Shown here piece by piece: positions 1 to 61,265 of a stretch of 61,265 bases of DNA. Numbering within the stretch: the stretch's first letter is position 1; each line of letters opens with the position of its first letter. The stretch is from the NCBI GenBank assembly GCA_947165235.1, contig CAMUZN010000002.1, forward strand, positions 1 to 61,265, read 5' to 3'. Both the position numbers and the translations under genes were made by a program. Source of the DNA: an uncultured Mycoplasmataceae bacterium (GTDB taxonomy: Bacteria > Bacillota_I > Bacilli_A > Mycoplasmatales > Mycoplasmoidaceae). The notes beneath the pieces are model-generated. The model saw only the letters and a list, made by a program, of their open reading frames with translations, had not been told where the DNA came from and searched no databases.

Positions 1-1
1 T

Positions 2-1360
2 AATAATCTAGATGAAGTAATAAAGAAAGATGTGAAAAATTTAAATGATTTTAAGAAAGAAAAAGGTGAGTATAAATTAATAGAACGAATAAACAAGCGA
101 AAAGATGGTAGTAATCGATATGTAATTGTCATACCAATTATTAGAAGATTAGCTGAATTATTAAATTGCTCAATCGATGAATTAAATGCTAACAAAATTA
201 ATAATTTGGGTAAGGAAATAATTGATAAAGCGGAAGAATTGATCGAAAAAAATCAACAAAATTTAAATGAAATAACACAAATAATGTTAAAGCAATATTA
301 CCAATCTATGTCACGTTTTGAAAATGATCAAAGTGAGTTATTAATAAAATTAAAAAATGCTGAAAGTCAAAATAATATTTTTCGCGATTTGCTAAAAGAA
401 TATGATGTTGAGAATATAACTGAATTAAAAAATAAACTCGATGCTTTAATTAAAATAAACAATTTTCTTGTTTTTACAGAAAATGTGATAGATGTGTTGA
501 ATATGCTAAAAAATAACAATGAGGCAATTATTAACATGTCATATGAAGATTTACAACGAGAATTTTTACCAAAATTTTATAAAGATTGTGATACCAAAAT
601 TAAAGATTCTTTGATAATTTGATCTTTATGCCAATTGAAGGAAAAATCTAATGATCATCTTGAACACACTTGGGAAATTTTTACACAAAAATTTGATGAT
701 AACAGTTGGAAAGATAAACATTCGCATTGTATCGATATATTATCTCGAGCTTTGGGAATAAATTCTAATGAAATAAACAAAGAATCGGTTAATAAAATTC
801 TTTCTAAAGAAATAAAAGATGCTATAAATGATTGCCCTCCTTCTCCTCACAGTGGCATTACTTTATCAGATTCATCAGAAAGTCTTTACACTGATTACCA
901 CGATGATTACCTCGATTACCTCAAATTGTTTTGGTTTCAAGCAACAAGTCATGCATTTGCCAAAGTATGAGCAATGTCTATTGATAATTGAGAAACTTTT
1001 ATACAAAGATTTAATGATTCAGATTGAAAAGATAAACATCAAGATGTGGTTTATCTTTCACATTTAAAGCAAATTCCCAATGTCGATCATATACCTATCC
1101 AAATCAGAACAAAAGTAGGTGAGATTATTGAGCAAATGAAATTAGAAAAAAAAAAATTACAAATAACTGATAAAATACAAAAAGCGAGAAAAGATATTTG
1201 AGATTCGTTAATACTAGTTAGTTCTTTTGATATAAAAGATTTAATAGTAAAAATAAATCATTATTGTGATGCTTTAAAATTATGTAGCAATGAAAAATTT
1301 TTAGAAGAATCGAAAAATATAGGTATGGAATTAGCTAAGGATTTAAAATCTTTTGTTTAA
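2..1360 (+). CDS. Unrecognised protein with duplicated Trp-rich motif (5' end outside window)
   Basis: The frame is open from the left edge to a TAA stop, about 452 codons, reading four UGA codons as Trp. I do not recognise the family. The first half is rich in Lys, Glu, Asn and Leu and looks like extended, possibly coiled-coil helix (roughly codons 60-150). The second half holds two copies of a 17-residue motif, W-E-x-F-x-Q-[KR]-F-[DN]-D-x-x-W-K-D-K-H, 106 residues apart. No membrane segment or catalytic motif is visible in the part present. Its stop overlaps the stop of the convergent glf gene by 4 nt. As its N-terminus is missing, it could belong to a larger exported protein like the one starting at 3854. 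Coding status is firm; function is unknown. Confidence 0.8.
671..1039 (+). repeat. Two copies of a 17-codon Trp motif
   Basis: Positions 671-721 and 989-1039 encode W-E-x-F-x-Q-[KR]-F-[DN]-D-x-x-W-K-D-K-H twice, 318 nt (106 codons) apart. The first copy spells Trp as TGG; the second uses TGA for both Trp. The protein motif is therefore conserved while the DNA has diverged, which suggests selection on the peptide. Confidence 0.75.
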
Positions 1361-2517
1361 TGAAAATTATTAGCTAATTTCATTGCATATTCAATTGTAT
1401 CATCCATATCAAAATATTTATATAGACCTAATCGTCCTAGAGGGTAAAAATTAGAAAAAATTTTAAATAATTTCAAGTATTGCTTGTATTTCATTAGATT
1501 TTTTTTATTAATAATTGGATAGAAGCGTTGACTATTTTGATTTTTTGATAGCACAAAAGATTTTGGATACTCCTTTGAAATAATTGTATTATTAATATTT
1601 CTTTGTTGTGTCATTTGTTTATATTCACAAATTCGCGTCATTTTCGGATGATCAGGATAATTAACAATAGCACTTTGTTGGAATTTCACCATTTTTTTAA
1701 AAAAGAACTTTATTTTTAGACTTCGGTATGGCAAAACTCCAAATTTATAATTACACAATTCATCTAGTGAACCACAATAAAAAATTAAACCATTAAATTC
1801 TTTTTTATTCAGATAAATTTTTTTATTTTCGGTATCAAATTTTAATATTTTTTTTGCATCCGTTTTCAAATTTATCGTAATTTTTTTATGATTAAACATT
1901 TCTGTAATCATCCGTGTATAGGTGTTGATTGGTAATCCTTGATACCTGTCTTGGGGGAAATAATTATGTTTATCACTTAGAATTATTTTTACACGATTAA
2001 TTGTTTTTGGATCAACTTTATTAAATTTAATACCTCACATTTTTGTTGTATAGTTTGCATAAACATTTTGAAAAATAAAATCGTAAAATTTTCTTATTTT
2101 TTTGTCATTTATTTTTTTTAATTGCGACAATGTTATTAATTTTGTTTTTCCAAATTTTGTTTTAAGTTTTTTAATAATGTAATTGGCATCATTTTTAGCA
2201 ATTATTTTAATACTTGTGAAATTTATCGGCAATGGGAATAATAGGTTTTTATAACGAACATAAACTTTATTTATAAAATTATTCAATTTCGTAAATTTAT
2301 TAATGAATTCGTAAATTTTTTTTTTATTCGTATGAAAAATATGAGGCCCATATTTATGAATAAGGATACCTTTTTTATAGTAATCATAGCAATTACCACC
2401 AATGAAATTATTTTTTTCATAAACAGTAATTTTATAGTTTTTTTTTGCAAGAATATTTGCTATTGTTGCACCAGCTAAACCTGCTCCAACAATAATTGCT
2501 TCTTTGTTTATTAGCAT
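1357..2517 (-). CDS. glf: UDP-galactopyranose mutase
   Basis: Interconverts UDP-galactopyranose and UDP-galactofuranose, the donor for galactofuranose-containing glycans and glycolipids; FAD-dependent and cytosolic. The protein has 386 residues, close to the usual 370-390. The N-terminus shows the Rossmann FAD-binding motif (VGAGLAGATIA), followed by the family signature GGNCYDYY and HKYGPHIFHT. The middle has FPLPINF, and the C-terminus keeps YPLGRLGLYKYFDMDDTIE, with the conserved NFYPLGR arginine region. One in-frame UGA is read as Trp (TKM-W-GIKF). The start overlaps the end of the upstream membrane-protein gene by 7 nt, so the two are probably cotranscribed. The pair suggests a galactofuranose-containing surface glycolipid or polysaccharide, which is inference. 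Confidence 0.93.
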
Positions 2518-3701
2518 TTTTTATTCTTATTTTTAATTTGCTTGGAAGTTAAATATCAAAAACCAAAAAAACCAAAAAAAGCGATTAAATAAGAATTAAA
2601 TCACTTTCACAACAAAATAGAATTAGCAATATAATCTTCTTTTTCTTTTAAGGAGCAATTTTTTATTCCTCCATAAACATCAAATAATTGTTTCATTACT
2701 AATTGTGTCGAAAATTCTCCTCCTGGTAAAGGAATCATTTTGTTTGCCGTATAGGCAACATTAGCAACATTAAAAATACCCATAAAATTGATTTCTACTC
2801 CATGGGGAAGAAAAAAAGCAAAAGCAAAATAAGTTGATGAGTAGACATATATTTCTTCTAATAAAACAAAAATGAAAGTTCAAATTGTGCTAGAATAGTC
2901 ATTTATATGCTCGTAAAAATCCTTTCGCATAATTTTTTGCCTTTTATATATTTCAACAATTTCATTTTTTGTTTGGTATCGTAGTTTAAATTTTTTTTTA
3001 AACCAGTTAAGGGTGGTTAACAAAAAACAGTGTACATTTGTTGATAAGCATAGAAGCGTTGTGACAATCAAACCAATTATATCAATGCTTAAACCAATAA
3101 TCATTAGGGAAAAGATCGAAATATTTAGTTGATTTGTTAGCATGGCATAACCATGTTTGATTATTATGATAAATGAAGGAATTGTAATTAAAATTTGTGT
3201 TAATTGTCATTGTCAAGTATTGATAAACATAATTGTTATTGCCTTTTGTATTGGAACACCATTAATTTTCATTCAAAAAATTGTATAAGGATCATAGACA
3301 AAATTTGCTGGTGTAATAGCCTTAATGAAATCAATCGTTATCATTAAACAAAATCATTGAATAAAATTAATTTTTACTATTTTTCGTACTCGCATTCAAA
3401 GACTTATTACATTAAAAATAGGAGCGATTATAAAATAAAGAAATAATAATAAAAATCAAATTCTCTTTTCGCTAATCATTAAACCAAATTTGATTTTCAT
3501 CATAAATGAAAAAATGTTTGTTTTGAAAACAAAGATTATTGTGCAAGTAAGCAATAAAATTGTTACAAGAAAAAAAACAGAAAAAATGATTATTTTCTTT
3601 TTTGTAAAAAATGACTTTTTTAAAATGTTGCTAGTTGTATCGATATCATGAAAAGAGCTATCTTTTAGTTTAATACGATTGTTTTTCGAATTTTTAGTCA
3701 T
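2511..3701 (-). CDS. Flippase-like (lysylphosphatidylglycerol synthase TM-type) membrane protein
   Basis: A 396-residue polytopic membrane protein with about seven or eight hydrophobic helices, beginning with a strongly hydrophobic segment at residues 36-60. Towards the C-terminus it carries IPLPGGEF, then QLFDVYGG and a further helix pair. This matches the P-x-PGG signature of the UPF0104/LPG_synthase_TM (MprF-type flippase) family. It is continuous only if several UGA codons are read as Trp. It precedes glf and overlaps it by 7 nt, so a role in moving or building a galactofuranosyl lipid is plausible but inferred. A TATAAT box ends 6 nt before the ATG, with no Shine-Dalgarno. It could instead be an unrelated lipid translocase. 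Confidence 0.75.
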
Positions 3702-3707
3702 GTAAAA

Positions 3708-3713
3708 ATTATA
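3708..3713 (-). promoter_or_regulatory. -10 box (TATAAT), leaderless start of flippase-glf operon
   Basis: On the minus strand TATAAT is followed by six bases and then the ATG at 3701. Initiation about 7 nt downstream of a -10 would fall on or next to the start codon. No convincing -35 hexamer is seen. Confidence 0.55.
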
Positions 3714-3787
3714 TATTTATATTGATTTATCCCAATTAGCACAGTTTAGTTTTAGGAGTTTATATGTATACATATTAGGTATAAGTG

Positions 3788-3793
3788 TATAAT
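3788..3793 (+). promoter_or_regulatory. -10 box (TATAAT) upstream of giant gene
   Basis: A perfect TATAAT lies 60 nt before the ATG at 3854. There is no clear TTGACA at the expected spacing. Unlike most promoters in this window it would give a leader of about 55 nt. Confidence 0.45.
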
Positions 3794-3853
3794 TATTTTA
3801 GTGATCATCACAAAATCTTTAATCTAAAAAAATAGTTTTTTTTAAACACTAAT

Positions 3854-6800
3854 ATGGTAAATAATAAGAGTAAATTTAAAAAAATTTTTTTATTATCCTT
3901 GATTTTTTCTCAAAATTTCTGTCTCTTCATTGGTTTAACAAATAAAAATAAATTTTCTTCTACTACTGATTTAATAACAAAAAATCTCTACTCCTCATCT
4001 CCTTCATTGGCAACTTCACAACCAAGTCTATCTAAAACCCTTAATTTACCTTGGCTTGAAAAATACGAAAATGATAAAGATTTTGTTAATCAAAATTTTA
4101 ACGGATATAAATATGGCAATTTGATTAGTAAAGCATTATTTGCACGATATATTGGTCAAATGATATGTGCTTTTAAAAAATTTCAAAAACATATCTTAAA
4201 TAATTACAAAAATTTAAAATTTACATATTACGATTGAGGAATGTTTTATCGTAGTCGACGAATTATCGAATTTAATCAAGAATATTTTGACCAATTATTA
4301 GAAAAAATTGAATGGGAAGACCTTTTTGATTTCGACACATACGAACTTAATTATAAAGGAGGTTATGGGGCAGGATGAAGAGGTTATTGGGGAAAAGAAA
4401 TTATTTATTATTTTCTTAGTGATGAGCCTGATGGCATTTATTATGTGGATGAAAAAGATAAAGAAAATGAAAACAATGAGATTAATCGAAAAATAAAAGA
4501 TGAAATTAAGAATATAAAAAAGGGGAAGGATGCTAATGTTGATAATGCTGATAATGCTCGAAAGAAACTTCTTGCTTTCAATGACACTATTACTACCCAA
4601 ATTTCCGCAACAAAAACTCTTTCATACAATGAAGAATTAATTAAATATTTGGGTCAAATTGTCAACGAGATGCGTACTAACATTAATGACGAAGTTCTAC
4701 TTCCACAAAACGAAAATATTAATTTTGATAAGATTACTTCTTTAACTGAATGACGACAAGATTATGAAGATATTAAACAATTTCATTCCTGGATTCAAAA
4801 TGTGGAAAACTTTACTGACATTGCCCGGATTCAACATGCGAAATTTACTGACATTGTTAATAAAGATGAACTTATTCTTAAAAACGAACTTCATCTTGTT
4901 TTATCAGCCAATAATTATCGTAATTTTTATAAATTTTTAAAATTGAATAATAAAAAAAATGAACATGGTGAGATCATTAATTTTGAAGATATGATCAAAA
5001 GGTTTTATCATTTAACACAAAAAAATCAATCAATTCTCATATTTGAAAAAGCTGTCGCCTCATATATTTTTGCTACGAAAAACAATAAGGTGATAGATAA
5101 TTTTGATTTTGATGAAATGGTAGTGAGATATTGAGACTACATCATGTGAACGATAGTTGGTCTAGAAATTTCTCTTCTTTGTCATTATATTTCACCATTA
5201 TTTTATGAAACTCGTAGTATGTATCTTGCTAATAATTCATGTATGTATCGCCCAACATCAACACAGATCGATATAGCGAATACTTATAGAAACTTTAATT
5301 CAGGTTTTACACATCCAACAGAGGTTATTGGTACCTTAACACGAATGAGTAATATTTCTAAAAATTATGTTTCCATTGATAGTGCTAATAAACTTCTAAC
5401 TTACACTGCTGCTGCAGGTATGCTTGGTGCAGCCAAGGAAGTATTTGAACAAAAAATAAATGTTATGGGTGAACGTCTTGAAATAAATTTAAGGACTTTA
5501 TTACATGATGATGGTAACATTATTGCTAATCAAGAAAGGGTGACAATAGGTACTAACAATCAAAACAACATTCCAAATAGAGATATGAGAGAAATTGATA
5601 ACATTATTACTAATCATGAGGAATCGATAAATGAGGAAAATTTTGGTAGGAATGAAACGACTAATGATGAACAAGAAACACGGAATAGAATACAACAATT
5701 GTATAATGAAGCTTCTTCTTTTATTTCTTGATTACCCCAACAAGTTTGAATGAATATACCTATCATCATTCAAAATTGAAATAATTTCCAGCTATTATTA
5801 ACTCGTATTAATGATTTAAATAGTGAGGAATTACATAGTTTGCTCAATCGTTTTACAAATTTTCATTCACAACTATCGCAGTTGACAAAATTTAAAGATT
5901 GAAAAAAACAAGGTGAACAAGAAACACGGAATAGGATACAACAATTGTATAACGAAATTTCTTCTTTTATTTCTCGATTACCATCATGACATCAAATGCA
6001 CACACGTATCATCACTAACAATTGAAGTGATTTACAACAATCATATAGTCGTATTAATGATTTAAATGGTGAGGAATTACATGGTTTGCTCAATCGTTTT
6101 GCAAATTTTTATTCACAACTATCGCAGTTGTGAGAATTTAAAAATTGAAAAAAACAGCAAGATATAGAAAAGAAGAGAAAGAATAAGAAGGAAGAATTGA
6201 AAGATTCGCAAAATAATAGAAACAATACTCTCTCTAATATTGACATTGATACTTCTTCCTTTTTTGAATCCCACCCTCTACCTAATATAACTAATAATAT
6301 TGTTACACATAACATTGACGATAATACACGTGCATTATATAACACACCATTAGTAGATATAAACAATATACTTCAACGAGAGGAGCATAGAAAAAATAAC
6401 AGAGAAATATCACAACGAGTATCGCAAGTATCTAAGTATGGAACAAGATTAACTCCCGATCAAATAAAAATTGAAAGCTTAATTAGACCTATTATTGGTG
6501 AACGTCGAATTAGATGTTATTGACGTCATAATCAATATTGAATTCGTATTGCAGATTTACCCGATGAGCTTCAATTAAAAATCTTTGAATCATATAGTAA
6601 TAAGTTGTGTGAGGAAGATGGAATAAAACAAAAAATAGCACAAAAAAAAGCTATACCCCTTTCCTTATTACAACGTGTTCGGTACATTCCTATTAGTCAA
6701 TTAATAGATCTTACTTTAACACAGTTTTACAATAAATATAATTCCGAAAAATTATCTATTGATATTTCTAAGTTAATTGATGTTATTGCAATAAATTATC

Positions 6801-9800
6801 TTCGCTTATTAAGTGAAGATAAAGTAATAATTACAACTAAGCCAGAAATAAAAACAATTGATAGTGAAAATAATCTCGTTAATTCAGAGTATTATCGTGA
6901 TGTTGAGGATGAAACAATGGATACTACCATAGATTTCAATGATAATGATCCGATTTATGATTATATTCCCGTTAATACTTTAGGTACATCATGTCTTAGT
7001 GATTCTAGCAAAGAAAAGGAACGAATACGAAAAATTATCAATACTTTGATACAACAAGAAATTCTGTATTCACAACCCACTGGTTTTATTTCTCTTAAAA
7101 ACAATAATAACAGTGTTTTAGTATTAGAGATTGATTACGATGCACTTAAAACGAAAATGTCTAAATATGGTGCTTCTATTAATGAGCATTTTAATAATGA
7201 TGATTTATATAATTTGTGTTATGCTAGTGTTACTACATATCAACCAAAATCAAAATATGCAAATTCATTAATTATTCCGCATTTTTCTCGTTCTTTTTTA
7301 AAACCATTTATTGATGATGTTTGCGACGATATTGAAGTTACAAACGAATTAATCTACTTTTTAGCCCATTTTATGTTTGAAACAAAAACGGAATTGTCTA
7401 TTAATAATGATGAATCAATGAAACAATTTAGTGATTGGATGAAAAAACGTAAAGATGTAAATTTAAATGATTTAAAAGATATAAATGCAGAAGAATTAAA
7501 TAATATTAATTTTTTTGATTTTTATTATAAAAATATGATAACTGATGATGTTATAGCGGAGTCCAAATGGTTATTACAAAGAATTCAAGAGGAACTTAGC
7601 GAAAATTCTCATACCGATGATATTGAACAAAAAAATAATGTTACTGACAGCATTGAAATAACTACCACCAACGAATTAGCAGATGGAAAACTTGTAATTA
7701 ATAAAGAGGAATATCTTATTAAAAAGGATGATAAAGGAAGATCGACAATAGCTTCCAATGTTTATATTTATGATCGTAATGGTGGTAATGCAGCTGTTAT
7801 GCCTATGGAGTGGGGCGATAAAGATTTGACTGATGAACAAGTAAATAATCCCCTTAAAACAATTACTAATTCAATAATGAAAGATAGTTTAATTCTAAAT
7901 GCGCATCGTCATTTACAATTGGATGATGGTGAAATAAATATGCATCGTCATTTACAATTGGATGATGGCAAAAAGAAACAAGATTTTAATAAAAACAATA
8001 TTACTACTTCAAAACAAAAGCAACATGATTTTAAATATTTAAATTACAAGAGAAGACAACATAAAAAAAATGTTTTGCGTAGCAACAATATGAGTAGCGT
8101 TGTCAATCAAGGACTTATTGGTGGTGATAATCTCAATACCCAAAATAACGATAGTAGTAATATGTCACTAGTAACCGAAAATTATTTCAAAGGAATCAGT
8201 AATATTTCAATAAAACCTGGTGACGAAGTTATATTAGAAAGACCTACTGTAGAAAATGAAAATTATCGACAAACTATGAAGATAACAATTAAAAAATCCG
8301 ATATTAATGCGGATAATAATGCCATCACCGATATACAACGACCAATATGTGAACAACCAAGAAAGAAAATTCCAAATGAGCTAATAAAAAAAAGCATTAC
8401 GATGCTATTTTATTTAATTGAGTTTATGTTTGCCGAGAATAAAAAATATTTTAAACCGATTTATGATGAAAAATATTTTCGTGAATGATTAAAATCAAAA
8501 GAAAATTACACCATAGGTTATAATAATAAAATTAAAGAAAACTTTAATTTAGTGAATATTGATGATTTTTTTTTAAATTGGGCATCACCCAAAATTATTA
8601 ATTTATCAGATGAAGTTTTTAGAGAAATAATAGATAATACATTACAAAAAATATTAAAAAAATATCTAAAAAAAATTTTTTCTGAAAAAAAAATCCGTTT
8701 TACAAATAAATTAGGTAAAAAATCATGATGTGTACTCGTTGATTCTTTGCCTGAAATGATTGTAAACATGATTAAAAACCGCAAATACATAGTAAGAGAT
8801 TTAGATTGTATTCCATGAGAATACGTAGAACAAATAATAATTGACGAAATATTACATTCTACTCACCATGAATGAGGTAAAACCAAATTTTGTTTCTTGT
8901 CTATAGCACAAATACAAAAAGTTTTTCATTCATGTTTTAACGAAGGCATAATTAATTATGAATTTTCTAATGATATTATTGTAAATAATAAAATTGATGA
9001 AGTTACAATTACTGGTAATGATAAGGAAAAGTTAATTGAGAATATTATTTTAAATGATGAAGAACCTAATAATATTTTAAATGTTAGTGCTAATGAACAA
9101 TCATTAGTTGCAACAATAAATATTTTTAATCTAAAAAAAAAGATATGAGAAGAAATATTTGGTTCACGAAAAAATTCTTCTTTTGTTCAAATATTAGAAT
9201 TTTATCAAAAATCCAATGATTTTCAAAAACAATTATATATTCATTTTACTCAAGAAATTGATGACGATTTAATGCTTAGTTATATAACAATGCTTGAAAA
9301 ATTAGCTAGATGTAAAAAATTAAATAAAAAATATGATTTTATTGCTGATAAAATTATTTGTTGTCGTATTGATAAGTGAGACCTAATTGATCCAATTCAA
9401 TCAATAGCCGACCAAAACAAATCCATAAACGATTTTATATATCGTAGAATTAATAAAATATTCTCAGAATTTTATGATGGGCAGGAATTGAAAAATAATT
9501 GTTATTACGACAATTGTATCGCTATTTATATAGATCCTAAAAGAAGATGAATTAATTATATAATAGATGTTAAATCTCTAAAAAAAGAGATCATTAAATC
9601 ATTTGCTAACTTAAATCAGAATTTCGACGAAGCAGAGCTATATTGAATTTGCAAGCATGCAATTTCGTACTGTATAAATAAAACTAATAAAAAATTAACT
9701 TATGTGTGGAAACATTTCGATTATACAATGTATTATTGTAATCAATTGTCAAGTGACAATGTTAATTTATCAAAAGATAATCAAAAAGAATTTGGCGTGG

Positions 9801-10582
9801 GAATTAAAACTGCCATGAATAAAAATATTTGAAATTTTTATAGCGACATAAATAAAATAGTTATGGAAACACTTTTTACAAATAAAAAATGTATGCCCAG
9901 AAAAAAAATTGGTGATACGGTATTTTATCAATTAAATATTAATGAAATTAAAAGAATTTTGTTAAAAAAATTCGCTGATAAAAATGATGATATTATTTGT
10001 CTTTTCATCAAACAAGATAATATCGATACATTAAATCGCATTGTTCAGAGCGTTTTTAAGAAGCGTGGAACGAAATTTGTCGATGTTAAATTTGATGCTG
10101 ATCCTTATTTTATAACATCAGACACTACATTTAATATGAATTTTAGTCCCTTAACTTTTAGATGTAGAATGAATTTAAGAACATCATCTATGAGTAATAA
10201 AGGAAATTTAAGTGGTGTATTTATAATTAAACAAAACGAACGTTTAGATGACAAACAAAAAGAAGAATTATTAACAGAGTATTCTAAAGTTGTTGATGAA
10301 ATACGTTATCATTTAATAAAAAATTATTACAGAAAATATTACAACTGTGACTACCATGATGAATATTATAATGAAATTTTATCTCTCTATGCTAAGGCAT
10401 TAGATATTAGATTTCAATATTACACATCAAAAAATCTTGTATACATTGGTGCAAAAGGTAAACCTTATAGCAATAAAGATGTGTTTGTTTCTGAACCATA
10501 TGCAACATTTAAATTCTTTAATTTAATAGATTACTCTAAATTCGTCGTTTATTTTTACAACAATATTGATAATTTAAAATAA
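3854..10582 (+). CDS. Giant probably exported protein, 2242 residues, family not recognised
   Basis: A single frame runs 6729 nt without TAA or TAG when UGA is read as Trp; I checked every junction. The N-terminus has a short Lys-rich start and a hydrophobic stretch (residues about 11-28, IFLLSLIFSQNFCLFIGL), a signal peptide or signal anchor without a lipobox. A second hydrophobic stretch lies near residues 429-450. Residues 606-687 and 688-769 are a tandem 82-residue repeat. Residues 1351-1372 contain HRHLQLDDG twice. Acidic, Asn-rich low-complexity linkers are frequent. I see no Walker motif, protease triad or LPXTG. It stands alone, flanked by the flippase-glf operon and a non-coding gap. 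It may be a surface adhesin, a host-interaction protein or a toxin-like protein; none of these is shown. Coding status is firm. Confidence 0.85.
5669..6160 (+). repeat. Tandem 246-nt (82-codon) repeat in the giant gene
   Basis: Copy 1 is 5669-5914 and copy 2 is 5915-6160, directly adjacent and in frame. Both begin EQETRNRIQQLYNE and share RINDLN-x-EELH-x-LLNRF and a W-K-K-Q end. Nucleotide identity is high at both ends and lower in the middle (around LPQQ/LPSW). Each copy has several UGA-encoded Trp. Confidence 0.85.
7904..7969 (+). repeat. Short tandem repeat HRHLQLDDG x2 in the giant gene
   Basis: Two 27-nt units (7904-7930 and 7943-7969), 39 nt apart, encode HRHLQLDDG and are virtually identical at the DNA level. 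This points to a recent slippage or duplication event within a linker. Confidence 0.8.
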
Positions 10583-11204
10583 TGATTAGTGAGATAAATA
10601 ATTAAAAAATAAGGCAATAAACCGAATCATAGTCATAAAAATCATCATTCTTAGTTTATATAATAATTATTTTATGTTAGTTTTTGTTATAGCCAATATA
10701 AAACCAACTAACTATTAATACACTGAATAATTTATATAAAATAATGAAATTTACTAGATTCAATAAAGTTTAAATAGATCTAAAATTATTTGCATTTAGA
10801 TAAATTAGTAATTATGGTAATGAAATTTAATACATTTTTTGTTGACATAAAAAATTTATATCTATTTTAAATTAATCATACGAATGTTTTTCTAAAATAT
10901 TAGTTCATATTGAAGTCGTAGTATTTAATGCAATTAAGAAAATAAATTGTTGTTGCTAAAACTGCACAAAAAATATTGAGCAAATTAATTATTATCTAAT
11001 TTCTATTCCTATCTAACATATATTACATAAAGACAATTAAAAACAAAAAATTGATGATATATTGTTTTTTAATTATTATTCTTGAATTTATGTTTGTACC
11101 ATCAATAAAATTGCATCCGTTTAGAATAAATTGTTGCACAAAGATCTAGATTATTTTCTATACATTTATTTTTAAAATAACATAATTGATTAAGTGTGGA
11201 TCGT
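10583..11204. other. 622-nt stretch without a supportable gene
   Basis: Extremely AT-rich sequence between the giant gene and mtnN. All frames are broken by TAA or TAG within about 50 codons. A TTGACA is present at 10842-10847 on the plus strand, but no matching TATAAT follows at 16-18 nt and no open frame lies downstream. No tRNA fold, hairpin terminator or CRISPR-like repeat is visible. It may be a decayed gene or the 3' untranslated region of the giant gene. Confidence 0.6.
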
Positions 11205-11888
11205 CTAAGAAAACAATCTAATGAGAAAATTCGTTATTTTTTTTCGCATTTTTTTTAAAGATTTATTGTAAATCAAATTTTGTTTTTCGTTTAGGATAGA
11301 ATCTGAGACAAATTTAAGACTAAAAAAATCAATATTATTTTTTTGACATATTTGTGCAATTGCCATTGATTCCATATCAATTCCAACAACTTTATTTTTT
11401 ATATTAAAGAAAAAATTAACATTTTTCCTTGTTACAAATGTATCACCAGAAACTATACTACCAATAATTGGTTTTTCATCATTAATATCTAATAGAGAGG
11501 AAATTTTTTTTATATATTTTTTTTTAATCAATATCCTTGATTTTTCACGTGGTATTTGATTTTTTTTATATCCAAAATTAGTTAAATTGACATCAAAATA
11601 TTCGACTGATTTAGCAATAATTGGACAAAAGTTTTTTATCATTGACTTATTTACCCCACATAAACCAATATTGAAAATTTTTGTAATCTTATAATTATTA
11701 ATCATTGTTGCAGTTGCTGCTGCGGCATTAGTTTTACCTATACCTGATATACATAATGGAATTTTTTTATTATGAATATTCAATAATAAAAATCAAAAAC
11801 CATTAATTTTAATTTTTTGTAATTTGATTTTCTGCTTTAGATTAGATAATTTAATTTCATCCCAATCTGCAATAATAATTCCTAACAT
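11205..11888 (-). CDS. mtnN: 5'-methylthioadenosine/S-adenosylhomocysteine nucleosidase
   Basis: Hydrolyses MTA and SAH to adenine plus the thioribose or ribosyl-homocysteine product, removing inhibitors of SAM-dependent enzymes such as the RsmH, TrmK and RlmB proteins encoded nearby. The length is 227 residues, as usual. Visible motifs: SGIGKTNAAAAT near residue 55; IVSGDTFVTR; GIDMESMAIAQ with the catalytic MExxA glutamate; and KFVSDS with the catalytic Asp. One UGA is read as Trp near residue 32 (GF-W-FLL). With it, the start moves up to an ATG whose A is the last base of the upstream TAA (TAATG), so translation is probably coupled to nadD-yqeK. Confidence 0.92.
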
Positions 11889-12847
11889 TAGTATTTTTCC
11901 TTGTTTAATTTAAGTACTTTTTGAAAGATATTGTTCAAATCATTACTAATACATTTATGCAAAAGTTGTGAGCGATTAGGAATGTCTTTTTTTGTACGGG
12001 CAGGTTCTAATTTATCCGCGCAAAAAAGAGCCTTAGTAACTTTATTATCATCATTACAAATAACATGATTAGCAATTGCTTTTAAAATAATTTCATCATT
12101 AATTTTATATTGTTTTTTTGCAATTTTAGCACCTATTAATCCATGGGCACAATGAATCGTTGGAAAATGTTTTAATTGTTTTTTTGATAGAATTTTGCTA
12201 ATTTGATTAGCACTATATGTTTTACCAATATCATGTAAAGTAGCAGCAATTTGCAATTGAAGAATTTCTTTATCATTAAAATTATTTCCATATCCAATTT
12301 CTGTTGCAGTATTCAAAACCCGCAATGTGTGTAAATACCGCGGTTTAGGCAATTTATTTGTAATCGCATACTCTAGATATAAATGATTCTTTTTTATGTA
12401 ATTTACATTCATCTTGCCAAATATTTTTTTATTAAAATTGGTAAAATTTTTTTTGCTTTTTTCCTTGCAACAACATAATATTGTCTTCATGAATTTTTTA
12501 AATTTTGCAATTTTTCATTTCTTAAGTAATTGCTTATATTTGTCGTTGTCTATTAATAAATAAACATTGTCATTTACATAGTCATTTATATATTTCACAA
12601 AATTTTCAAAAAAGTCACATAAATCAACCTTAATTTTATTTTCAGTAAATAAATTTTTTATCATTTGCTTATGATAAAAAAATGGGGGAAAAACCTCACA
12701 ATTATTTTTAATTTCACATTTAATAATGGCAATAAAAATTTTGTCCGGTTTAATTTTTTTAATTGTTTTTTTTATAAGTGAAATATGGGAATGTGTTGGA
12801 GGATTAAATTTTGCACAAAAAAATAAAATAGTTTGTTGTTTCTTCAT
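11888..12847 (-). CDS. nadD: NadD-YqeK fusion: nicotinate-nucleotide adenylyltransferase plus HD phosphohydrolase
   Basis: A 319-residue fusion joined by a UGA-Trp codon at 12515-12517 (LLKK-W-KIAKF). Residues 1-150 resemble nucleotidyltransferases that adenylate NaMN for NAD synthesis: FFCAKFNPPTHSHI contains the T-x-x-H form of the HxGH motif. The second family motif, (I/S)SSTxxR, is not evident, so this domain is short or degenerate. Residues 165-319 are a YqeK-type HD domain: RYLHTLRV, AATLHDIGKT, CAHG and ADKLEPART, as in Ap4A hydrolases. NadD-HD fusions are known in Mollicutes (for example MG240 of M. genitalium). It is the first gene of a pair with mtnN, with which it overlaps by 1 nt. 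Confidence 0.85.
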
Positions 12848-12892
12848 TTGCCACTATTAATTATTACCCAAATTTTATATATGATATTTGAT

Positions 12893-12907
12893 TATGATAA
12901 TATCATA
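12893..12907. promoter_or_regulatory. Perfect 7-bp inverted repeat (TATGATA-A-TATCATA) in divergent intergenic region
   Basis: The dyad lies between the divergent nadD-yqeK start (12847) and the membrane-protein start (12952), 20 bp before the -10 of the latter. The position suits an operator, but AT-rich dyads arise by chance. Confidence 0.3.
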
Positions 12908-12927
12908 TAAAATTAATTATTCATAAA

Positions 12928-12933
12928 TATAAT
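12928..12933 (+). promoter_or_regulatory. -10 box (TATAAT) of membrane-protein gene
   Basis: TATAAT lies 18 nt before the ATG at 12952. An intervening ATG at 12938 opens only a short frame, so 12952 is the better start. Confidence 0.5.
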
Positions 12934-12951
12934 TTTTATGGATAAAGTGCA

Positions 12952-13848
12952 ATGAAAACAAAAAAAATTCCATATTTAAATGGCGATATTGAAGTTGTTG
13001 ATCAAGAGTTTAAAAATAACATTTTTACCAACACAACTGCAAAAGTTCCCCATGTTGCTCAATCAATTCCTGTGGATAATAACCAAAAATGCAAAACAAA
13101 ATCATATTTAAATAAGATACAAACAATTAATAAAAATTATGCTTTTTTTCCAAAATTCTATCTAAAAGAATTAAGAGGTTATTTTCGATTATCGATATTT
13201 TGGCTTATTGCTATCATTATTTGGTTTATTCTTGGTTCGATTACTTTTCACTTTATTCTAAAAAATCCAAAGGTTAATAATTTTTTAGCACTATTTTTAT
13301 TATTTGGAGTTATTTTTTTACTTATCTTATTTATTCGTTTTTTCACCATTTATTTCAATTACTTTAATGAGGCAAAAACAATTGATTTTAGCAAAGGAAA
13401 AATAGTTAGTGTTAATGTAAATAAACTTTATAAACGATTAAAATCTGCACATATTAACATTAATTGAATGTGTTTATTATCATATGTTCTCTGTTTATGA
13501 ACAATAATTATTAATTATTTTTCTGCATGAATAATTGGTAAAGCAAAATTTGGGGATATTAGTTATCAAACACATTGTCATCATGTACACTTAGTTTTAT
13601 TGTTTCTTCCTATTAGTGTGATATTACTGACATTGTTTTTGCATATTATTCTGTTGATTACAAATTATTTTCGTGCGACAAGGATTGATAATTTTTATGG
13701 TGTGCAAATAATTAGCGATAATGATATAAATGAGATCAAAAAGAATAAAAACAAACGAGATTTTATTATTTTTTTTACTCTTGGTTTACTTTTCGTTTTT
13801 ATTATTATCTTAATTATTCGACACTTTAGAAAAAAGCGAGCAAAGTAA
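12952..13848 (+). CDS. Membrane protein with four predicted TM helices, unknown function
   Basis: A 298-residue protein, continuous through three UGA-Trp codons near 13466-13530. After a hydrophilic N-terminal region of about 75 residues come two adjacent helices (residues about 82-102 and 110-132), a soluble loop, a third Trp-rich helix (about 174-192), a fourth (about 215-240), a cytosolic loop and a last helix ending in RRK-type basic residues. Size and layout recall Mollicutes-specific polytopic proteins (for example the MSC_0882 group), but I cannot confirm homology. It is a single-gene unit. Its stop abuts the stop of the convergent nuclease gene without a spacer base. Confidence 0.75.
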
Positions 13849-15765
13849 TTAATTTTTTGGTTGATTTTGTCACAATCAATGTTCCAAAATAATCATTGCT
13901 CATACATCATTTTCACAATATTCTTTTAATTTCTTTTCTAGCATAAATCATTTTTTATCGTTAATTAAATTAAAGAATCTTAATGTCGTTTCATTTTGTG
14001 CTTGACTTCCGTTTTGAATTTGTAATGTTTTGTAATTTTTAATCTTTAGTGTTTTTAAATAACTAGGATTATGTGTCAAAATAAAATCAAGAACAAATTT
14101 TATCGAGTAGAAACCTTTATTTTTTCATATTGCACATGCCATTTCTTTTTGGGGGTCAAAACAATCAGCTAAGTCGAAAATATTTTCGATAATTCCATCA
14201 ATTTTTTTTGTGTAAATTTTATCATTTATATATTGCTTTAGTTCTTTTAAACGGTTTTCTTCAAAACTTTTGTTGTAGACAATAAAACTGTATTCATTGG
14301 GATTGACAACATTTTCTAAAATTTTGTCAACGATTTTTTTAAACCAAATGGTGTCAATTTTTTGCGGGTCGATGATAAAATTATTACATTTCAAATTCTC
14401 AATTTTATCATAATTATGATTGGCGATAATTGAAACTTGAGTAACGATTTGACGATATGGATAGCAATGATCAAAAGGTGCTAAACACGAATTTAATGTT
14501 TCGAAATCAAAATAAATTTTTTTCTTTTTTAATTTTGTTAACAAATAATCAATTGTTTTTTTAGGGATAAGAAATTCAGTTTTATTTTCTTTCTTTGCAA
14601 TTTGAATATTTTTGTAATAATTTTGTATTATTTTTTTTGGTTGTTCGATGGCAGATTTTTTTTTATAAAAATAAGAAAAATTTTCAAAAATATCACATTT
14701 AAAATTCTTGTGTTTTTCGTATAAGTCAATCGCTTCTTCAAATTTAATTAAATTTCCACTAAAACCCAAAAAAGGATAGCAATTACTAGGACGATAATAT
14801 TTTTTTTGTAAAATACTAAAAAAAGGATTTTTTTCGAAAAAATTCTTAAATTGTTTGCATGGGATGAAATTAATTATCTCCGTTTTTTTAGTCATTTTTA
14901 ATTTCATAATTTGCTTTCAAAAATCTCTATTAACATTAGCGAAATTGTTGAATAATTGTTGTTTACTTTTTTTGTGTTTCATTAAACCTTGTTTAGTCAG
15001 AGAACAACTATCTGTTTCCAAATTATCTAGCTTTTTTAAGAAAATTTCTTCAAGTATAAAGGAAACATCCATTTTTTTATTTGGGCAATCCTTAATTAAA
15101 CACAAAAAGAAACCAGCAATCGATTTCATTCCTCATGCTTTTATGGTTTTATTAACAACATTTGCTTGATAAATCAAATCAATGATGTATCTTTTTTTTG
15201 TCGTTTTTGCTGCTTTTGTTTCGATTAAAAACATTTCATTATTAATTTTTACAATAGCATCTGGAATATCAATTAATTGCTTGTTAAAAATAAAAACAGG
15301 TTGGAAAATAATAATATTTGGATGCGCTATTAATAAATTCATTGTTTTTTCATATTTCTTTTCTAAGGAATATTTTTTAAAATCATTTTCGACATTAATG
15401 ATTACATATTTTTGCGGAACAATTTTTAATTTTTCAAATTTTGCTTTAAAAAAATTAAGAATATATTCTTGTGCTTTTTTATCAATATATTGTCCTTCAA
15501 CTTTTTTGGCGTCATTATCACTTAAGTCATCATTCAAATTTTTACTCTCATCATAAAAATCGTAGGCATAACCCTCATCAAAACAAAATTGGTTTTCTTC
15601 TTCGTCATCAAACGCGAAAAAAGTATTATTATTTTTTTTGATTAATTTATCAAGTTCATTGTTAATGGCATTTGTCGATCAAAATCAAAAATTTTTTGGT
15701 GAATAAAGACTTTTAATATAGTCATATTTTCGGATATATTTTGGTTTATTGCTATCTTCAACCAT
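13849..15765 (-). CDS. DUF2779 protein: PD-(D/E)xK nuclease plus DEDD exonuclease-like domain
   Basis: A 638-residue protein with two nuclease-like parts. Around D169, E182 and K184 (PDAIVK then IETKAA) lies a PD-(D/E)xK core like that of Cas4/RecB nucleases. From residue 418 comes a DnaQ-like fold: YFDFET (D420, E422), PYRQIVTQVS, VYNKSFEENRL (N498, E502), FYSIKFVL, and a final YCENDVWAM. That order matches DUF2779, the UU173-type proteins of mycoplasmas. Seven or more UGA-Trp codons are read through. It follows lysS by 6 nt at the end of the ribosomal superoperon. Substrate and role (DNA or RNA end processing or repair) are unknown. Two adjacent small genes were excluded because the frame is continuous. 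Confidence 0.82.
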
Positions 15766-15771
15766 TACTTA

Positions 15772-17250
<1,479 letters not shown>

Positions 17251-17261
17251 TCTTAGAGTAT

Positions 17262-17825
17262 TTACTCACAATCTTTATAACAAATTTGATTAGCAATTTT
17301 ATTTGCTTTTTCTTTTGAAATAAATTTCCTAATAACCGTTAAAGCAAAATCATAAATTGTTCCTGCGGCCTTTGTTGTAATAAGATTTTTGTCACAAACA
17401 ACACTTTTATTACAACATTTTTTTAATTCTTTTTCATAACCTGGATAAACAGTAGCATTAATTTTATCAATTATCCCCATTTTTGCAATTATCGACGGTG
17501 AAGCACAAGCACCTAATAAATAAAACGATTTTTTGGACATATTTTTTTTCAAATATTTCACCAATTTTTCACATTTTTCGTCTAAATAGTCAACACAACC
17601 TTTTCCACCAGGTAAATATATGGCACTATATTTTGATAAATTTTCCTTTGTCAAAACATCATCGCATGATATTTTAATTCCATTTTGCAAAACGAGATTT
17701 TTCTTTTTTTCTGCTGAAATTAGTGAAACAACAATGTTTGCTCTTCGCCACAAATCCGTTGGAACGATTACTTCTATTTCTTCCGAAAGATTACAAACGA
17801 TAATTGCAATAGATATTTTTTTCAT
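17262..17825 (-). CDS. DJ-1/PfpI family protein
   Basis: A 187-residue single-domain protein of the DJ-1/ThiJ/PfpI superfamily. The N-terminal strand (ISIAIIVCNLSEEIEVIV) carries the usual early Glu region. IYLPGG precedes the nucleophile elbow GACASP, whose Cys sits where the reactive cysteine is found. The C-terminus continues ATVYPGYE and TKAAGTIYDFAL. Members act as deglycases, chaperones or proteases; which applies here cannot be told from the sequence. It is an unusual passenger between metG and lysS in a translation operon. Stress protection of proteins or nucleotides would be a guess. Confidence 0.9.
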   Translation of the reverse strand: MKKISIAIIVCNLSEEIEVIVPTDLWRRANIVVSLISAEKKKNLVLQNGIKISCDDVLTKENLSKYSAIYLPGGKGCVDYLDEKCEKLVKYLKKNMSKKSFYLLGACASPSIIAKMGIIDKINATVYPGYEKELKKCCNKSVVCDKNLITTKAAGTIYDFALTVIRKFISKEKANKIANQICYKDCE

Positions 17826-17862
17826 AATAAATGACTACTCAATTATTATATTATTCAACCGT

Positions 17863-19392
17863 TTATTTTCGATTGAAAATAGGTGGACAAGAATTAATTT
17901 TTAATTTTGCATGGTCTTTATTTAATAATTTAAAATCTAACACTAAATTCAATATTTGACTAATTTTTTTTGTTGTTTGTTGCAAAATTGGACTTAATAA
18001 AATTATCAAGTCACAGTTAAAATTAAAAATAATATTTAAAAAATTGAATAATTTATCTAATTTTCCGTCTTTAAATAAAACTCATGGTTTTGTTTCGTCA
18101 ATATATTTATTCAATAATAAATAACTTTTTTGAATTTCATCCAATAATTCTTTAATTTTATAATTGTTAATCAAATTTTTATATTTTTTTAAAATTTCTT
18201 TTCGTACGATTAAGATTTCTTTATCATCATTGTCTAATTTTTTTTTAGTTAGGGATGGAACAACATTATGACAATATTTTTTGATCATTCCAGCAATTCT
18301 TGTTAAAACATTACCATAGTTATTAGCTAAATCATGGTTATAAACATCCCAAAAAAATTTATCAGTAAAATTAAAATCATTTTCAAAATTACTTTCTTTC
18401 ACCAAAAAGTATCGTAAGGCATCAGATCCGAAACGATTAATATATTGTCATGGATCGATTACATTACCTTTTGATTTAGACATTTTTTCATTATTATTAA
18501 TAATTCAACCATGAATAATAATTTTATTTGGCAAACGCAAATTTAGCATTTTAAGCATTATTGGTCAATAAATACAGTGGAAACGACTAATTTCTTTGGA
18601 CATAAAATGAATAATCTCACTTCTTCCATCGTTTCAATATTTAGTAAAATTTTGGTTTTTCTTTGTCCCATACCCAAGATTTGTTAAATAATTTAATAAA
18701 GCATCAAATCAAACATAAATAACATGGTTGTTATCTTCTTTAATTGGTACTCCCCAACATAGTGTTTTTCGGGAAATGGACAAATCTTTTAATCCTTCAT
18801 TTAAAAAATTATTAATAAGTTCTTTTGCCCGAAAACTAGGATAAATAAAACTATTATGATCATGAAAATATTTTTCAATTCATTTTTGAAATTGACTAGT
18901 TTTTAGAAAAAAGCTTGGTTCATTTTTAAAAACAAGTTCGTGACCTAATTTACAAAATAATTTCCCCTTTTTTTTAATTGCTTGTGTTTCAGTATAATTC
19001 TCTTCGCAATTTGGGCAATAATAACTTGTCCATACTCCCTTATAAATGTACTTTTTTTTATATAACTGACTAAAAATTTTTTGAACAGTTTTTTTATGAT
19101 CTTGACTCGTTGTTCGTGTAAAGAAATTGTAATTAATGCCCAATTTTTTTCATAGATTTTGAAAAATTTTCGCATTATCATCAAGCATTTCTTTAACATT
19201 CTTTTTTAATTTTTTTGCAACATCAAAAATTTTTTGTCCATGTTCATCCATTCCGGTTGTAAAAAAAATATCATAACCGATTGCTTTTTTATATTTGGCA
19301 ACAACATCAGCAAGAATTGTTGTATAAGCATGACCTAAATGGGGTTTTCCGGAAGAATAATAGATAGGAGTTGTAAGATAAGCTTTTTTCAT
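17863..19392 (-). CDS. metG: Methionyl-tRNA synthetase
   Basis: Charges initiator and elongator tRNA-Met. The 509 residues start TTPIYYSSGKPHLGHAYTT with the HxGH signature (HLGH), then GMDEHGQKI. A zinc-binding knuckle is visible (YYCPNCEENY followed by FCKLGHE). The frame crosses many UGA-Trp codons between 18082 and 19152. The C-terminus ends as a short anticodon-binding helical domain without a tRNA-binding EMAP-like extension. It is directly downstream of rplQ (25 nt) and upstream of the DJ-1 gene. Confidence 0.95.
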
Positions 19393-19417
19393 TAATTAAA
19401 ATAAAATTACTTTAATT

Positions 19418-19774
19418 TTAAACTAATTGACAAATAGCGAGTTTTGAATTATCACCTTGTTTATTTCCTAAATTTAAAACACGGGTATAACCACCTTTTT
19501 TAGTCGCATATTTTTTTGCTAATGTCAATGTTTTTTGCAAAATTTGTTGTCGATCCATTTTTTTATTATTCAAAACGATTGCCAAAATTGCTCGTTTAGC
19601 CGGTAATGTATTTTTTTTCGCTAATGTAATAAGATGATCAACATGTTTTTTTAATTCTTTTGCCTTAGCAAGAGTTGTTTTGATTTGACCATAGGCAATA
19701 ACATCACTAACTTGTTGCCTAATTACCATTTTTTTTCATGCTGAATCTTTGCGTTTTGTGATAACAAATGACAT
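19418..19774 (-). CDS. rplQ: 50S ribosomal protein L17
   Basis: Large-subunit protein near the exit tunnel. The 118 residues match the usual length. A UGA-Trp at residue 14 means the true N-terminus (MSFVITKRKDSAWKK) lies upstream of the first long open frame. The family's TTLAKAKELK and the C-terminal GYTRVLNLGNKQGDNSKLA are clear. It is the last gene of the alpha cluster, 8 nt after rpoA, and metG follows. Confidence 0.96.
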
Positions 19775-19782
19775 ATTAACTA

Positions 19783-20787
19783 CTATTTTTCTTGTTTTGA
19801 ATTATCATTAACAAAGGAAGAGGATTTAAAAGTTAATCCATTATCAATCATTTTCTTTTGAATTTCTCGGAAAGATTTTTTTCCTAAATTTTCAAATTTT
19901 TGAATTTCTTCTTTTGTTTTATTTGTCAATTCTTGCAATGTTCGAATTCCATTTTTTTTCAAACAATTATAACTACGAACTGATAAATCTAATTCATCGA
20001 TAGAAATTGATAGATGACGAATTTTTTTAATTGCTTCTTCTTCATTAATCATTTTAATTTCTTTAATTTTTTCGTTAATACTTGTAATTTGGTCAAAATG
20101 ATCAGTTAATATTTTTGCCGCATATGCTAAAGCATTGGCTGGAGATATCGCTCCATTAGTAGCAATATCTAGTTTGACAAAATCACCCATTTTATTTTTT
20201 GTAATTTTCTTTTCTTCAACAAGATAACCAACTTGTAAAATTGGTGAGAAATTACTATCAGTGGCAATGATATTTAAAGTGTTGATCATTTCATGATTTT
20301 GCTTAAAATTAACAAAACCACGACCATTTTTTGCATAAATTTCCATAACGAAAGGAGATTTATTTGAAGTTTTTGTCGCAATATATAGATCTTTATTGAT
20401 AATGTTAAAACCAGCCGGTAATTCAATATTACTTGCCTTAATTACACCTGTATCTTTTACGGATATTTTCATTATTGGTCATTTTTCAATTGGACAATTT
20501 GGTGGAATAGCACTTTCGTCAATTTGTAGGGCCAATTGTTTTAAATTTAAAATAATTTGTGTCACATCTTCTTTAATACCATCAATTGCTGAAAATTCAT
20601 GTTGAATTTCCGGAATTTTAATCGCAAAAATTGCTGCTCCTGGGATGCTAGAAAGAATAACACGACGCAAAGCATTACCGATTGTTATTCCAAATCCAGA
20701 TTCTAATGGTCCAATTTCAAATTGTCCATAACTTTCATTTAATGTTTTAATATTAGGTTTAATTTCATATTTAATAAATTTTTCCAT
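19783..20787 (-). CDS. rpoA: DNA-directed RNA polymerase alpha subunit
   Basis: Assembles core RNA polymerase and, through its C-terminal domain, contacts promoters and activators. The 334 residues show the N-terminal dimerisation domain ([25 protein letters not shown]), a UGA-Trp junction after PIEK, and a C-terminal helix-hairpin-helix domain ([33 protein letters not shown]). The alpha-CTD is present. A strong Shine-Dalgarno precedes the ATG. Confidence 0.97.
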
Positions 20788-20793
20788 TTTTTT

Positions 20794-20799
20794 CTCCTT
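20794..20799 (-). promoter_or_regulatory. Strong Shine-Dalgarno (AAGGAG) of rpoA
   Basis: AAGGAG lies 6 nt before the rpoA ATG. It contrasts with the absence of such a site at most transcription-unit starts in this window. Confidence 0.7.
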
Positions 20800-20805
20800 T
20801 AATAA

Positions 20806-21234
20806 TTATCGTGGTTTTTTTGGTGGTTTGCAACCATTATGGGGAATAGGGGTTACATCTTCCAAAGAAGTAATTTGTAATCCGGCTGTTGCCAACGAAC
20901 GAATTGCTGTATCCTTTCCCCGTCCGATTCCATTCACTTTTACATCCACGGTTGTCACACCCAAAGCCAAACATGCTTTGGCAACTGCTTCTGCCGCAAT
21001 TCCTGCGGCATAAGGAGTAGCTTTCTTTGTTCCTTTATAACCAATTGCTCCTGCTGACGATCAGTTAATTACATTTCCATTTAAATCTGTGATGGTTATG
21101 ATGGTATTATTAACTGTCGAATGGATGTGAGCAATTCCTTTTGGTGAAGATATTTTTTTCTTTTTCTTTTTTGCCACACTTTGTTTGTTTTGTAGTTTTT
21201 TTTCGCTATTTGCTTTATTTTTTGGACTAATCAT
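20806..21234 (-). CDS. rpsK: 30S ribosomal protein S11
   Basis: Platform protein of the 30S subunit. The 142-residue frame is found only by reading UGA as Trp in the conserved NVINWSSAGA. An N-terminal Lys-rich extension of about 20 residues precedes [18 protein letters not shown]. The C-terminus [16 protein letters not shown] ... [17 protein letters not shown] is canonical. It lies between rpsM and rpoA. Confidence 0.96.
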
Positions 21235-21246
21235 AATTACCTTATT

Positions 21247-21624
21247 TTAATTTTTTGTTTCAATTTTTTTATTAGCAATTGTCTTTCTTGGACCTTTGCG
21301 TGTACGAGCATTTGTTCGTGTTCTTTGCCCACGGACAGGAAGATTTTTTTTATGACGAATACCACGATAACAACCGATTTCCATTAATTGCTTAATATTC
21401 ATTGCAATATCACGGCGCAAATCACCTTCAATTGTATATTTAGATGTAGCTTCACGAATTGCGGCAAATTCTTTTTCGGTTAAATTACTAACTTTAGTCA
21501 TTGGATTAACTTTTGCTTCTTGACAAATTTTACTTGCTGTTGATTTGCCAATACCATAAATGTATTGTAATGAATACATTACTTGTTTGTTATTTGGAAT
21601 ATCCACTCCCATTAAACGTGCCAT
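21247..21624 (-). CDS. rpsM: 30S ribosomal protein S13
   Basis: Head protein of the 30S subunit that contacts the P-site tRNA. The 125 residues start [13 protein letters not shown], with YIYGIG-x-S-TA and the C-terminal [24 protein letters not shown] tail that reaches the tRNA. AAGGAT upstream serves as ribosome-binding site. It lies between rpmJ and rpsK. Confidence 0.97.
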
Positions 21625-21629
21625 TAAAA

Positions 21630-21743
21630 TTATCCTTGCCTTTGTTTATGTTTAGGGTTCTTGCAAATTACCATGACTTTACCATGCCTTTTAATAATTT
21701 TACAATCTTTGCAAATAGGTTTAACTGATGCTCGAACTTTCAT
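21630..21743 (-). CDS. rpmJ: 50S ribosomal protein L36
   Basis: A 37-residue zinc-ribbon protein of the large subunit. It starts [15 protein letters not shown] and keeps the C-x2-C ... C-x4-H zinc ligands (CKDC, CKNPKH). It lies between infA and rpsM with 5-15 nt spacers. Confidence 0.96.
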
Positions 21744-21758
21744 AATATTTCTTCCTTT

Positions 21759-21977
21759 TTAAATTGCTCGATAAACAATACGACCTTGTGTTAGGTCATA
21801 TGGACTTAGTTCAACTTCTACGAAATCACCAGGTAAAATTTTTATCCGACGTAACCTCATTTTTCCACAAATATGAGCCTTAATTGTTACATTATTTTCT
21901 AACATAACCTTATATTGGTCATTAGAAATAACTTCCATAACTTTTCCCCTAATTTTAATTTTATCTTGTTTTGTCAT
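21759..21977 (-). CDS. infA: Translation initiation factor IF-1
   Basis: Binds the 30S A site during initiation. It is a 72-residue OB-fold: GKVMEVISNDQYKVMLEN, HICGKMRLRRIKILPGD and the ending SPYDLTQGRIVYR are diagnostic. Placed between map and rpmJ as in other Firmicutes and Mollicutes. Confidence 0.97.
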   Translation of the reverse strand: MTKQDKIKIRGKVMEVISNDQYKVMLENNVTIKAHICGKMRLRRIKILPGDFVEVELSPYDLTQGRIVYRAI

Positions 21978-21982
21978 TTTTT

Positions 21983-22732
21983 TTAATCATTTGTTAATAT
22001 TTCGTAACCATTTTTTGTTACAAGGACCATATGTTCATTATGACAAGTTAATTTTTTGTTTTGAGACTTAACAGTTCATTTATTTATTGGATCAACGATG
22101 TATTCATTACTTTCAGTCATTAACATAGGTTCAAGACAAATAATCATTCCCGCGCGAAGACGACATCCAGTGTTTTTTGCGCCATAATTTAAAATTAGTG
22201 GATCTTCATGCAATTTAATTCCACAACCATGTCCCCCATAATTTTTAATCACTTTATAACCATTTTTTGTAGCAACTTCATTAATTTTGTTCGAAATATC
22301 ACCAATTTTTACATTTGGATGAATCATTTTGATTGCCTGATGCAAACATTGTCAAGTAGCATTATTAATTGCATTTGCCTTTTCGTTTTTTTTGTTTAAA
22401 ACAACAGTAAAAGCCCCATCACAAATATATTTTTGGTATGTAACACCAACATCAAAAGTAACCATATCATCATTTTTTAATTGGTATTGTGAACCAATCC
22501 CATGGATTAATTCATCATTAACACTAATACAAATATTACCAGGAAAACCTTTGTAATTAAAAAATGTTGGTGTTGCCCCATTTTTTTTAATTGTTTCGGC
22601 AGCAACTTGATCTAATTGTTCGGTTTTCATTCCCGGTTTAGTTTTTTTTTGTAAAATATGGCGCACTTTCTTTCAAATTTTACAAGCTTCTTTAATTTTT
22701 TTGATATCTTGTTGACTCTTTATATAAATCAT
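21983..22732 (-). CDS. map: Methionine aminopeptidase type I
   Basis: Removes the N-terminal Met from nascent proteins and needs two metal ions. The 249-residue frame crosses UGA-Trp codons near residues 22, 127 and 220. Metal ligands are visible in VTFDVGVTYQKYICDGA (two Asp), GGHGCGIKLHEDP (His), and the C-terminal catalytic Glu regions ICLEPML and ITHNEHMV-like CHNEHMVLV. The start ATG lies one base after the adk stop. Confidence 0.95.
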
Positions 22733-22733
22733 A

Positions 22734-23354
22734 TTATAATTTTAAAATTTTTTCAATTTGAGTAATTAGTCTTTTCCCCATTAAAGTAATCTTTTTATAG
22801 ATTCCTTTTTTTTGATAATAAGTAACAAGAGGTTGATTAAATTTTTTGTATTCTTGTAAACGTAATTTAATGGTTTGGATTGTGTCATCATCGCGCTTTA
22901 TTAAAATATGATGGTCAAAATTACAATGGTTTCATTGCTTTGGTTTTTTGTAATAAATATTATAAATTGTTTGACAAATCGGACAAATTCTTCGTCCAAT
23001 AATTCTTTTAATTATTATATTTTCTTTTACGCATAAATCAAAAACATAATCAATTTTGCAAAATTTATTTAAATATTTTGCTTGCATAACATTACGTGGG
23101 TAACCGTCTAAAACTATATTTTCCGCTTTTTTTCCTACTAAATTATTTTTAACAAGTTTATTTGTTAATGTGTCATTAACAAGTTTTCCGGCATTAATAA
23201 TTTTTTTTATCTTGTTCGCCAAAACAGAATTTTGTTTTGTGATTTGACGAAATAATTGTCCTGTTGCCAAATGAAAAAAACCGTATTCTTTTTCAAGAAA
23301 ATTGGCAATTGTTCCTTTTCCTGCCCCTGGGGCTCCTAATAATAAGACAACCAT
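22734..23354 (-). CDS. adk: Adenylate kinase
   Basis: Interconverts AMP + ATP and 2 ADP. The 206 residues begin MVVLLLGAPGAGKGTIA (P-loop), followed by FFHLATGQLFR and VLDGYPRN. The lid carries CPIC and, after a UGA-Trp, CNFD: the Cys3-Asp zinc site of Gram-positive adenylate kinases. I chose this ATG because the P-loop starts six residues later; the frame is open further upstream into secY. It lies between secY and map. Confidence 0.96.
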
Positions 23355-23358
23355 TTTT

Positions 23359-24786
23359 TTATCACAACGAAGCAATATTATCCGATGTTTTATCGTTATT
23401 CGAATAATCGATATTTTTTTTCGTGATGTTATAACCACCGGTTGTGGCAATAGATTTAATTGAATTTAATAATTCTAGACAGGTGGTTACCATAATAATA
23501 TTTGCGGTTCCTCCCAAGGCCATTCCTGTTGGGATTTTTGTTGTGATGGAAATAATATACGGAATAATAGCAATAATAGCCAAAATTGGACCACCAAGAC
23601 AATTAATACGATAAAGAACAGTTGAAAGATGTTTCTCGGTGTCATTTCCAATTTTTACTCCCAAAATAAATTTTCCCGATTTTTGAAAATTATCGGCTAT
23701 CATCATAGGATTTATTTGGACATATGAGTAGAAGAAAGTAAAAATAATAATTAAAAAAAAGAAAATTATAATTCCGATCCAACTATTCAAAGTTAACCAC
23801 TTTTCGATAAATCAACGTGGCTCGTTGCTTTTAAAAAATTGGGCAATTGTTCCAGGAATTGTGATTAATGAAGAAGCAAAAATAACAGGAATAACTCCAA
23901 CAGAATTCAATTTAATAGTAAAGAAAGGTAATTGCTTTTTATCTAAGATTAATCCTTGTCCGGTTTGTTGAATAGGAATTTTACGAACTGTTCCGTTAAC
24001 AAAAATAATAAAAAAAAGTAAGACAATGTAAATAAAAACATATAAGAAAAATGATAAGAAAATAGTAATTTGATCGCTATTTTGGTTTTGCTGAATAATT
24101 AACAATTTAATACTATTAAAAGCATAATTAAAATTTCGGTATAAAGAACCAACGATTCCTCCAAGAATTAATGTTGTCATTCCGTTGCCAATTCCTCGTT
24201 TTGTAATCATATCACTAAAAAAAATAGCAATATATGTTCCTGCTGTTAATAAAAATATTAAACAAATCAAATTATAGATAGGTATATTTTTTATCTCTTC
24301 ACAATCAAAAATCTTAATTCCGCTTCGCGAACCAGAAGAATTAGAGTTTAAAATCATTGCTAAAATTGCATAGGCCTGAATTAAACAAAACGGTAGGGTT
24401 AAAAGACGAATGATAATTTCAATTTTACGTTTACCATATTCCCCAGCACTGGCTAGATTTTTCAAAGGTTTAATTAAATCCGATGATAGCAATTGAATGA
24501 TGATTTGTGCCGTAATATACGGACCTAAACCGATCGCAAAAATTGACATTTTGTCAAAACCTCCCGCCGATAATAGATCGATTGTTGATCAAAAACTTGA
24601 TTTAGCTTGTTGATGATAATAAGGTGGCAAAATAATACCTGGTAATGTGATCATTGTTCCAATGTGATAAATAAACATAAAAAATAAAGTAACAATAATT
24701 CCATGAATGATACTTTTATTTTTTAAAATATTTCGAATCGTTAAAAAATGTTTTTGCTTTAAAAAAGAATTATCGGTGCTTGTCAT
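23359..24786 (-). CDS. secY: Preprotein translocase subunit SecY
   Basis: Channel subunit of the Sec translocon, which would export the giant and LRR proteins of this window. The 475 residues span ten predicted TM helices. Diagnostic stretches are GLGPYITAQIIIQLL, the cytosolic TKRGIGNGMTTLI, RKIPIQQTGQG and GGTANIIM near the end. Three UGA-Trp codons are read through (residues about 66, 330 and the last residue, SLW-stop). Confidence 0.97.
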
Positions 24787-24796
24787 TACAAGAATA

Positions 24797-25252
24797 TTAT
24801 TTATTTTTTTCTTTAATTGTACCTTTGGCCGTTTCGATTATTTTTTTTGCACCAGAGCTAATTTTGTCAACACAAACTTCCATTTTTTTTGTCATTGGTT
24901 TTTTCCCCGCAATTATTTTAATTTTTGCTTTTGCATTTTTCGAAATAATTTTTGCCTTCATTAATGAATTTAAATTAATTTCTTCAAGCGAAAATTTTTC
25001 TAATTCATCGGTTGTAAAAACAATATATTTATCTTGAAAATTAACATTAGTAAAACCGACTTTAGGAATTTTACGGTATAGTGGTGTTTGACCACCTTCA
25101 AAACCTGGACGAACATTACCACTTTTACGAGCATGTTGTCCTTTTTGTCCCCGCGTTGAGCGTTTACCAAAACCAGAACCATAACCGCGACCAAGGGTTT
25201 TTGTTTTATGGTTTCTTGCTCCTTTAACTGATTTTAATTGGTGTAATTGCAT
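24797..25252 (-). CDS. rplO: 50S ribosomal protein L15
   Basis: Late-assembling large-subunit protein of 151 residues. The Gly/Arg-rich N-terminus (GRGYGSGFGKRSTRGQKGQ) and the family signature GFTNVNFQDKYIVFTTDEL are clear. It follows rpsE directly: the usual rpmD (L30) between them is absent. secY follows after 10 nt. Confidence 0.96.
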   Translation of the reverse strand: MQLHQLKSVKGARNHKTKTLGRGYGSGFGKRSTRGQKGQHARKSGNVRPGFEGGQTPLYRKIPKVGFTNVNFQDKYIVFTTDELEKFSLEEINLNSLMKAKIISKNAKAKIKIIAGKKPMTKKMEVCVDKISSGAKKIIETAKGTIKEKNK

Positions 25253-25275
25253 TATCGTACCTCGCTAATTATAAA

Positions 25276-25929
25276 TTACAATTCGGTAATTTTTTTATCA
25301 CGCATTTTTGCAATATATTCAACAGTTTTTTGTGCTTGTAATCCGTTTATTGTTGCTTGAATCATATTAGCAGGAGTATTTTTTCCTAAATTTTTTGTAT
25401 AAATATCACTATAACCAGCCAATTCAATAACAGTTCTAACTGCACCACCTGCCACAATACCTGTTCCTAGTGGAGCTGGTTTTAATAGAATTTTTGCGGC
25501 ACAAGCTTTACCCACGATATCATGGTAGATTGATCCTTTTTTTGTCATAATAACTTTCGTTAAGTTATTTTTGGCATTTTTTAAGGCTTTTTGCATCGCG
25601 GTTGGGATTTCAATTGATTTCCCCATCCCAAACCCAACATTTCCTTTACGGTCACCAATAACAAGAAGAACAGAAAAACGCATTTTCCTCCCCCCTTTTG
25701 TTGTTTTATTAATTCGCTTAATTTTAACAACTTTTTGTTCGAAACCATCGGTAGCAAAATAAGATTTTTTTTGTTTTTTAGCAATAAAATTTTTATTTGG
25801 TGAAGTTTTTTTTTCCGATAAATTTGTTGTTTCTTTTTGTGTTTTTACACCAGAATTTTCATTAGCACCATTTTGGTTTTGTCCCATTGTTTTTTTCATT
25901 TCTTGTGAATTATTATCAACTATTGCCAT
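25276..25929 (-). CDS. rpsE: 30S ribosomal protein S5
   Basis: Decoding-fidelity protein of the 30S subunit, 217 residues against the usual 165. The additional 50-60 residues are a hydrophilic Asn/Gln/Lys-rich N-terminal extension. The S5 core is intact: [43 protein letters not shown] and the closing [16 protein letters not shown]. Confidence 0.96.
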
Positions 25930-25944
25930 AATAAAAATTAATAT

Positions 25945-26304
25945 TTAAAAATGTAAACCATTTTTTCGTGCCGCTTCGGCTAAAGCTGCGATTCGACCAT
26001 GATATTTATTACCACCACGATCAAAAACGATCTTTGTAATTTTTTTTGCTAAAGCTTTTTGTGCAAGATCTGCTCCAACTTTTGCACAAGATTCTTTATT
26101 TCCATTTTTAAGTTTTAATTGTAACGAAGAACTGCTAACTAGTGTGATTCCTTTTTCGTCATCAACAATTTGGGCAAAAATATTGGCATTTGTTTTTGTA
26201 ACAATTAGACGCAAAGGATTATTGGCATATTTCCTTATTTTTTTTAAACTACGTATATGCCTCATTTGGCGGTTTTGTTTGCGAGTTTGAGCGAATTTTT
26301 TCAT
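25945..26304 (-). CDS. rplR: 50S ribosomal protein L18
   Basis: 5S rRNA-binding protein, 119 residues. Conserved elements: RIRSLKKI-type start, LRLIVTKTNANIFAQIVDD and the C-terminal FDRGGNKYHGRIAALAEAARKNGL. Positioned between rplF and rpsE. Confidence 0.96.
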   Translation of the reverse strand: MKKFAQTRKQNRQMRHIRSLKKIRKYANNPLRLIVTKTNANIFAQIVDDEKGITLVSSSSLQLKLKNGNKESCAKVGADLAQKALAKKITKIVFDRGGNKYHGRIAALAEAARKNGLHF

Positions 26305-26321
26305 CTTTGATATTATACTTT

Positions 26322-26903
26322 TTATTTTTTTCCTTTTGCTGGGGCAGCACTAGCTCCGGCGGCAACTTCTGCCGTTTTACCAACTTTACGAATAATTTGT
26401 TCGTTAATATACATAATTCCCTTTCCCTTATATGGTTCGGGTTTTTTTAATGACCTAATTTTTGCGGCAAATTCACCAACAACAGTTTTATCGTAACCAC
26501 TAATCTCAATTTGTGTTGGACTAGGACAAGTAACTTTTAGAATTTTAGGAATTGTCATTGGGACTAAATGACTATAACCAATCGCTAGGATTAATTTTTC
26601 TTGTTCGATTTTTGCTTTATAACCAACCCCAACAATTTTAAGAACTTTTTTATAACCAGTTTTAACACCAATGACAGCATTATTTAAATTAGCATTGATT
26701 GTCCCATGTAGCATTTTTGTTTTCTTTTCATTATCGTTTCTTGCCACTTTTAATTTATTGTCAATTTGACTAATTTTTATTATGTTGCTAGGGTAATTAA
26801 TTTTTATTTCACCCAAAGGGCCTTTAACAACAACATCACTGCTGTTAATTGCAATCTTAACTTCTTGTGGTATGGTAATTAATTTATTTCCTTTGTGTGA
26901 CAT
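26322..26903 (-). CDS. rplF: 50S ribosomal protein L6
   Basis: Large-subunit protein near the factor-binding centre, 193 residues with two L6 repeats. Motifs: VKGPLGEIKINYP, GYSHLVPM, and the family signature PEPYKGKGIMYINEQI-RKVGKTA, followed by a short Ala-rich tail. Confidence 0.96.
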   Translation of the reverse strand: MSHKGNKLITIPQEVKIAINSSDVVVKGPLGEIKINYPSNIIKISQIDNKLKVARNDNEKKTKMLHGTINANLNNAVIGVKTGYKKVLKIVGVGYKAKIEQEKLILAIGYSHLVPMTIPKILKVTCPSPTQIEISGYDKTVVGEFAAKIRSLKKPEPYKGKGIMYINEQIIRKVGKTAEVAAGASAAPAKGKK

Positions 26904-26918
26904 TTTGTTAACTAATGC

Positions 26919-27329
26919 TTACCAAAGATAAGCAATTATTTCCCCTCCAACATTGTTTTTACGCGCTAATTTGTCTGTGATTATTCCTTGATTTGTCGAA
27001 ATAATAGCAATTCCTAAACCATTCAAAACTTTAGGAATTTTTTTTGCTTCTTGGTATATTCTTAATCCCGGTTTAGAAATTTGTTTAATCCCATTAATAA
27101 CAGGAATACGATTTTTATATTTCAATTTAACATATGTAAATTGTTTTTTCCCATTTTTTGTCTTGGCTTTGAATATTTTTTGTTCAAAACCTAAAATATA
27201 TCCTTCTTCTTGCATTATTTTTAAAATATTTGTCGTTAACGAAGAAGTCTGTATTTTAATGTAGGGTAATTTTGCCCTATTGGCATTTTTAATTTTACAA
27301 ATTAAATCAGCAATTGGATCCATGTACAT
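26919..27329 (-). CDS. rpsH: 30S ribosomal protein S8
   Basis: Binds the central domain of 16S rRNA, 136 residues. Starts MYMDPIADLICKIKNA (a second ATG two codons in is also possible) and ends with the S8 signature GIAIISTNQGIITDKLARKNNVGGEIIAYLW. Follows rpsN after 3 nt. Confidence 0.96.
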   Translation of the reverse strand: MYMDPIADLICKIKNANRAKLPYIKIQTSSLTTNILKIMQEEGYILGFEQKIFKAKTKNGKKQFTYVKLKYKNRIPVINGIKQISKPGLRIYQEAKKIPKVLNGLGIAIISTNQGIITDKLARKNNVGGEIIAYLW

Positions 27330-27332
27330 AAT

Positions 27333-27518
27333 TTATCACGAAGCCTTTTTTACTCCTGGCAAAGCGCCTTTATATGCAAGTTCACGGAAACAAAGTCGAC
27401 ACAATCCATATTTACCAATGACACCATGAACTCTTCCACAACGAACACAACGATGGTATTTCCTTGCGGAATATTTAGGTTTTTTTAATGCTTTAATTCG
27501 TAAAGATTTTTTTGCCAT
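27333..27518 (-). CDS. rpsN: 30S ribosomal protein S14, zinc type
   Basis: A 61-residue zinc-binding S14 (CVRCGR ... CRLCFRE). The last codon before TAA is UGA, giving the universal ending PGVKKASW. This is one of the cleanest proofs in the window that UGA encodes Trp. Confidence 0.97.
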
Positions 27519-27535
27519 ATTCTTTATTATTTATA

Positions 27536-28081
27536 TTACTTTTTTTTAATAAAAGGAAAACCAATTGCGGTTAAAATTGCCATTGCTTCATTGTCTTTTT
27601 GGGAAGAAGTAACAAAAGTGATGTCAAAACCACGAATTTTTTTAATATCATCATATTTTATTTCCGTAAAGATATTTTGTTCTTTTATTCCTAAAGTGTA
27701 ATTACCACGACCATCAAAACTTTTAGGATTAAGTCCTTTAAAATCACGTACTCGTGGCAAAGCAATATTCTTTAATTTTTCCACAAAATTTCACATTTTT
27801 TCTTTACGTAATGTGACTTTTACCCCTATTTCTTGATTTTGTCGTAGTTTGAAAGTGGCAATAGCTTTTTTACTTTTTGTTTTTACTGGTTTTTGACCAG
27901 TAATTAATTGGATTTCATTAACCATACTTTCAACGAATTTAGAATTGCTTGCTCCATCACCTACTCCCGCATTAATAACGATTTTATCTAGTGTTGGTAC
28001 TTGCATTACCGTTTTATAGTTAAAATCTTGCATTAACTTTGTTTGAATAATTTGCTTATATTTTTTTGTTAAAACATTCAT
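27536..28081 (-). CDS. rplE: 50S ribosomal protein L5
   Basis: 5S rRNA- and P-site-tRNA-contacting protein, 181 residues, with one UGA-Trp (RKEKM-W-NFVEKL). Conserved parts: [54 protein letters not shown] and the closing GFPF. Confidence 0.96.
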
Positions 28082-28082
28082 T

Positions 28083-28415
28083 TTACTTTTTTACCGTTTC
28101 GACAATTGTATTTGTCCTTTTAAAAAATCGAGTTTTTATTCCTTTTTTATCAAGAACAAATTTTACTTTATCAATTCCCCGTGTTGCTTTTTTATTAATT
28201 AAAGCTAATTTTGCTCAAGGTAGTCACATTTCTTTTTCTTTAATTTCACCTTTATTGTTATTTGATGGTTTAAAGTGTTTTTTCACTTTATTTACTCCTT
28301 CAACAAGAGCTTTTTGATGTTTAGGACAAACTTTAATAATTCTTCCTTCTTTTCCATAGATATTGCTATCACCGGAAATAACACGAACATAATCACCAAG
28401 TTTAATTCTTTGCAT
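28083..28415 (-). CDS. rplX: 50S ribosomal protein L24
   Basis: Assembly initiator of the 50S subunit, 110 residues: a KOW domain ([23 protein letters not shown]), [14 protein letters not shown], and after a UGA-Trp the C-terminal [17 protein letters not shown] part. One base separates it from rplE. Confidence 0.95.
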
Positions 28416-28428
28416 TTTTCTATTCTTT

Positions 28429-28797
28429 TTATAGCACTTCCGGTGCTAATGAAATAATTTTTATAAATCCCTTCTCTCTTAATTCTCTTGCAACCGGACC
28501 AAAAATTCTTGTTCCTTTTGGTGTTTTATCTTCTTTTATTAAAACACAAGCATTATCTTCAAAACAAATTTTTGTTCCATTCTTGCGCCTTATTCCTTTT
28601 TTTGTTCGTACGATAACAGCTAAGGACATTTCCCCTTTTTTCACTTGACTATTTGGAAGAGAATCTTTTATTGAAATCTTGACAATATCACCAATATTGC
28701 AAGTTTTTTGTCATGAATTACCTAAAATTTTAATAACACCAACTTCTTTTGCCCCACTATTATCCGCAACATTTAATCTTGTCATGAATTGAATCAT
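28429..28797 (-). CDS. rplN: 50S ribosomal protein L14
   Basis: Subunit-bridge protein, exactly 122 residues when started at [17 protein letters not shown]; the upstream third is joined by a UGA-Trp (NS-W-QKTC). Ends [24 protein letters not shown] as in other L14. Confidence 0.97.
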
Positions 28798-28809
28798 TGT
28801 TCTTACCTC

Positions 28810-29067
28810 TTATATTGCCTTTTTAATAATTTTTTTTAGATAAAAATGTTTTGTCTTGGAAATAGGTTTGCATTCACAAATTTTAACAACGTCATTTAGA
28901 TTAGCAAGGTTTTTTTCATCATGGGCAGCATATTTTTTATGTTTAATCACCATTTTTTTATAAAGGTGATGACGAAACTTATTCTCCACTTTTACTGTAA
29001 TGGTTTTTTTATTTTTTGTTGATACAACAACACCAATAAAAGATTTAATATTTTTTTGCTTTTCCAT
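28810..29067 (-). CDS. rpsQ: 30S ribosomal protein S17
   Basis: OB-fold 16S rRNA-binding protein, 85 residues: GVVVSTKNKKTITVKVENKF, YAAHDE and the ending ETKPISKTK-like CECKPISKTKHFYL. The ATG overlaps the rpmC stop as TAATG. Confidence 0.95.
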   Translation of the reverse strand: MEKQKNIKSFIGVVVSTKNKKTITVKVENKFRHHLYKKMVIKHKKYAAHDEKNLANLNDVVKICECKPISKTKHFYLKKIIKKAI

Positions 29068-29432
29068 TACTTTTCCTTATCCTTTTTAATTGTATGTTGT
29101 TTTTTTACTGATGCAAGTTTTTTTTGTCCATTATCTTGGGCATTTGGAATAATTTTTTTTAAAACACTTGTAAGTTTATCATCATTAATAATTGTTGGTT
29201 GATTTTTTTTATCATAAAGAACAACACCATAAGAAGTTAAGCAAGCTTTGAAACCACGAATAGTTAATTCGGTTAAAATTTGGGCAATCATTTTGCGCAT
29301 TTGTTTTAAAAGATTGATTTTTTCCAATTCCCCAGAAGACATTTTAAATTTTGCTTCCAATAATTTCATTTTTAATTGGGCAAGTAGCGCACAAAGTTGC
29401 TCATTAGTATTTTTTTTAAGTTCGCTATTCAT
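29067..29432 (-). CDS. rpmC: 50S ribosomal protein L29 with long C-terminal extension
   Basis: Exit-tunnel protein. The L29 domain is residues 1-65 (MNSELKK ... LCALLAQLKMKLLEAKFKMSSGELEKINLLKQMRK). It is followed by about 56 additional residues with a Lys/Gln-rich end, so the protein is 121 residues against about 65-70 normally. I chose the ATG inside the rplP 3' end (8-nt overlap) because the family begins there. Confidence 0.9.
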   Translation of the reverse strand: MNSELKKNTNEQLCALLAQLKMKLLEAKFKMSSGELEKINLLKQMRKMIAQILTELTIRGFKACLTSYGVVLYDKKNQPTIINDDKLTSVLKKIIPNAQDNGQKKLASVKKQHTIKKDKEK

Positions 29433-29853
29433 TGCCTTCTTCTCCTTTCTTAACAACTTTACAAAGAACATTCAATTTATTTCCGGCTCGTCGCAAAGCT
29501 TTTTTCATAATTTCTGGTGCCATTTGCCCTAATTCAAACATAATTGTTCCCGCTTTAACAACAGCCACTCATTCTTCAGGGTTGCCTTTTCCTGAACCCA
29601 TTCGAACTTCTAGTGGTTTTTTTGTTAATGAAAGTTGGGGGAAAATACGAATTCACATTTTACCTTTTTTTTCTTGATCGATAAAATGGGATAAAACAAT
29701 TCGAGCAGCCTCAATTTGTTTTGCCTTTACCCAATTTCCTGTTGTTGCTTTTAAACCGTATTCCCCAAAAACAACATACTTATTGCCCTTTGCTTTTCCT
29801 TCGTATTTAGTGCGATGTGGTTTACGATATTTTACACGTGCTGGTTGTAGCAT
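29425..29853 (-). CDS. rplP: 50S ribosomal protein L16
   Basis: A-site-adjacent large-subunit protein, 142 residues, with UGA-Trp in KGKM-W-IRIFP, where other L16 have GKVWIRIFP. RMGSGKGNPEEWVAVVKAG is the family signature. Its TAG stop lies inside the rpmC start region. Confidence 0.96.
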
Positions 29854-29855
29854 AA

Positions 29856-30590
29856 TTATTCACCATCCTTAGGTAGTTTTAAAACATTATGTTCAAAATT
29901 TCTTGTTCGTCATTTTTTTGTATTAGAATTAAATGGTTTTTTCTTTCCGGCTTTAAAATATTCCCCTTTATTAATTCAAACTTTAACTCCGATTGTTCCG
30001 TATTTTGTGTGAGCAATTTCAAAAGCGTAATCAATATTCGCACGCAATGTTGATAAAGGAATTACACCTTCTGAATAACCTTCTTCACGTGCCATTTCAA
30101 CCCCACCCAATCGTCCGGAAACATTTGTCTTAATTCCTTTTACATGACCTTGTTGTAAAGCTTTTTTAATCGCCATTTTTTGGGCAACACGGAAAGAAAC
30201 TTTTTTTTCGATAGCATTAGCGATTTCTCGAGCGATTAAACGGGCAGAAGTTGCTGTGTTTTCAAAAGCAACAACATTAAAACTAACATTAATTTTTCGA
30301 CCAACAATTTTATTGATGGCTAAGGTTATTTGTTTAATGTTACTATTATCCGTACCAAAAATTAAACCAGGTTGACCAGCAACAACATCGACGGAAATTG
30401 TTTTTTGGGTTCGTTCAATTTTTGTTTCGACAATTTGGGCTAATTTGTAGTTAACCAAAAAATAATTTCTAATTTTTTCATCTTCAACAATTCATTTCGC
30501 CGTTTGATGGGCATCATTTGCTTCTCATTTTGAGATTCATGAGTGATTAATCCCAATTCTTAAAGCATTTGGATTGACTTTTTGACCCAT
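29856..30590 (-). CDS. rpsC: 30S ribosomal protein S3
   Basis: mRNA-entry protein with a KH domain, 244 residues. Starts [17 protein letters not shown]-Trp occurs five times, including HSWISKWEAND near the N-terminus and GVKVWINKGE. KH loop [13 protein letters not shown] and C-terminal [17 protein letters not shown]-x-IPL are clear. Stop-start overlap TAATG with rplV. Confidence 0.97.
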
Positions 30591-31021
30591 TATTTCTTTT
30601 CCCCTTTCTTTATAATATTTTTGTTTTTATCTTTGACAAATTTTTGTTTTCTTTGTTTGATAAGCAATAAATCTTTTTCCTTTTCTTTTGGGTCATCAGA
30701 AAGAATAACTTTTAGGTGGCAATGACGTTTTTTAATTACATTACTTGCTCCTTTTGCTCGCGGAGTCATTCTTTTATATGTTTTGCCTTGTCCGACAATT
30801 GCATTGTAAATGTATAAATTATTATTATTCATGGCATGATTATTTGTTGCATTCGCAATTGCTGAAGATAGCAATTTATTCAAAAATTTTGCCGTTTTCT
30901 TTTGTAAATTTTGCAAAATAGTTAAAGCATCATTAACTTTTTTACCACGAATCAAGCGACAAACAAGATTTGCTTTGCGGTAAGAAACATTAATATTGTA
31001 AACAATAGCGTAACTTTTCAT
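30590..31021 (-). CDS. rplV: 50S ribosomal protein L22 with basic C-terminal tail
   Basis: Tunnel-constriction protein. The 143 residues hold the standard core (SYRKANLVCRLIRGKKV, AIANATNNHAMN, GKTYKRMTPRAKGASNVIKKRHCH) followed by an additional Lys-rich tail of about 30 residues. Overlaps both neighbours as TAATG. Confidence 0.96.
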   Translation of the reverse strand: MKSYAIVYNINVSYRKANLVCRLIRGKKVNDALTILQNLQKKTAKFLNKLLSSAIANATNNHAMNNNNLYIYNAIVGQGKTYKRMTPRAKGASNVIKKRHCHLKVILSDDPKEKEKDLLLIKQRKQKFVKDKNKNIIKKGEKK

Positions 31022-31329
31022 TATTTTTTACTTTCCTTTGCTGCATCTTTAATTGCATCACTCGCTTTGTTATTTGAAGAGTGTTGTTTGAAAATTCGTG
31101 TAGGAGCAAATTCACCAAGTTTATATCCAACCATATTATCAGTAATATAAACATTTGTAAAATTTTTGCCATTATGAACTTGGAAAGTAAAACCAACAAA
31201 ATCAGGAAAAATTGTACTTCGTCGTGACCAAGTTTTAATCGGTTTTTTCTTCTGTGTTTTTTTCATTAACTGTACTTTTTTTATTAAACTTTTTTCAACA
31301 AAAGCACCCTTTTTATTACTTCTAGACAT
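31021..31329 (-). CDS. rpsS: 30S ribosomal protein S19
   Basis: Head protein of the 30S subunit, 102 residues: [44 protein letters not shown]. The TAATG overlaps with rplB upstream and rplV downstream suggest coupled translation. Confidence 0.97.
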
Positions 31330-32171
31330 TATTTAACCTTTCGATTTCGAACAATCATCTTATTTGAATAACGTCGTTTATTACGTGTTTTCACACCCAT
31401 ATGACGTTTACCTCATGGTGTTCGAGGAGCATCTTTACCAATTGGTTGACGTCCTTCACCTCCACCATGTGGGTGATCATTCGGGTTCATTGCGGAACCA
31501 CGAACAGTTGGTCTAACACCTAAATGACGACTTATTCCAGCTTTTCCTAAATTAATTACATTATGTTCAGAATTAGAAACAAAACCAATTGTTGCTCGAC
31601 ATTCGTTGTCAATTTTTCGTACTTCACCCGAAGCTAATTTGATCAACATAAATTTATTTGTTTCATCATGACCCAAAACTTGTGCTGCTGTTCCAGCAGA
31701 ACGAATTAACTGACCCCCATGGCCTTTATTTAATTCAATATTGTGAATAAAAGTACCTTCAGGAATATTTTGAATTTCCATGCAATTACCAGGTTTAACT
31801 TCGACTTTTTTACCAGAAACAATTTTTTGACCAACTTTTATATCATTAGGTGTAAGAATGTATTTTTTTGTACCATCTTGGTAAGCAACTAAAGAAATAA
31901 AAGATGAACGATTAGGATCGTATTCAATTGTTTTTACTACTGCCATAACATTATCTTTATTTCGTTTGAAATCAATTTCTCGTAATTTTTGTTTATGTCC
32001 TCCACCATGGTGACGAATGGTAATTTTTCCTTGAAAATTTCGCCCTGAAACATTGTGAATTCCATTTGTTAAAGATTTTAAAGGTTTTTTTGCTGTAAGA
32101 TGCTTTTTGTAGTTAACTCTTACATATGTCCTTTTTCCACTTGAATGAGGTTTATTATATTTTAGTGCCAT
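31329..32171 (-). CDS. rplB: 50S ribosomal protein L2
   Basis: Peptidyl-transferase-centre protein, 280 residues. [17 protein letters not shown], the catalytic-region signature [13 protein letters not shown] (His near residue 229) and, after a UGA-Trp, [19 protein letters not shown] are canonical. Confidence 0.97.
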
Positions 32172-32614
32172 TATTTATTATCCTTATTATTTTTCATTTT
32201 TGTTGTTTTTTTTGTATTTTCATCCTCATTTTTTTCTTTTGCTGTAAATTCGTTAACATTTATTTCTTTTGCTTTTTTGTTAATTGATAATTTTGAGGGT
32301 TGCTTTGCGGTTTTTTCTTGCGCTTCCTCTTTGGTAATTGCGATATCTTTTCCTTTTGGTAAACAAATATAGGCAATTTTTACTAATTTTGTTTTTCCTG
32401 GATATTTTGTACCAAGTTTAGTGACAGTTGGTTTGCGAATCATCGTCATAATTTTTAATGGTTTGATTTTAAAGATTGATTCAAAAGACAAAGCAATTGT
32501 CTTTTTATTTGCTTTTGGAGCAACTAAAAAAGCATATTTTTTATTAGTATCTGCTCGTTTTGTATAAGTTTTTTCCGTTAAATAAGGTTTTAAAATAATG
32601 TTTGTTAATTGCAT
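32171..32614 (-). CDS. rplW: 50S ribosomal protein L23 with charged C-terminal extension
   Basis: Docking site for trigger factor and SRP at the tunnel exit. The L23 domain ([53 protein letters not shown]) ends near residue 95. The remaining 50 residues are Lys/Glu/Thr-rich low complexity, making 147 in all. TAATG overlap with rplB. Confidence 0.95.
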
Positions 32615-32617
32615 AAA

Positions 32618-33256
32618 TTATCCGATCTTTTCCATAATTTTTTTTAGTGCTTGATTTTGAAAAATAATAAAATTTGCTTTCAATACATCTTGTGTGGAAA
32701 TTTGGTTTCAATTTTTTCCCACAACCTTTTTAATATTTTTAACTTTTTTAACAATCAAATTATTGGTGAAATCAAAAACAAATAATACACGTTTATTAAG
32801 CATATTTTTAGCAAGCAAAAATTTAGCAAAATCTTTTGTATGAAGGTTTTTATCTTTTTTAATAAAGTTATCATCCAAAGCATATATTGCTTTTGTTTTA
32901 AACTTAAGAGTTAATGCCGATTTTAGAGCAATTTTTGCAATTTTTGCATTTAATTTTAATTTATAGTTACGATTGGGTTTTGGTCCGAAACAAACCCCAC
33001 CTCCAACTCAATGAGGATTTCGAATCGAACCTTGGCGTGCTCGGCCAGTATGTTTTTGGGCAAAAGGTTTTTTGCCCCCACCAGAAACTTCACTTTTTGT
33101 TAGTGTTGAATGAGTTCCTTGTCTTTTTCCAGCATTTTCAGCAATTATTTGGTCAAACATTGCTTGTTGATAAATTTTTTTTGTTAAGCAATGATCGTGA
33201 ATTTCAATTTCTTTAACTGTCGGACTAAACAAATCAAATAAACTAATTTTTACCAT
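32618..33256 (-). CDS. rplD: 50S ribosomal protein L4
   Basis: Tunnel protein of 212 residues. The conserved loop [42 protein letters not shown] includes a UGA-Trp. The C-terminal half is more divergent. L4 represses S10-type operons in some bacteria; no such leader is evident here. Confidence 0.95.
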
Positions 33257-33258
33257 AA

Positions 33259-34053
33259 TTACTTACCTTCACTTTTTGCTGCTACTTTTTCTTTTTGTTG
33301 CTGATTTTGATTATCATTAGTTTTATTTTGTATTACTTCTTTCTTATTATCTATTGGTGGGGTTGGAGAAACTATTTTGGTGATTAAATTAGGAACAATA
33401 ATTGGTTTTTTATTTTTAACAGAATTTTTAATTTTTAAAATTTGATTGATCGGACCAGGAACACTTCCTTTAATTGTAATTGTGTTATTATTTTTATCAA
33501 TCGCTAAAACTAGTAGGTTTTGAATTGTAACTTTTTCACATCCATAATGACCAGACATTTTTTGTCCCTTCTTTACTCTTTGTGCTTGACTTCCACCTCG
33601 ACCAAAAGCGATTGAACCTTGATAACGGTGGGGATAACCGGCACCATGACTTAATGGACCAATTTTAAAATTTCACCTTTTGATCGCACCGGTAAAACCA
33701 TGACCTTTCGTTTTTCCTTGCACATCAACAAATTCACCAGGTTTAAAACATTGGTCAATTGTAATTTCTTGACCAACTGTATAACCGCTTATGCCAGAAA
33801 ATTCATGAATGTATTTATATGATTTTTCACAATTAATTTTTTTGAAAATTCCTTTTTGACAACGATTAAGCTTTTTTTCTTCGCATGTATCAAAAGCAAC
33901 TTGAACAGCATCCCAACCATCTTTTGCTTTTGTTTTAACTTTAATAACTTTATTTGGTTCACAATGAATAACAGTAGCGGGATAAAGATTACCGTTAAGG
34001 TCAAATAGTTGCAACATTCCAATTTTTTTTCCTAAAATACAATTCATTGTCAT
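33259..34053 (-). CDS. rplC: 50S ribosomal protein L3 with Asn/Gln/Lys-rich tail
   Basis: Early-assembly protein reaching the peptidyl transferase centre. The core ([54 protein letters not shown]) spans about residues 1-210, with a UGA-Trp in the signature. A 50-residue Pro/Asn/Gln/Lys tail follows, for 264 residues against about 210 usual. Confidence 0.96.
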
Positions 34054-34062
34054 TTCCTAAAC

Positions 34063-34368
34063 CTATAATTTAACTTTTATTTTAACGGATGCGGGAATAA
34101 TTAAACGCTTTAAATTATCTAAAATTGCTGCACTAATATTTTCTAAAACAATTAACCTTTTATGTGTGCGTTTTTCAAATTGTTCCATTGCTGGTTTATT
34201 AACATGTGGTGAACGACAAAAAGTGAAAACAACTTTTTTTGTGGGAAGAGGGATGGGTCCCTTTATATCACAATTGTTATTCCTAGCAATTTCAATTATT
34301 TTTTTGATCGATAAATCAAGTGCTTCTTGATCGTAAGAAAATAATTTTATCCTTAATTCTTTTTCCAT
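34063..34368 (-). CDS. rpsJ: 30S ribosomal protein S10
   Basis: Head protein of the 30S subunit and first gene of the superoperon. The 101 residues start MEKELRIKLFSYDQEALD and include GPIPLPTKK, RSPHVNKPAMEQFEKRTHKRL. The frame is open upstream, but the family length fixes this ATG. No Shine-Dalgarno is visible; the promoter must lie in the 131 nt upstream. Confidence 0.96.
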   Translation of the reverse strand: MEKELRIKLFSYDQEALDLSIKKIIEIARNNNCDIKGPIPLPTKKVVFTFCRSPHVNKPAMEQFEKRTHKRLIVLENISAAILDNLKRLIIPASVKIKVKL

Positions 34369-34499
34369 AAAAACTGCTTCTAAACAATGCATTAATAATA
34401 TCCACAAAATGTTTTTATGATTAAACAATTAAGGATATTATTACATTATTGATATAGCACTTTTATTTTATTACATTTTTGCTATAAATCGATAAAAAC

Positions 34500-35888
34500 T
34501 TAAAAGTATTGTTTCATTTCACACCAAATTGGTTGGGATAAATAATCGTTTATCGTTAAATTTTTATTATTGACAACGAAAATAGTAAATCTTTTGCAAT
34601 CATTAATAATTTCATCAGTAAGAACCGGTGGTTTTTCACAATCTAAAATAACGGTATGCAACGAACCACAACATTTGAATATTGAACCACCAATTATGCA
34701 GCATTTTTTTCCTAAAGTAACTCGTTTAATATTTACACAGTTACAAAAAATTAATCTTTCAATAATTTGTGTATTATCAATTAGTGGTAAAGTAAGTCCA
34801 TAGCAATTAGTAAAACAATTTTGCTTAATTTCTTTAACATTCACATCTAATTCTTCAAGATTTTCGCACCATCCAAAAGCATATTCACCCAAAAATTCTA
34901 AATCATTTTTTAAAATTACCGTTCGTAAATTTAATTTTTTCACGGCGGCACGATTATCAAAACCTTTAATTTTTCTTCCTAAAACTCTTTTATCTTTTTC
35001 TCATTTAATTTCACACACATTGTCATCAACACATGTTACGATTCAATCATCTTTTTGATTTTTTCGTGTAAATGTTATTCCATCTTCTTTATATTCAAAA
35101 CCTTCAACTATTTTTATTTCAACTAATTTTTTTGCTGTGATGTTTTTATCAATTTTTGATGTGGCAACAATTGTTAAAAAATAATCACCAATATAGCTTT
35201 GATCAATAAATTCCGAAAGATAAAGAAAATAATCGTTTGTATTAACATTTTTTTCAATTTTAAAAATGGGGTTTCCTTTCATGTCAATAGTTTTATTATT
35301 TGTTGAGATATATTGAACGATATCTAAGTCATGATTAATAAAAATATCCTCATGTTGCTCATTTGTCATTTTAAAATTAAATTTTTGAATGATTCCTCCA
35401 CAATTAATTGCTCCAACACAAACATCATTTAAATTTTGAAAAATAATTTTTTGTGGGGGATAAATTGGATTGGATATTTTTGCTTTTATTTCTTTTTCTT
35501 TCGAAACAATTTTATTATTCAAATCACTTATTGCTTTAATACCAAAAACATATTCTCCTGGTGTTTTCAATTTATTATTGCTAATTACTAATCTTTTATT
35601 TTGAATTGATAAGCACTTATTTAATTCTTTATTTGTGCAATTAAGTAAAAAATGAACATCTTGATCGACGCTTTCATTTTTATCATTTTTGCAAATGGCT
35701 TTTAATTCATCACTTGTTCAACCTTCATCACTTTTAATCTCGATTTGATCAAAATTATTGACAATTTCAACCGAATTAGGAATTAAATTTTTTGGTGGTT
35801 TTGTTCGTGAACATAGTAAACATAGCAATACAATGATTCATATGCCATTTGAACAGATAAAAAGTAATCAAGATTTTCTTATTTTCAC
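34500..35888 (-). CDS. Surface protein with BspA-type leucine-rich repeats
   Basis: A 462-residue protein beginning with GTG, the only usable start between an in-frame TAA at 35913 and the hydrophobic segment. Residues about 6-26 (SWLLFICSNGIWIIVLLCLLC) are a signal peptide or membrane anchor. Cys pairs follow it, but no proper lipobox is seen. Residues 30-290 are a soluble region I do not recognise. From about residue 315, repeats of the LRR_5/BspA type appear (LRTVILKNDLEFLGEYAFGWC-ENLEEL), with an unusual number of Cys (CCIIGG, FKCCG). It is transcribed alone or after cinA. A role in adhesion or host contact is an inference from the family. Confidence 0.75.
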
Positions 35889-35927
35889 TAAATATAAATT
35901 AGGTAATAAATCTTATTAATTGCGAAA

Positions 35928-36416
35928 TTATTTTTTGTATTGTTTGATGATCGTTCAAAGATTATTTAGGACAAACAAAACGCATTCATATTGAATTTCA
36001 TTACGGTTTGTTGCAAATTGCTTTTGATAAAAAAAATCATATTTCTTTGCGAAAACATAAATTGTGATATAAGCGATTCCAGTTTTTTTACCTTCATCAG
36101 GATTTTTTAAACTTGCATTACCGGTGATTGAAATAGCGATATCGCTACCAAATTTTGCTTGTGTTTTTTCTGCCATTTCGTTAGCACATTCTTGACTGAT
36201 CGTTCCATATTTATCGACAATTTTTTCTTCTACACCCACAACTTTGATTTTACTTTTTTTGCTATACGAAACATAACCACCAAGAAAAACATTGCTTGCA
36301 TGTTCAACCTCAACAAGTTTGTTTGCCAATAATCCTCCCGTCATTGATTCACAAGTGGCAATTGTAAGTCCTAATGATATAAGTTTTTTAACAACTTGTT
36401 CGTTAATTTTTTCCAT
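35928..36416 (-). CDS. cinA: CinA C-terminal-type nicotinamide-nucleotide amidohydrolase
   Basis: A 162-residue stand-alone CinA_C domain. It probably deamidates NMN to NaMN, which NadD (also in this window) can use. Motifs: TCESMTGGLLANKL, GGYVSYSKKSKIKVVGV, YGTISQECANEMAE, SITGNASLKNPDEGKKTGIAYI. A UGA-Trp near the C-terminus extends it by eight residues. It overlaps the pgsA 3' end by 14 nt. Confidence 0.92.
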
Positions 36417-37062
36417 TTTTTGTTGTTATGCATTTAGTAATATTTATTGCATAAATTAAACCAGAAATGGTTGTTGCACTAGTTGCTAAAAAAAGAAAAA
36501 AATTTTGGAATAAATAATAAATAATTGGATTGTTTTCTTTTTCTTTTATTGGTAAGAGAAAAAAGATTATTATTAATCCTAACATTTGCAAAAAAGTTTT
36601 AATTTTTCCCCAAATATTTGCCCCCACAATGATGTTGCAACTAGCAGCATAAGCTTTGTATCCATCAACAATAATATCACGTGCGATACTAATTAAAGCA
36701 AGATAAAAAGGAATGTATGTTTTTATGGCAAAGATAATTAAAATTGAATTAATTAAAATCTTATCAGCAATCGGATCTCAAATTTTTCCAAAATTCGAAA
36801 TTAGATTATTTTTTCGGGCTAAATAACCATCAAGAAAATCAGTTAAAATAGCGATAACAAAAAATATTGCTGCCAACAAAAAAAAGAGATAAATTTTTGC
36901 ACAAACATTTTTTTGTCCAAACGAAAAATTTAACTCATAAATTAAACATTTTTTCGGTTGTAAAAAAATAAAAACAATGATTATTGGTGTTAGTAAAATT
37001 CGCAAAATTGTGAGGTAATTTGGCAAGTTTTTATATTTTTTTTTTATTAATTTATTCGACAT
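36403..37062 (-). CDS. pgsA: CDP-diacylglycerol-glycerol-3-phosphate 3-phosphatidyltransferase
   Basis: Makes phosphatidylglycerophosphate, precursor of phosphatidylglycerol, in the membrane. The 219 residues have about six TM helices and the complete CDP-alcohol motif DG-x2-AR-x8-G-x3-D-x3-D (DGYLARKNNLISNFGKIWDPIAD), in which a UGA encodes the Trp. It starts in a TAATG overlap with asnS and is followed by cinA, as pgsA-cinA in many Firmicutes. Confidence 0.94.
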
Positions 37063-38417
37063 TAATATTTCAAATAACCTTCGTATCGTGGAAATGGTAT
37101 AACATCTTTAATATTGTCAACTCCCGTAATAAACATTAAAATTCTTTCAAATCCCAAACCAAAACCAGCACTTTTATAATAACCGTATTTTCGTAAATCA
37201 AGATATCATTGTAAAGGTTCAAGCGAAATTTTTCTTTGCTGACATTTTTCAATAATTTTTTCATAATCATCTTCCCGCTGACTACCACCAACAATTTCTC
37301 CTACTCCGGGAACTAATAAGTCAACTGCTGCTACAGTTTTGTTATCTTTATTTTGTTTCATATAAAAAGCTTTTATTGCACTTGGGAAGTTATATAAGAA
37401 AATTGGACTATTAAAATAATTTTCGCATAAATATTTTTCGTGTTCAGCGGCTAAATCTTTCCCAAAAAAAATGTTGTTATCAAGAAATTTATGTCCCTTT
37501 GCATAAGCATCTTTTAAAATTTCAATTGCTTTTTCATACGGTAGTTTAACAAATTTTGTTGTAACTAATTTTTGTAAAATTGCAACCATATTTTTTTGTG
37601 TTTTTTGGGTTAAATAATTAAATTCATCTTGGCACCTATTAATGGTTTTTTTAATGATTGTTTTAAACATTTGTTCAATTATTTTCATTAATTCCTTTAA
37701 GTCACAAAAAGCAATTTCAGGTTCAATCATCCAAAATTCCGCTAAATGACGATTAGTATGACTTCTTTCGGCCCGGAAAGTTGGCCCAAAAGTGTAAACT
37801 TTTTTTAATCCCATACTCATCGCTTCCGCATTTAATTGTCCCGAAACAGTCAATGAAGCATTTGCAGGGAAGAACGGGTTATTTTTATCATCAACAATTT
37901 TAAAATTTTCTCCTGCTCCTTCACAATCATTATTAGTTAAAATCGGTGTTGAAATGTACGAAAAACCTTTTTTGTGAAAAAAATCATGAATTGCGAAAGC
38001 TAGTTCAGCACGAATTTTCATTATTGCTTGTTGATATTTTGTTCGGATCCGTAAGTGGGCAATATCTCGCAAAAATTCGTTACTTTGTTCTTTGTTTTGC
38101 ACCGGAAAATCGTTTGCCTGTTTCAAAAAAATAACTTCTTTTGCTAACATTTCTCAAGGTGTTTTTTGGTTATTTGTTGATTTTAAATCTCCAATAATTT
38201 TTATTGCTGAAGAAAATTTATAATTTTTAATTTGGGAAAAATTGGCTAAATTTTCTTGTTTACAAACAATTTGAAGATTATTAATTGTTGTCCCATCGTT
38301 AATTTCAAGGAAAACTATTTTTCCATTATCACGATTAAATTTAACTCAACCTTCAACACATAAATTCTCGCGGTTTTTTTGCTCGTTAAAAATAGTTTTA
38401 ATCTCGATTTTTTTCAT
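37062..38417 (-). CDS. asnS: Asparaginyl-tRNA synthetase
   Basis: Class II synthetase of 451 residues. The N-terminal OB domain ([23 protein letters not shown]) is joined through UGA-Trp to the catalytic core. Motif 2 is [31 protein letters not shown] and motif 3 [15 protein letters not shown] follow. SGQLNAEAM is typical of AsnRS and separates it from AspRS. First gene of asnS-pgsA-cinA. Confidence 0.95.
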
Positions 38418-38446
38418 GTTATTAATGGTGCAAAATTGTTAATATT

Positions 38447-38452
38447 ATTATA
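38447..38452 (-). promoter_or_regulatory. -10 box (TATAAT) of asnS operon
   Basis: TATAAT on the minus strand, 29 nt before the asnS ATG. No clear -35 is visible. Confidence 0.45.
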
Positions 38453-38483
38453 CGAATAACATTACTAAAATATGATTGTAATT

Positions 38484-39143
38484 CTATTTTTTGTAAACTT
38501 TAACTAGGGCTGGTTTTAAAATATAATCGTGTAGTTTATAACCATTATTTACCACTTCAGCAATCGTGTTATCTTTTTTTGTTGGATCAGAAGCAGAAAT
38601 TGTTTCTACACATTCCATTGTTTTACCATCAAATTCTTGTCCAACAACAGGTTTGATTGCCGTAATATTTAATTTTGCTAATAAATTAACAAACATCGTC
38701 AAAATTAATTTAAAACCCTTTTGATAATTAATCAATTTTTCATCACTCAACTTGAAATTACAAGCAATTTCCATTTGATTAATAATGTTAATCAACTCTA
38801 AAGCTTGATTTTTTATTGCATATTTTTTCGCATGTTCTAATTCATTTTTACTTTTATTTTCTAGTTCTTTCGTTTTTTTTGTTAATAGATCGTTAGCTTC
38901 TTTTGTTTTTTTTGTGATTAATTCCTTAAATTGTTCGTTATGTAGGTTCATTTCTTTTTTTAATTTTTCTAAATTTTCGTTTTGTTGAAGAATAATCATT
39001 TGTTTTTCTAGTATTTCTTTTTGACTATCTTCGTATTTTTTTGTTAATGCGGTAAATTTATCGTGTAGTGATTTATCATTCTTGATATCATTCTTGTCAT
39101 TATTTTGGGGGGTTGGGTGTTTTGTTTTATTATCTTTTTCCAT
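38484..39143 (-). CDS. grpE: GrpE nucleotide-exchange factor
   Basis: Exchange factor for DnaK, 219 residues. A long Lys/Glu coiled coil (residues about 30-110) precedes the C-terminal beta domain with GQEFDGKTMECVET and the ending NGYKLHDYILKPALVKV. It starts in a TAATG overlap with dnaJ and is therefore under the same CIRCE-controlled promoter. Confidence 0.93.
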   Translation of the reverse strand: MEKDNKTKHPTPQNNDKNDIKNDKSLHDKFTALTKKYEDSQKEILEKQMIILQQNENLEKLKKEMNLHNEQFKELITKKTKEANDLLTKKTKELENKSKNELEHAKKYAIKNQALELINIINQMEIACNFKLSDEKLINYQKGFKLILTMFVNLLAKLNITAIKPVVGQEFDGKTMECVETISASDPTKKDNTIAEVVNNGYKLHDYILKPALVKVYKK

Positions 39144-40336
39144 TATTCTATCTCCTTTGCGACTTTATTGTAGTATTTTTCAACTTCATTATTTTTATTA
39201 TCCTTTAAAATTGCTTTTAATGTCTTAATTGTATCTTGGCTATAGTTTGTTGGGGTTGCATATTTAATGATGGCAATTAAGTCACCATTAGCGGAGGAAA
39301 ACAATCGTTGTTTTAAATTTTTTATTCCAGCATTTGTTATTTTAATTTCAGTACCATCTCGCGTTTGAGGGAGTAATTTTATTGTTTTACTTCCATAAGG
39401 GGTAGGAACTTTTACTTCTCCTCCAACAATTGCTTTTAATGGGTCAACAAGAACATCGATATAAATTAAATTTCCCTGTTTTGTAAAATACGATGAAGGT
39501 TTGACATTAACGGTAATATAAAGATCACCATAATTATCACGATAACTATTTCCTTTATTTTTTTCAACAATTATTTGGTGATTATCAATTCCTGGCTTGA
39601 TCTCAATTTCAAAATTTTTAAAAGATTCCAAATATTTTTTTCCTTGACATTTTTTGCAAACCTTTTTGATAATTTTTCCTTCACCATGACAATAGGGACA
39701 AGTAATTTGTGATTGCATAATTCCAAACATTGTTCGTTTTTGTTCAATTACAACACCACTACCTTCACAATGGGGACAAGTAATAATACTATTTTGTTCA
39801 TTACTTGCTCCGGTGCCATTACAAGCATCGCATGTTGTTTTTATTTTTATTGTAAGATCTTTTTTACATCCTAAGATAGATTCAATAAAATTGATGGTAA
39901 TGGATGTTTGGAGATTCAATTCATAAGGTATTGTTTCATATTTTCTTCGGTTAGACCTAGATGTTTTCCTTTGTCCAAATAAATCAGCAAAACTAAAACC
40001 ACTTTCTTCGTCATCATCGTCACCGAAAGAAAATTTGACATTACTACCTCCTCCAAAAAATTGGTTAAAAATATCCATTGGGTCAATATTTGATTGGGAA
40101 AAGCCGCCTTGCTTTAAACCTTCGTGTCCATATTGATCGTAAGTTTGTCGTTTTTGGGGGTCAGAAAGAACCGAATATGCCTCATTAATTTCTTTGAATT
40201 TACTTTCGGCATCGGGAGATTTATTTCGATCAGGGTGATACTTCATCGCTAATTTTCGAAAAGCTCTTTTAATTTCTTGTTCCGAAGCATCGCGCGAGAT
40301 TTCTAAAACTTCGTAGTAATCACGTTTTGTTGCCAT
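39143..40336 (-). CDS. dnaJ: Chaperone DnaJ
   Basis: Hsp40 cochaperone of 397 residues. The J domain (residues 1-70) has [10 protein letters not shown]; a Gly/Phe linker (GGFSQSN, FFGGGS) follows. Four zinc-binding CxxCxGxG-type repeats are present ([24 protein letters not shown], and a modified CKKCQGKK). The substrate-binding C-domain follows. A TATAAT ends 6 nt before the ATG and a CIRCE element lies just upstream. The gene order dnaJ-grpE without dnaK or hrcA in the window is atypical. Confidence 0.96.
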
Positions 40337-40342
40337 ATTAAA

Positions 40343-40348
40343 ATTATA
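40343..40348 (-). promoter_or_regulatory. -10 box (TATAAT), leaderless start of dnaJ-grpE
   Basis: TATAAT on the minus strand, six bases before the dnaJ ATG. The adjacent CIRCE element covers the -15 to -40 region, so bound HrcA would block polymerase. Confidence 0.65.
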
Positions 40349-40355
40349 CCAAAAA

Positions 40356-40382
40356 TTAGCACTCTTTTTTAAAAAGTGCTAA
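40356..40382 (-). promoter_or_regulatory. CIRCE operator (HrcA binding site)
   Basis: TTAGCACTC-N9-AAGTGCTAA matches the CIRCE consensus TTAGCACTC-N9-GAGTGCTAA with one mismatch on the plus-strand reading. It lies between the dnaJ -10 box and the ftsZ stop. It indicates HrcA-mediated heat-shock control of dnaJ-grpE; hrcA is not in the window. Confidence 0.93.
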
Positions 40383-40391
40383 TCTCGAAAT

Positions 40392-41678
40392 CTATTCTAT
40401 TTCGTCGTCAAATTGGTGTTTTTCTGTCTTTTTTTCAATTTTATCCGTTGAATAAGAAGCATTGTCATCAAATTCTGACAAGTTATTAGTAAAATTTTTT
40501 AAATTATCTTGTTCATCTTTTTCGTTATCAATTGAGTCAAACGAAAGATTATTATCAAAATCTGTCTTTATTTTTCCAGAAATTAATGCGGATAAAGATA
40601 ATTGTTTTTCGTTGCTAGAACTAATTCCAGAAACTAAAGATAAAGAACTATTTTTTGTAACACCAATGAAACTTTTGCGGATATCTTCAATAATATTAGA
40701 AGCAGTCTCATTAGAAATTTTTAAATTTATAATAATGTTTTTTGCTTCAACAATGTCAATATCGCTATAACTTTCGTTAACTGATTTCACAACTTGCTCT
40801 AATAATTCGGTTTTTTGTGCATTTGATTCATTAAAAACCGTTTTTACCATCATAAAAAATTTATTTTTCGTGAAAAAGTTTTTCAAATCAGCAAAATCAA
40901 TATTGATTTGTGAAGGATTAAAAATAATGTCAATTATTTCTTCAATAATATTAGCAATTTTATCATTTGCTTTCTCATAAGCTTGAATAAAGCTTATTCC
41001 TTTTTCATTATTAATAATTTTTTCATTACTAATCGTTGTTACTGAATTGCAATATTCTTTGAATTTTGTTAATGCATTATAGGCATTATTGTAAACATAA
41101 TTTCCTTCACAGGCTAAAGAAGGCATAGTGATAATTCCCACGGTTAATATTCCCAATTCTTTTGCAATTTTTGCTAGTTCTGGAGCTCCACCTGAACCTG
41201 TTCCTTTTCCCAAACCAGCGATAATAAATAAAACATCAGTGTTTTTTAATTCTTCTTTAATTGCTGCACTATCGTGTTTAATTGCATTTTGGCCAATAAT
41301 TGGATCTCCCCCTGAACCATAACCTAATAGATTTTCTTTGTCAAGCAAATAAATGTTTTCAACATTTGCCCCCAAAAGAAGTTTTAGTGAATTCTTATCA
41401 GTATTGAAAGCATATAAAGATGCTGATTTTTTTGCAATTGGATGTTTTTCGGCAATATTTTTAATGATGTTGCAACCAGCTCCACCAATTCCGATAACTT
41501 TAATGTTAAAAGTGTTTTTATTGTTTATTTCGTCATCAAGATTAAAATTACAAAATTTTTTATGTTGATTTGAAATCATATTTTCTTCCATATCTTTATT
41601 TATACTTTTATTTTGCATATTTTGTTCATTTATTGTACTATCATAAATGATAAAGTTTTTTTTATTATCGTTTTCCAT
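40392..41678 (-). CDS. ftsZ: Cell division protein FtsZ
   Basis: Tubulin-like GTPase forming the division ring, 428 residues. A 55-residue N-terminal extension precedes IKVIGIGGAGCN. The tubulin signature at 155-163 reads GLGKGTGSG, with Lys in place of a Gly of the usual GMGGGTGTG. The T7 loop is retained as NIDFADLKNFF. The acidic tail lacks a recognisable C-terminal peptide (no DIPxFL) that would bind FtsA. GGAG precedes the ATG. Last gene of mraZ-rsmH-ftsA-like-ftsZ. Confidence 0.93.
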   Translation of the reverse strand: MENDNKKNFIIYDSTINEQNMQNKSINKDMEENMISNQHKKFCNFNLDDEINNKNTFNIKVIGIGGAGCNIIKNIAEKHPIAKKSASLYAFNTDKNSLKLLLGANVENIYLLDKENLLGYGSGGDPIIGQNAIKHDSAAIKEELKNTDVLFIIAGLGKGTGSGGAPELAKIAKELGILTVGIITMPSLACEGNYVYNNAYNALTKFKEYCNSVTTISNEKIINNEKGISFIQAYEKANDKIANIIEEIIDIIFNPSQINIDFADLKNFFTKNKFFMMVKTVFNESNAQKTELLEQVVKSVNESYSDIDIVEAKNIIINLKISNETASNIIEDIRKSFIGVTKNSSLSLVSGISSSNEKQLSLSALISGKIKTDFDNNLSFDSIDNEKDEQDNLKNFTNNLSEFDDNASYSTDKIEKKTEKHQFDDEIE

Positions 41679-41700
41679 TTATTTTTTCTCCATCCTAATC

Positions 41701-42774
41701 TTACTTTTCGCTAAAGTAAGTAAAAATGAAATCGTTTTTTGGAATATATTTTTCAATAGGAAGGGTATATTTTTCTTTACTTCTAATTATATTATTTATC
41801 GCGATTTTTTGACTTGTTGTTAGTTTTATTAATCAAGTAAAATCAAGGTTTTGCTGATGGGTAGAAAATTTATGTTTAGTTAAAAATTTAATTAGGTTAC
41901 GATATTGATCAGCTTCAACGAAATATTTTGTTTCACATGAAGATAAATTTAATGTATCAAAACATTTATTTAGTTCTTTTGTGAAATGAACGTTAAATTC
42001 ATTTAGCAACACACTCGCACGAATAAAATTTGGTGTTAATGTTGTTGGAGCAAAATTTGTTGCTATCTTTATATCTTCATTGATATTTTCAATAGTTTTA
42101 TCAAGTAATGATAACATTGTTTTAGCATTATCAACTGATAGATGAAGCGATTTTGCGATCTTTGTGTGAAGATAATCAAAATTAAAAGGTATTGTTTTTA
42201 TTCCAATAAGTTTAGTTTTTTCGTATTGGCCAAAAATAATTTGGTTTCCAATGATTTTAATAAATAATTCCCGTGTTTTATCTTGATCAAATAGCAAATT
42301 ATAAATATTGCTAGCATATGTGACTTTAACATGACATTGCTTTATTGCGGCAATGTAATAATTGTATTTTTCGTACTTTGTAACAAAAACATCGCAGTCA
42401 CAACTAATGTCATTATTATTGTTAATTAAATTTTTAATATTAATGGCATTAACATAACAATTTTCATTACTTAATTTATCAATAATTATTTTTTTTGCTT
42501 CTTCAAGACCACAACAATTATTAATTTTTATATTTGTAAGATTAATTTTTGAAATATTTGATTCGTCAAAAATGACTTTGATTTCTGTAATCATTTCATT
42601 TAAAAACATCGAAGCTTTTGTTAACAATTCTGACACTTGCTTAGCAAAATTTGCAAAAACAAATTGTTGGGTAAAATTAAAAAAAACGACTAATTTGCTC
42701 TCAATTATTTTGAAAACAATAAAAGTTAGACTATTCGAATTAATAAAAAGAATTTTATATTTATGATTTAGCAT
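41701..42774 (-). CDS. Divergent FtsA-like protein at the ftsA position
   Basis: A 357-residue protein between rsmH and ftsZ. Overall identity to FtsA looks very low. The stretch VTYASNIYNLL ... ELFIKIIGNQIIFGQYEKTKLIGIKTIPFN ... KIAKSLHLSVDNAKTM follows the order of FtsA (conserved Ser-Asn region, DiGg phosphate-2 region, IPxGG, DIA..L.is...AE). The glycines of both phosphate-binding loops are missing, so ATP binding is doubtful. The corresponding gene in M. genitalium is the hypothetical MG223. One UGA-Trp is read near the C-terminus. It overlaps rsmH by 7 nt. The FtsA assignment is inference from position and weak pattern. Confidence 0.55.
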
Positions 42775-43691
42775 ATTTTTTGTAATACTCGCAATTTTGC
42801 ACTATGGGATCGATGATTTTTTTTGATTTCTTGTAATGTTGGTGTGATTGGTTTTTTTGTAATTAAACAAAAATTTGGTTCGATTTTTTTGTATAACGGA
42901 ATGTTATGACTATAAAAATCATGGGTTGTTGATATATTTTTAAAAAAATGTTTAACGATACGATCTTCAAGTGAGTGAAAAGTTATGACAGCAAGAATTC
43001 CATATTTTTTCAATAGATTTGTCGCTTTTTCCAAACCTTGTTTTAGTGAATTCAATTCGTCATTGACAACAATTCTTAATGCTTGAAAGTATGTTTTTGC
43101 TGGGTGTTTACGATGGATTGGTTTTTTTATTTCGTTGCAAATAATTTTTTGCAATTGTAATGTGGTTGTAATTGGTTTTTGTTTGCGTAATTCTATAATT
43201 TTATCAACTATTTTTTGTGGACTTTTTATTTCTCCATATTTTTGAAAAATTTCAATTAATTGTTTTTTTGTGTATGTATTAACAATTGTTGCAGCAGTAA
43301 GTTTATTTTTTTGGTTCATTCGCATATCTAAAGGACCATCAATTTTATAACTAAAACCTCGTTTTTGACTTGTAAGTTGATAATTACTTACCCCTAGATC
43401 AAAGATAATTCCATCGACTTTTTCTTTTATTTCGCGATCGATAAAAATAAAATTTTCATTAAAAATTTTTACATTTTTATTGTCTTTAAATTTTTTTAGC
43501 AAAAAATTATAAGCATCGTTATCTTGCTCAAAACAAATTATTTTTCCATCTTTTAGTTTGTTAGCAATAGCTTGACTATGACCACCAAAACCCGCAGTGC
43601 AATCGACATAAACCCCATTAGCAACAATATTCAAATTGTGAATAACTTCATTTAAAAGAACGGGTGTGTGGTAATTATTTATCATTTTCAT
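42768..43691 (-). CDS. rsmH: 16S rRNA (cytosine1402-N4)-methyltransferase RsmH
   Basis: SAM-dependent methylation of C1402 in the P site. The 307 residues show HTPVLLNEV, VDCTAGFGGHSQAIA (SAM loop), GIIFDLGVSNYQLTS, RGFSYKIDGPLDMRM, ALRIVVNDEL and FHSLEDRIVKHFF. The frame is open further upstream; I chose the ATG before MINNYHTP. Overlaps mraZ by 17 nt. Confidence 0.96.
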   Translation of the reverse strand: MKMINNYHTPVLLNEVIHNLNIVANGVYVDCTAGFGGHSQAIANKLKDGKIICFEQDNDAYNFLLKKFKDNKNVKIFNENFIFIDREIKEKVDGIIFDLGVSNYQLTSQKRGFSYKIDGPLDMRMNQKNKLTAATIVNTYTKKQLIEIFQKYGEIKSPQKIVDKIIELRKQKPITTTLQLQKIICNEIKKPIHRKHPAKTYFQALRIVVNDELNSLKQGLEKATNLLKKYGILAVITFHSLEDRIVKHFFKNISTTHDFYSHNIPLYKKIEPNFCLITKKPITPTLQEIKKNHRSHSAKLRVLQKIC

Positions 43692-44121
43692 TATCAATTT
43701 TTTCAGCAACTTCTTCAAATTCTTTATTTGTTGCATGACAGAATTTTTCGTAGGCATCGATATTTCAAATCTCAATTTTATTCCCCACTCCAATAATCAT
43801 GACATCTTTTTTAATTAATGCCATATCTTTTAGATTAGTTGGAAGTAAAATACGTTTTGCTTTATCAATTTCCACTTCATTACTATTTGCAAAAATTTGT
43901 CGTGATAAAATTCGACTATTTTTTTTGTTTTGTGAATACGAAAGAATTTGATTTACTCTTTTATCAAAATCGCAACTATTTCATACTTCCAAACAACCTT
44001 CAAAACCTTTTGTAATTACGGCTTTGTTTTTTGTGAATTTTATCGCAAATTTTGCTGGTAAAGTAAGACGATTTTTTATATCAATACTATGCTTAAAAGA
44101 GCCTAAAAAATATGTTTCCAC
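43675..44121 (-). CDS. mraZ: Division cluster regulator MraZ
   Basis: DNA-binding regulator (AbrB-like fold) of the division cluster, 148 residues. Two tandem MraZ motifs are visible: FLGSFKHSIDIKNRLTLPAKF and NEVEIDKAKRILLPTNL. The start is GTG, the only start codon consistent with the family N-terminus. Two UGA-Trp are read. MraZ usually represses its own promoter at direct repeats; I could not pick those out upstream. Confidence 0.92.
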
Positions 44122-44141
44122 TTTTTCCCACTTACTAACAC

Positions 44142-44147
44142 ATTATA
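44142..44147 (-). promoter_or_regulatory. -10 box (TATAAT) of mraZ cluster
   Basis: TATAAT on the minus strand, 20 nt before the GTG. The 68 nt between it and the pepA stop hold only AT-rich sequence. Confidence 0.45.
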
Positions 44148-44216
44148 CATAAAAATGAAAAAATAAAATAATTTTCGCATAAAAATTATTTTCTTGTAAA
44201 CAAAATTTACAACTTA

Positions 44217-45593
44217 TTAATCGTTAGTATTAAAGTTTTCGATAACAAAATTGTATAAAACTAAGCAAAAAGGATTTACTGGATATTTTTTATATTCGAT
44301 TGTTCCGGCAATATCGATATGAGTAAAGCATGAGCAATAACTAAATTCTTTTAGAAAAGCAGCAGCAAAAGAACTATCACTATGACTAATTTTTGAAATA
44401 TTAGCACAATCAGCGAGATTTGAAGATTGTTTAACCATTGTTGTGTGGGCTGGTAGCAAAGGAATATTAGCACAATATGTTCCTGCACTTGCAAAGGCTA
44501 ATTTGATTTTGTTTGCACATGATTCTTCGGTTGATCAATAAGGTGTGTTAATATCACCAAAATATCGAGCTGATAAACCAGTTAATGTTGAAATTGAGAC
44601 TAATTTTGTCAATTGATAATTTTTTGAAAGATATGCAATAGCATCAGCTAAAATCAATCGTCCTTCAGCATCAGTGTTTAAAATTTCCACATTTTTTTTA
44701 TTGTATGCTTGATAAATATCATGAACAATGTAACTATTTTGGTTAACTAAATTTTTCACTAGTGGAATTGCACCAATAACATTAACTTTTTTATTGTTTT
44801 TTGCTAAACTAAAAATTGTTCCAACAACAGCTGCTGCTCCAGTCATATCTTGATTCATACCAATTAAATAAGAACTAGGTTTTAAACAATATCCCCCCGC
44901 ATCAAAAACAACACCCTTACCAACTAGACCAATATTTTCACTATTTTTTAGATTATTTTGATATTCTAAAAGAAGGAGTTTAGCTTCTTCATTACTTCCT
45001 TTATTTACCGCAAGGATCAAATTTAATCCTTTTTGTGTCATTTCATTTTTTCCTAATATTTTGATCTTCAAATTTTTATTAATTTTTTGTAATTTTTGGT
45101 TTGTTAATTGGACAAATTTTGCAATATCGACAACATTTGATGGAGCAATTTGCAGATATTTTGCAAATTTTGTTCCACAAGCTAGAACATAAGCCTCATC
45201 AACAAGGGGTTTATACATTGGTGAAAAAATAATATTGCTTTCGTAATCATTAGCATCGGTTTTGTACGAAAGAATTTTTTCATTAAAAAGAACAACTTTA
45301 TTCAAAATAATGTTGCAAATATTCTTTGCATATTTTTTTGGACAATATTTCAAAAAAGTATTTAAATCAATCGTTAAATCTTTTTCCTTATAGGTGAAAA
45401 ATAAGGTTGATATTTTTCATGTAAAAAGGCATAAATCAAAATTTTTTTCGCTTGGACAACACAAAAATTCAATTACATTTTTGTTTATTTTATAAGTAAA
45501 TTGTTCATTATCATTATATTTCGTTTTAATAGTGAATTTATCGACAGCTTTAACTAGTAATTGACTATCATTATTTTTTTGATTAAATTTCAT
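44217..45593 (-). CDS. pepA: Leucyl aminopeptidase, M17 family
   Basis: Cytosolic di-zinc exopeptidase, 458 residues. Metal and catalytic motifs: VGKGVVFDAGG, MTGAAAVVG and NTDAEGRLILADA (M17 signature). Two UGA-Trp join the N-terminal domain and the C-terminal part (NTPY-W-STEESC). It recycles peptides; it is the last gene of leuS-helicase-pepA and overlaps the helicase by 11 nt. Confidence 0.94.
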
Positions 45594-46911
45594 TTTTTAT
45601 CCTTTTCGTTATTTTTTGGTATTTGCGATCGAGATATTTTCGTTTAGATTTTTGTCTAATTCTAAAAATTTTTTCTCGAATCTTTTTTTTATAGCCCGGT
45701 TTTATTCTTAGGCTTTTATTATTATAGATTTTTCTTATCTCTTTTTGTTGTTTATCGGTTAAAGGGATTTGATATTTGAAATTGTTTTCATCGTTCATTT
45801 TTTTAATTCCTTTTTGTTCTAATAATCAATAATTTCATTTAACATGCTTACTTAATTTATCAATTTTTTTTTGATTTTCTCGGCAGTAAATTGCAAAACT
45901 ACGACCGAAATTTCTATTGCGAGCAGTTCTTCCGCAACGGTGCAAATACCATAAATTTTCTTGTGGTAAATCGTATGAGATAACATCACTTACATTTGGC
46001 AAATCTATTCCACGAGCCATTAAATCGGAACAAACAAGGTATTTGTATTCGTTATTTTTTAATTTATGAAAAATTTGTTTCCGAAAAGATTGGTTTAATT
46101 CATTATGTAAGATAGCAACATTTCTCCTTATTTTTACTAGTCATTGATAGATTTTCTCAACATCTTCTTTTTTGTTAGCAAAAATAATACAAAAATATGT
46201 CTCTAATAATGGAATAAATTCTTTTAATATTTGAAATTGATGTTGGTCGTTTTTTTTATAAACAACAATGTGCTTGATACGATCATTAGTAAAAAGTCTT
46301 TTCGCGGTGTGGATGAATTTTAAAGGGTGGGCAATTTTTTTATAAAAATTGATTTGGTCAACTGTGAGCGAAGCTGATAAAAAAATTTTTTTAATTTTTT
46401 TTTGCGATAATTGCATTTTTGCAAAAATATTATTAATATCTGTGATAAAAGTGCTATCAAACAACATATCCGCTTCATCAAAAACAATTATTTTTAAATA
46501 CTTTCAATTTATTGTCGATGCTTTAAGTTCATTTTTGATTGTTGCAAGTGTTGAAATTAAAACATGATTAGGTTTATTAAAAATGTTTTGCTTTGTCAGT
46601 AATCCAATTTTGATGTTAGTATTGAATTGAGCAATTTTTTTGAAATTTTCATATGTCTGTCATGTCAACTCATGTGTTGGTAAAATAACAAGGCATTGAA
46701 GTTGTTGTAATTTATCATCGATATTATTTAAAACTGGTAATAAATATGATAATGTTTTTCCTGATCCTGTTGGGGAAAAAATAATCGCATTAAAAGGACG
46801 AAAATTCAATGTTTTAAATGCTGCCTCTTGGATCGGAGTAAGTTGTAAAAAATTATTTTTTTTTAATGCCGTTTTTAGTCAAAATTTAATTGGTAAATCA
46901 TCATAAAACAT
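45583..46911 (-). CDS. DEAD-box RNA helicase with basic C-terminal tail
   Basis: ATP-dependent RNA helicase of 442 residues. In order: Q motif (TPIQEAAF), motif I SPTGSGKT, Ia LPTHEL, II DEAD, III SAS (instead of SAT), V ARGIDLP and VI HRCGRTAR. The last 75 residues, reached through two UGA-Trp codons, are extremely basic (PGYKKKIREKIFRIRQKSKRKYL) and probably bind RNA. It resembles CshA/CshB-type helicases acting in ribosome assembly or mRNA decay; which one cannot be told. Confidence 0.92.
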
Positions 46912-46913
46912 AA

Positions 46914-49331
46914 TTAAAAAATAAAATTAATAATTTTGTTTTTTACATAAATTGTTTTTTTAATTTGCTTGCCATTTAATGCTTGAATAATTTTTGGAAT
47001 TGCTAAAACTTTTTTAACAATTTCTTGTTGTTGCATATCAATATCAATTAGAATTGTTGTCTTTAATTTTCCATTAATTTGAATTGGTAAATTTATTTGT
47101 TTTGCGACAAGAAAATCTTTTATAAATGTTGGTCATTTTTCTTCCTTTACGATCGATTTATCACCATTATTAATTAATTTTTGGTATAGGTATTCAGCAA
47201 GAAAAGGAGCAAAACACGATAAGATAACCAAAAAATTAATTTGATATTTTTTATAAGCAACTTTTTCTTTATAACAATTATTAAGATATACCATCATCTT
47301 ACTAATGGCGATATTAAACTTATATGTTTCAATCGCATTAGTTACTTCATAAACAAATTTATGATAAGTTTGGATCATTTCGTAAGGTAAATCCTTTTCG
47401 TCTTTGACAATTTTTTGTGGTTTAGTCATAAAATAATTGTAAACACGATCTAATCATTTTCTTGCCCCAGTTAAACCCGTCTCGCTTCAAGGTAAAGTTG
47501 CCGTAATTGGACCCATAAACATTTCATAAATTCGTAAGGCATCGGCCCCATAATCATTAACAATTTCATTGGGATTAATTACATTTCCTTTTGATTTCGA
47601 CATTTTTTCTCCATTGGGTCCTAAAATCATTCCTTGGTTAATAAGTTTAAAAAATGGTTCTTTTGTTGGTACGATTTTTAGATCGTAAAGAAATTTATGC
47701 CAAAAGCGAGAATATAAAAGGTGTAAGACAGCATGTTCTTGGCCACCAACATATAAATCAACGGGTAACCATTTTTTAAATCTTTGATAAGCTTTGGGAC
47801 TATTTAAAGGCAAGTATGTGTTATCATCGTTTTTTAAGAGATAAGCTAGATAGTATCAACAACTTCCTGCTCATTGGGGCATAGTATTTGTTTCACGGTG
47901 ATATTTTTTACCGTTTTTAGTAATATTTACTCATTGTTTTAAATTATCAAGTGGACTACAACCATTTTCGGCAGGATGAATATTTTTAATTAAAGGAATT
48001 GTTACGGGTAAATCCTTAACTAATTGTGGCTTATTTTTAATATCAAAAACTATTGGAAAAGGTTCACCCCAATACCTTTGTCGAGAAAAAATTCAATCTT
48101 TTAATTTGTAGTATTTGGTGTTTTTTCCAAATTTATTTTTTATTAATCAATTCGCTATTATTTTTTTTGCTTGTTGTGTATCTAGACCATTAGCAATTCC
48201 GCTATTTATATGAATTCCATCGGTTAAAATACATTGCTTATTTCCTTTAATGATGGGAACAATTTCCAATTTATGTTTTTGAGCAAATTCATAATCTCTT
48301 TTATCAGCACTACCCACACCCATGACAATTCCGGTTGCATAATCATTTAAAACATAATCTGCCAAATATATTGGAATTTTTTTCTTATTAATCGGATTAA
48401 TTGCATAAAAACCGGTAAAAACCCCACTTTTATCCTTATTTTCTTGGCGTTGTAAAATTGTTTTATTTTTTGTTTTTTGACAATAATCATGAATGATATT
48501 CTTATTTTCAATTGTTATCAATTTTTTTACAATCTTATTTTCTGGGGCAATGGCAAGAAAACTAACTCCATATAAAGTGTCAATTCGGGTCGTAAAAACT
48601 TTTAAATTTAAATTATTTGTTGTTTTAAAATTTACAGTGAAACCAAGCGATTTTCCGATTCAAGTAGTTTGGATCATTTTTAGACTTGTTGGTCAATCAG
48701 TTAACACCAAATCATTAATTAAACGGTCAGCATACTTTGTAATTTTTAAAACTCATTGTTTCATTTTTTTCTTTACAACCGGATGCTCACCACGTTCGGA
48801 AACCATTAAACCATTTTTAATTAAAACTTCTTCATTAGCTAAGACCGTTTTTAATTTCGGACACCAATTAACATCAATATTTTTAATTTCTGCTAGACCT
48901 TTTTCAAAAAAACGACTAAAAATTCATTGTGTTCATTTGTAATAATTAGGATCAGTAGTGTTGACTTCTTTTTTATAATCGAAACTAAAACCTAATGATT
49001 GTAATTGCTTACGGAAAATATCAATATTTTTTTCGGTAAATGTTGCCGGATGGTTTCCTGTTTGTAGGGCATATTGTTCAGCAGGTAAACCAAAAGCATC
49101 CCAACCAATTGGATGTAAAACATTAAAACCTTTGAATCGTTTAAATCGTGCATATATGTCGGTTGCTGTATATCCTTTAGGATGACCAACATGTAAACCT
49201 TGACCAGAAGGATAAGGAAACATGTCTAGAATATATACTTTTGGTAAATCCAAATCAGGGTCAAAATGATAAACATCCTTTTTTAACCAAAAATTTTTAA
49301 TAAGATTTTCGATTTTTTGGTGATTGTACAT
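46914..49331 (-). CDS. leuS: Leucyl-tRNA synthetase
   Basis: Class I synthetase of 805 residues. The HxGH site is HVGH ([14 protein letters not shown]); the editing domain follows, then ETNTMPQWAGSCWYY with UGA-encoded Trp, and the KMSKS loop [12 protein letters not shown]. The C-terminal anticodon domain is complete. Many UGA-Trp codons break the frame in the standard code. A TATAAT ends 8 nt before the ATG, so translation is probably leaderless. Only 16 bp separate its ATG from that of the divergent NFU gene. Confidence 0.96.
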
Positions 49332-49345
49332 ATAAAATAATTATA
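49331..49345. promoter_or_regulatory. Compact bidirectional promoter of leuS and NFU gene
   Basis: Minus-strand TATAAT occupies 49340-49345 (8 nt from the leuS ATG). Plus-strand TAAAAT occupies 49333-49338 (9 nt from the ATG at 49348). Any upstream promoter contact must lie inside the opposite coding region, and both mRNAs should be leaderless. Confidence 0.55.
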
Positions 49346-49347
49346 GA

Positions 49348-49620
49348 ATGACATTAAAAACAAAGAAGCATAAAACGTTGTTAGATAAAACAATAATTAA
49401 AAAAATTATTGCCAAAATTGAAGAAATAAAAACTTTTATTAATGCTGATGGTGGTGATGTCAATTTTGTTGAATTTAAAAATAGTATTTTAAAGTTAGAG
49501 GTTGTTGGTAAATGTGTCCATTGTCCTTCTTTCACAATGACATACAACAATTGAATTAAAAAAATGCTTCTTGATGAATTTAGCCAAATTAAAGATATTG
49601 TTTTTGTTGTTAGTCAATAA
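49348..49620 (+). CDS. NFU-type Fe-S cluster scaffold (NifU C-terminal domain)
   Basis: A 90-residue NifU_C domain protein that carries or transfers [4Fe-4S] or [2Fe-2S] clusters. The signature FINADGGDVNFVEF is followed by LEVVGKCVHCPSF with the C-x2-C cluster ligands. A UGA-Trp near residue 69 extends it to its usual length. It fits with the ferredoxin and the TtcA-type enzyme encoded 3-4 kb away. Its end overlaps the convergent Nif3-like gene by 11 nt. Confidence 0.9.
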
Positions 49621-50368
49621 GGAATTTTGTTTGTTTTGAAAAAAATTTTTTAATTTTTATTTGTGGAAAATTTCGTTTAATTTCTTGGACAAAATATTCA
49701 ACAAAAAAATTTTCCAATTCATGTCCAACGTCAAGAAAATTTAATTTATTTTCGTTAATTTCCATCCAATTATGATATTTTAAATCACCAGTAACAAAAA
49801 GAAAATTTTTTTGTTTGATTTTATTAGATTTTTTTATTAAACATTGATAACCGGTACCAGCGCATAAAGCAAGATATTTAAAGGGTTTATTTTTATTTTT
49901 TACATTGGTAAAAATATAAGGACAGTAAAAATTTTTTTTAAATAAAGCAATAATTTCTCGTATTGTTTTTTTTTGGGTAAAACAACCAAAAGGAAAATAA
50001 CTTTTGTTGTGTTTAACCCAACATATTTTTTGTAATTTTAGTTTATTTGCAATTAAAAAATTCATCCCTTTTTTGCTATTGTCAAAACAAGTGTGTAAAG
50101 AAATGTATGTTATTTTATTTAGCTTTAATTTATTTAAAATTGGTTGATTTATTTTATTCTTAAAAAGGGGATGATGACTAATAATTAAATTTGTCTTATT
50201 TTGACAAGCATAGTTAACAACTTTACTATTGACATCTAAACAAACAAGACAATTCACTAGAGTTTGGTTTAGTTTTGCTTTAACAATTATTCCACATCGA
50301 TCTCATGTCTCTTGTTTAATTACTGGATATTTTTTTAGCAAAAAATTGGTCAAATCTTTTATTTTCAT
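49610..50368 (-). CDS. Nif3-like dinuclear metal-centre protein
   Basis: A 252-residue YqfO/Nif3 family protein. WDRCGIIV (UGA-Trp) near the N-terminus, LIISHHPLF with the metal-binding His pair, ISLHTCFD and the C-terminal VTGDLKYHNWMEINENKLNFLDVGHELEN are all family hallmarks. It lacks the central PII-like insert of YqfO. The biochemical role of the family is unsettled (GTP cyclohydrolase-like or metal handling). It lies downstream of trmK (10-nt overlap), the usual rpoD-trmK-nif3 order of Firmicutes. Confidence 0.93.
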
Positions 50369-51006
50369 TGGTTTATTTCTTTTAACATTTTTTGATATTG
50401 TTTGTTATAAGACAAATTTTTATTATTGCTAATCATTTTTTCGCTGAAGGAAAGGTATTTTTTTCATGTTAACAAATCTAATTGTTTATTTTTTTGTCCG
50501 AAATATAAATATTTTTTCATGCTAGTAATTTTTGTTTTTTTTTCTTTGGCAACGATAATTTGGTAAAATTTTTTGTTAAAAATCGTTTGCTCTTTTTCAA
50601 TTGAAAATTTATTTTCGTTTAATCATTTTCGAAGAATATATGCCTGCGAATTCGGACAAAAAATAAAAGTTATTTCTCTTTTTATTAAACGACATGTTTT
50701 TAAAATTTTAACAATTGTACTTCCTCCCAAACCGGCAACAACAATATAATTTGGTTTAATTTTTACTTTTTTTGTAATATTTTGCAAACCATTATTAATG
50801 ACATTTGTTGTTTTGTCAATAAGATCATTTTTTAGTAAATTTTTTTTACCATTGTTTAAAGGATTTATTTTATTTTCAATATTAACAACATGGTTAGCAA
50901 TTTTATTTTTCAATATTAAAATTGCTAAAAAAGCATGATCACTACCAATATCATAAACACAATGACAACGATGGATTAGATTAGTAATGGCTTTAATTCT
51001 TTTCAT
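50359..51006 (-). CDS. trmK: tRNA (adenine22-N1)-methyltransferase TrmK
   Basis: SAM-dependent m1A22 methyltransferase, 215 residues. VYDIGSDHAFLAI is the SAM loop, followed by KPNYIVVAGLGGSTIVKIL and FCPNSQAYILRKWL (UGA-Trp). Overlaps rpoD by 14 nt and the Nif3-like gene by 10 nt, indicating a single mRNA. Confidence 0.92.
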
Positions 51007-52342
51007 CCATTACATAACTTCGTAATTTTTCTGATTTTGAAGGATGCTTTAATTTTCGCAAAGCTTTTGCTTCAATTTGACGGATTTCTTCTCGCGGCAT
51101 TTTTAATTTTTGGGCAACTTCATCTAAATTATGTGGGTATGTGTAAGGTAACATACCAAAACGCATTTTAACAATTGTTTGTTCATTGGCTGATAATGTT
51201 GATTTAAACATTTGGGCAACTTGTTCACGTAATAAATTTCCTTTGGTAAATTCGTCTGGTGTTGCAACATCGTCTTGTTTAACAAAATCAAGTATTTGAC
51301 TTTCATCATCGTTACCAACAGTTTTGTCTAACGAAATTGGGTCAATATTTATTTTTTTAATTGTTACGACTTTGCGTGCTGTAAACCCCTTTGCTTGTCC
51401 ACCTAATTCAGTGGTAATTTCATTAATTGTCGGTTGTCGTCCTAAACGTTGTGTTAATTCTTTTTCAGCTTTTACAACATGATTAATCACTTCAACCATA
51501 TGTACAGGAATACGAATAGTTTTTGATTGTTCAGCAATTGCTCGTGTAATTGCTTGTCGAATTCATCATGTTGCATATGTCGAAAATTTATTTCCTAATC
51601 TTCAATTGTATTTTTCAATTGCTTTCATTAGTCCAGATATTCCCTCTTGAACTAAATCATCTAATTCTAAACCGTGGTTTAGAAATTTCTTTGCAATTGA
51701 AGTAACAAGACGTAAATTGGATGTAACTAATTGGTCTTTAGCTAATTGCCTTAGGCGCGGATTTTTATTTTCTAACATTTTCGCTAGATAAATTTCATTA
51801 GTGAAATTTAACATTTTTGACGATGAAAGTAAAGATAGATATGATTTTGTTCCATCGTTAACTTTGTCTTGAGCGGAAAAATTTGTCTCTTGGGCTTTAT
51901 TTATTTTTTTTCTTTTTTGTTTAGAAATAATTTCTTTTGCTTCGTCAAATGTAAATTTTTTTTGCTTGTAATCCTTAATTTTGATTCCGTTTTTAAGGAT
52001 ATTATTAAGCATATCCATTATTTGCTTATCAGTTAAGATGTAACTACTAATTTCATTAAAAATGTTGGCAAGTGTCAAAATTTTGGTGTTACGTTTTTTT
52101 TCTTTTGCGGCTTTAATTATTTTTGCTTGAAGTGCAATTAATTCATCTTTTTTTAAAATTTTATATTTACTTTGTGCAGTCAAAACATAAGAAATTTTTT
52201 CATTTTTTAATTTTGGTGCAATAGCTTTAACATTAGGGGCAATTTTTTTTACCAATTGTCCTTTTGTTTTTTTACCTCTTTTACCTTTTTTTGCTCTTAC
52301 AACTATTATTTTTTTCGATTTTTTTTTTGCTTTTCTTGCCAT
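50993..52342 (-). CDS. rpoD: Principal RNA polymerase sigma factor
   Basis: Sigma-70, 449 residues. A very basic N-terminus ([22 protein letters not shown]) replaces part of region 1. Regions 2.1-2.4 contain [23 protein letters not shown] and [17 protein letters not shown], where both Trp are UGA. Regions 3 and 4 end with the helix-turn-helix [29 protein letters not shown]. It recognises the TATAAT boxes listed here. A TAAAAT ends 6 nt before its own ATG. Confidence 0.96.
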
Positions 52343-52348
52343 ACTATT

Positions 52349-52354
52349 ATTTTA
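52349..52354 (-). promoter_or_regulatory. -10 box (TAAAAT), leaderless start of rpoD
   Basis: TAAAAT on the minus strand, six bases before the rpoD ATG. No Shine-Dalgarno between. Confidence 0.45.
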
Positions 52355-52420
52355 CTTGGTTATAGATGGTCTAAAAAACAAAAGTTACAATCGACAATTT
52401 ACTTCTTTTATTTGGATGAA

Positions 52421-52684
52421 TTAGAAATACATCCCAATTGTATTACGTAAAGGAAAAGGCGAATAACGGACATAAGCACTTTTTCTACGACGAGCATATG
52501 AACCATAATAATTATTTCGTCATTTTTTTGTTGGATTAATATGATTGTTTTTCATTGTGGCAAGATCAATAATATTATTGGATAAACCAACAAGTGTTGA
52601 AGTAAGAATACCAATTCCCATTGCAATCGTATAGAAAGATCCACCCGAAATTTGTTGCTTTTGTGCTAGTGATAATTTTTTCAT
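52421..52684 (-). CDS. Small peptide precursor with double-glycine leader
   Basis: An 87-residue frame with one UGA-Trp. The first 15 residues, MKKLSLAQKQQISGG, match the double-glycine leader of class II bacteriocins and other peptides cleaved by C39 peptidase transporters (L-S-x-x-x-x-x-x-I-x-GG). The predicted mature part of 72 residues has a hydrophobic, Gly-containing stretch (SFYTIAMGIGILTSTLVGL) and a basic aromatic C-terminus (YYGSYARRRKSAYVRY). AGGA lies about 10 nt upstream. No C39 transporter or immunity gene is in the window. It could be a bacteriocin, a signalling peptide or a surface peptide. Gene reality is supported by the leader and ribosome-binding site. Confidence 0.7.
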
Positions 52685-52745
52685 TTTAATTTTCCTAATT
52701 ATTAAATTGGAAAGAAATTTTTTAAAATTGCGAAATTAGAAAAAA

Positions 52746-52751
52746 TATAAT
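52746..52751 (+). promoter_or_regulatory. -10 box (TATAAT), leaderless start of ferredoxin gene
   Basis: TATAAT seven bases before the ATG at 52759, with no Shine-Dalgarno between. Confidence 0.55.
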
Positions 52752-52758
52752 TCTTTCT

Positions 52759-52932
52759 ATGATTAAAATAAATGTTCATAAATGTATTAGTTGTGGTTCT
52801 TGTTGCCAATCTTGTCCTTGTCAAGCGATTACAATGGTTGACAATAAACCAAAAGTTGATGAAAAAAAATGTATTAGTTGTGGTTCTTGTTGCCAATCTT
52901 GTCCGTTGAAATTAATTAAGTTGAAGGTTTAG
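52759..52932 (+). CDS. Tiny 2[4Fe-4S]-type ferredoxin
   Basis: A 57-residue electron carrier with two identical CISCGSCCQSCP motifs, each the C-x2-C-x2-C-x3-C-P pattern of bacterial 2[4Fe-4S] ferredoxins plus one additional Cys after the third ligand. The two halves are separated by a short QAITMVDNKPKVDEKK linker. Ferredoxins are uncommon in Mollicutes. Its end overlaps the 3' end of the convergent TtcA-type gene by 17 nt. A link through Fe-S chemistry is possible but inferred. Confidence 0.88.
   Translation: MIKINVHKCISCGSCCQSCPCQAITMVDNKPKVDEKKCISCGSCCQSCPLKLIKLKV
52780..52904 (+). repeat. Exact 38-nt duplication inside the ferredoxin gene
   Basis: Positions 52780-52817 and 52867-52904 are identical over 38 nt and encode K-CISCGSCCQSCP. 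The period is 87 nt (29 codons). Ferredoxin halves normally differ, so this indicates recent duplication or gene conversion. Confidence 0.85.
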
Positions 52933-53656
52933 TTTTTGCCGATTCAATGATTTTTTCTTTTATTGCTCGTGTGATACTTTTATAACCATTTGGTCATATT
53001 TTGCTGTGATAAAAAGTTTTTTTGAGAAATTGTTTCATAAAAAAACGTTGTGTTGTGTCATTATTTGGACATTTGTTTATAACAATTGGTAGTTTTTGTT
53101 TTTTACTAAAAGCAACAATTTCCCTTTCTTTCGTAAAAATAAAAGGTCGGATTAAATAAATTTTATTATGACTCAAGTATGTAATGGGTTTAAATGTTTC
53201 GATTTTACCTGCATTAAGAAAATTCATAAATAGTGTTTCGATTGCATCGTCAAGATGATGTCCCAAAGCGATTTTATTAAATTTTTGACTAAGGGCTTTT
53301 TTTACAAGTATTGCTTTTTTCATTCGTGAACAAAATGAGCATTTGATTTTATCGTGTTTTTTATGTTGATCTAAGATTTGACTAATTCGACTTTTTATAA
53401 TTTCATAGTCTATTTTTTTCTGTTGTAAAAAATCTTTTAATTGCTGGTAATTTTCTTGTTTATTAAAATCTAAATCTACTAAAAAAGCTTTGATGGTAAT
53501 TTTGTAATTTATTTTTTTAGCAAATGCTTGTAAAGCAAGAAGGAGCGTTAAAGAATCTTTTCCCCCGGATAAACCAATGGCAATCCGATCGTTATTTTCC
53601 AACATTTTAGGGAAAATTTTGTTTATTTGCAGGATATCACCAAGAATTTTTCGCAT
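52916..53656 (-). CDS. TtcA-type tRNA 2-thiolation enzyme (PP-loop ATPase)
   Basis: A 246-residue PP-loop protein. SGGKDS at residues 30-35 binds ATP. CSFC (near residue 106) and a later Cys in NKCPNNDTTQRFFMKQFL correspond to the three Cys that hold the [4Fe-4S] cluster of TtcA, which makes 2-thiocytidine-32 in tRNA. LGHHLDDAIETLFMN is the family motif. TtuA-like or other s2-transferases of the same family are alternatives. It is divergent from truB across a 22-bp gap holding one palindromic -10, and convergent with the ferredoxin gene. Confidence 0.85.
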
Positions 53657-53664
53657 TTTTAAAG

Positions 53665-53672
53665 ATTATAAT
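53665..53672. promoter_or_regulatory. Palindromic ATTATAAT, shared -10 of two divergent genes
   Basis: ATTATAAT is its own reverse complement and contains TATAAT on both strands. On the plus strand it ends 6 nt before the truB ATG; on the minus strand 8 nt before the TtcA-type ATG. Both mRNAs would be leaderless. Confidence 0.6.
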
Positions 53673-53678
53673 TTTTTC

Positions 53679-54347
53679 ATGAAAAACATTATTTTGATTG
53701 ATAAGCCAATTGGTTTGACAAGCAATGATGTTGTTTGTAAAATGAAAAAAACATGTGGTTATAAAAAAGTGGGTCATGCTGGAACATTAGACCCACAAGC
53801 TAGTGGTTTATTAGTTATTGGGATTAATAAGGGAACGAAATTATTGGCTAATTTTTTATTTGACGATAAACAATATGAAACAACATTTACTTTTGGAATA
53901 AAAACTAATACTGGTGATGGGCAAGGCAAGATCATCAAAAAAAGTCAACATCGTATTACATTAACAATGATAAAAAAGGCTTGTCAATTTTTTCTTAAAA
54001 ATGAATATTATCAAATACCTCCTATTTTTTCGGCTAAAAAAATTAACGGTATCCGTGCTTATAAGCTTGCGCTTGCAAATAAAAAAGTAAGATTAAAACC
54101 CCAATTAGTAAAAATTAAAAAATTAAAAATTATTGCTTTCAACCCCCAATTAAAAACTTTAAAAATAATTATTGATGTAACAAAAGGGTTCTATGTTCGT
54201 AGTTTTTGTAATGATTTAGCTAAAAAATTAAAAACAGTTGCTTATGTTTCACAGTTAAGAAGAACAAAAAGTGGTAAATATCATCTTAAACATGCGGTAT
54301 CGTTAGCAACATATCTTCACCAAAATAAATCCATTAAAAACATATAA
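53679..54347 (+). CDS. truB: tRNA pseudouridine-55 synthase TruB
   Basis: Makes pseudouridine 55 in the T loop of tRNAs. The 222 residues show LIDKPIGLTSNDVV, KVGHAGTLDPQASGLL with the catalytic Asp, NEYYQIPPIFSAKKINGIRAYKLA and GFYVRSFCNDLA. Start chosen at the ATG before NIILIDKP, six bases after the -10 box. The ecf genes follow after 17 nt. Confidence 0.95.
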   Translation: MKNIILIDKPIGLTSNDVVCKMKKTCGYKKVGHAGTLDPQASGLLVIGINKGTKLLANFLFDDKQYETTFTFGIKTNTGDGQGKIIKKSQHRITLTMIKKACQFFLKNEYYQIPPIFSAKKINGIRAYKLALANKKVRLKPQLVKIKKLKIIAFNPQLKTLKIIIDVTKGFYVRSFCNDLAKKLKTVAYVSQLRRTKSGKYHLKHAVSLATYLHQNKSIKNI

Positions 54348-54364
54348 TTTATTTAATAAAATTA

Positions 54365-55192
54365 ATGAAAAAAATAATTGAATTCAACAAAATTAATTTT
54401 GGATATGAAAAAAATTTGCCGATTTTAAAAGATGTTTCTTTTACGATCAATGATGGAGAATATATTTGTATTGTTGGTCATAATGGTTGCGGTAAAAGTA
54501 CGATTTCAAAAATATTGATTGGACTATTAAAACCGTGATCAGGTGAGATTAAACTATCCGATCAGATAATTAATCAAAGTAATTATCATTTATTGCGTGA
54601 AAATATTGGTGTTATTTTTCAAAATCCGGAAAACCAATTTGTTGGTTTAACAGTGGAAGATGATATTGCTTTTGGTCTTGAAAATAAGCAAATTGATCCT
54701 TTAGAAATGAAGAAAATCATTGCTGATGTTAGCAAATTACTAAAAATCGATAAATTATTAAAATTGGGACCACAAAATTTGTCGGGTGGTGAAAAACAAA
54801 AAGTTGCCATTGCTTCTATTTTAGCGATGGGACCTAAAATTATTGTTTTTGACGAGGCAACAGCAATGCTTGATCCCAAATCAAAGAATGAAATTAAAAA
54901 TTTGATGTTGGAATTAAAACAAAAATATCATAAAACAATTATCTCTATTACCCATGATATGGATGAAGCTAGCAAAGCAGATAAAATTTTGCTAATGAAT
55001 AAAGGACAAGTGCAAGATTTTGCTTCACCATTAGATATTTTTAAAAATGTTGGCAAAGTGAAAGATGCGGCCTTGGATCAACCTTTCATTTTAAAACTAT
55101 CCATGGAATTAAATAGAATTAATCCTCATGTTGTTCCAACACTAAATTCTAAGCAATTAATTAAAAATATTATTGATCTTAAAAAACAATAG
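54365..55192 (+). CDS. ecfA1: ECF transporter ATPase A1
   Basis: ATPase of the energy-coupling factor vitamin/metal importer, 275 residues. Walker A GHNGCGKST, Q-loop FQNPENQF, signature LSGGEKQKVAIA, Walker B IIVFDEATAMLD and switch His (SITHDM) are all present. A UGA-Trp (KP-W-SGEI) near residue 58 joins the N-terminal part. Partner of ecfA2 and ecfT. Confidence 0.95.
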
Positions 55193-55206
55193 TAGTAACA
55201 TAAATT

Positions 55207-56097
55207 ATGAATAAAAATATCTCTCCACAAATTAAAACTAATAATTTATCTATCATTTTTAGTAAAAATAAACCAAATCAATTTACTTTGTTATCAAAAT
55301 TAAATTTGAATTTTTTTTCGAATAAAATTTATTTTATTGTCGGTAATTCTGGTGTCGGTAAAACAACATTAATTAACCATTTTAACGGGTTACTTAAATC
55401 AAATGATGGCGATATTTTTGTTGAAGATATTGCTATTCTTGGTAAAAATCGAAAAATTAAGAATGTAAAAAAATTACGAAAGATAATTTCTATTGTTTTT
55501 CAATTTCCGGAATACCAATTATTTAAAAGCACAGTTGAAGAGGATATTATGTTTGGACCACTAAATTTTGGGTTAAAAAAAAATGAAGCGAAAAAGTTGG
55601 CTAAGTTTTATTTGAATATGGTAGGTTTAGACGATAATTTTTTACAAGCTTGCCCCTTTAATTTATCAGGCGGGCAAAAACGTCGTGTTGCAATTGCTGG
55701 TATCTTAGCAATTGAACCAAAAATTATCGTTTTTGATGAACCAACGGCGGGTTTAGATCCAAAAGGTGAAATGAAAATTATTGAAATTATTGAGAAATTA
55801 AAAGCTGATGGTAAGACAATTATTGTCATTTCCCATACTATGGATCTTGCATTAAAAGTTGCTGATGAAATTTTAATGATTGACAAAAAAACAGTGACAT
55901 TTAGTGGTAAACCATATGCTTTATTTACAAACAATCAAATCCTTACCACAACAAACATTGTTAAACCAAAAATTATTCAAATTATTGATTGTCTTGTTCA
56001 ACATGATAAAAGTTTTGCTTCTTTATACTCTTTGCAACCCAAAACAATTGAACAATTAGCTAAAGGAATAAATGATGTTTTAATAAAGAAGGAGTAA
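55207..56097 (+). CDS. ecfA2: ECF transporter ATPase A2
   Basis: Second ECF ATPase, 296 residues. Walker A GNSGVGKTT, FQFPEYQLF, LSGGQKRRVAIAG, IIVFDEPTAGLDP and VISHTM. Standard EcfA2 length. It has no UGA-Trp. No ribosome-binding site is evident at its ATG, 14 nt after ecfA1. Confidence 0.95.
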   Translation: MNKNISPQIKTNNLSIIFSKNKPNQFTLLSKLNLNFFSNKIYFIVGNSGVGKTTLINHFNGLLKSNDGDIFVEDIAILGKNRKIKNVKKLRKIISIVFQFPEYQLFKSTVEEDIMFGPLNFGLKKNEAKKLAKFYLNMVGLDDNFLQACPFNLSGGQKRRVAIAGILAIEPKIIVFDEPTAGLDPKGEMKIIEIIEKLKADGKTIIVISHTMDLALKVADEILMIDKKTVTFSGKPYALFTNNQILTTTNIVKPKIIQIIDCLVQHDKSFASLYSLQPKTIEQLAKGINDVLIKKE

Positions 56098-56101
56098 TAA
56101 A

Positions 56102-57160
56102 ATGTTTGCGACCTATTCGAAAATTTTTAACAATAACTACCAACAAGAAGGTTTTTTAAATAAAATAAATCCAACAATAAAATTGATTGGAATAATCTTT
56201 CTATTAGTTTTAACTTTTTTACCTTCAATGTTTTTGTGCAAAGTTATTTTAATTTTATTTTCCATTATTCTATGGAAAATATCGAGAAATTCATTGCATA
56301 ATTACTGTTCAATTTTAAAATCATGTTTTATCATGTTTACAATTATGCTTTTAGTCAATTGAATTACATTCAAGGCTCCTTCATGTCAATTTAATTTCGC
56401 TAATACAAAAAAAATTATTGGTGGAAGTTGGGAAGATTTATTTAATTGGGGATGAATCAAAAAAAGTGATGAAGGAATATATTGATGACATAGTGAAATA
56501 TGGGGTGGTAATATTTTTGGCAATCTCGTTAAAAAAAATGATCCTAATGGTAATTTTTTGACCGTTGGTAGTTTTAATAATCAAACATTTTATTTACAGT
56601 ATTCATCTTCTTGATACGCCTTAAGCAGTCAGACAATTTTTATTGTTTTAAAAATTATTATCAAAATTTATTTGACAATTATTTTTACAACAATTTTAAC
56701 TTCCACTTCCACTCCTATTCAATTAACTTTTGCGATTGAAAATGTGCTTAAACCTTTAAAATATTTAAAAATTCCTGTTAACGAAATTGCGATGATAATT
56801 TCTATTGCCATTCGATTTATTCCTAATCTAGTTGATGAGGCTAACAAAATTAAGAAATCTCAAACCACACGAGGTGTTAATTTTAATGGTAATATTTTTA
56901 CAAAGTCTAAAGCAATAATTGCTCTATCAATTCCAATGTTTTCGATTGCCTTTCGTAAAGCAAACGATTTAGCCAATGCGATGGAGGCAAGAAATTATCA
57001 ACCAAAGCAAAATCGCACACGATATCGTTCTTTTCCGGTTAGAAGAAACGATTTATTATTTTTATTTTTAATTTTATTGTTATTCGCTCTAATGCTTTAT
57101 TTTTACATTGCAAAAATAGTTTTTGCTCCTTTGTTTTTGCTTGATTGTTACTTCTTTTAA
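56102..57160 (+). CDS. ecfT: ECF transporter transmembrane subunit T with large Trp-rich insert
   Basis: Membrane scaffold joining EcfA1/A2 to substrate-specific S components. The 352 residues exceed the usual 260-270. Helices at residues about 28-60 and 70-90 are followed by a soluble insert (about 92-180) very rich in Trp, most encoded by UGA. The standard core resumes with IAIRFIPNLVDEANKIKKSQTTRGV, the Ala-Arg coupling motif AMEARNYQP and a last helix. A clear GGAG lies before the ATG. No S component is in the window. Confidence 0.9.
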
Positions 57161-57912
57161 TGGTTTGCAAGAAAAGATATAAAGCAATTATTGGCTACAA
57201 TGGTAATCGTTATCACGGTTGAGCAAAACAACCAAAACTTCTAACGATTCAACAAACAGTCGAAGATGCTTTTTACAATGTTTTTAAGCAAAAAATTAAA
57301 ATTTTTTGTGCGGGACGAACTGATAAAAAAGTCAATGCTCTAGGACAAGTCTTTCATTTTGACTGGTCAATGAAAACTAAAATTAAATCCAGTGCAATAA
57401 TTAAAGCTATTAACCATGCTTTACCACCTGATATTCGTTTGCTCAAAATTCATGTTGTTAACAACAACTTTCATGCTCGATTTGATGCTAAATGACGGAT
57501 TTATCAATATTTTATCAATACCGATCCGCATTATGATCCAACATCCTTTTCCACAATATATCAATACAATAAACCCTTAGATCTTAAAAAAATAAATCAA
57601 ATAAAAAAAATGTTCATTGGTCGGAAAAATTTTTTAAGTTTTTCGATTGATCGCCGGAAAGAGAAAAAAGATTTAATTAAAACAATTAAAACAATTAAAA
57701 TCACACGGAATAAAGCGATTGTTAAGATTGAAATTAAAGGCAATCATTTTTTATGGTCAATGGTTCGAATGATCGTTGGTTGTTTTATTGCTTTTAATGA
57801 AAATAAAATGACAATAAAAGAAATTTGCGATTGTTTTAAACACCCGCAAAAAGGAAAGAGTCATTTTCGTGCTCCCGCAAACGGATTAACACTTTTTAAA
57901 GTTATTTATTAG
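57160..57912 (+). CDS. truA: tRNA pseudouridine synthase TruA
   Basis: Modifies positions 38-40 of the tRNA anticodon arm. The 250 residues include YNGNRYHGWAKQP (UGA-Trp), the catalytic CAGRTDKKVNALGQVFHF and the C-terminal GNHFLWSMVRMIVG. TAATG overlap with ecfT; convergent 11-nt overlap with rnhC. The order ecfA1-ecfA2-ecfT-truA is the usual one behind rplQ in Firmicutes, here detached from that operon. Confidence 0.95.
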
Positions 57913-58813
57913 TGATTTCATTTGTAATTGGTTTAAAATCTAATTTAGCAAATTCTTCCAATTGCCCGTGTTGGAATAGGTATTTTCCTAAACGAATAAT
58001 TTCGCTTTTTTTGCTTGATCCTAAAGGAATTTTCATTGTTATTTTTTCTTCCATTTTTTTTATTTCTAATAAAAATATGGCTCGCGCAAAGATACTAGCA
58101 CATGCAACAGCTAAAAAATCTTTCTCTGCTTTTGTTTGGAAAAAATCAACTTTTGCATAATTTTTTGGATTGATGATTTTCAAATATCGATCGTAAATTT
58201 GTGCAGATGTAAATTCATCCATAATTATTTTTGCTGACGAGTTATTAATATTTTTCTTTAATGAAACTAATGTTTTATTATGTAAAAGAGTCAAGATAAT
58301 TTTATTATTTTTATATTTATGATGAAGACGATTATATGTTTTATTGTCACAAACTGATACACAATGTTTTATTTTTGGTGATAAAACTTCAAATAATTTT
58401 AAAATTTTATTATCAGAAATTAATTTTGAGTCAGTTACACCAAATTTTTCAAGCATTATTGAATCTTTTTGTTCGAGATAACATGCACAAGTTACAATTG
58501 GTCCGTAATAATCGCCAACACCAACTTCGTCACAGCCAATATATGGTTCGTTATAGTTAATGAATTTTGCATTAGATTTTTTTATTGTTTTGTTTAAATA
58601 GGAATTAAAAAAAATACTTTTAAATTTTTCAATAGCATTTTGATTTCCCTGTAGTAATAAAGTATTATTTGTAAAGAGTGAAATAGTTAAATCTTTTTGC
58701 TTATGAAAAAACTTCAAATATTTATTTCTTATACTTTGTCCGATATTTTTTTTAAAAAAAGTAATGATTTTTTTTTGTTCACAAGATGAAATTTTTTTTG
58801 ACCATGTTGACAT
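57902..58813 (-). CDS. rnhC: Ribonuclease HIII
   Basis: Cleaves RNA in RNA-DNA hybrids. The 303 residues have an N-terminal TBP-like substrate-binding domain (residues 1-85) and a catalytic domain beginning YIGCDEVGVGDYYGPIV with the DE pair, then TDSK, KIIMDEFTS and KAEKDFLAVACASIFAR. It has no UGA-Trp. It lies 23 nt downstream of tRNA-His and is probably cotranscribed with it. Confidence 0.95.
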   Translation of the reverse strand: MSTWSKKISSCEQKKIITFFKKNIGQSIRNKYLKFFHKQKDLTISLFTNNTLLLQGNQNAIEKFKSIFFNSYLNKTIKKSNAKFINYNEPYIGCDEVGVGDYYGPIVTCACYLEQKDSIMLEKFGVTDSKLISDNKILKLFEVLSPKIKHCVSVCDNKTYNRLHHKYKNNKIILTLLHNKTLVSLKKNINNSSAKIIMDEFTSAQIYDRYLKIINPKNYAKVDFFQTKAEKDFLAVACASIFARAIFLLEIKKMEEKITMKIPLGSSKKSEIIRLGKYLFQHGQLEEFAKLDFKPITNEITNK

Positions 58814-58836
58814 AATATCATTTTGTGTTTTTTAAA

Positions 58837-58914
58837 TGGGGCGTCTAGCGGGATTTGAACCCACAATTCCTGAGTCACAGTCAGGCATGATAACCAAGTT
58901 TCACCATAAACGCC
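58837..58914 (-). tRNA. tRNA-His (anticodon GTG)
   Basis: A full cloverleaf of 78 nt with an encoded CCA. Acceptor stem GCGTTTA/TAGACGC carries the additional 5' G-1 facing C73 that marks tRNA-His. Anticodon arm CCTGA-CTGTGAC-TCAGG has GTG; T arm GTGGG-TTCAAAT-CCCGC. TATAAT lies about 29 nt upstream. Confidence 0.96.
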
Positions 58915-58943
58915 ATAAATATTGGTGCGATTACTTACGATAT

Positions 58944-58951
58944 ATTATAAT
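58944..58951. promoter_or_regulatory. Palindromic ATTATAAT between tRNA-His and rpsO
   Basis: A second ATTATAAT palindrome gives TATAAT on the minus strand (29 nt before tRNA-His) and on the plus strand (63 nt before the rpsO ATG). It may drive both. Confidence 0.5.
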
Positions 58952-59014
58952 AAATAATGGTATTTATTATTTGCTTGATTAGCGAAAAAATATCTATATT
59001 TTAATATTTAAAAC

Positions 59015-59284
59015 ATGGCAATATTAAGTGCAAGGAAAAAAGAAATTATCGTTAATTTTGGTGGCAATCCTAAAAATACGGGTCGAACTGATGTTCAAAT
59101 TGCGATTTTAACTGAAAAAATTAATGAATTAACATTGCATGTAAAGGCAAATAAAAAAGATTATGCTTCTAAACGTTCACTTTATCGTTTAGTTGCCCAA
59201 AGACGACATTTATTGAAGTATTTAAAGATGAACGATAATGACAAATACACGGAATTAATAAAAAAATTGAAGTTACGTGGTTAG
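59015..59284 (+). CDS. rpsO: 30S ribosomal protein S15
   Basis: Primary 16S rRNA-binding protein, 89 residues as usual: GGNPKNTGRTDVQIAILTEKINELT, HVKANKKDYASKRSLYRLVAQRRHLLKYL. Single-gene unit. Its TAG shares bases with the TAA of the convergent rlmB (4-nt overlap). Confidence 0.97.
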   Translation: MAILSARKKEIIVNFGGNPKNTGRTDVQIAILTEKINELTLHVKANKKDYASKRSLYRLVAQRRHLLKYLKMNDNDKYTELIKKLKLRG

Positions 59285-60006
59285 TTATTTTTCCGTGTTT
59301 TAATTGCATAAAGCAAGATTGCCGTTGCATTAGCAACATTTAATGATTGTGTTTTTCCGGTTGTTTCAATTCAAATTTTAAAGTCACTATTTTTTTCTAA
59401 TAATCGACTTACACCTTTTTCTTCGTTGCCAATAATAATAGCAATTTTTTTATCAAATTTTACTTGGTGGCATTTGCAAGCATTTTTATCTAAACAACTG
59501 CAATATATCCAAAAATCATTCTTTTTAAGTTTATCAATAACAACATTTAAATTTACAACTTTAATTAGGTTAACATTACCAATTGCTCCACTACTTGTTT
59601 TATTCACAACGGGAGTAATTGGACATTGTTGATCTTTTTTATAGATAATGGCATCGACACCAAAACATTCACATGTCCGAATAATTGCACCAAAATTTCT
59701 TGGATCATAAATACGATCCAAGATTACAATAATTCCACTATTTTTTTTTGTTATTTTGTTAAGTGTTTCATCTAAATTATTGGTTACACTTGGATTATTT
59801 ATATAACCAATTGCAAATTGATGATGGGGATGATTATTTGTTATTTTATCATAGTATTTTTTATCATTAACAATTTTGACATTTGGTAGAAATAGTTTTA
59901 TTTTTTGTAAGAAAAAATTGTCCTTGTCAGAAATAGTGGCTTGGATTAATGTTTTGTTTACGATAGCATTTAAAATCGCTTTTTTACCAATAATTAATTG
60001 TTTCAT
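59281..60006 (-). CDS. rlmB: 23S rRNA (guanosine2251-2'-O)-methyltransferase RlmB-type (SpoU family)
   Basis: SPOUT-fold 2'-O-methyltransferase, 241 residues. IVILDRIYDPRNFGAIIRTCECFGVDAIIYKKD is motif 1, KTSSGAIGNVNL follows, and IAIIIGNEEKGVSRLL plus, after a UGA-Trp, TTGKTQSLNVANATAILLY are motifs 2 and 3 of the trefoil knot. It follows cysS by 3 nt, the usual cysS-rlmB order. Confidence 0.94.
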
Positions 60007-60009
60007 AAA

Positions 60010-61265
60010 TTAAAGAAGATTTTTTTGTATTAGTTTTTTTCGCAATTTATCGGCTTGCATAAAATTTTTTGTTGCAATAGATTTTTTTCATTGTCGAATT
60101 AGATTAATATTATTTTGATGATCATAGTTTTTCATTGTTATCCCTAAGATGTCTAGTTCATTTACCATTCTTCAATAAATTTTTAATGTTTCAGTATATT
60201 TTTTTTGGCGGAAAAATATATTAATTTTTTTTAAGTCATCAAAAATTGTCATAACAGCATTAGGCAAATTTAAATCATCTTCTAGTGCTTGACAAAATTT
60301 GTGACAAAGCACACTTTTTTTAAAATTTTTGAACTTATTATTAGCGAGCAAAATCGTTTTAATCATTGCTAAATTTTTCGTGATTTTATCTATTTCTTTA
60401 ACATTATCAACCAAATTATTTAGCGAATAATTAATTGGATTCTCATATTTTGTTTTATAGAAGAATCAGCGTACTCCATTGGCATTTTGTTTCGTTACAA
60501 CATCTTTAACTAAAATGTAGTTATTTGCTGATTTAGCCATTTTTTTTCCATCAATATTAACATGACCAACATGCATTCAAATATGGGCCAAATTTTTTTT
60601 AAATAACCCTTGATTTTGGGCATTTTCATTTTCATGATGGGGAAATTTTAAATCTACACCCCCTCCATGAATTGTTACTTGTTTTCCGATCAATTTACTG
60701 ATTAAAACACAACATTCAGTGTGTCAACCTGGTCTTCCTTTTTTATGACTAAATGGGTTTTTTCAATTCAAACCAATATTTGTTTTTTTTCATAAAACAA
60801 AATCTAAAGGAAATTTTTTTTCCAATTTGTTTGTTATTCGGACACCATTAAGCAATTGTTTGATATTTTTATGTGAAATAGTGCCATAATTTTTTATTTT
60901 GCGAATGTTAAAATAGACATTTCCATCGACATTATAAGCAACACCAGTAACGATTAATTTTTGGATATATTTAATTATGTCATCAATATGATCAGATACT
61001 TTGGGAGTAATCATTTTTTTAATATTTAAAATTTTAAATATTTCCAAATATGCATGAATATATTTTTGGGTAATTTTTTTTTCGGTTGTTTTATTTTTTT
61101 GGGCTGCAATAATTATTTTGTCATCAATGTCGGTCAAATTATGAACATATAATACTTGTTTTTTTTGTTTTAAAAGGTAGCGATATAAAACATCAAAAGT
61201 AATAAGAGGACGAAGATTACCAATATGAATATGATTGTAAACGGTTGGTCCGCAGTTATAAATTG
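60010..61265 (-). CDS. cysS: Cysteinyl-tRNA synthetase (N-terminus outside window)
   Basis: About 417 C-terminal residues of CysRS. The visible N-terminal part reads [18 protein letters not shown] (zinc Cys and HIGN), followed by [22 protein letters not shown] with the second zinc Cys, [19 protein letters not shown], and the KMSKS loop as KMAKSANN. Several UGA-Trp codons are read, including WHIWMHV-type positions. Only the first few codons are missing at the right edge. Confidence 0.95.

Follow-up and report, generated by a model that had tools for sequence, protein, structure and literature searches.

Among the giant surface proteins of mollicutes are Gli349 and Gli521 of Mycoplasma mobile, which have their giant size in common with the protein described here. 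The ureaplasma antigen MBA is much shorter than this protein, and Vaa of Mycoplasma hominis is a small lipoprotein. Ureaplasmas and M. hominis use frameshifts at poly-A tracts as switches, and possess families in which a conserved N-terminus is joined to a variable tail (PMC3047005). Here we analysed a 61,265-nucleotide stretch of DNA (the window) from an uncultured Mycoplasmataceae bacterium, which contains one exceptionally long gene. On balance, we favour the view that the product of this gene is a giant protein on the cell surface of a rumen mollicute, specific to its lineage and probably variable, that serves contact with a host or partner.

A preliminary description of the window had reported a single uninterrupted frame of 2,242 codons with UGA read as tryptophan, and our analysis bears this out. 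Using translation table 4, we found one open frame ending with a stop at position 10,582, in which 24 UGA codons are translated as Trp (Table 1). This code is supported by neighbouring housekeeping genes that are also read with UGA as Trp, for example LysRS, which is 89% identical to genes in two metagenome assemblies. At the base composition of the gene the chance of a stop is 0.073 per codon, which gives a log10 probability of -74 for 2,242 codons without a stop, and GC at codon positions 1, 2 and 3 (0.36, 0.26 and 0.18) follows a coding-like pattern. Although nine A/T runs reach a length of 8 or more, the frame is intact; its 6,729 bases take up 11% of the window, as had been stated. It had also been claimed that the protein belongs to no recognisable family, and this stands. 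The whole protein matched no Pfam family even at E 10, no NCBIfam model at 0.1 and no PDB sequence credibly; the Pfam-listed mycoplasma adhesins (P1/MgPa type and others) were among the profiles that it failed to match at these thresholds. PDB profile searches with alignments of the head and of the LP repeat (see below) returned chance-level matches only. A scan of the whole protein against genome contigs gave nothing, and neither did a search of plasmids and viral contigs.

Table 1. Features of the window and the evidence on which each is based.
Feature	Coordinates	Strand	Basis
WDF-repeat protein, open at contig start	2..1360	+	three repeat matches
UDP-galactopyranose mutase (glf), syntenic flank	1357..2517	-	window neighbour
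Multi-spanning membrane protein, left neighbour of insertion	2511..3701	-	synteny
Stretch found only in window genome	3702..11204	.	flanking genes adjacent in five other species of genus
Giant protein gene	3854..10582	+	2,242 aa, UGA=Trp; table 4 translation
N-terminal hydrophobic signal or signal-anchor segment, residues 11-29	3884..3940	+	hydropathy; similar segment opens all five heads
Conserved head, residues ~60-425	4031..5128	+	33-34% identical to four other heads
Hydrophobic segment, residues 429-447	5138..5194	+	hydropathy; same-position hydrophobic segment in four relatives
Two tandem 82-aa units, residues 606-769	5669..6160	+	68% aa identical; dN 0.21, dS 0.15, from few codons (82)
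Probable LP-repeat unit W1, residues 871-990	6464..6823	+	pattern and position fit; alone not significant
LP-repeat unit W3, residues 1598-1702	8645..8959	+	profile score, AF2 model
Nucleoside phosphorylase-family gene (PNP_UDP_1), right neighbour of insertion	11205..11888	-	synteny

The window is contig C2 of a 479-kb assembly in 13 contigs that is 86% complete (G000). The two assemblies with the 89% identical LysRS gene, which represent sister species, are RGIG3423, from goat reticulum (G004), and RUG13511, a rumen assembly labelled 'uncultured Ureaplasma sp.' (G001); the same scan found a 68% identical gene in RUG11194, and we take 'RUG' to stand for rumen uncultured genome. Three further genomes, G002, G003 and G005, represent other species of the genus. 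The window organism is a tiny, wall-less mollicute; its named relatives were obtained from the forestomachs of ruminants, and we presume that it is placed near Ureaplasma and Mycoplasmoides.

The gene had been presented as a giant orphan, which holds in that no database family matches it and fails in that the gene belongs to a small family whose members share a conserved head. Searching with the single giant sequence detected no relatives in 56 other genomes spanning the order. A profile of the head (A1) found matches in three genomes (G000, G001 and G004) and none in 92 others of the taxonomic family. A paralogue, the second giant gene of the window's own genome, lies at 240.7 kb of contig C1 (G000-C1); G001 encodes two giant relatives (G001-C1 and G001-C3) plus a stop-containing remnant at G001-C1:116 kb, and G004 encodes one (G004-C4). 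Common to all copies are the first ~425-460 residues, which comprise a signal-like segment, the head and then a hydrophobic segment. The heads are 33-60% identical across the family, and the tails are dissimilar from locus to locus. In an alignment of five copies, the head region holds most of the 54 invariant columns and mean column identity of the heads is 47%. The signal-like N-terminus that had been described was confirmed as a hydrophobic segment; it is preceded by a Lys-rich stretch and has no clear lipobox. An AF2 model of residues 1-1110 with the five heads had a pLDDT of 34.5 and was set aside. The giant protein thus does not stand alone but belongs to a small family that is mobile and evolves fast.

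Depending on the locus, the tails carry helical repeats or an LP repeat of ~100 residues. The G000-C1 tail contains 76-aa helical repeats followed by three WDF repeats at its end, and the tails of G001-C1 and G004-C4 contain several ~100-aa units with an LPxxI motif. In the window protein, the tandem repeats reported earlier were confirmed, although they are small: an 82-aa unit occurs twice, starting at residues 606 and 688 (246-bp period, 84% matches), and between the two copies replacement change exceeds silent change. The 76-aa repeats of the paralogue do not match them. Using an LP profile made without the window units, we found that W3 scored 14.6 bits, against a maximum of 6.2 across 300 local shuffles. 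An AF2 model of W3, built from 14 divergent rows, reached a pLDDT of 82 and a pTM of 0.75. Foldseek found no PDB fold match for this model (best E 0.67, TM 0.23), and there was no fold match in a viral library. The LP repeat may possibly be a new fold, although so few and divergent rows leave room for error in the model. We rejected a winged-helix assignment on the same Foldseek result and the same model. Further LP units picked out by eye (residues ~1053-1140, 1858-1950 and 1988-2080) gave no score with the profile and are not counted. The matches that the LP profile gave in three other genomes were attributed to chance, as they lie inside ABC transporter-like, FtsZ-like and GltX-like genes.

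The WDF repeat is 70 aa long with the pattern W..F....W...C.I..L...KI..L. A genome-wide search at E 0.001 found 27, 25 and 12 matches in the three giant-bearing genomes, 64 in total, and 0 in the 92 others. WDF-repeat genes lie near most giant genes: a 1,657-aa WDF protein with a lipobox-like start directly adjoins G000-C1, a long WDF array is found ~2 kb from G001-C3, and single repeats of weak significance occur in lipoprotein-like genes right after the G001-C1 and G004 giants (i-E-values 1e-5 to 1e-6 when a small protein set was searched; absent from the genome-wide list at E 0.001). No WDF repeat was detected in the window giant protein. Because the WDF repeat of the G000-C1 tail end is common to outward-facing lipoproteins, it suggests an extracellular position for this tail end, a point that applies to the paralogue and not to the window copy. 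The window contig itself begins inside a WDF-repeat gene, with an assembly break within the repeats being probable; the frame is open from base 2, and the GTG start at position 32 may not be the true start. On the minus strand of contig C3 of the same genome (L070), a 982-residue frame that begins with a lipobox-like sequence and includes four WxxF motifs represents a further WDF lipoprotein. Pfam HTH, TniQ and DUF4778 matches of WDF arrays were sums of weak repeats and were not accepted.

The giant gene occupies an insertion. In G001 and G004, the orthologues of the two flanking genes adjoin, with ~26-64 bases between frames, and in G002, G003 and G005 the order is membrane protein, phosphorylase and HD protein, without a giant. 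Given that the site is empty in five other species, parsimony suggests that the window copy was gained at, or moved to, its present site in its own lineage. No target duplication was recognised at the insertion site. In G001 and G004, one giant sits instead between a TrkA-like gene and a 298-aa gene, and these two genes are adjacent in G002. The ~620 bases 3' of the giant gene (10583-11204) lack a long ORF, which is unusual for a compact genome, and are perhaps the decayed remainder of an inserted gene. Giant loci lie within ~10 kb of glf or galU-galE. Surface-sugar genes thus recur beside them: the window giant is near glf, and a giant and WDF-array pair is near galU-galE-glycosyltransferase in two species (L007 1646-3519, L050 3844-5708). 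In G002 (L061 8580-10874), a 764-aa frame covers the glf and membrane-protein orthologues, an apparent fusion.

We measured evolutionary rates in syntenic pairs of related giant copies; for the window copy, which has no known orthologue at its site, only its tandem units were compared. In the G001-C1/G004-C4 pair, dN/dS was 0.54 at dS 0.48 for the head and 0.59 at dS 0.70 for the tail, with G001-C1 compared in two pieces, one on each side of a frame break. The neighbouring genes (MtaB, TrkA, Glf, the membrane protein and the 298-aa gene) had values of 0.07-0.16. In the G000-C1/G001-C3 pair near galU-galE, the head had a dN/dS of 0.62 at dS 0.82, and its neighbours GalU and GalE had values of 0.065 at dS 0.83 and 0.11 at dS 0.70, respectively. 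The ratios of the giant copies are ~3-8 times those of most neighbours at similar dS, and dS is not saturated. The similar dS indicates that the giant pairs are as old as their neighbours, and the higher dN indicates that they change faster, though below neutrality. A dN/dS below 1 is no proof of positive selection, and relaxed constraint would raise dN/dS too. This speed is not unique to the giant because a nearby 206-aa lipoprotein (L009 4697-5317, L010 13977-14603) also has a high dN/dS (~1.0 at dS 0.04, G001 versus G004); it is possibly another fast-evolving surface gene. The earlier proposal of selection, plausibly for host contact, finds support in the intact frame and in ratios that are below 1 in related copies yet raised. 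Such rapid replacement of amino acids, measured here in related copies, is consistent with a surface protein in contact with a host or partner cell.

These observations suggest how the giant protein may work. The first hydrophobic segment would send the head out of the cell, and the head region would anchor the protein in the membrane. The long tail would form an outward-facing stalk, built of alpha-helical and LP-repeat units, and would contact a host or partner cell, whether the rumen wall, a ciliate or another microbe. The WDF lipoprotein encoded nearby may cooperate with it. The protein would be under pressure to vary in partner contact, and the family would diversify through rapid substitution, the gain and loss of repeats, movement of copies and, possibly, on/off switching at A-runs. 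We give little credence to a bolder version, in which the giant and the WDF lipoprotein form a two-part surface apparatus invented by this clade, with a new LP fold, that attaches to a specific rumen partner such as ciliates.

The main doubt about the surface reading is topology. The hydrophobic segment at residues ~429-447, kept in five of five copies, could turn the tail into the cytoplasm; of the claim that the protein is exported, the signal-like segment therefore stands, and the tail may lie on either side of the membrane. Only some relatives show a second hydrophobic segment clearly, and in the window copy it is weak or absent. These features, together with 22 Cys in residues 860-2242, would suit a membrane-anchored protein with its head outside and its ~1,790-residue tail in the cytoplasm as a cytoskeleton-like internal scaffold. 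We consider such a scaffold unlikely, since the WDF repeats common to the lipoprotein and the G000-C1 tail end suggest that the tail is outside there, and an internal scaffold would not usually change so fast along its tail.

The preliminary description had associated frameshifts and stops in relatives with a decaying gene, and such breaks exist. Interruptions occur in G000-C1, G001-C1 and G004-C4, most of them at A7-A8 runs and one at a G7 run, and one more copy is the stop-containing remnant; the window frame is unbroken. A family that is decaying and largely neutral, with one copy still open, would account for these breaks and for the raised dN/dS, but appears distinctly improbable: 2,242 codons have stayed open despite the A/T runs, dN/dS values of 0.54-0.62 are well below 1, and the dS of the pairs resembles that of their neighbours, so that the copies have been kept since the species split. 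By analogy with ureaplasmas and M. hominis, the breaks at A7/A8 and G7 runs are only suggestive of phase switching, and they may be assembly errors, given that two ordinary G001 genes are split too. The phosphorylase and HD-domain orthologues of G001 (L048 4076-5570) each occupy two frames, as pseudogenes or assembly errors.

The surface reading is also to be weighed against an effector that is secreted and acts on a eukaryotic partner, for example rumen ciliates, a reading that we hold to be very improbable. The signal-like start would suit an effector, as would the motif LPDELQLKIF in W1, the LPxxI motif being superficially F-box-like. Mycoplasmataceae are reported to be enriched with rumen ciliates (PMC6217230), and for this reason a ciliate partner of the window organism is possible. 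However, the F-box assignment was rejected because there was no Pfam F-box match at E 10 and the W3 model had no fold match in the PDB or the viral library, and an anchor-like membrane segment follows the head. Least likely of all is a role in gliding or attachment machinery comparable to that of the giant leg proteins of M. mobile, which glides with 50-nm legs (PMC4937208): size, signal-like start and surface context would fit, but no relatives were detected in the 56 other genomes spanning the order, no gliding genes were recognised near the giant gene, and the family is in three species only.

The organisms concerned are rumen mollicutes of a genus known here only from metagenome assemblies. 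Their giant genes illustrate that, in a reduced genome, a giant that looks like an orphan can be a paralogue that moves and changes fast and not the relic of an old family. Two unnamed repeat families, LP and WDF, are added. A fast-evolving, clade-specific surface family points to molecules that probably meet a host or partner, and the head domain and the WDF lipoproteins are concrete handles for finding that partner.

Compared with known systems, the giant family resembles the MBA/UU172 phase-variable antigens of Ureaplasma, which have a conserved N-terminal export region, differing C-terminal parts and several paralogues per genome (PMC3047005). Among the giant paralogues too, a conserved N-terminus is joined to a variable, repeat-bearing C-terminus, and truncation by frameshift, described for MBA/UU172 (PMC3047005), would be a further likeness. 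The giant family differs in that its head profile found matches in no more than three genomes, all of one genus, out of 95 in the taxonomic family, a set that likely includes Ureaplasma. There is also a likeness to Vaa of M. hominis, a variable adhesin with reported frameshifts at poly-A tracts (cited in PMC3047005), although the window gene, unlike Vaa, has no frame break. As regards Gli349 and Gli521, an order-wide search of genomes with the window protein detected no homology, and the giant family is confined to one small clade. With no homology to known variable surface proteins found in these searches, the giant protein is best explained, by analogy, as one that would work like the variable antigens and adhesins of mycoplasmas.

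Follow-up and report, generated by a model that had tools for sequence, protein, structure and literature searches.

The window, the whole 61,265-nucleotide stretch that was analysed, carries a small gene on the minus strand at positions 52421 to 52684. Under genetic code 4 it encodes a double-glycine (GG) leader peptide of 87 aa, MKKLSLAQKQQISGG followed directly by SFYTIAMGIGILTSTLVGLSNNIIDLATMKNNHINPTKKWRNNYYGSYARRRKSAYVRYSPFPLRNTIGMYF (translated from 52684 to 52421), and a Shine-Dalgarno-like AGGA can be read directly in the sequence 9-12 nt upstream of the gene (52693 to 52696, minus strand). Residue 55 is tryptophan, encoded by TGA at 52520-52522. A reading under translation table 11, in which the ORF stops at this TGA after 54 aa, was ruled out because code 4 continues into a conserved C-terminus; the conserved motif there, YVRYSPFPLRNTIGMYF (52424 to 52474, minus strand), fits the YxRxSPxPxRSxxxM of Mycoplasmoidaceae relatives. 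Directly downstream lies rpoD (50993 to 52342, minus strand; sigma-70 regions 2, 3 and 4), which is outside the system claimed here, and the other neighbour is a ferredoxin gene (52759-52932, plus strand), from which the peptide gene points away. The initial annotation placed the gene alone between these two neighbours. The position is right but 'alone' is only partly so, as the gene is 78 nt upstream of rpoD in the same direction and the order peptide-rpoD is conserved in relatives of the same genus.

The leader (52640 to 52684, minus strand) is 15 aa long, ends in Gly-Gly and, according to a leader profile built over 94 sequences, is predicted to be cleaved after Gly15. With leucine at -12, glutamine at -8, isoleucine at -4 and glycine at -2 and -1, it has the GG or GA end, the hydrophobic -4 and -12 residues and the acidic or amide -8 residue that define double-glycine leaders; unlike classical GG leaders, which have a hydrophobic residue at -7, it has lysine at this position. 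The observation of a small gene with a double-glycine leader in this genome is therefore confirmed. The predicted 72-residue product also has the features first ascribed to it, a hydrophobic Gly-containing segment (residues 16-48; 52541 to 52639, minus strand) and a basic aromatic tail, with a net charge of +9. The segment is borderline as a membrane-spanning region (best 19-residue hydropathy 1.55), and AlphaFold2 predictions for three sequences gave a helix at residues 15-48 only, with a pLDDT of about 82 at residues 21-40 and low confidence elsewhere. No match was obtained in a Pfam search of the peptide or in a search of the family profile against solved structures. Two metagenome-assembled genomes of the same genus, RUG13511 and RGIG3423, encode peptides 89-90 % identical to this one, and dN/dS between the gene and these relatives is 0.09-0.11, so the gene is under purifying selection. 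Further short genes with a similar leader had also been proposed as worth seeking; when every ORF of the 479-kb genome was scanned for the leader pattern and a Shine-Dalgarno sequence, no other convincing one turned up.

The NCBIfam model NF045747 (MPN313 family) aligns to residues 1-65 of the peptide with 35.3 bits (E=1.1e-8), against a curated cut-off of 100 bits, and on this alignment the peptide is classed as a distant homologue of the family, not as a curated member. The whole leader and the hydrophobic segment align, and GG is also found in the family member of the genome taken to be M. genitalium; the C-terminus of the family is of the FGLTP type, unlike the YxRxSPxPxRS found here. The family name carries no reference to a leader or to C39, and MPN313 is not mentioned in any of the papers searched. 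A search of the order with the MPN313 model matched 49 of 320 genomes. A profile built from 21 members of the family (A1), all of which match the MPN313 model at E<=0.1, matched 148 genomes at E<=0.1, and the ORFs behind its weaker matches revealed GG-leader peptides, frequently as tandem pairs, in further families of the order. Sixteen of these GG-leader peptides were used for a second profile (A2), which matched 234 of the 320 genomes at E<=0.01. Tandem peptide-gene pairs with a layout like that of two-peptide systems were seen at L111:2691-3169, L177:5954-6432, L093, L095 and L125.

Conservation of GG in homologues, on which the initial annotation had made its proposal depend, was borne out. 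Among 94 site-aligned leaders, glycine occupied -1 in 95 % and -2 in 91 %, and the consensus was L/M/I(-12), S/T/N/D(-11), E/Q(-8), K(-7), I/T/L(-4), G(-2), G(-1), with AG, VG or PG at the cleavage site in a few relatives. The A2 profile and this tally are partly GG-selected, so that the sequences gathered with the MPN313 model, irrespective of GG, are the fairer test; nearly all of the 30 that were read have GG, the exceptions being AG in genome G285 and VG in G240. Families differ in the C-terminal part, while 91-95 % of relatives retain the GG. The leader and the hydrophobic segment are common to the A1 and A2 families, and homology is claimed for those parts alone; this also holds for peptides of the Metamycoplasmataceae/Mycoplasmataceae type in relation to the peptide described here. 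The gene had been considered notable for so reduced a genome. It is real, but not peculiar to this genome, as GG peptides occur in most Mycoplasmatales.

The initial annotation also called for a C39 transporter somewhere in the genome. A single C39 match was found, on contig 1 (C1:102744-103154, E=2e-20), in a protein encoded at L002:8272-10182 (minus strand) with a probable ATT start, and its catalytic Cys, His and Asp are intact, as expected of the same-genome peptidase of a GG-peptide system. The nearest NCBIfam is the Mbov_0121 family (NF045998), which the protein matches with 142 bits (E=2e-41), well under the cut-off of 500 bits for membership. Also under this cut-off are the protein of the genome taken to be M. 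genitalium (249 bits), where the C39 transporter lies at the MG_390 position, and a protein of genus g46 (144 bits). In most genomes, including this one, the transporter gene is followed by a gene for an accessory protein of 118-145 aa with one hydrophobic N-terminal segment; the accessory protein here (123 aa) matches the MAG1140 family (NF045999) with E=0.001, below its cut-off. Thus the C39 protein and the gene behind it match both models of the NF045998 and NF045999 pair, below both cut-offs. Two papers mention Mbov_0121, only as an ABC protein resembling a cytolysin transporter. Next to the transporter and accessory genes in this genus are comEC and holA; here comEC is at L002:6359-7468 (minus strand; Pfam Competence, E=5e-14), adjoining the C39 transporter and the accessory gene and followed by a holA-like gene.

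Unlike the Mbov_0121 family, the transporter in this genome lacks the nucleotide-binding motifs (Walker A, signature and Walker B) by which peptidase-containing ABC exporters are recognised, and judged from its sequence it is quite likely ATPase-dead. Transporter motifs were checked in 30 genomes (26 aligned proteins and four by pattern). All 30 retained the catalytic Cys, His and Asp, while Walker A was absent in 12: this genome, four congeners, G299, G302, G157, G160 (Mesoplasma-like) and G207-G209 (genus g46). Matches to the signature pattern that were out of place in some of the Walker A-less transporters were treated as chance. These Walker A-less proteins, from at least three lineages, all with Cys, His and Asp kept, are encoded at L002:8272-10182, L174, L175, L176, L189, L111, L177, L161, L162, L212, L213 and L214. 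It is unusual for the ATPase motifs to be lost repeatedly while the peptidase stays intact, and this pattern suggests that what is conserved can be cleavage and not export.

C39 was present in 88 % of the genomes, and GG peptides co-occurred with it. A GG-peptide match was found in 250 of 282 Mycoplasmatales genomes with C39 compared with 9 of 38 without (P=9e-17, a value that ignores relatedness), and in 35 of 39 genera with C39 compared with 2 of 11 without (P=1e-5), the latter being a crude control for relatedness. Several of the C39-negative genomes are incomplete; the clearest exception is G154, which is 97 % complete and has a GG peptide and no C39 match. Physical linkage of peptide and transporter was detected in only two of about 30 transporter neighbourhoods, G299 and G302, where the C39 transporter is followed by a membrane protein of about 120 aa, a GG peptide and a second peptide in tandem; in this genome and most others the genes are unlinked. 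No C39 match was found in the three genomes of genus g2, and in two of them (G212 and G213; L108:2025-2243 and L178:2025-2234) the homologues start at the mature part (MWWN...) with their own Shine-Dalgarno sequence. A leader is excluded in G213 because an in-frame stop lies nine codons upstream. In the Spiroplasma-like G165, which has no C39 match, GV stands in place of GG.

These distributions bear on whether the GG is incidental and the product a small membrane protein that stays uncleaved and has nothing to do with the C39 protein. Although the unlinked genes in this genome and the few relatives without GG would fit such a protein, it is a very improbable explanation of the classical leader pattern over 94 sequences, the co-distribution with C39, the operons of G299 and G302 and the loss of the leader in two C39-less genomes. 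Sequence and distribution point instead to the peptide very probably being a C39 substrate. Counting against this are the commonness of C39, the lack of linkage in most genomes, the exception G154, the few relatives with AG, VG or PG at the site and the lysine at -7. The genome's single C39 peptidase-transporter would recognise the 15-residue leader and cut after Gly15, releasing a basic peptide of 72 residues with one hydrophobic helix that would end in or across the membrane. Because its nucleotide-binding domain has lost the ATPase motifs, the transporter is most likely a membrane-tethered processing peptidase and not an ATP-driven exporter. The peptide had been described as secreted, but export is doubtful in this genome since the transporter is without ATPase motifs. 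The mature peptide would most likely be regulatory and signal-like. Taken as a whole, a C39-matured peptide with an ATPase-less, membrane-tethered peptidase and a probable regulatory role is the reading we consider probable.

The regulatory part comes from a homologue. A family member was found between a P24-like gene and mraZ, and from this position we take it to be MG_220 of M. genitalium. It has about 24 % identity to the peptide described here and a different C-terminus, so function may not transfer. In a review, MG_220 is equated with RrlA, a transmembrane protein reportedly needed for sigma-20 activation and recombination in M. genitalium (PMC9262362). Given the match to RrlA, a processed peptide could be required for activating sigma-20, which governs recombination and antigenic variation in M. 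genitalium. A sigma-like ORF of 204 aa is present in this genome at L207:1120-1734; its match to sigma70-ECF (E=1e-4) is under the cut-off, and it resembles MG428, the sigma-20 of M. genitalium, only weakly and locally (E=1e-4). By analogy with RrlA, a role that is regulatory rather than antimicrobial or structural is put forward tentatively, at slightly less than an even chance.

A structural micro-protein of the membrane, matured by C39 and serving for example as a membrane-organising or surface component without signalling, seems unlikely. The basic tail adjoins a hydrophobic helix, and leaderless homologues persist without C39, so that the mature part may be able to act from the membrane by itself; on the other hand, the hydropathy is borderline and MG_220 is reported to act on sigma-20 (PMC9262362). 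Still less probable is an antimicrobial of class II bacteriocin type (a two-peptide type in some relatives) that the C39 transporter would export to act on rival mycoplasmas. Class II and IIb bacteriocins share with this family the leader type and a helical, glycine-bearing hydrophobic segment; pairs of peptides occur in tandem in several genomes, and single relatives weakly match TIGR01847 and TIGR03949 (E 0.01-0.02). Unlike these bacteriocins, the peptide is strongly conserved, including its C-terminal motif, and no immunity gene was seen beside it, where the neighbours are rpoD and ferredoxin, or beside the peptide pairs of G299 and G302. Leaderless forms are retained where C39 is absent, loss of the ATPase motifs in the genus makes active export doubtful, and MG_220 is reported to have a regulatory role (PMC9262362). 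Of the 'bacteriocin-like or signalling' role first suggested, the bacteriocin-like half is less likely than a regulatory one, because the gene has a single copy and evolves under purifying selection and the peptide is a homologue of MG_220/RrlA.

For a regulatory peptide, the closest parallels are the streptococcal GG pheromones of the ComC/ComAB and BlpC type, which have in common with the system described here a GG leader and a C39 transporter and which, like RrlA, are connected with recombination and an alternative sigma factor; the position of the transporter beside comEC is a further likeness. Unlike these pheromones, the mature part here is 72 aa long with a hydrophobic helix, and the transporter of the genus lacks ATPase motifs. 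It is conceivable, as a speculative extension, that mollicutes have an ancestral pheromone-like pathway in which a C39-matured GG peptide, with the ATPase working or not, governs an alternative sigma factor together with recombination or the uptake of DNA. This would be a wall-less counterpart of ComC-ComAB-ComX, with RrlA as its known end.

C39 peptidase-transporters are near-universal in mycoplasmas. The GG-peptide profiles match 89 % of C39-positive genomes, genus g46 included, and the question of the substrate of these orphan proteins is therefore now testable. The gene order around the g46 C39 homologues is transporter-ybeY-era-recO, which is the order around JCVI-syn3A gene 0401, and on this synteny genus g46 is taken to hold relatives of that cell. 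A 2019 model of JCVI-syn3A states that mycoplasmas have C39 proteins, gene 0401 of this cell among them, but that no GG peptide had been found for them, and it proposes a lipoyl-related role instead (PMC6609329). As no GG peptide was known for mycoplasma C39 proteins according to that paper, the family described here supplies a candidate substrate. For the orphan C39 protein of JCVI-syn3A, a minimal cell, the GG-leader peptides of genus g46 (L210, L211 and L209) offer a possible answer.
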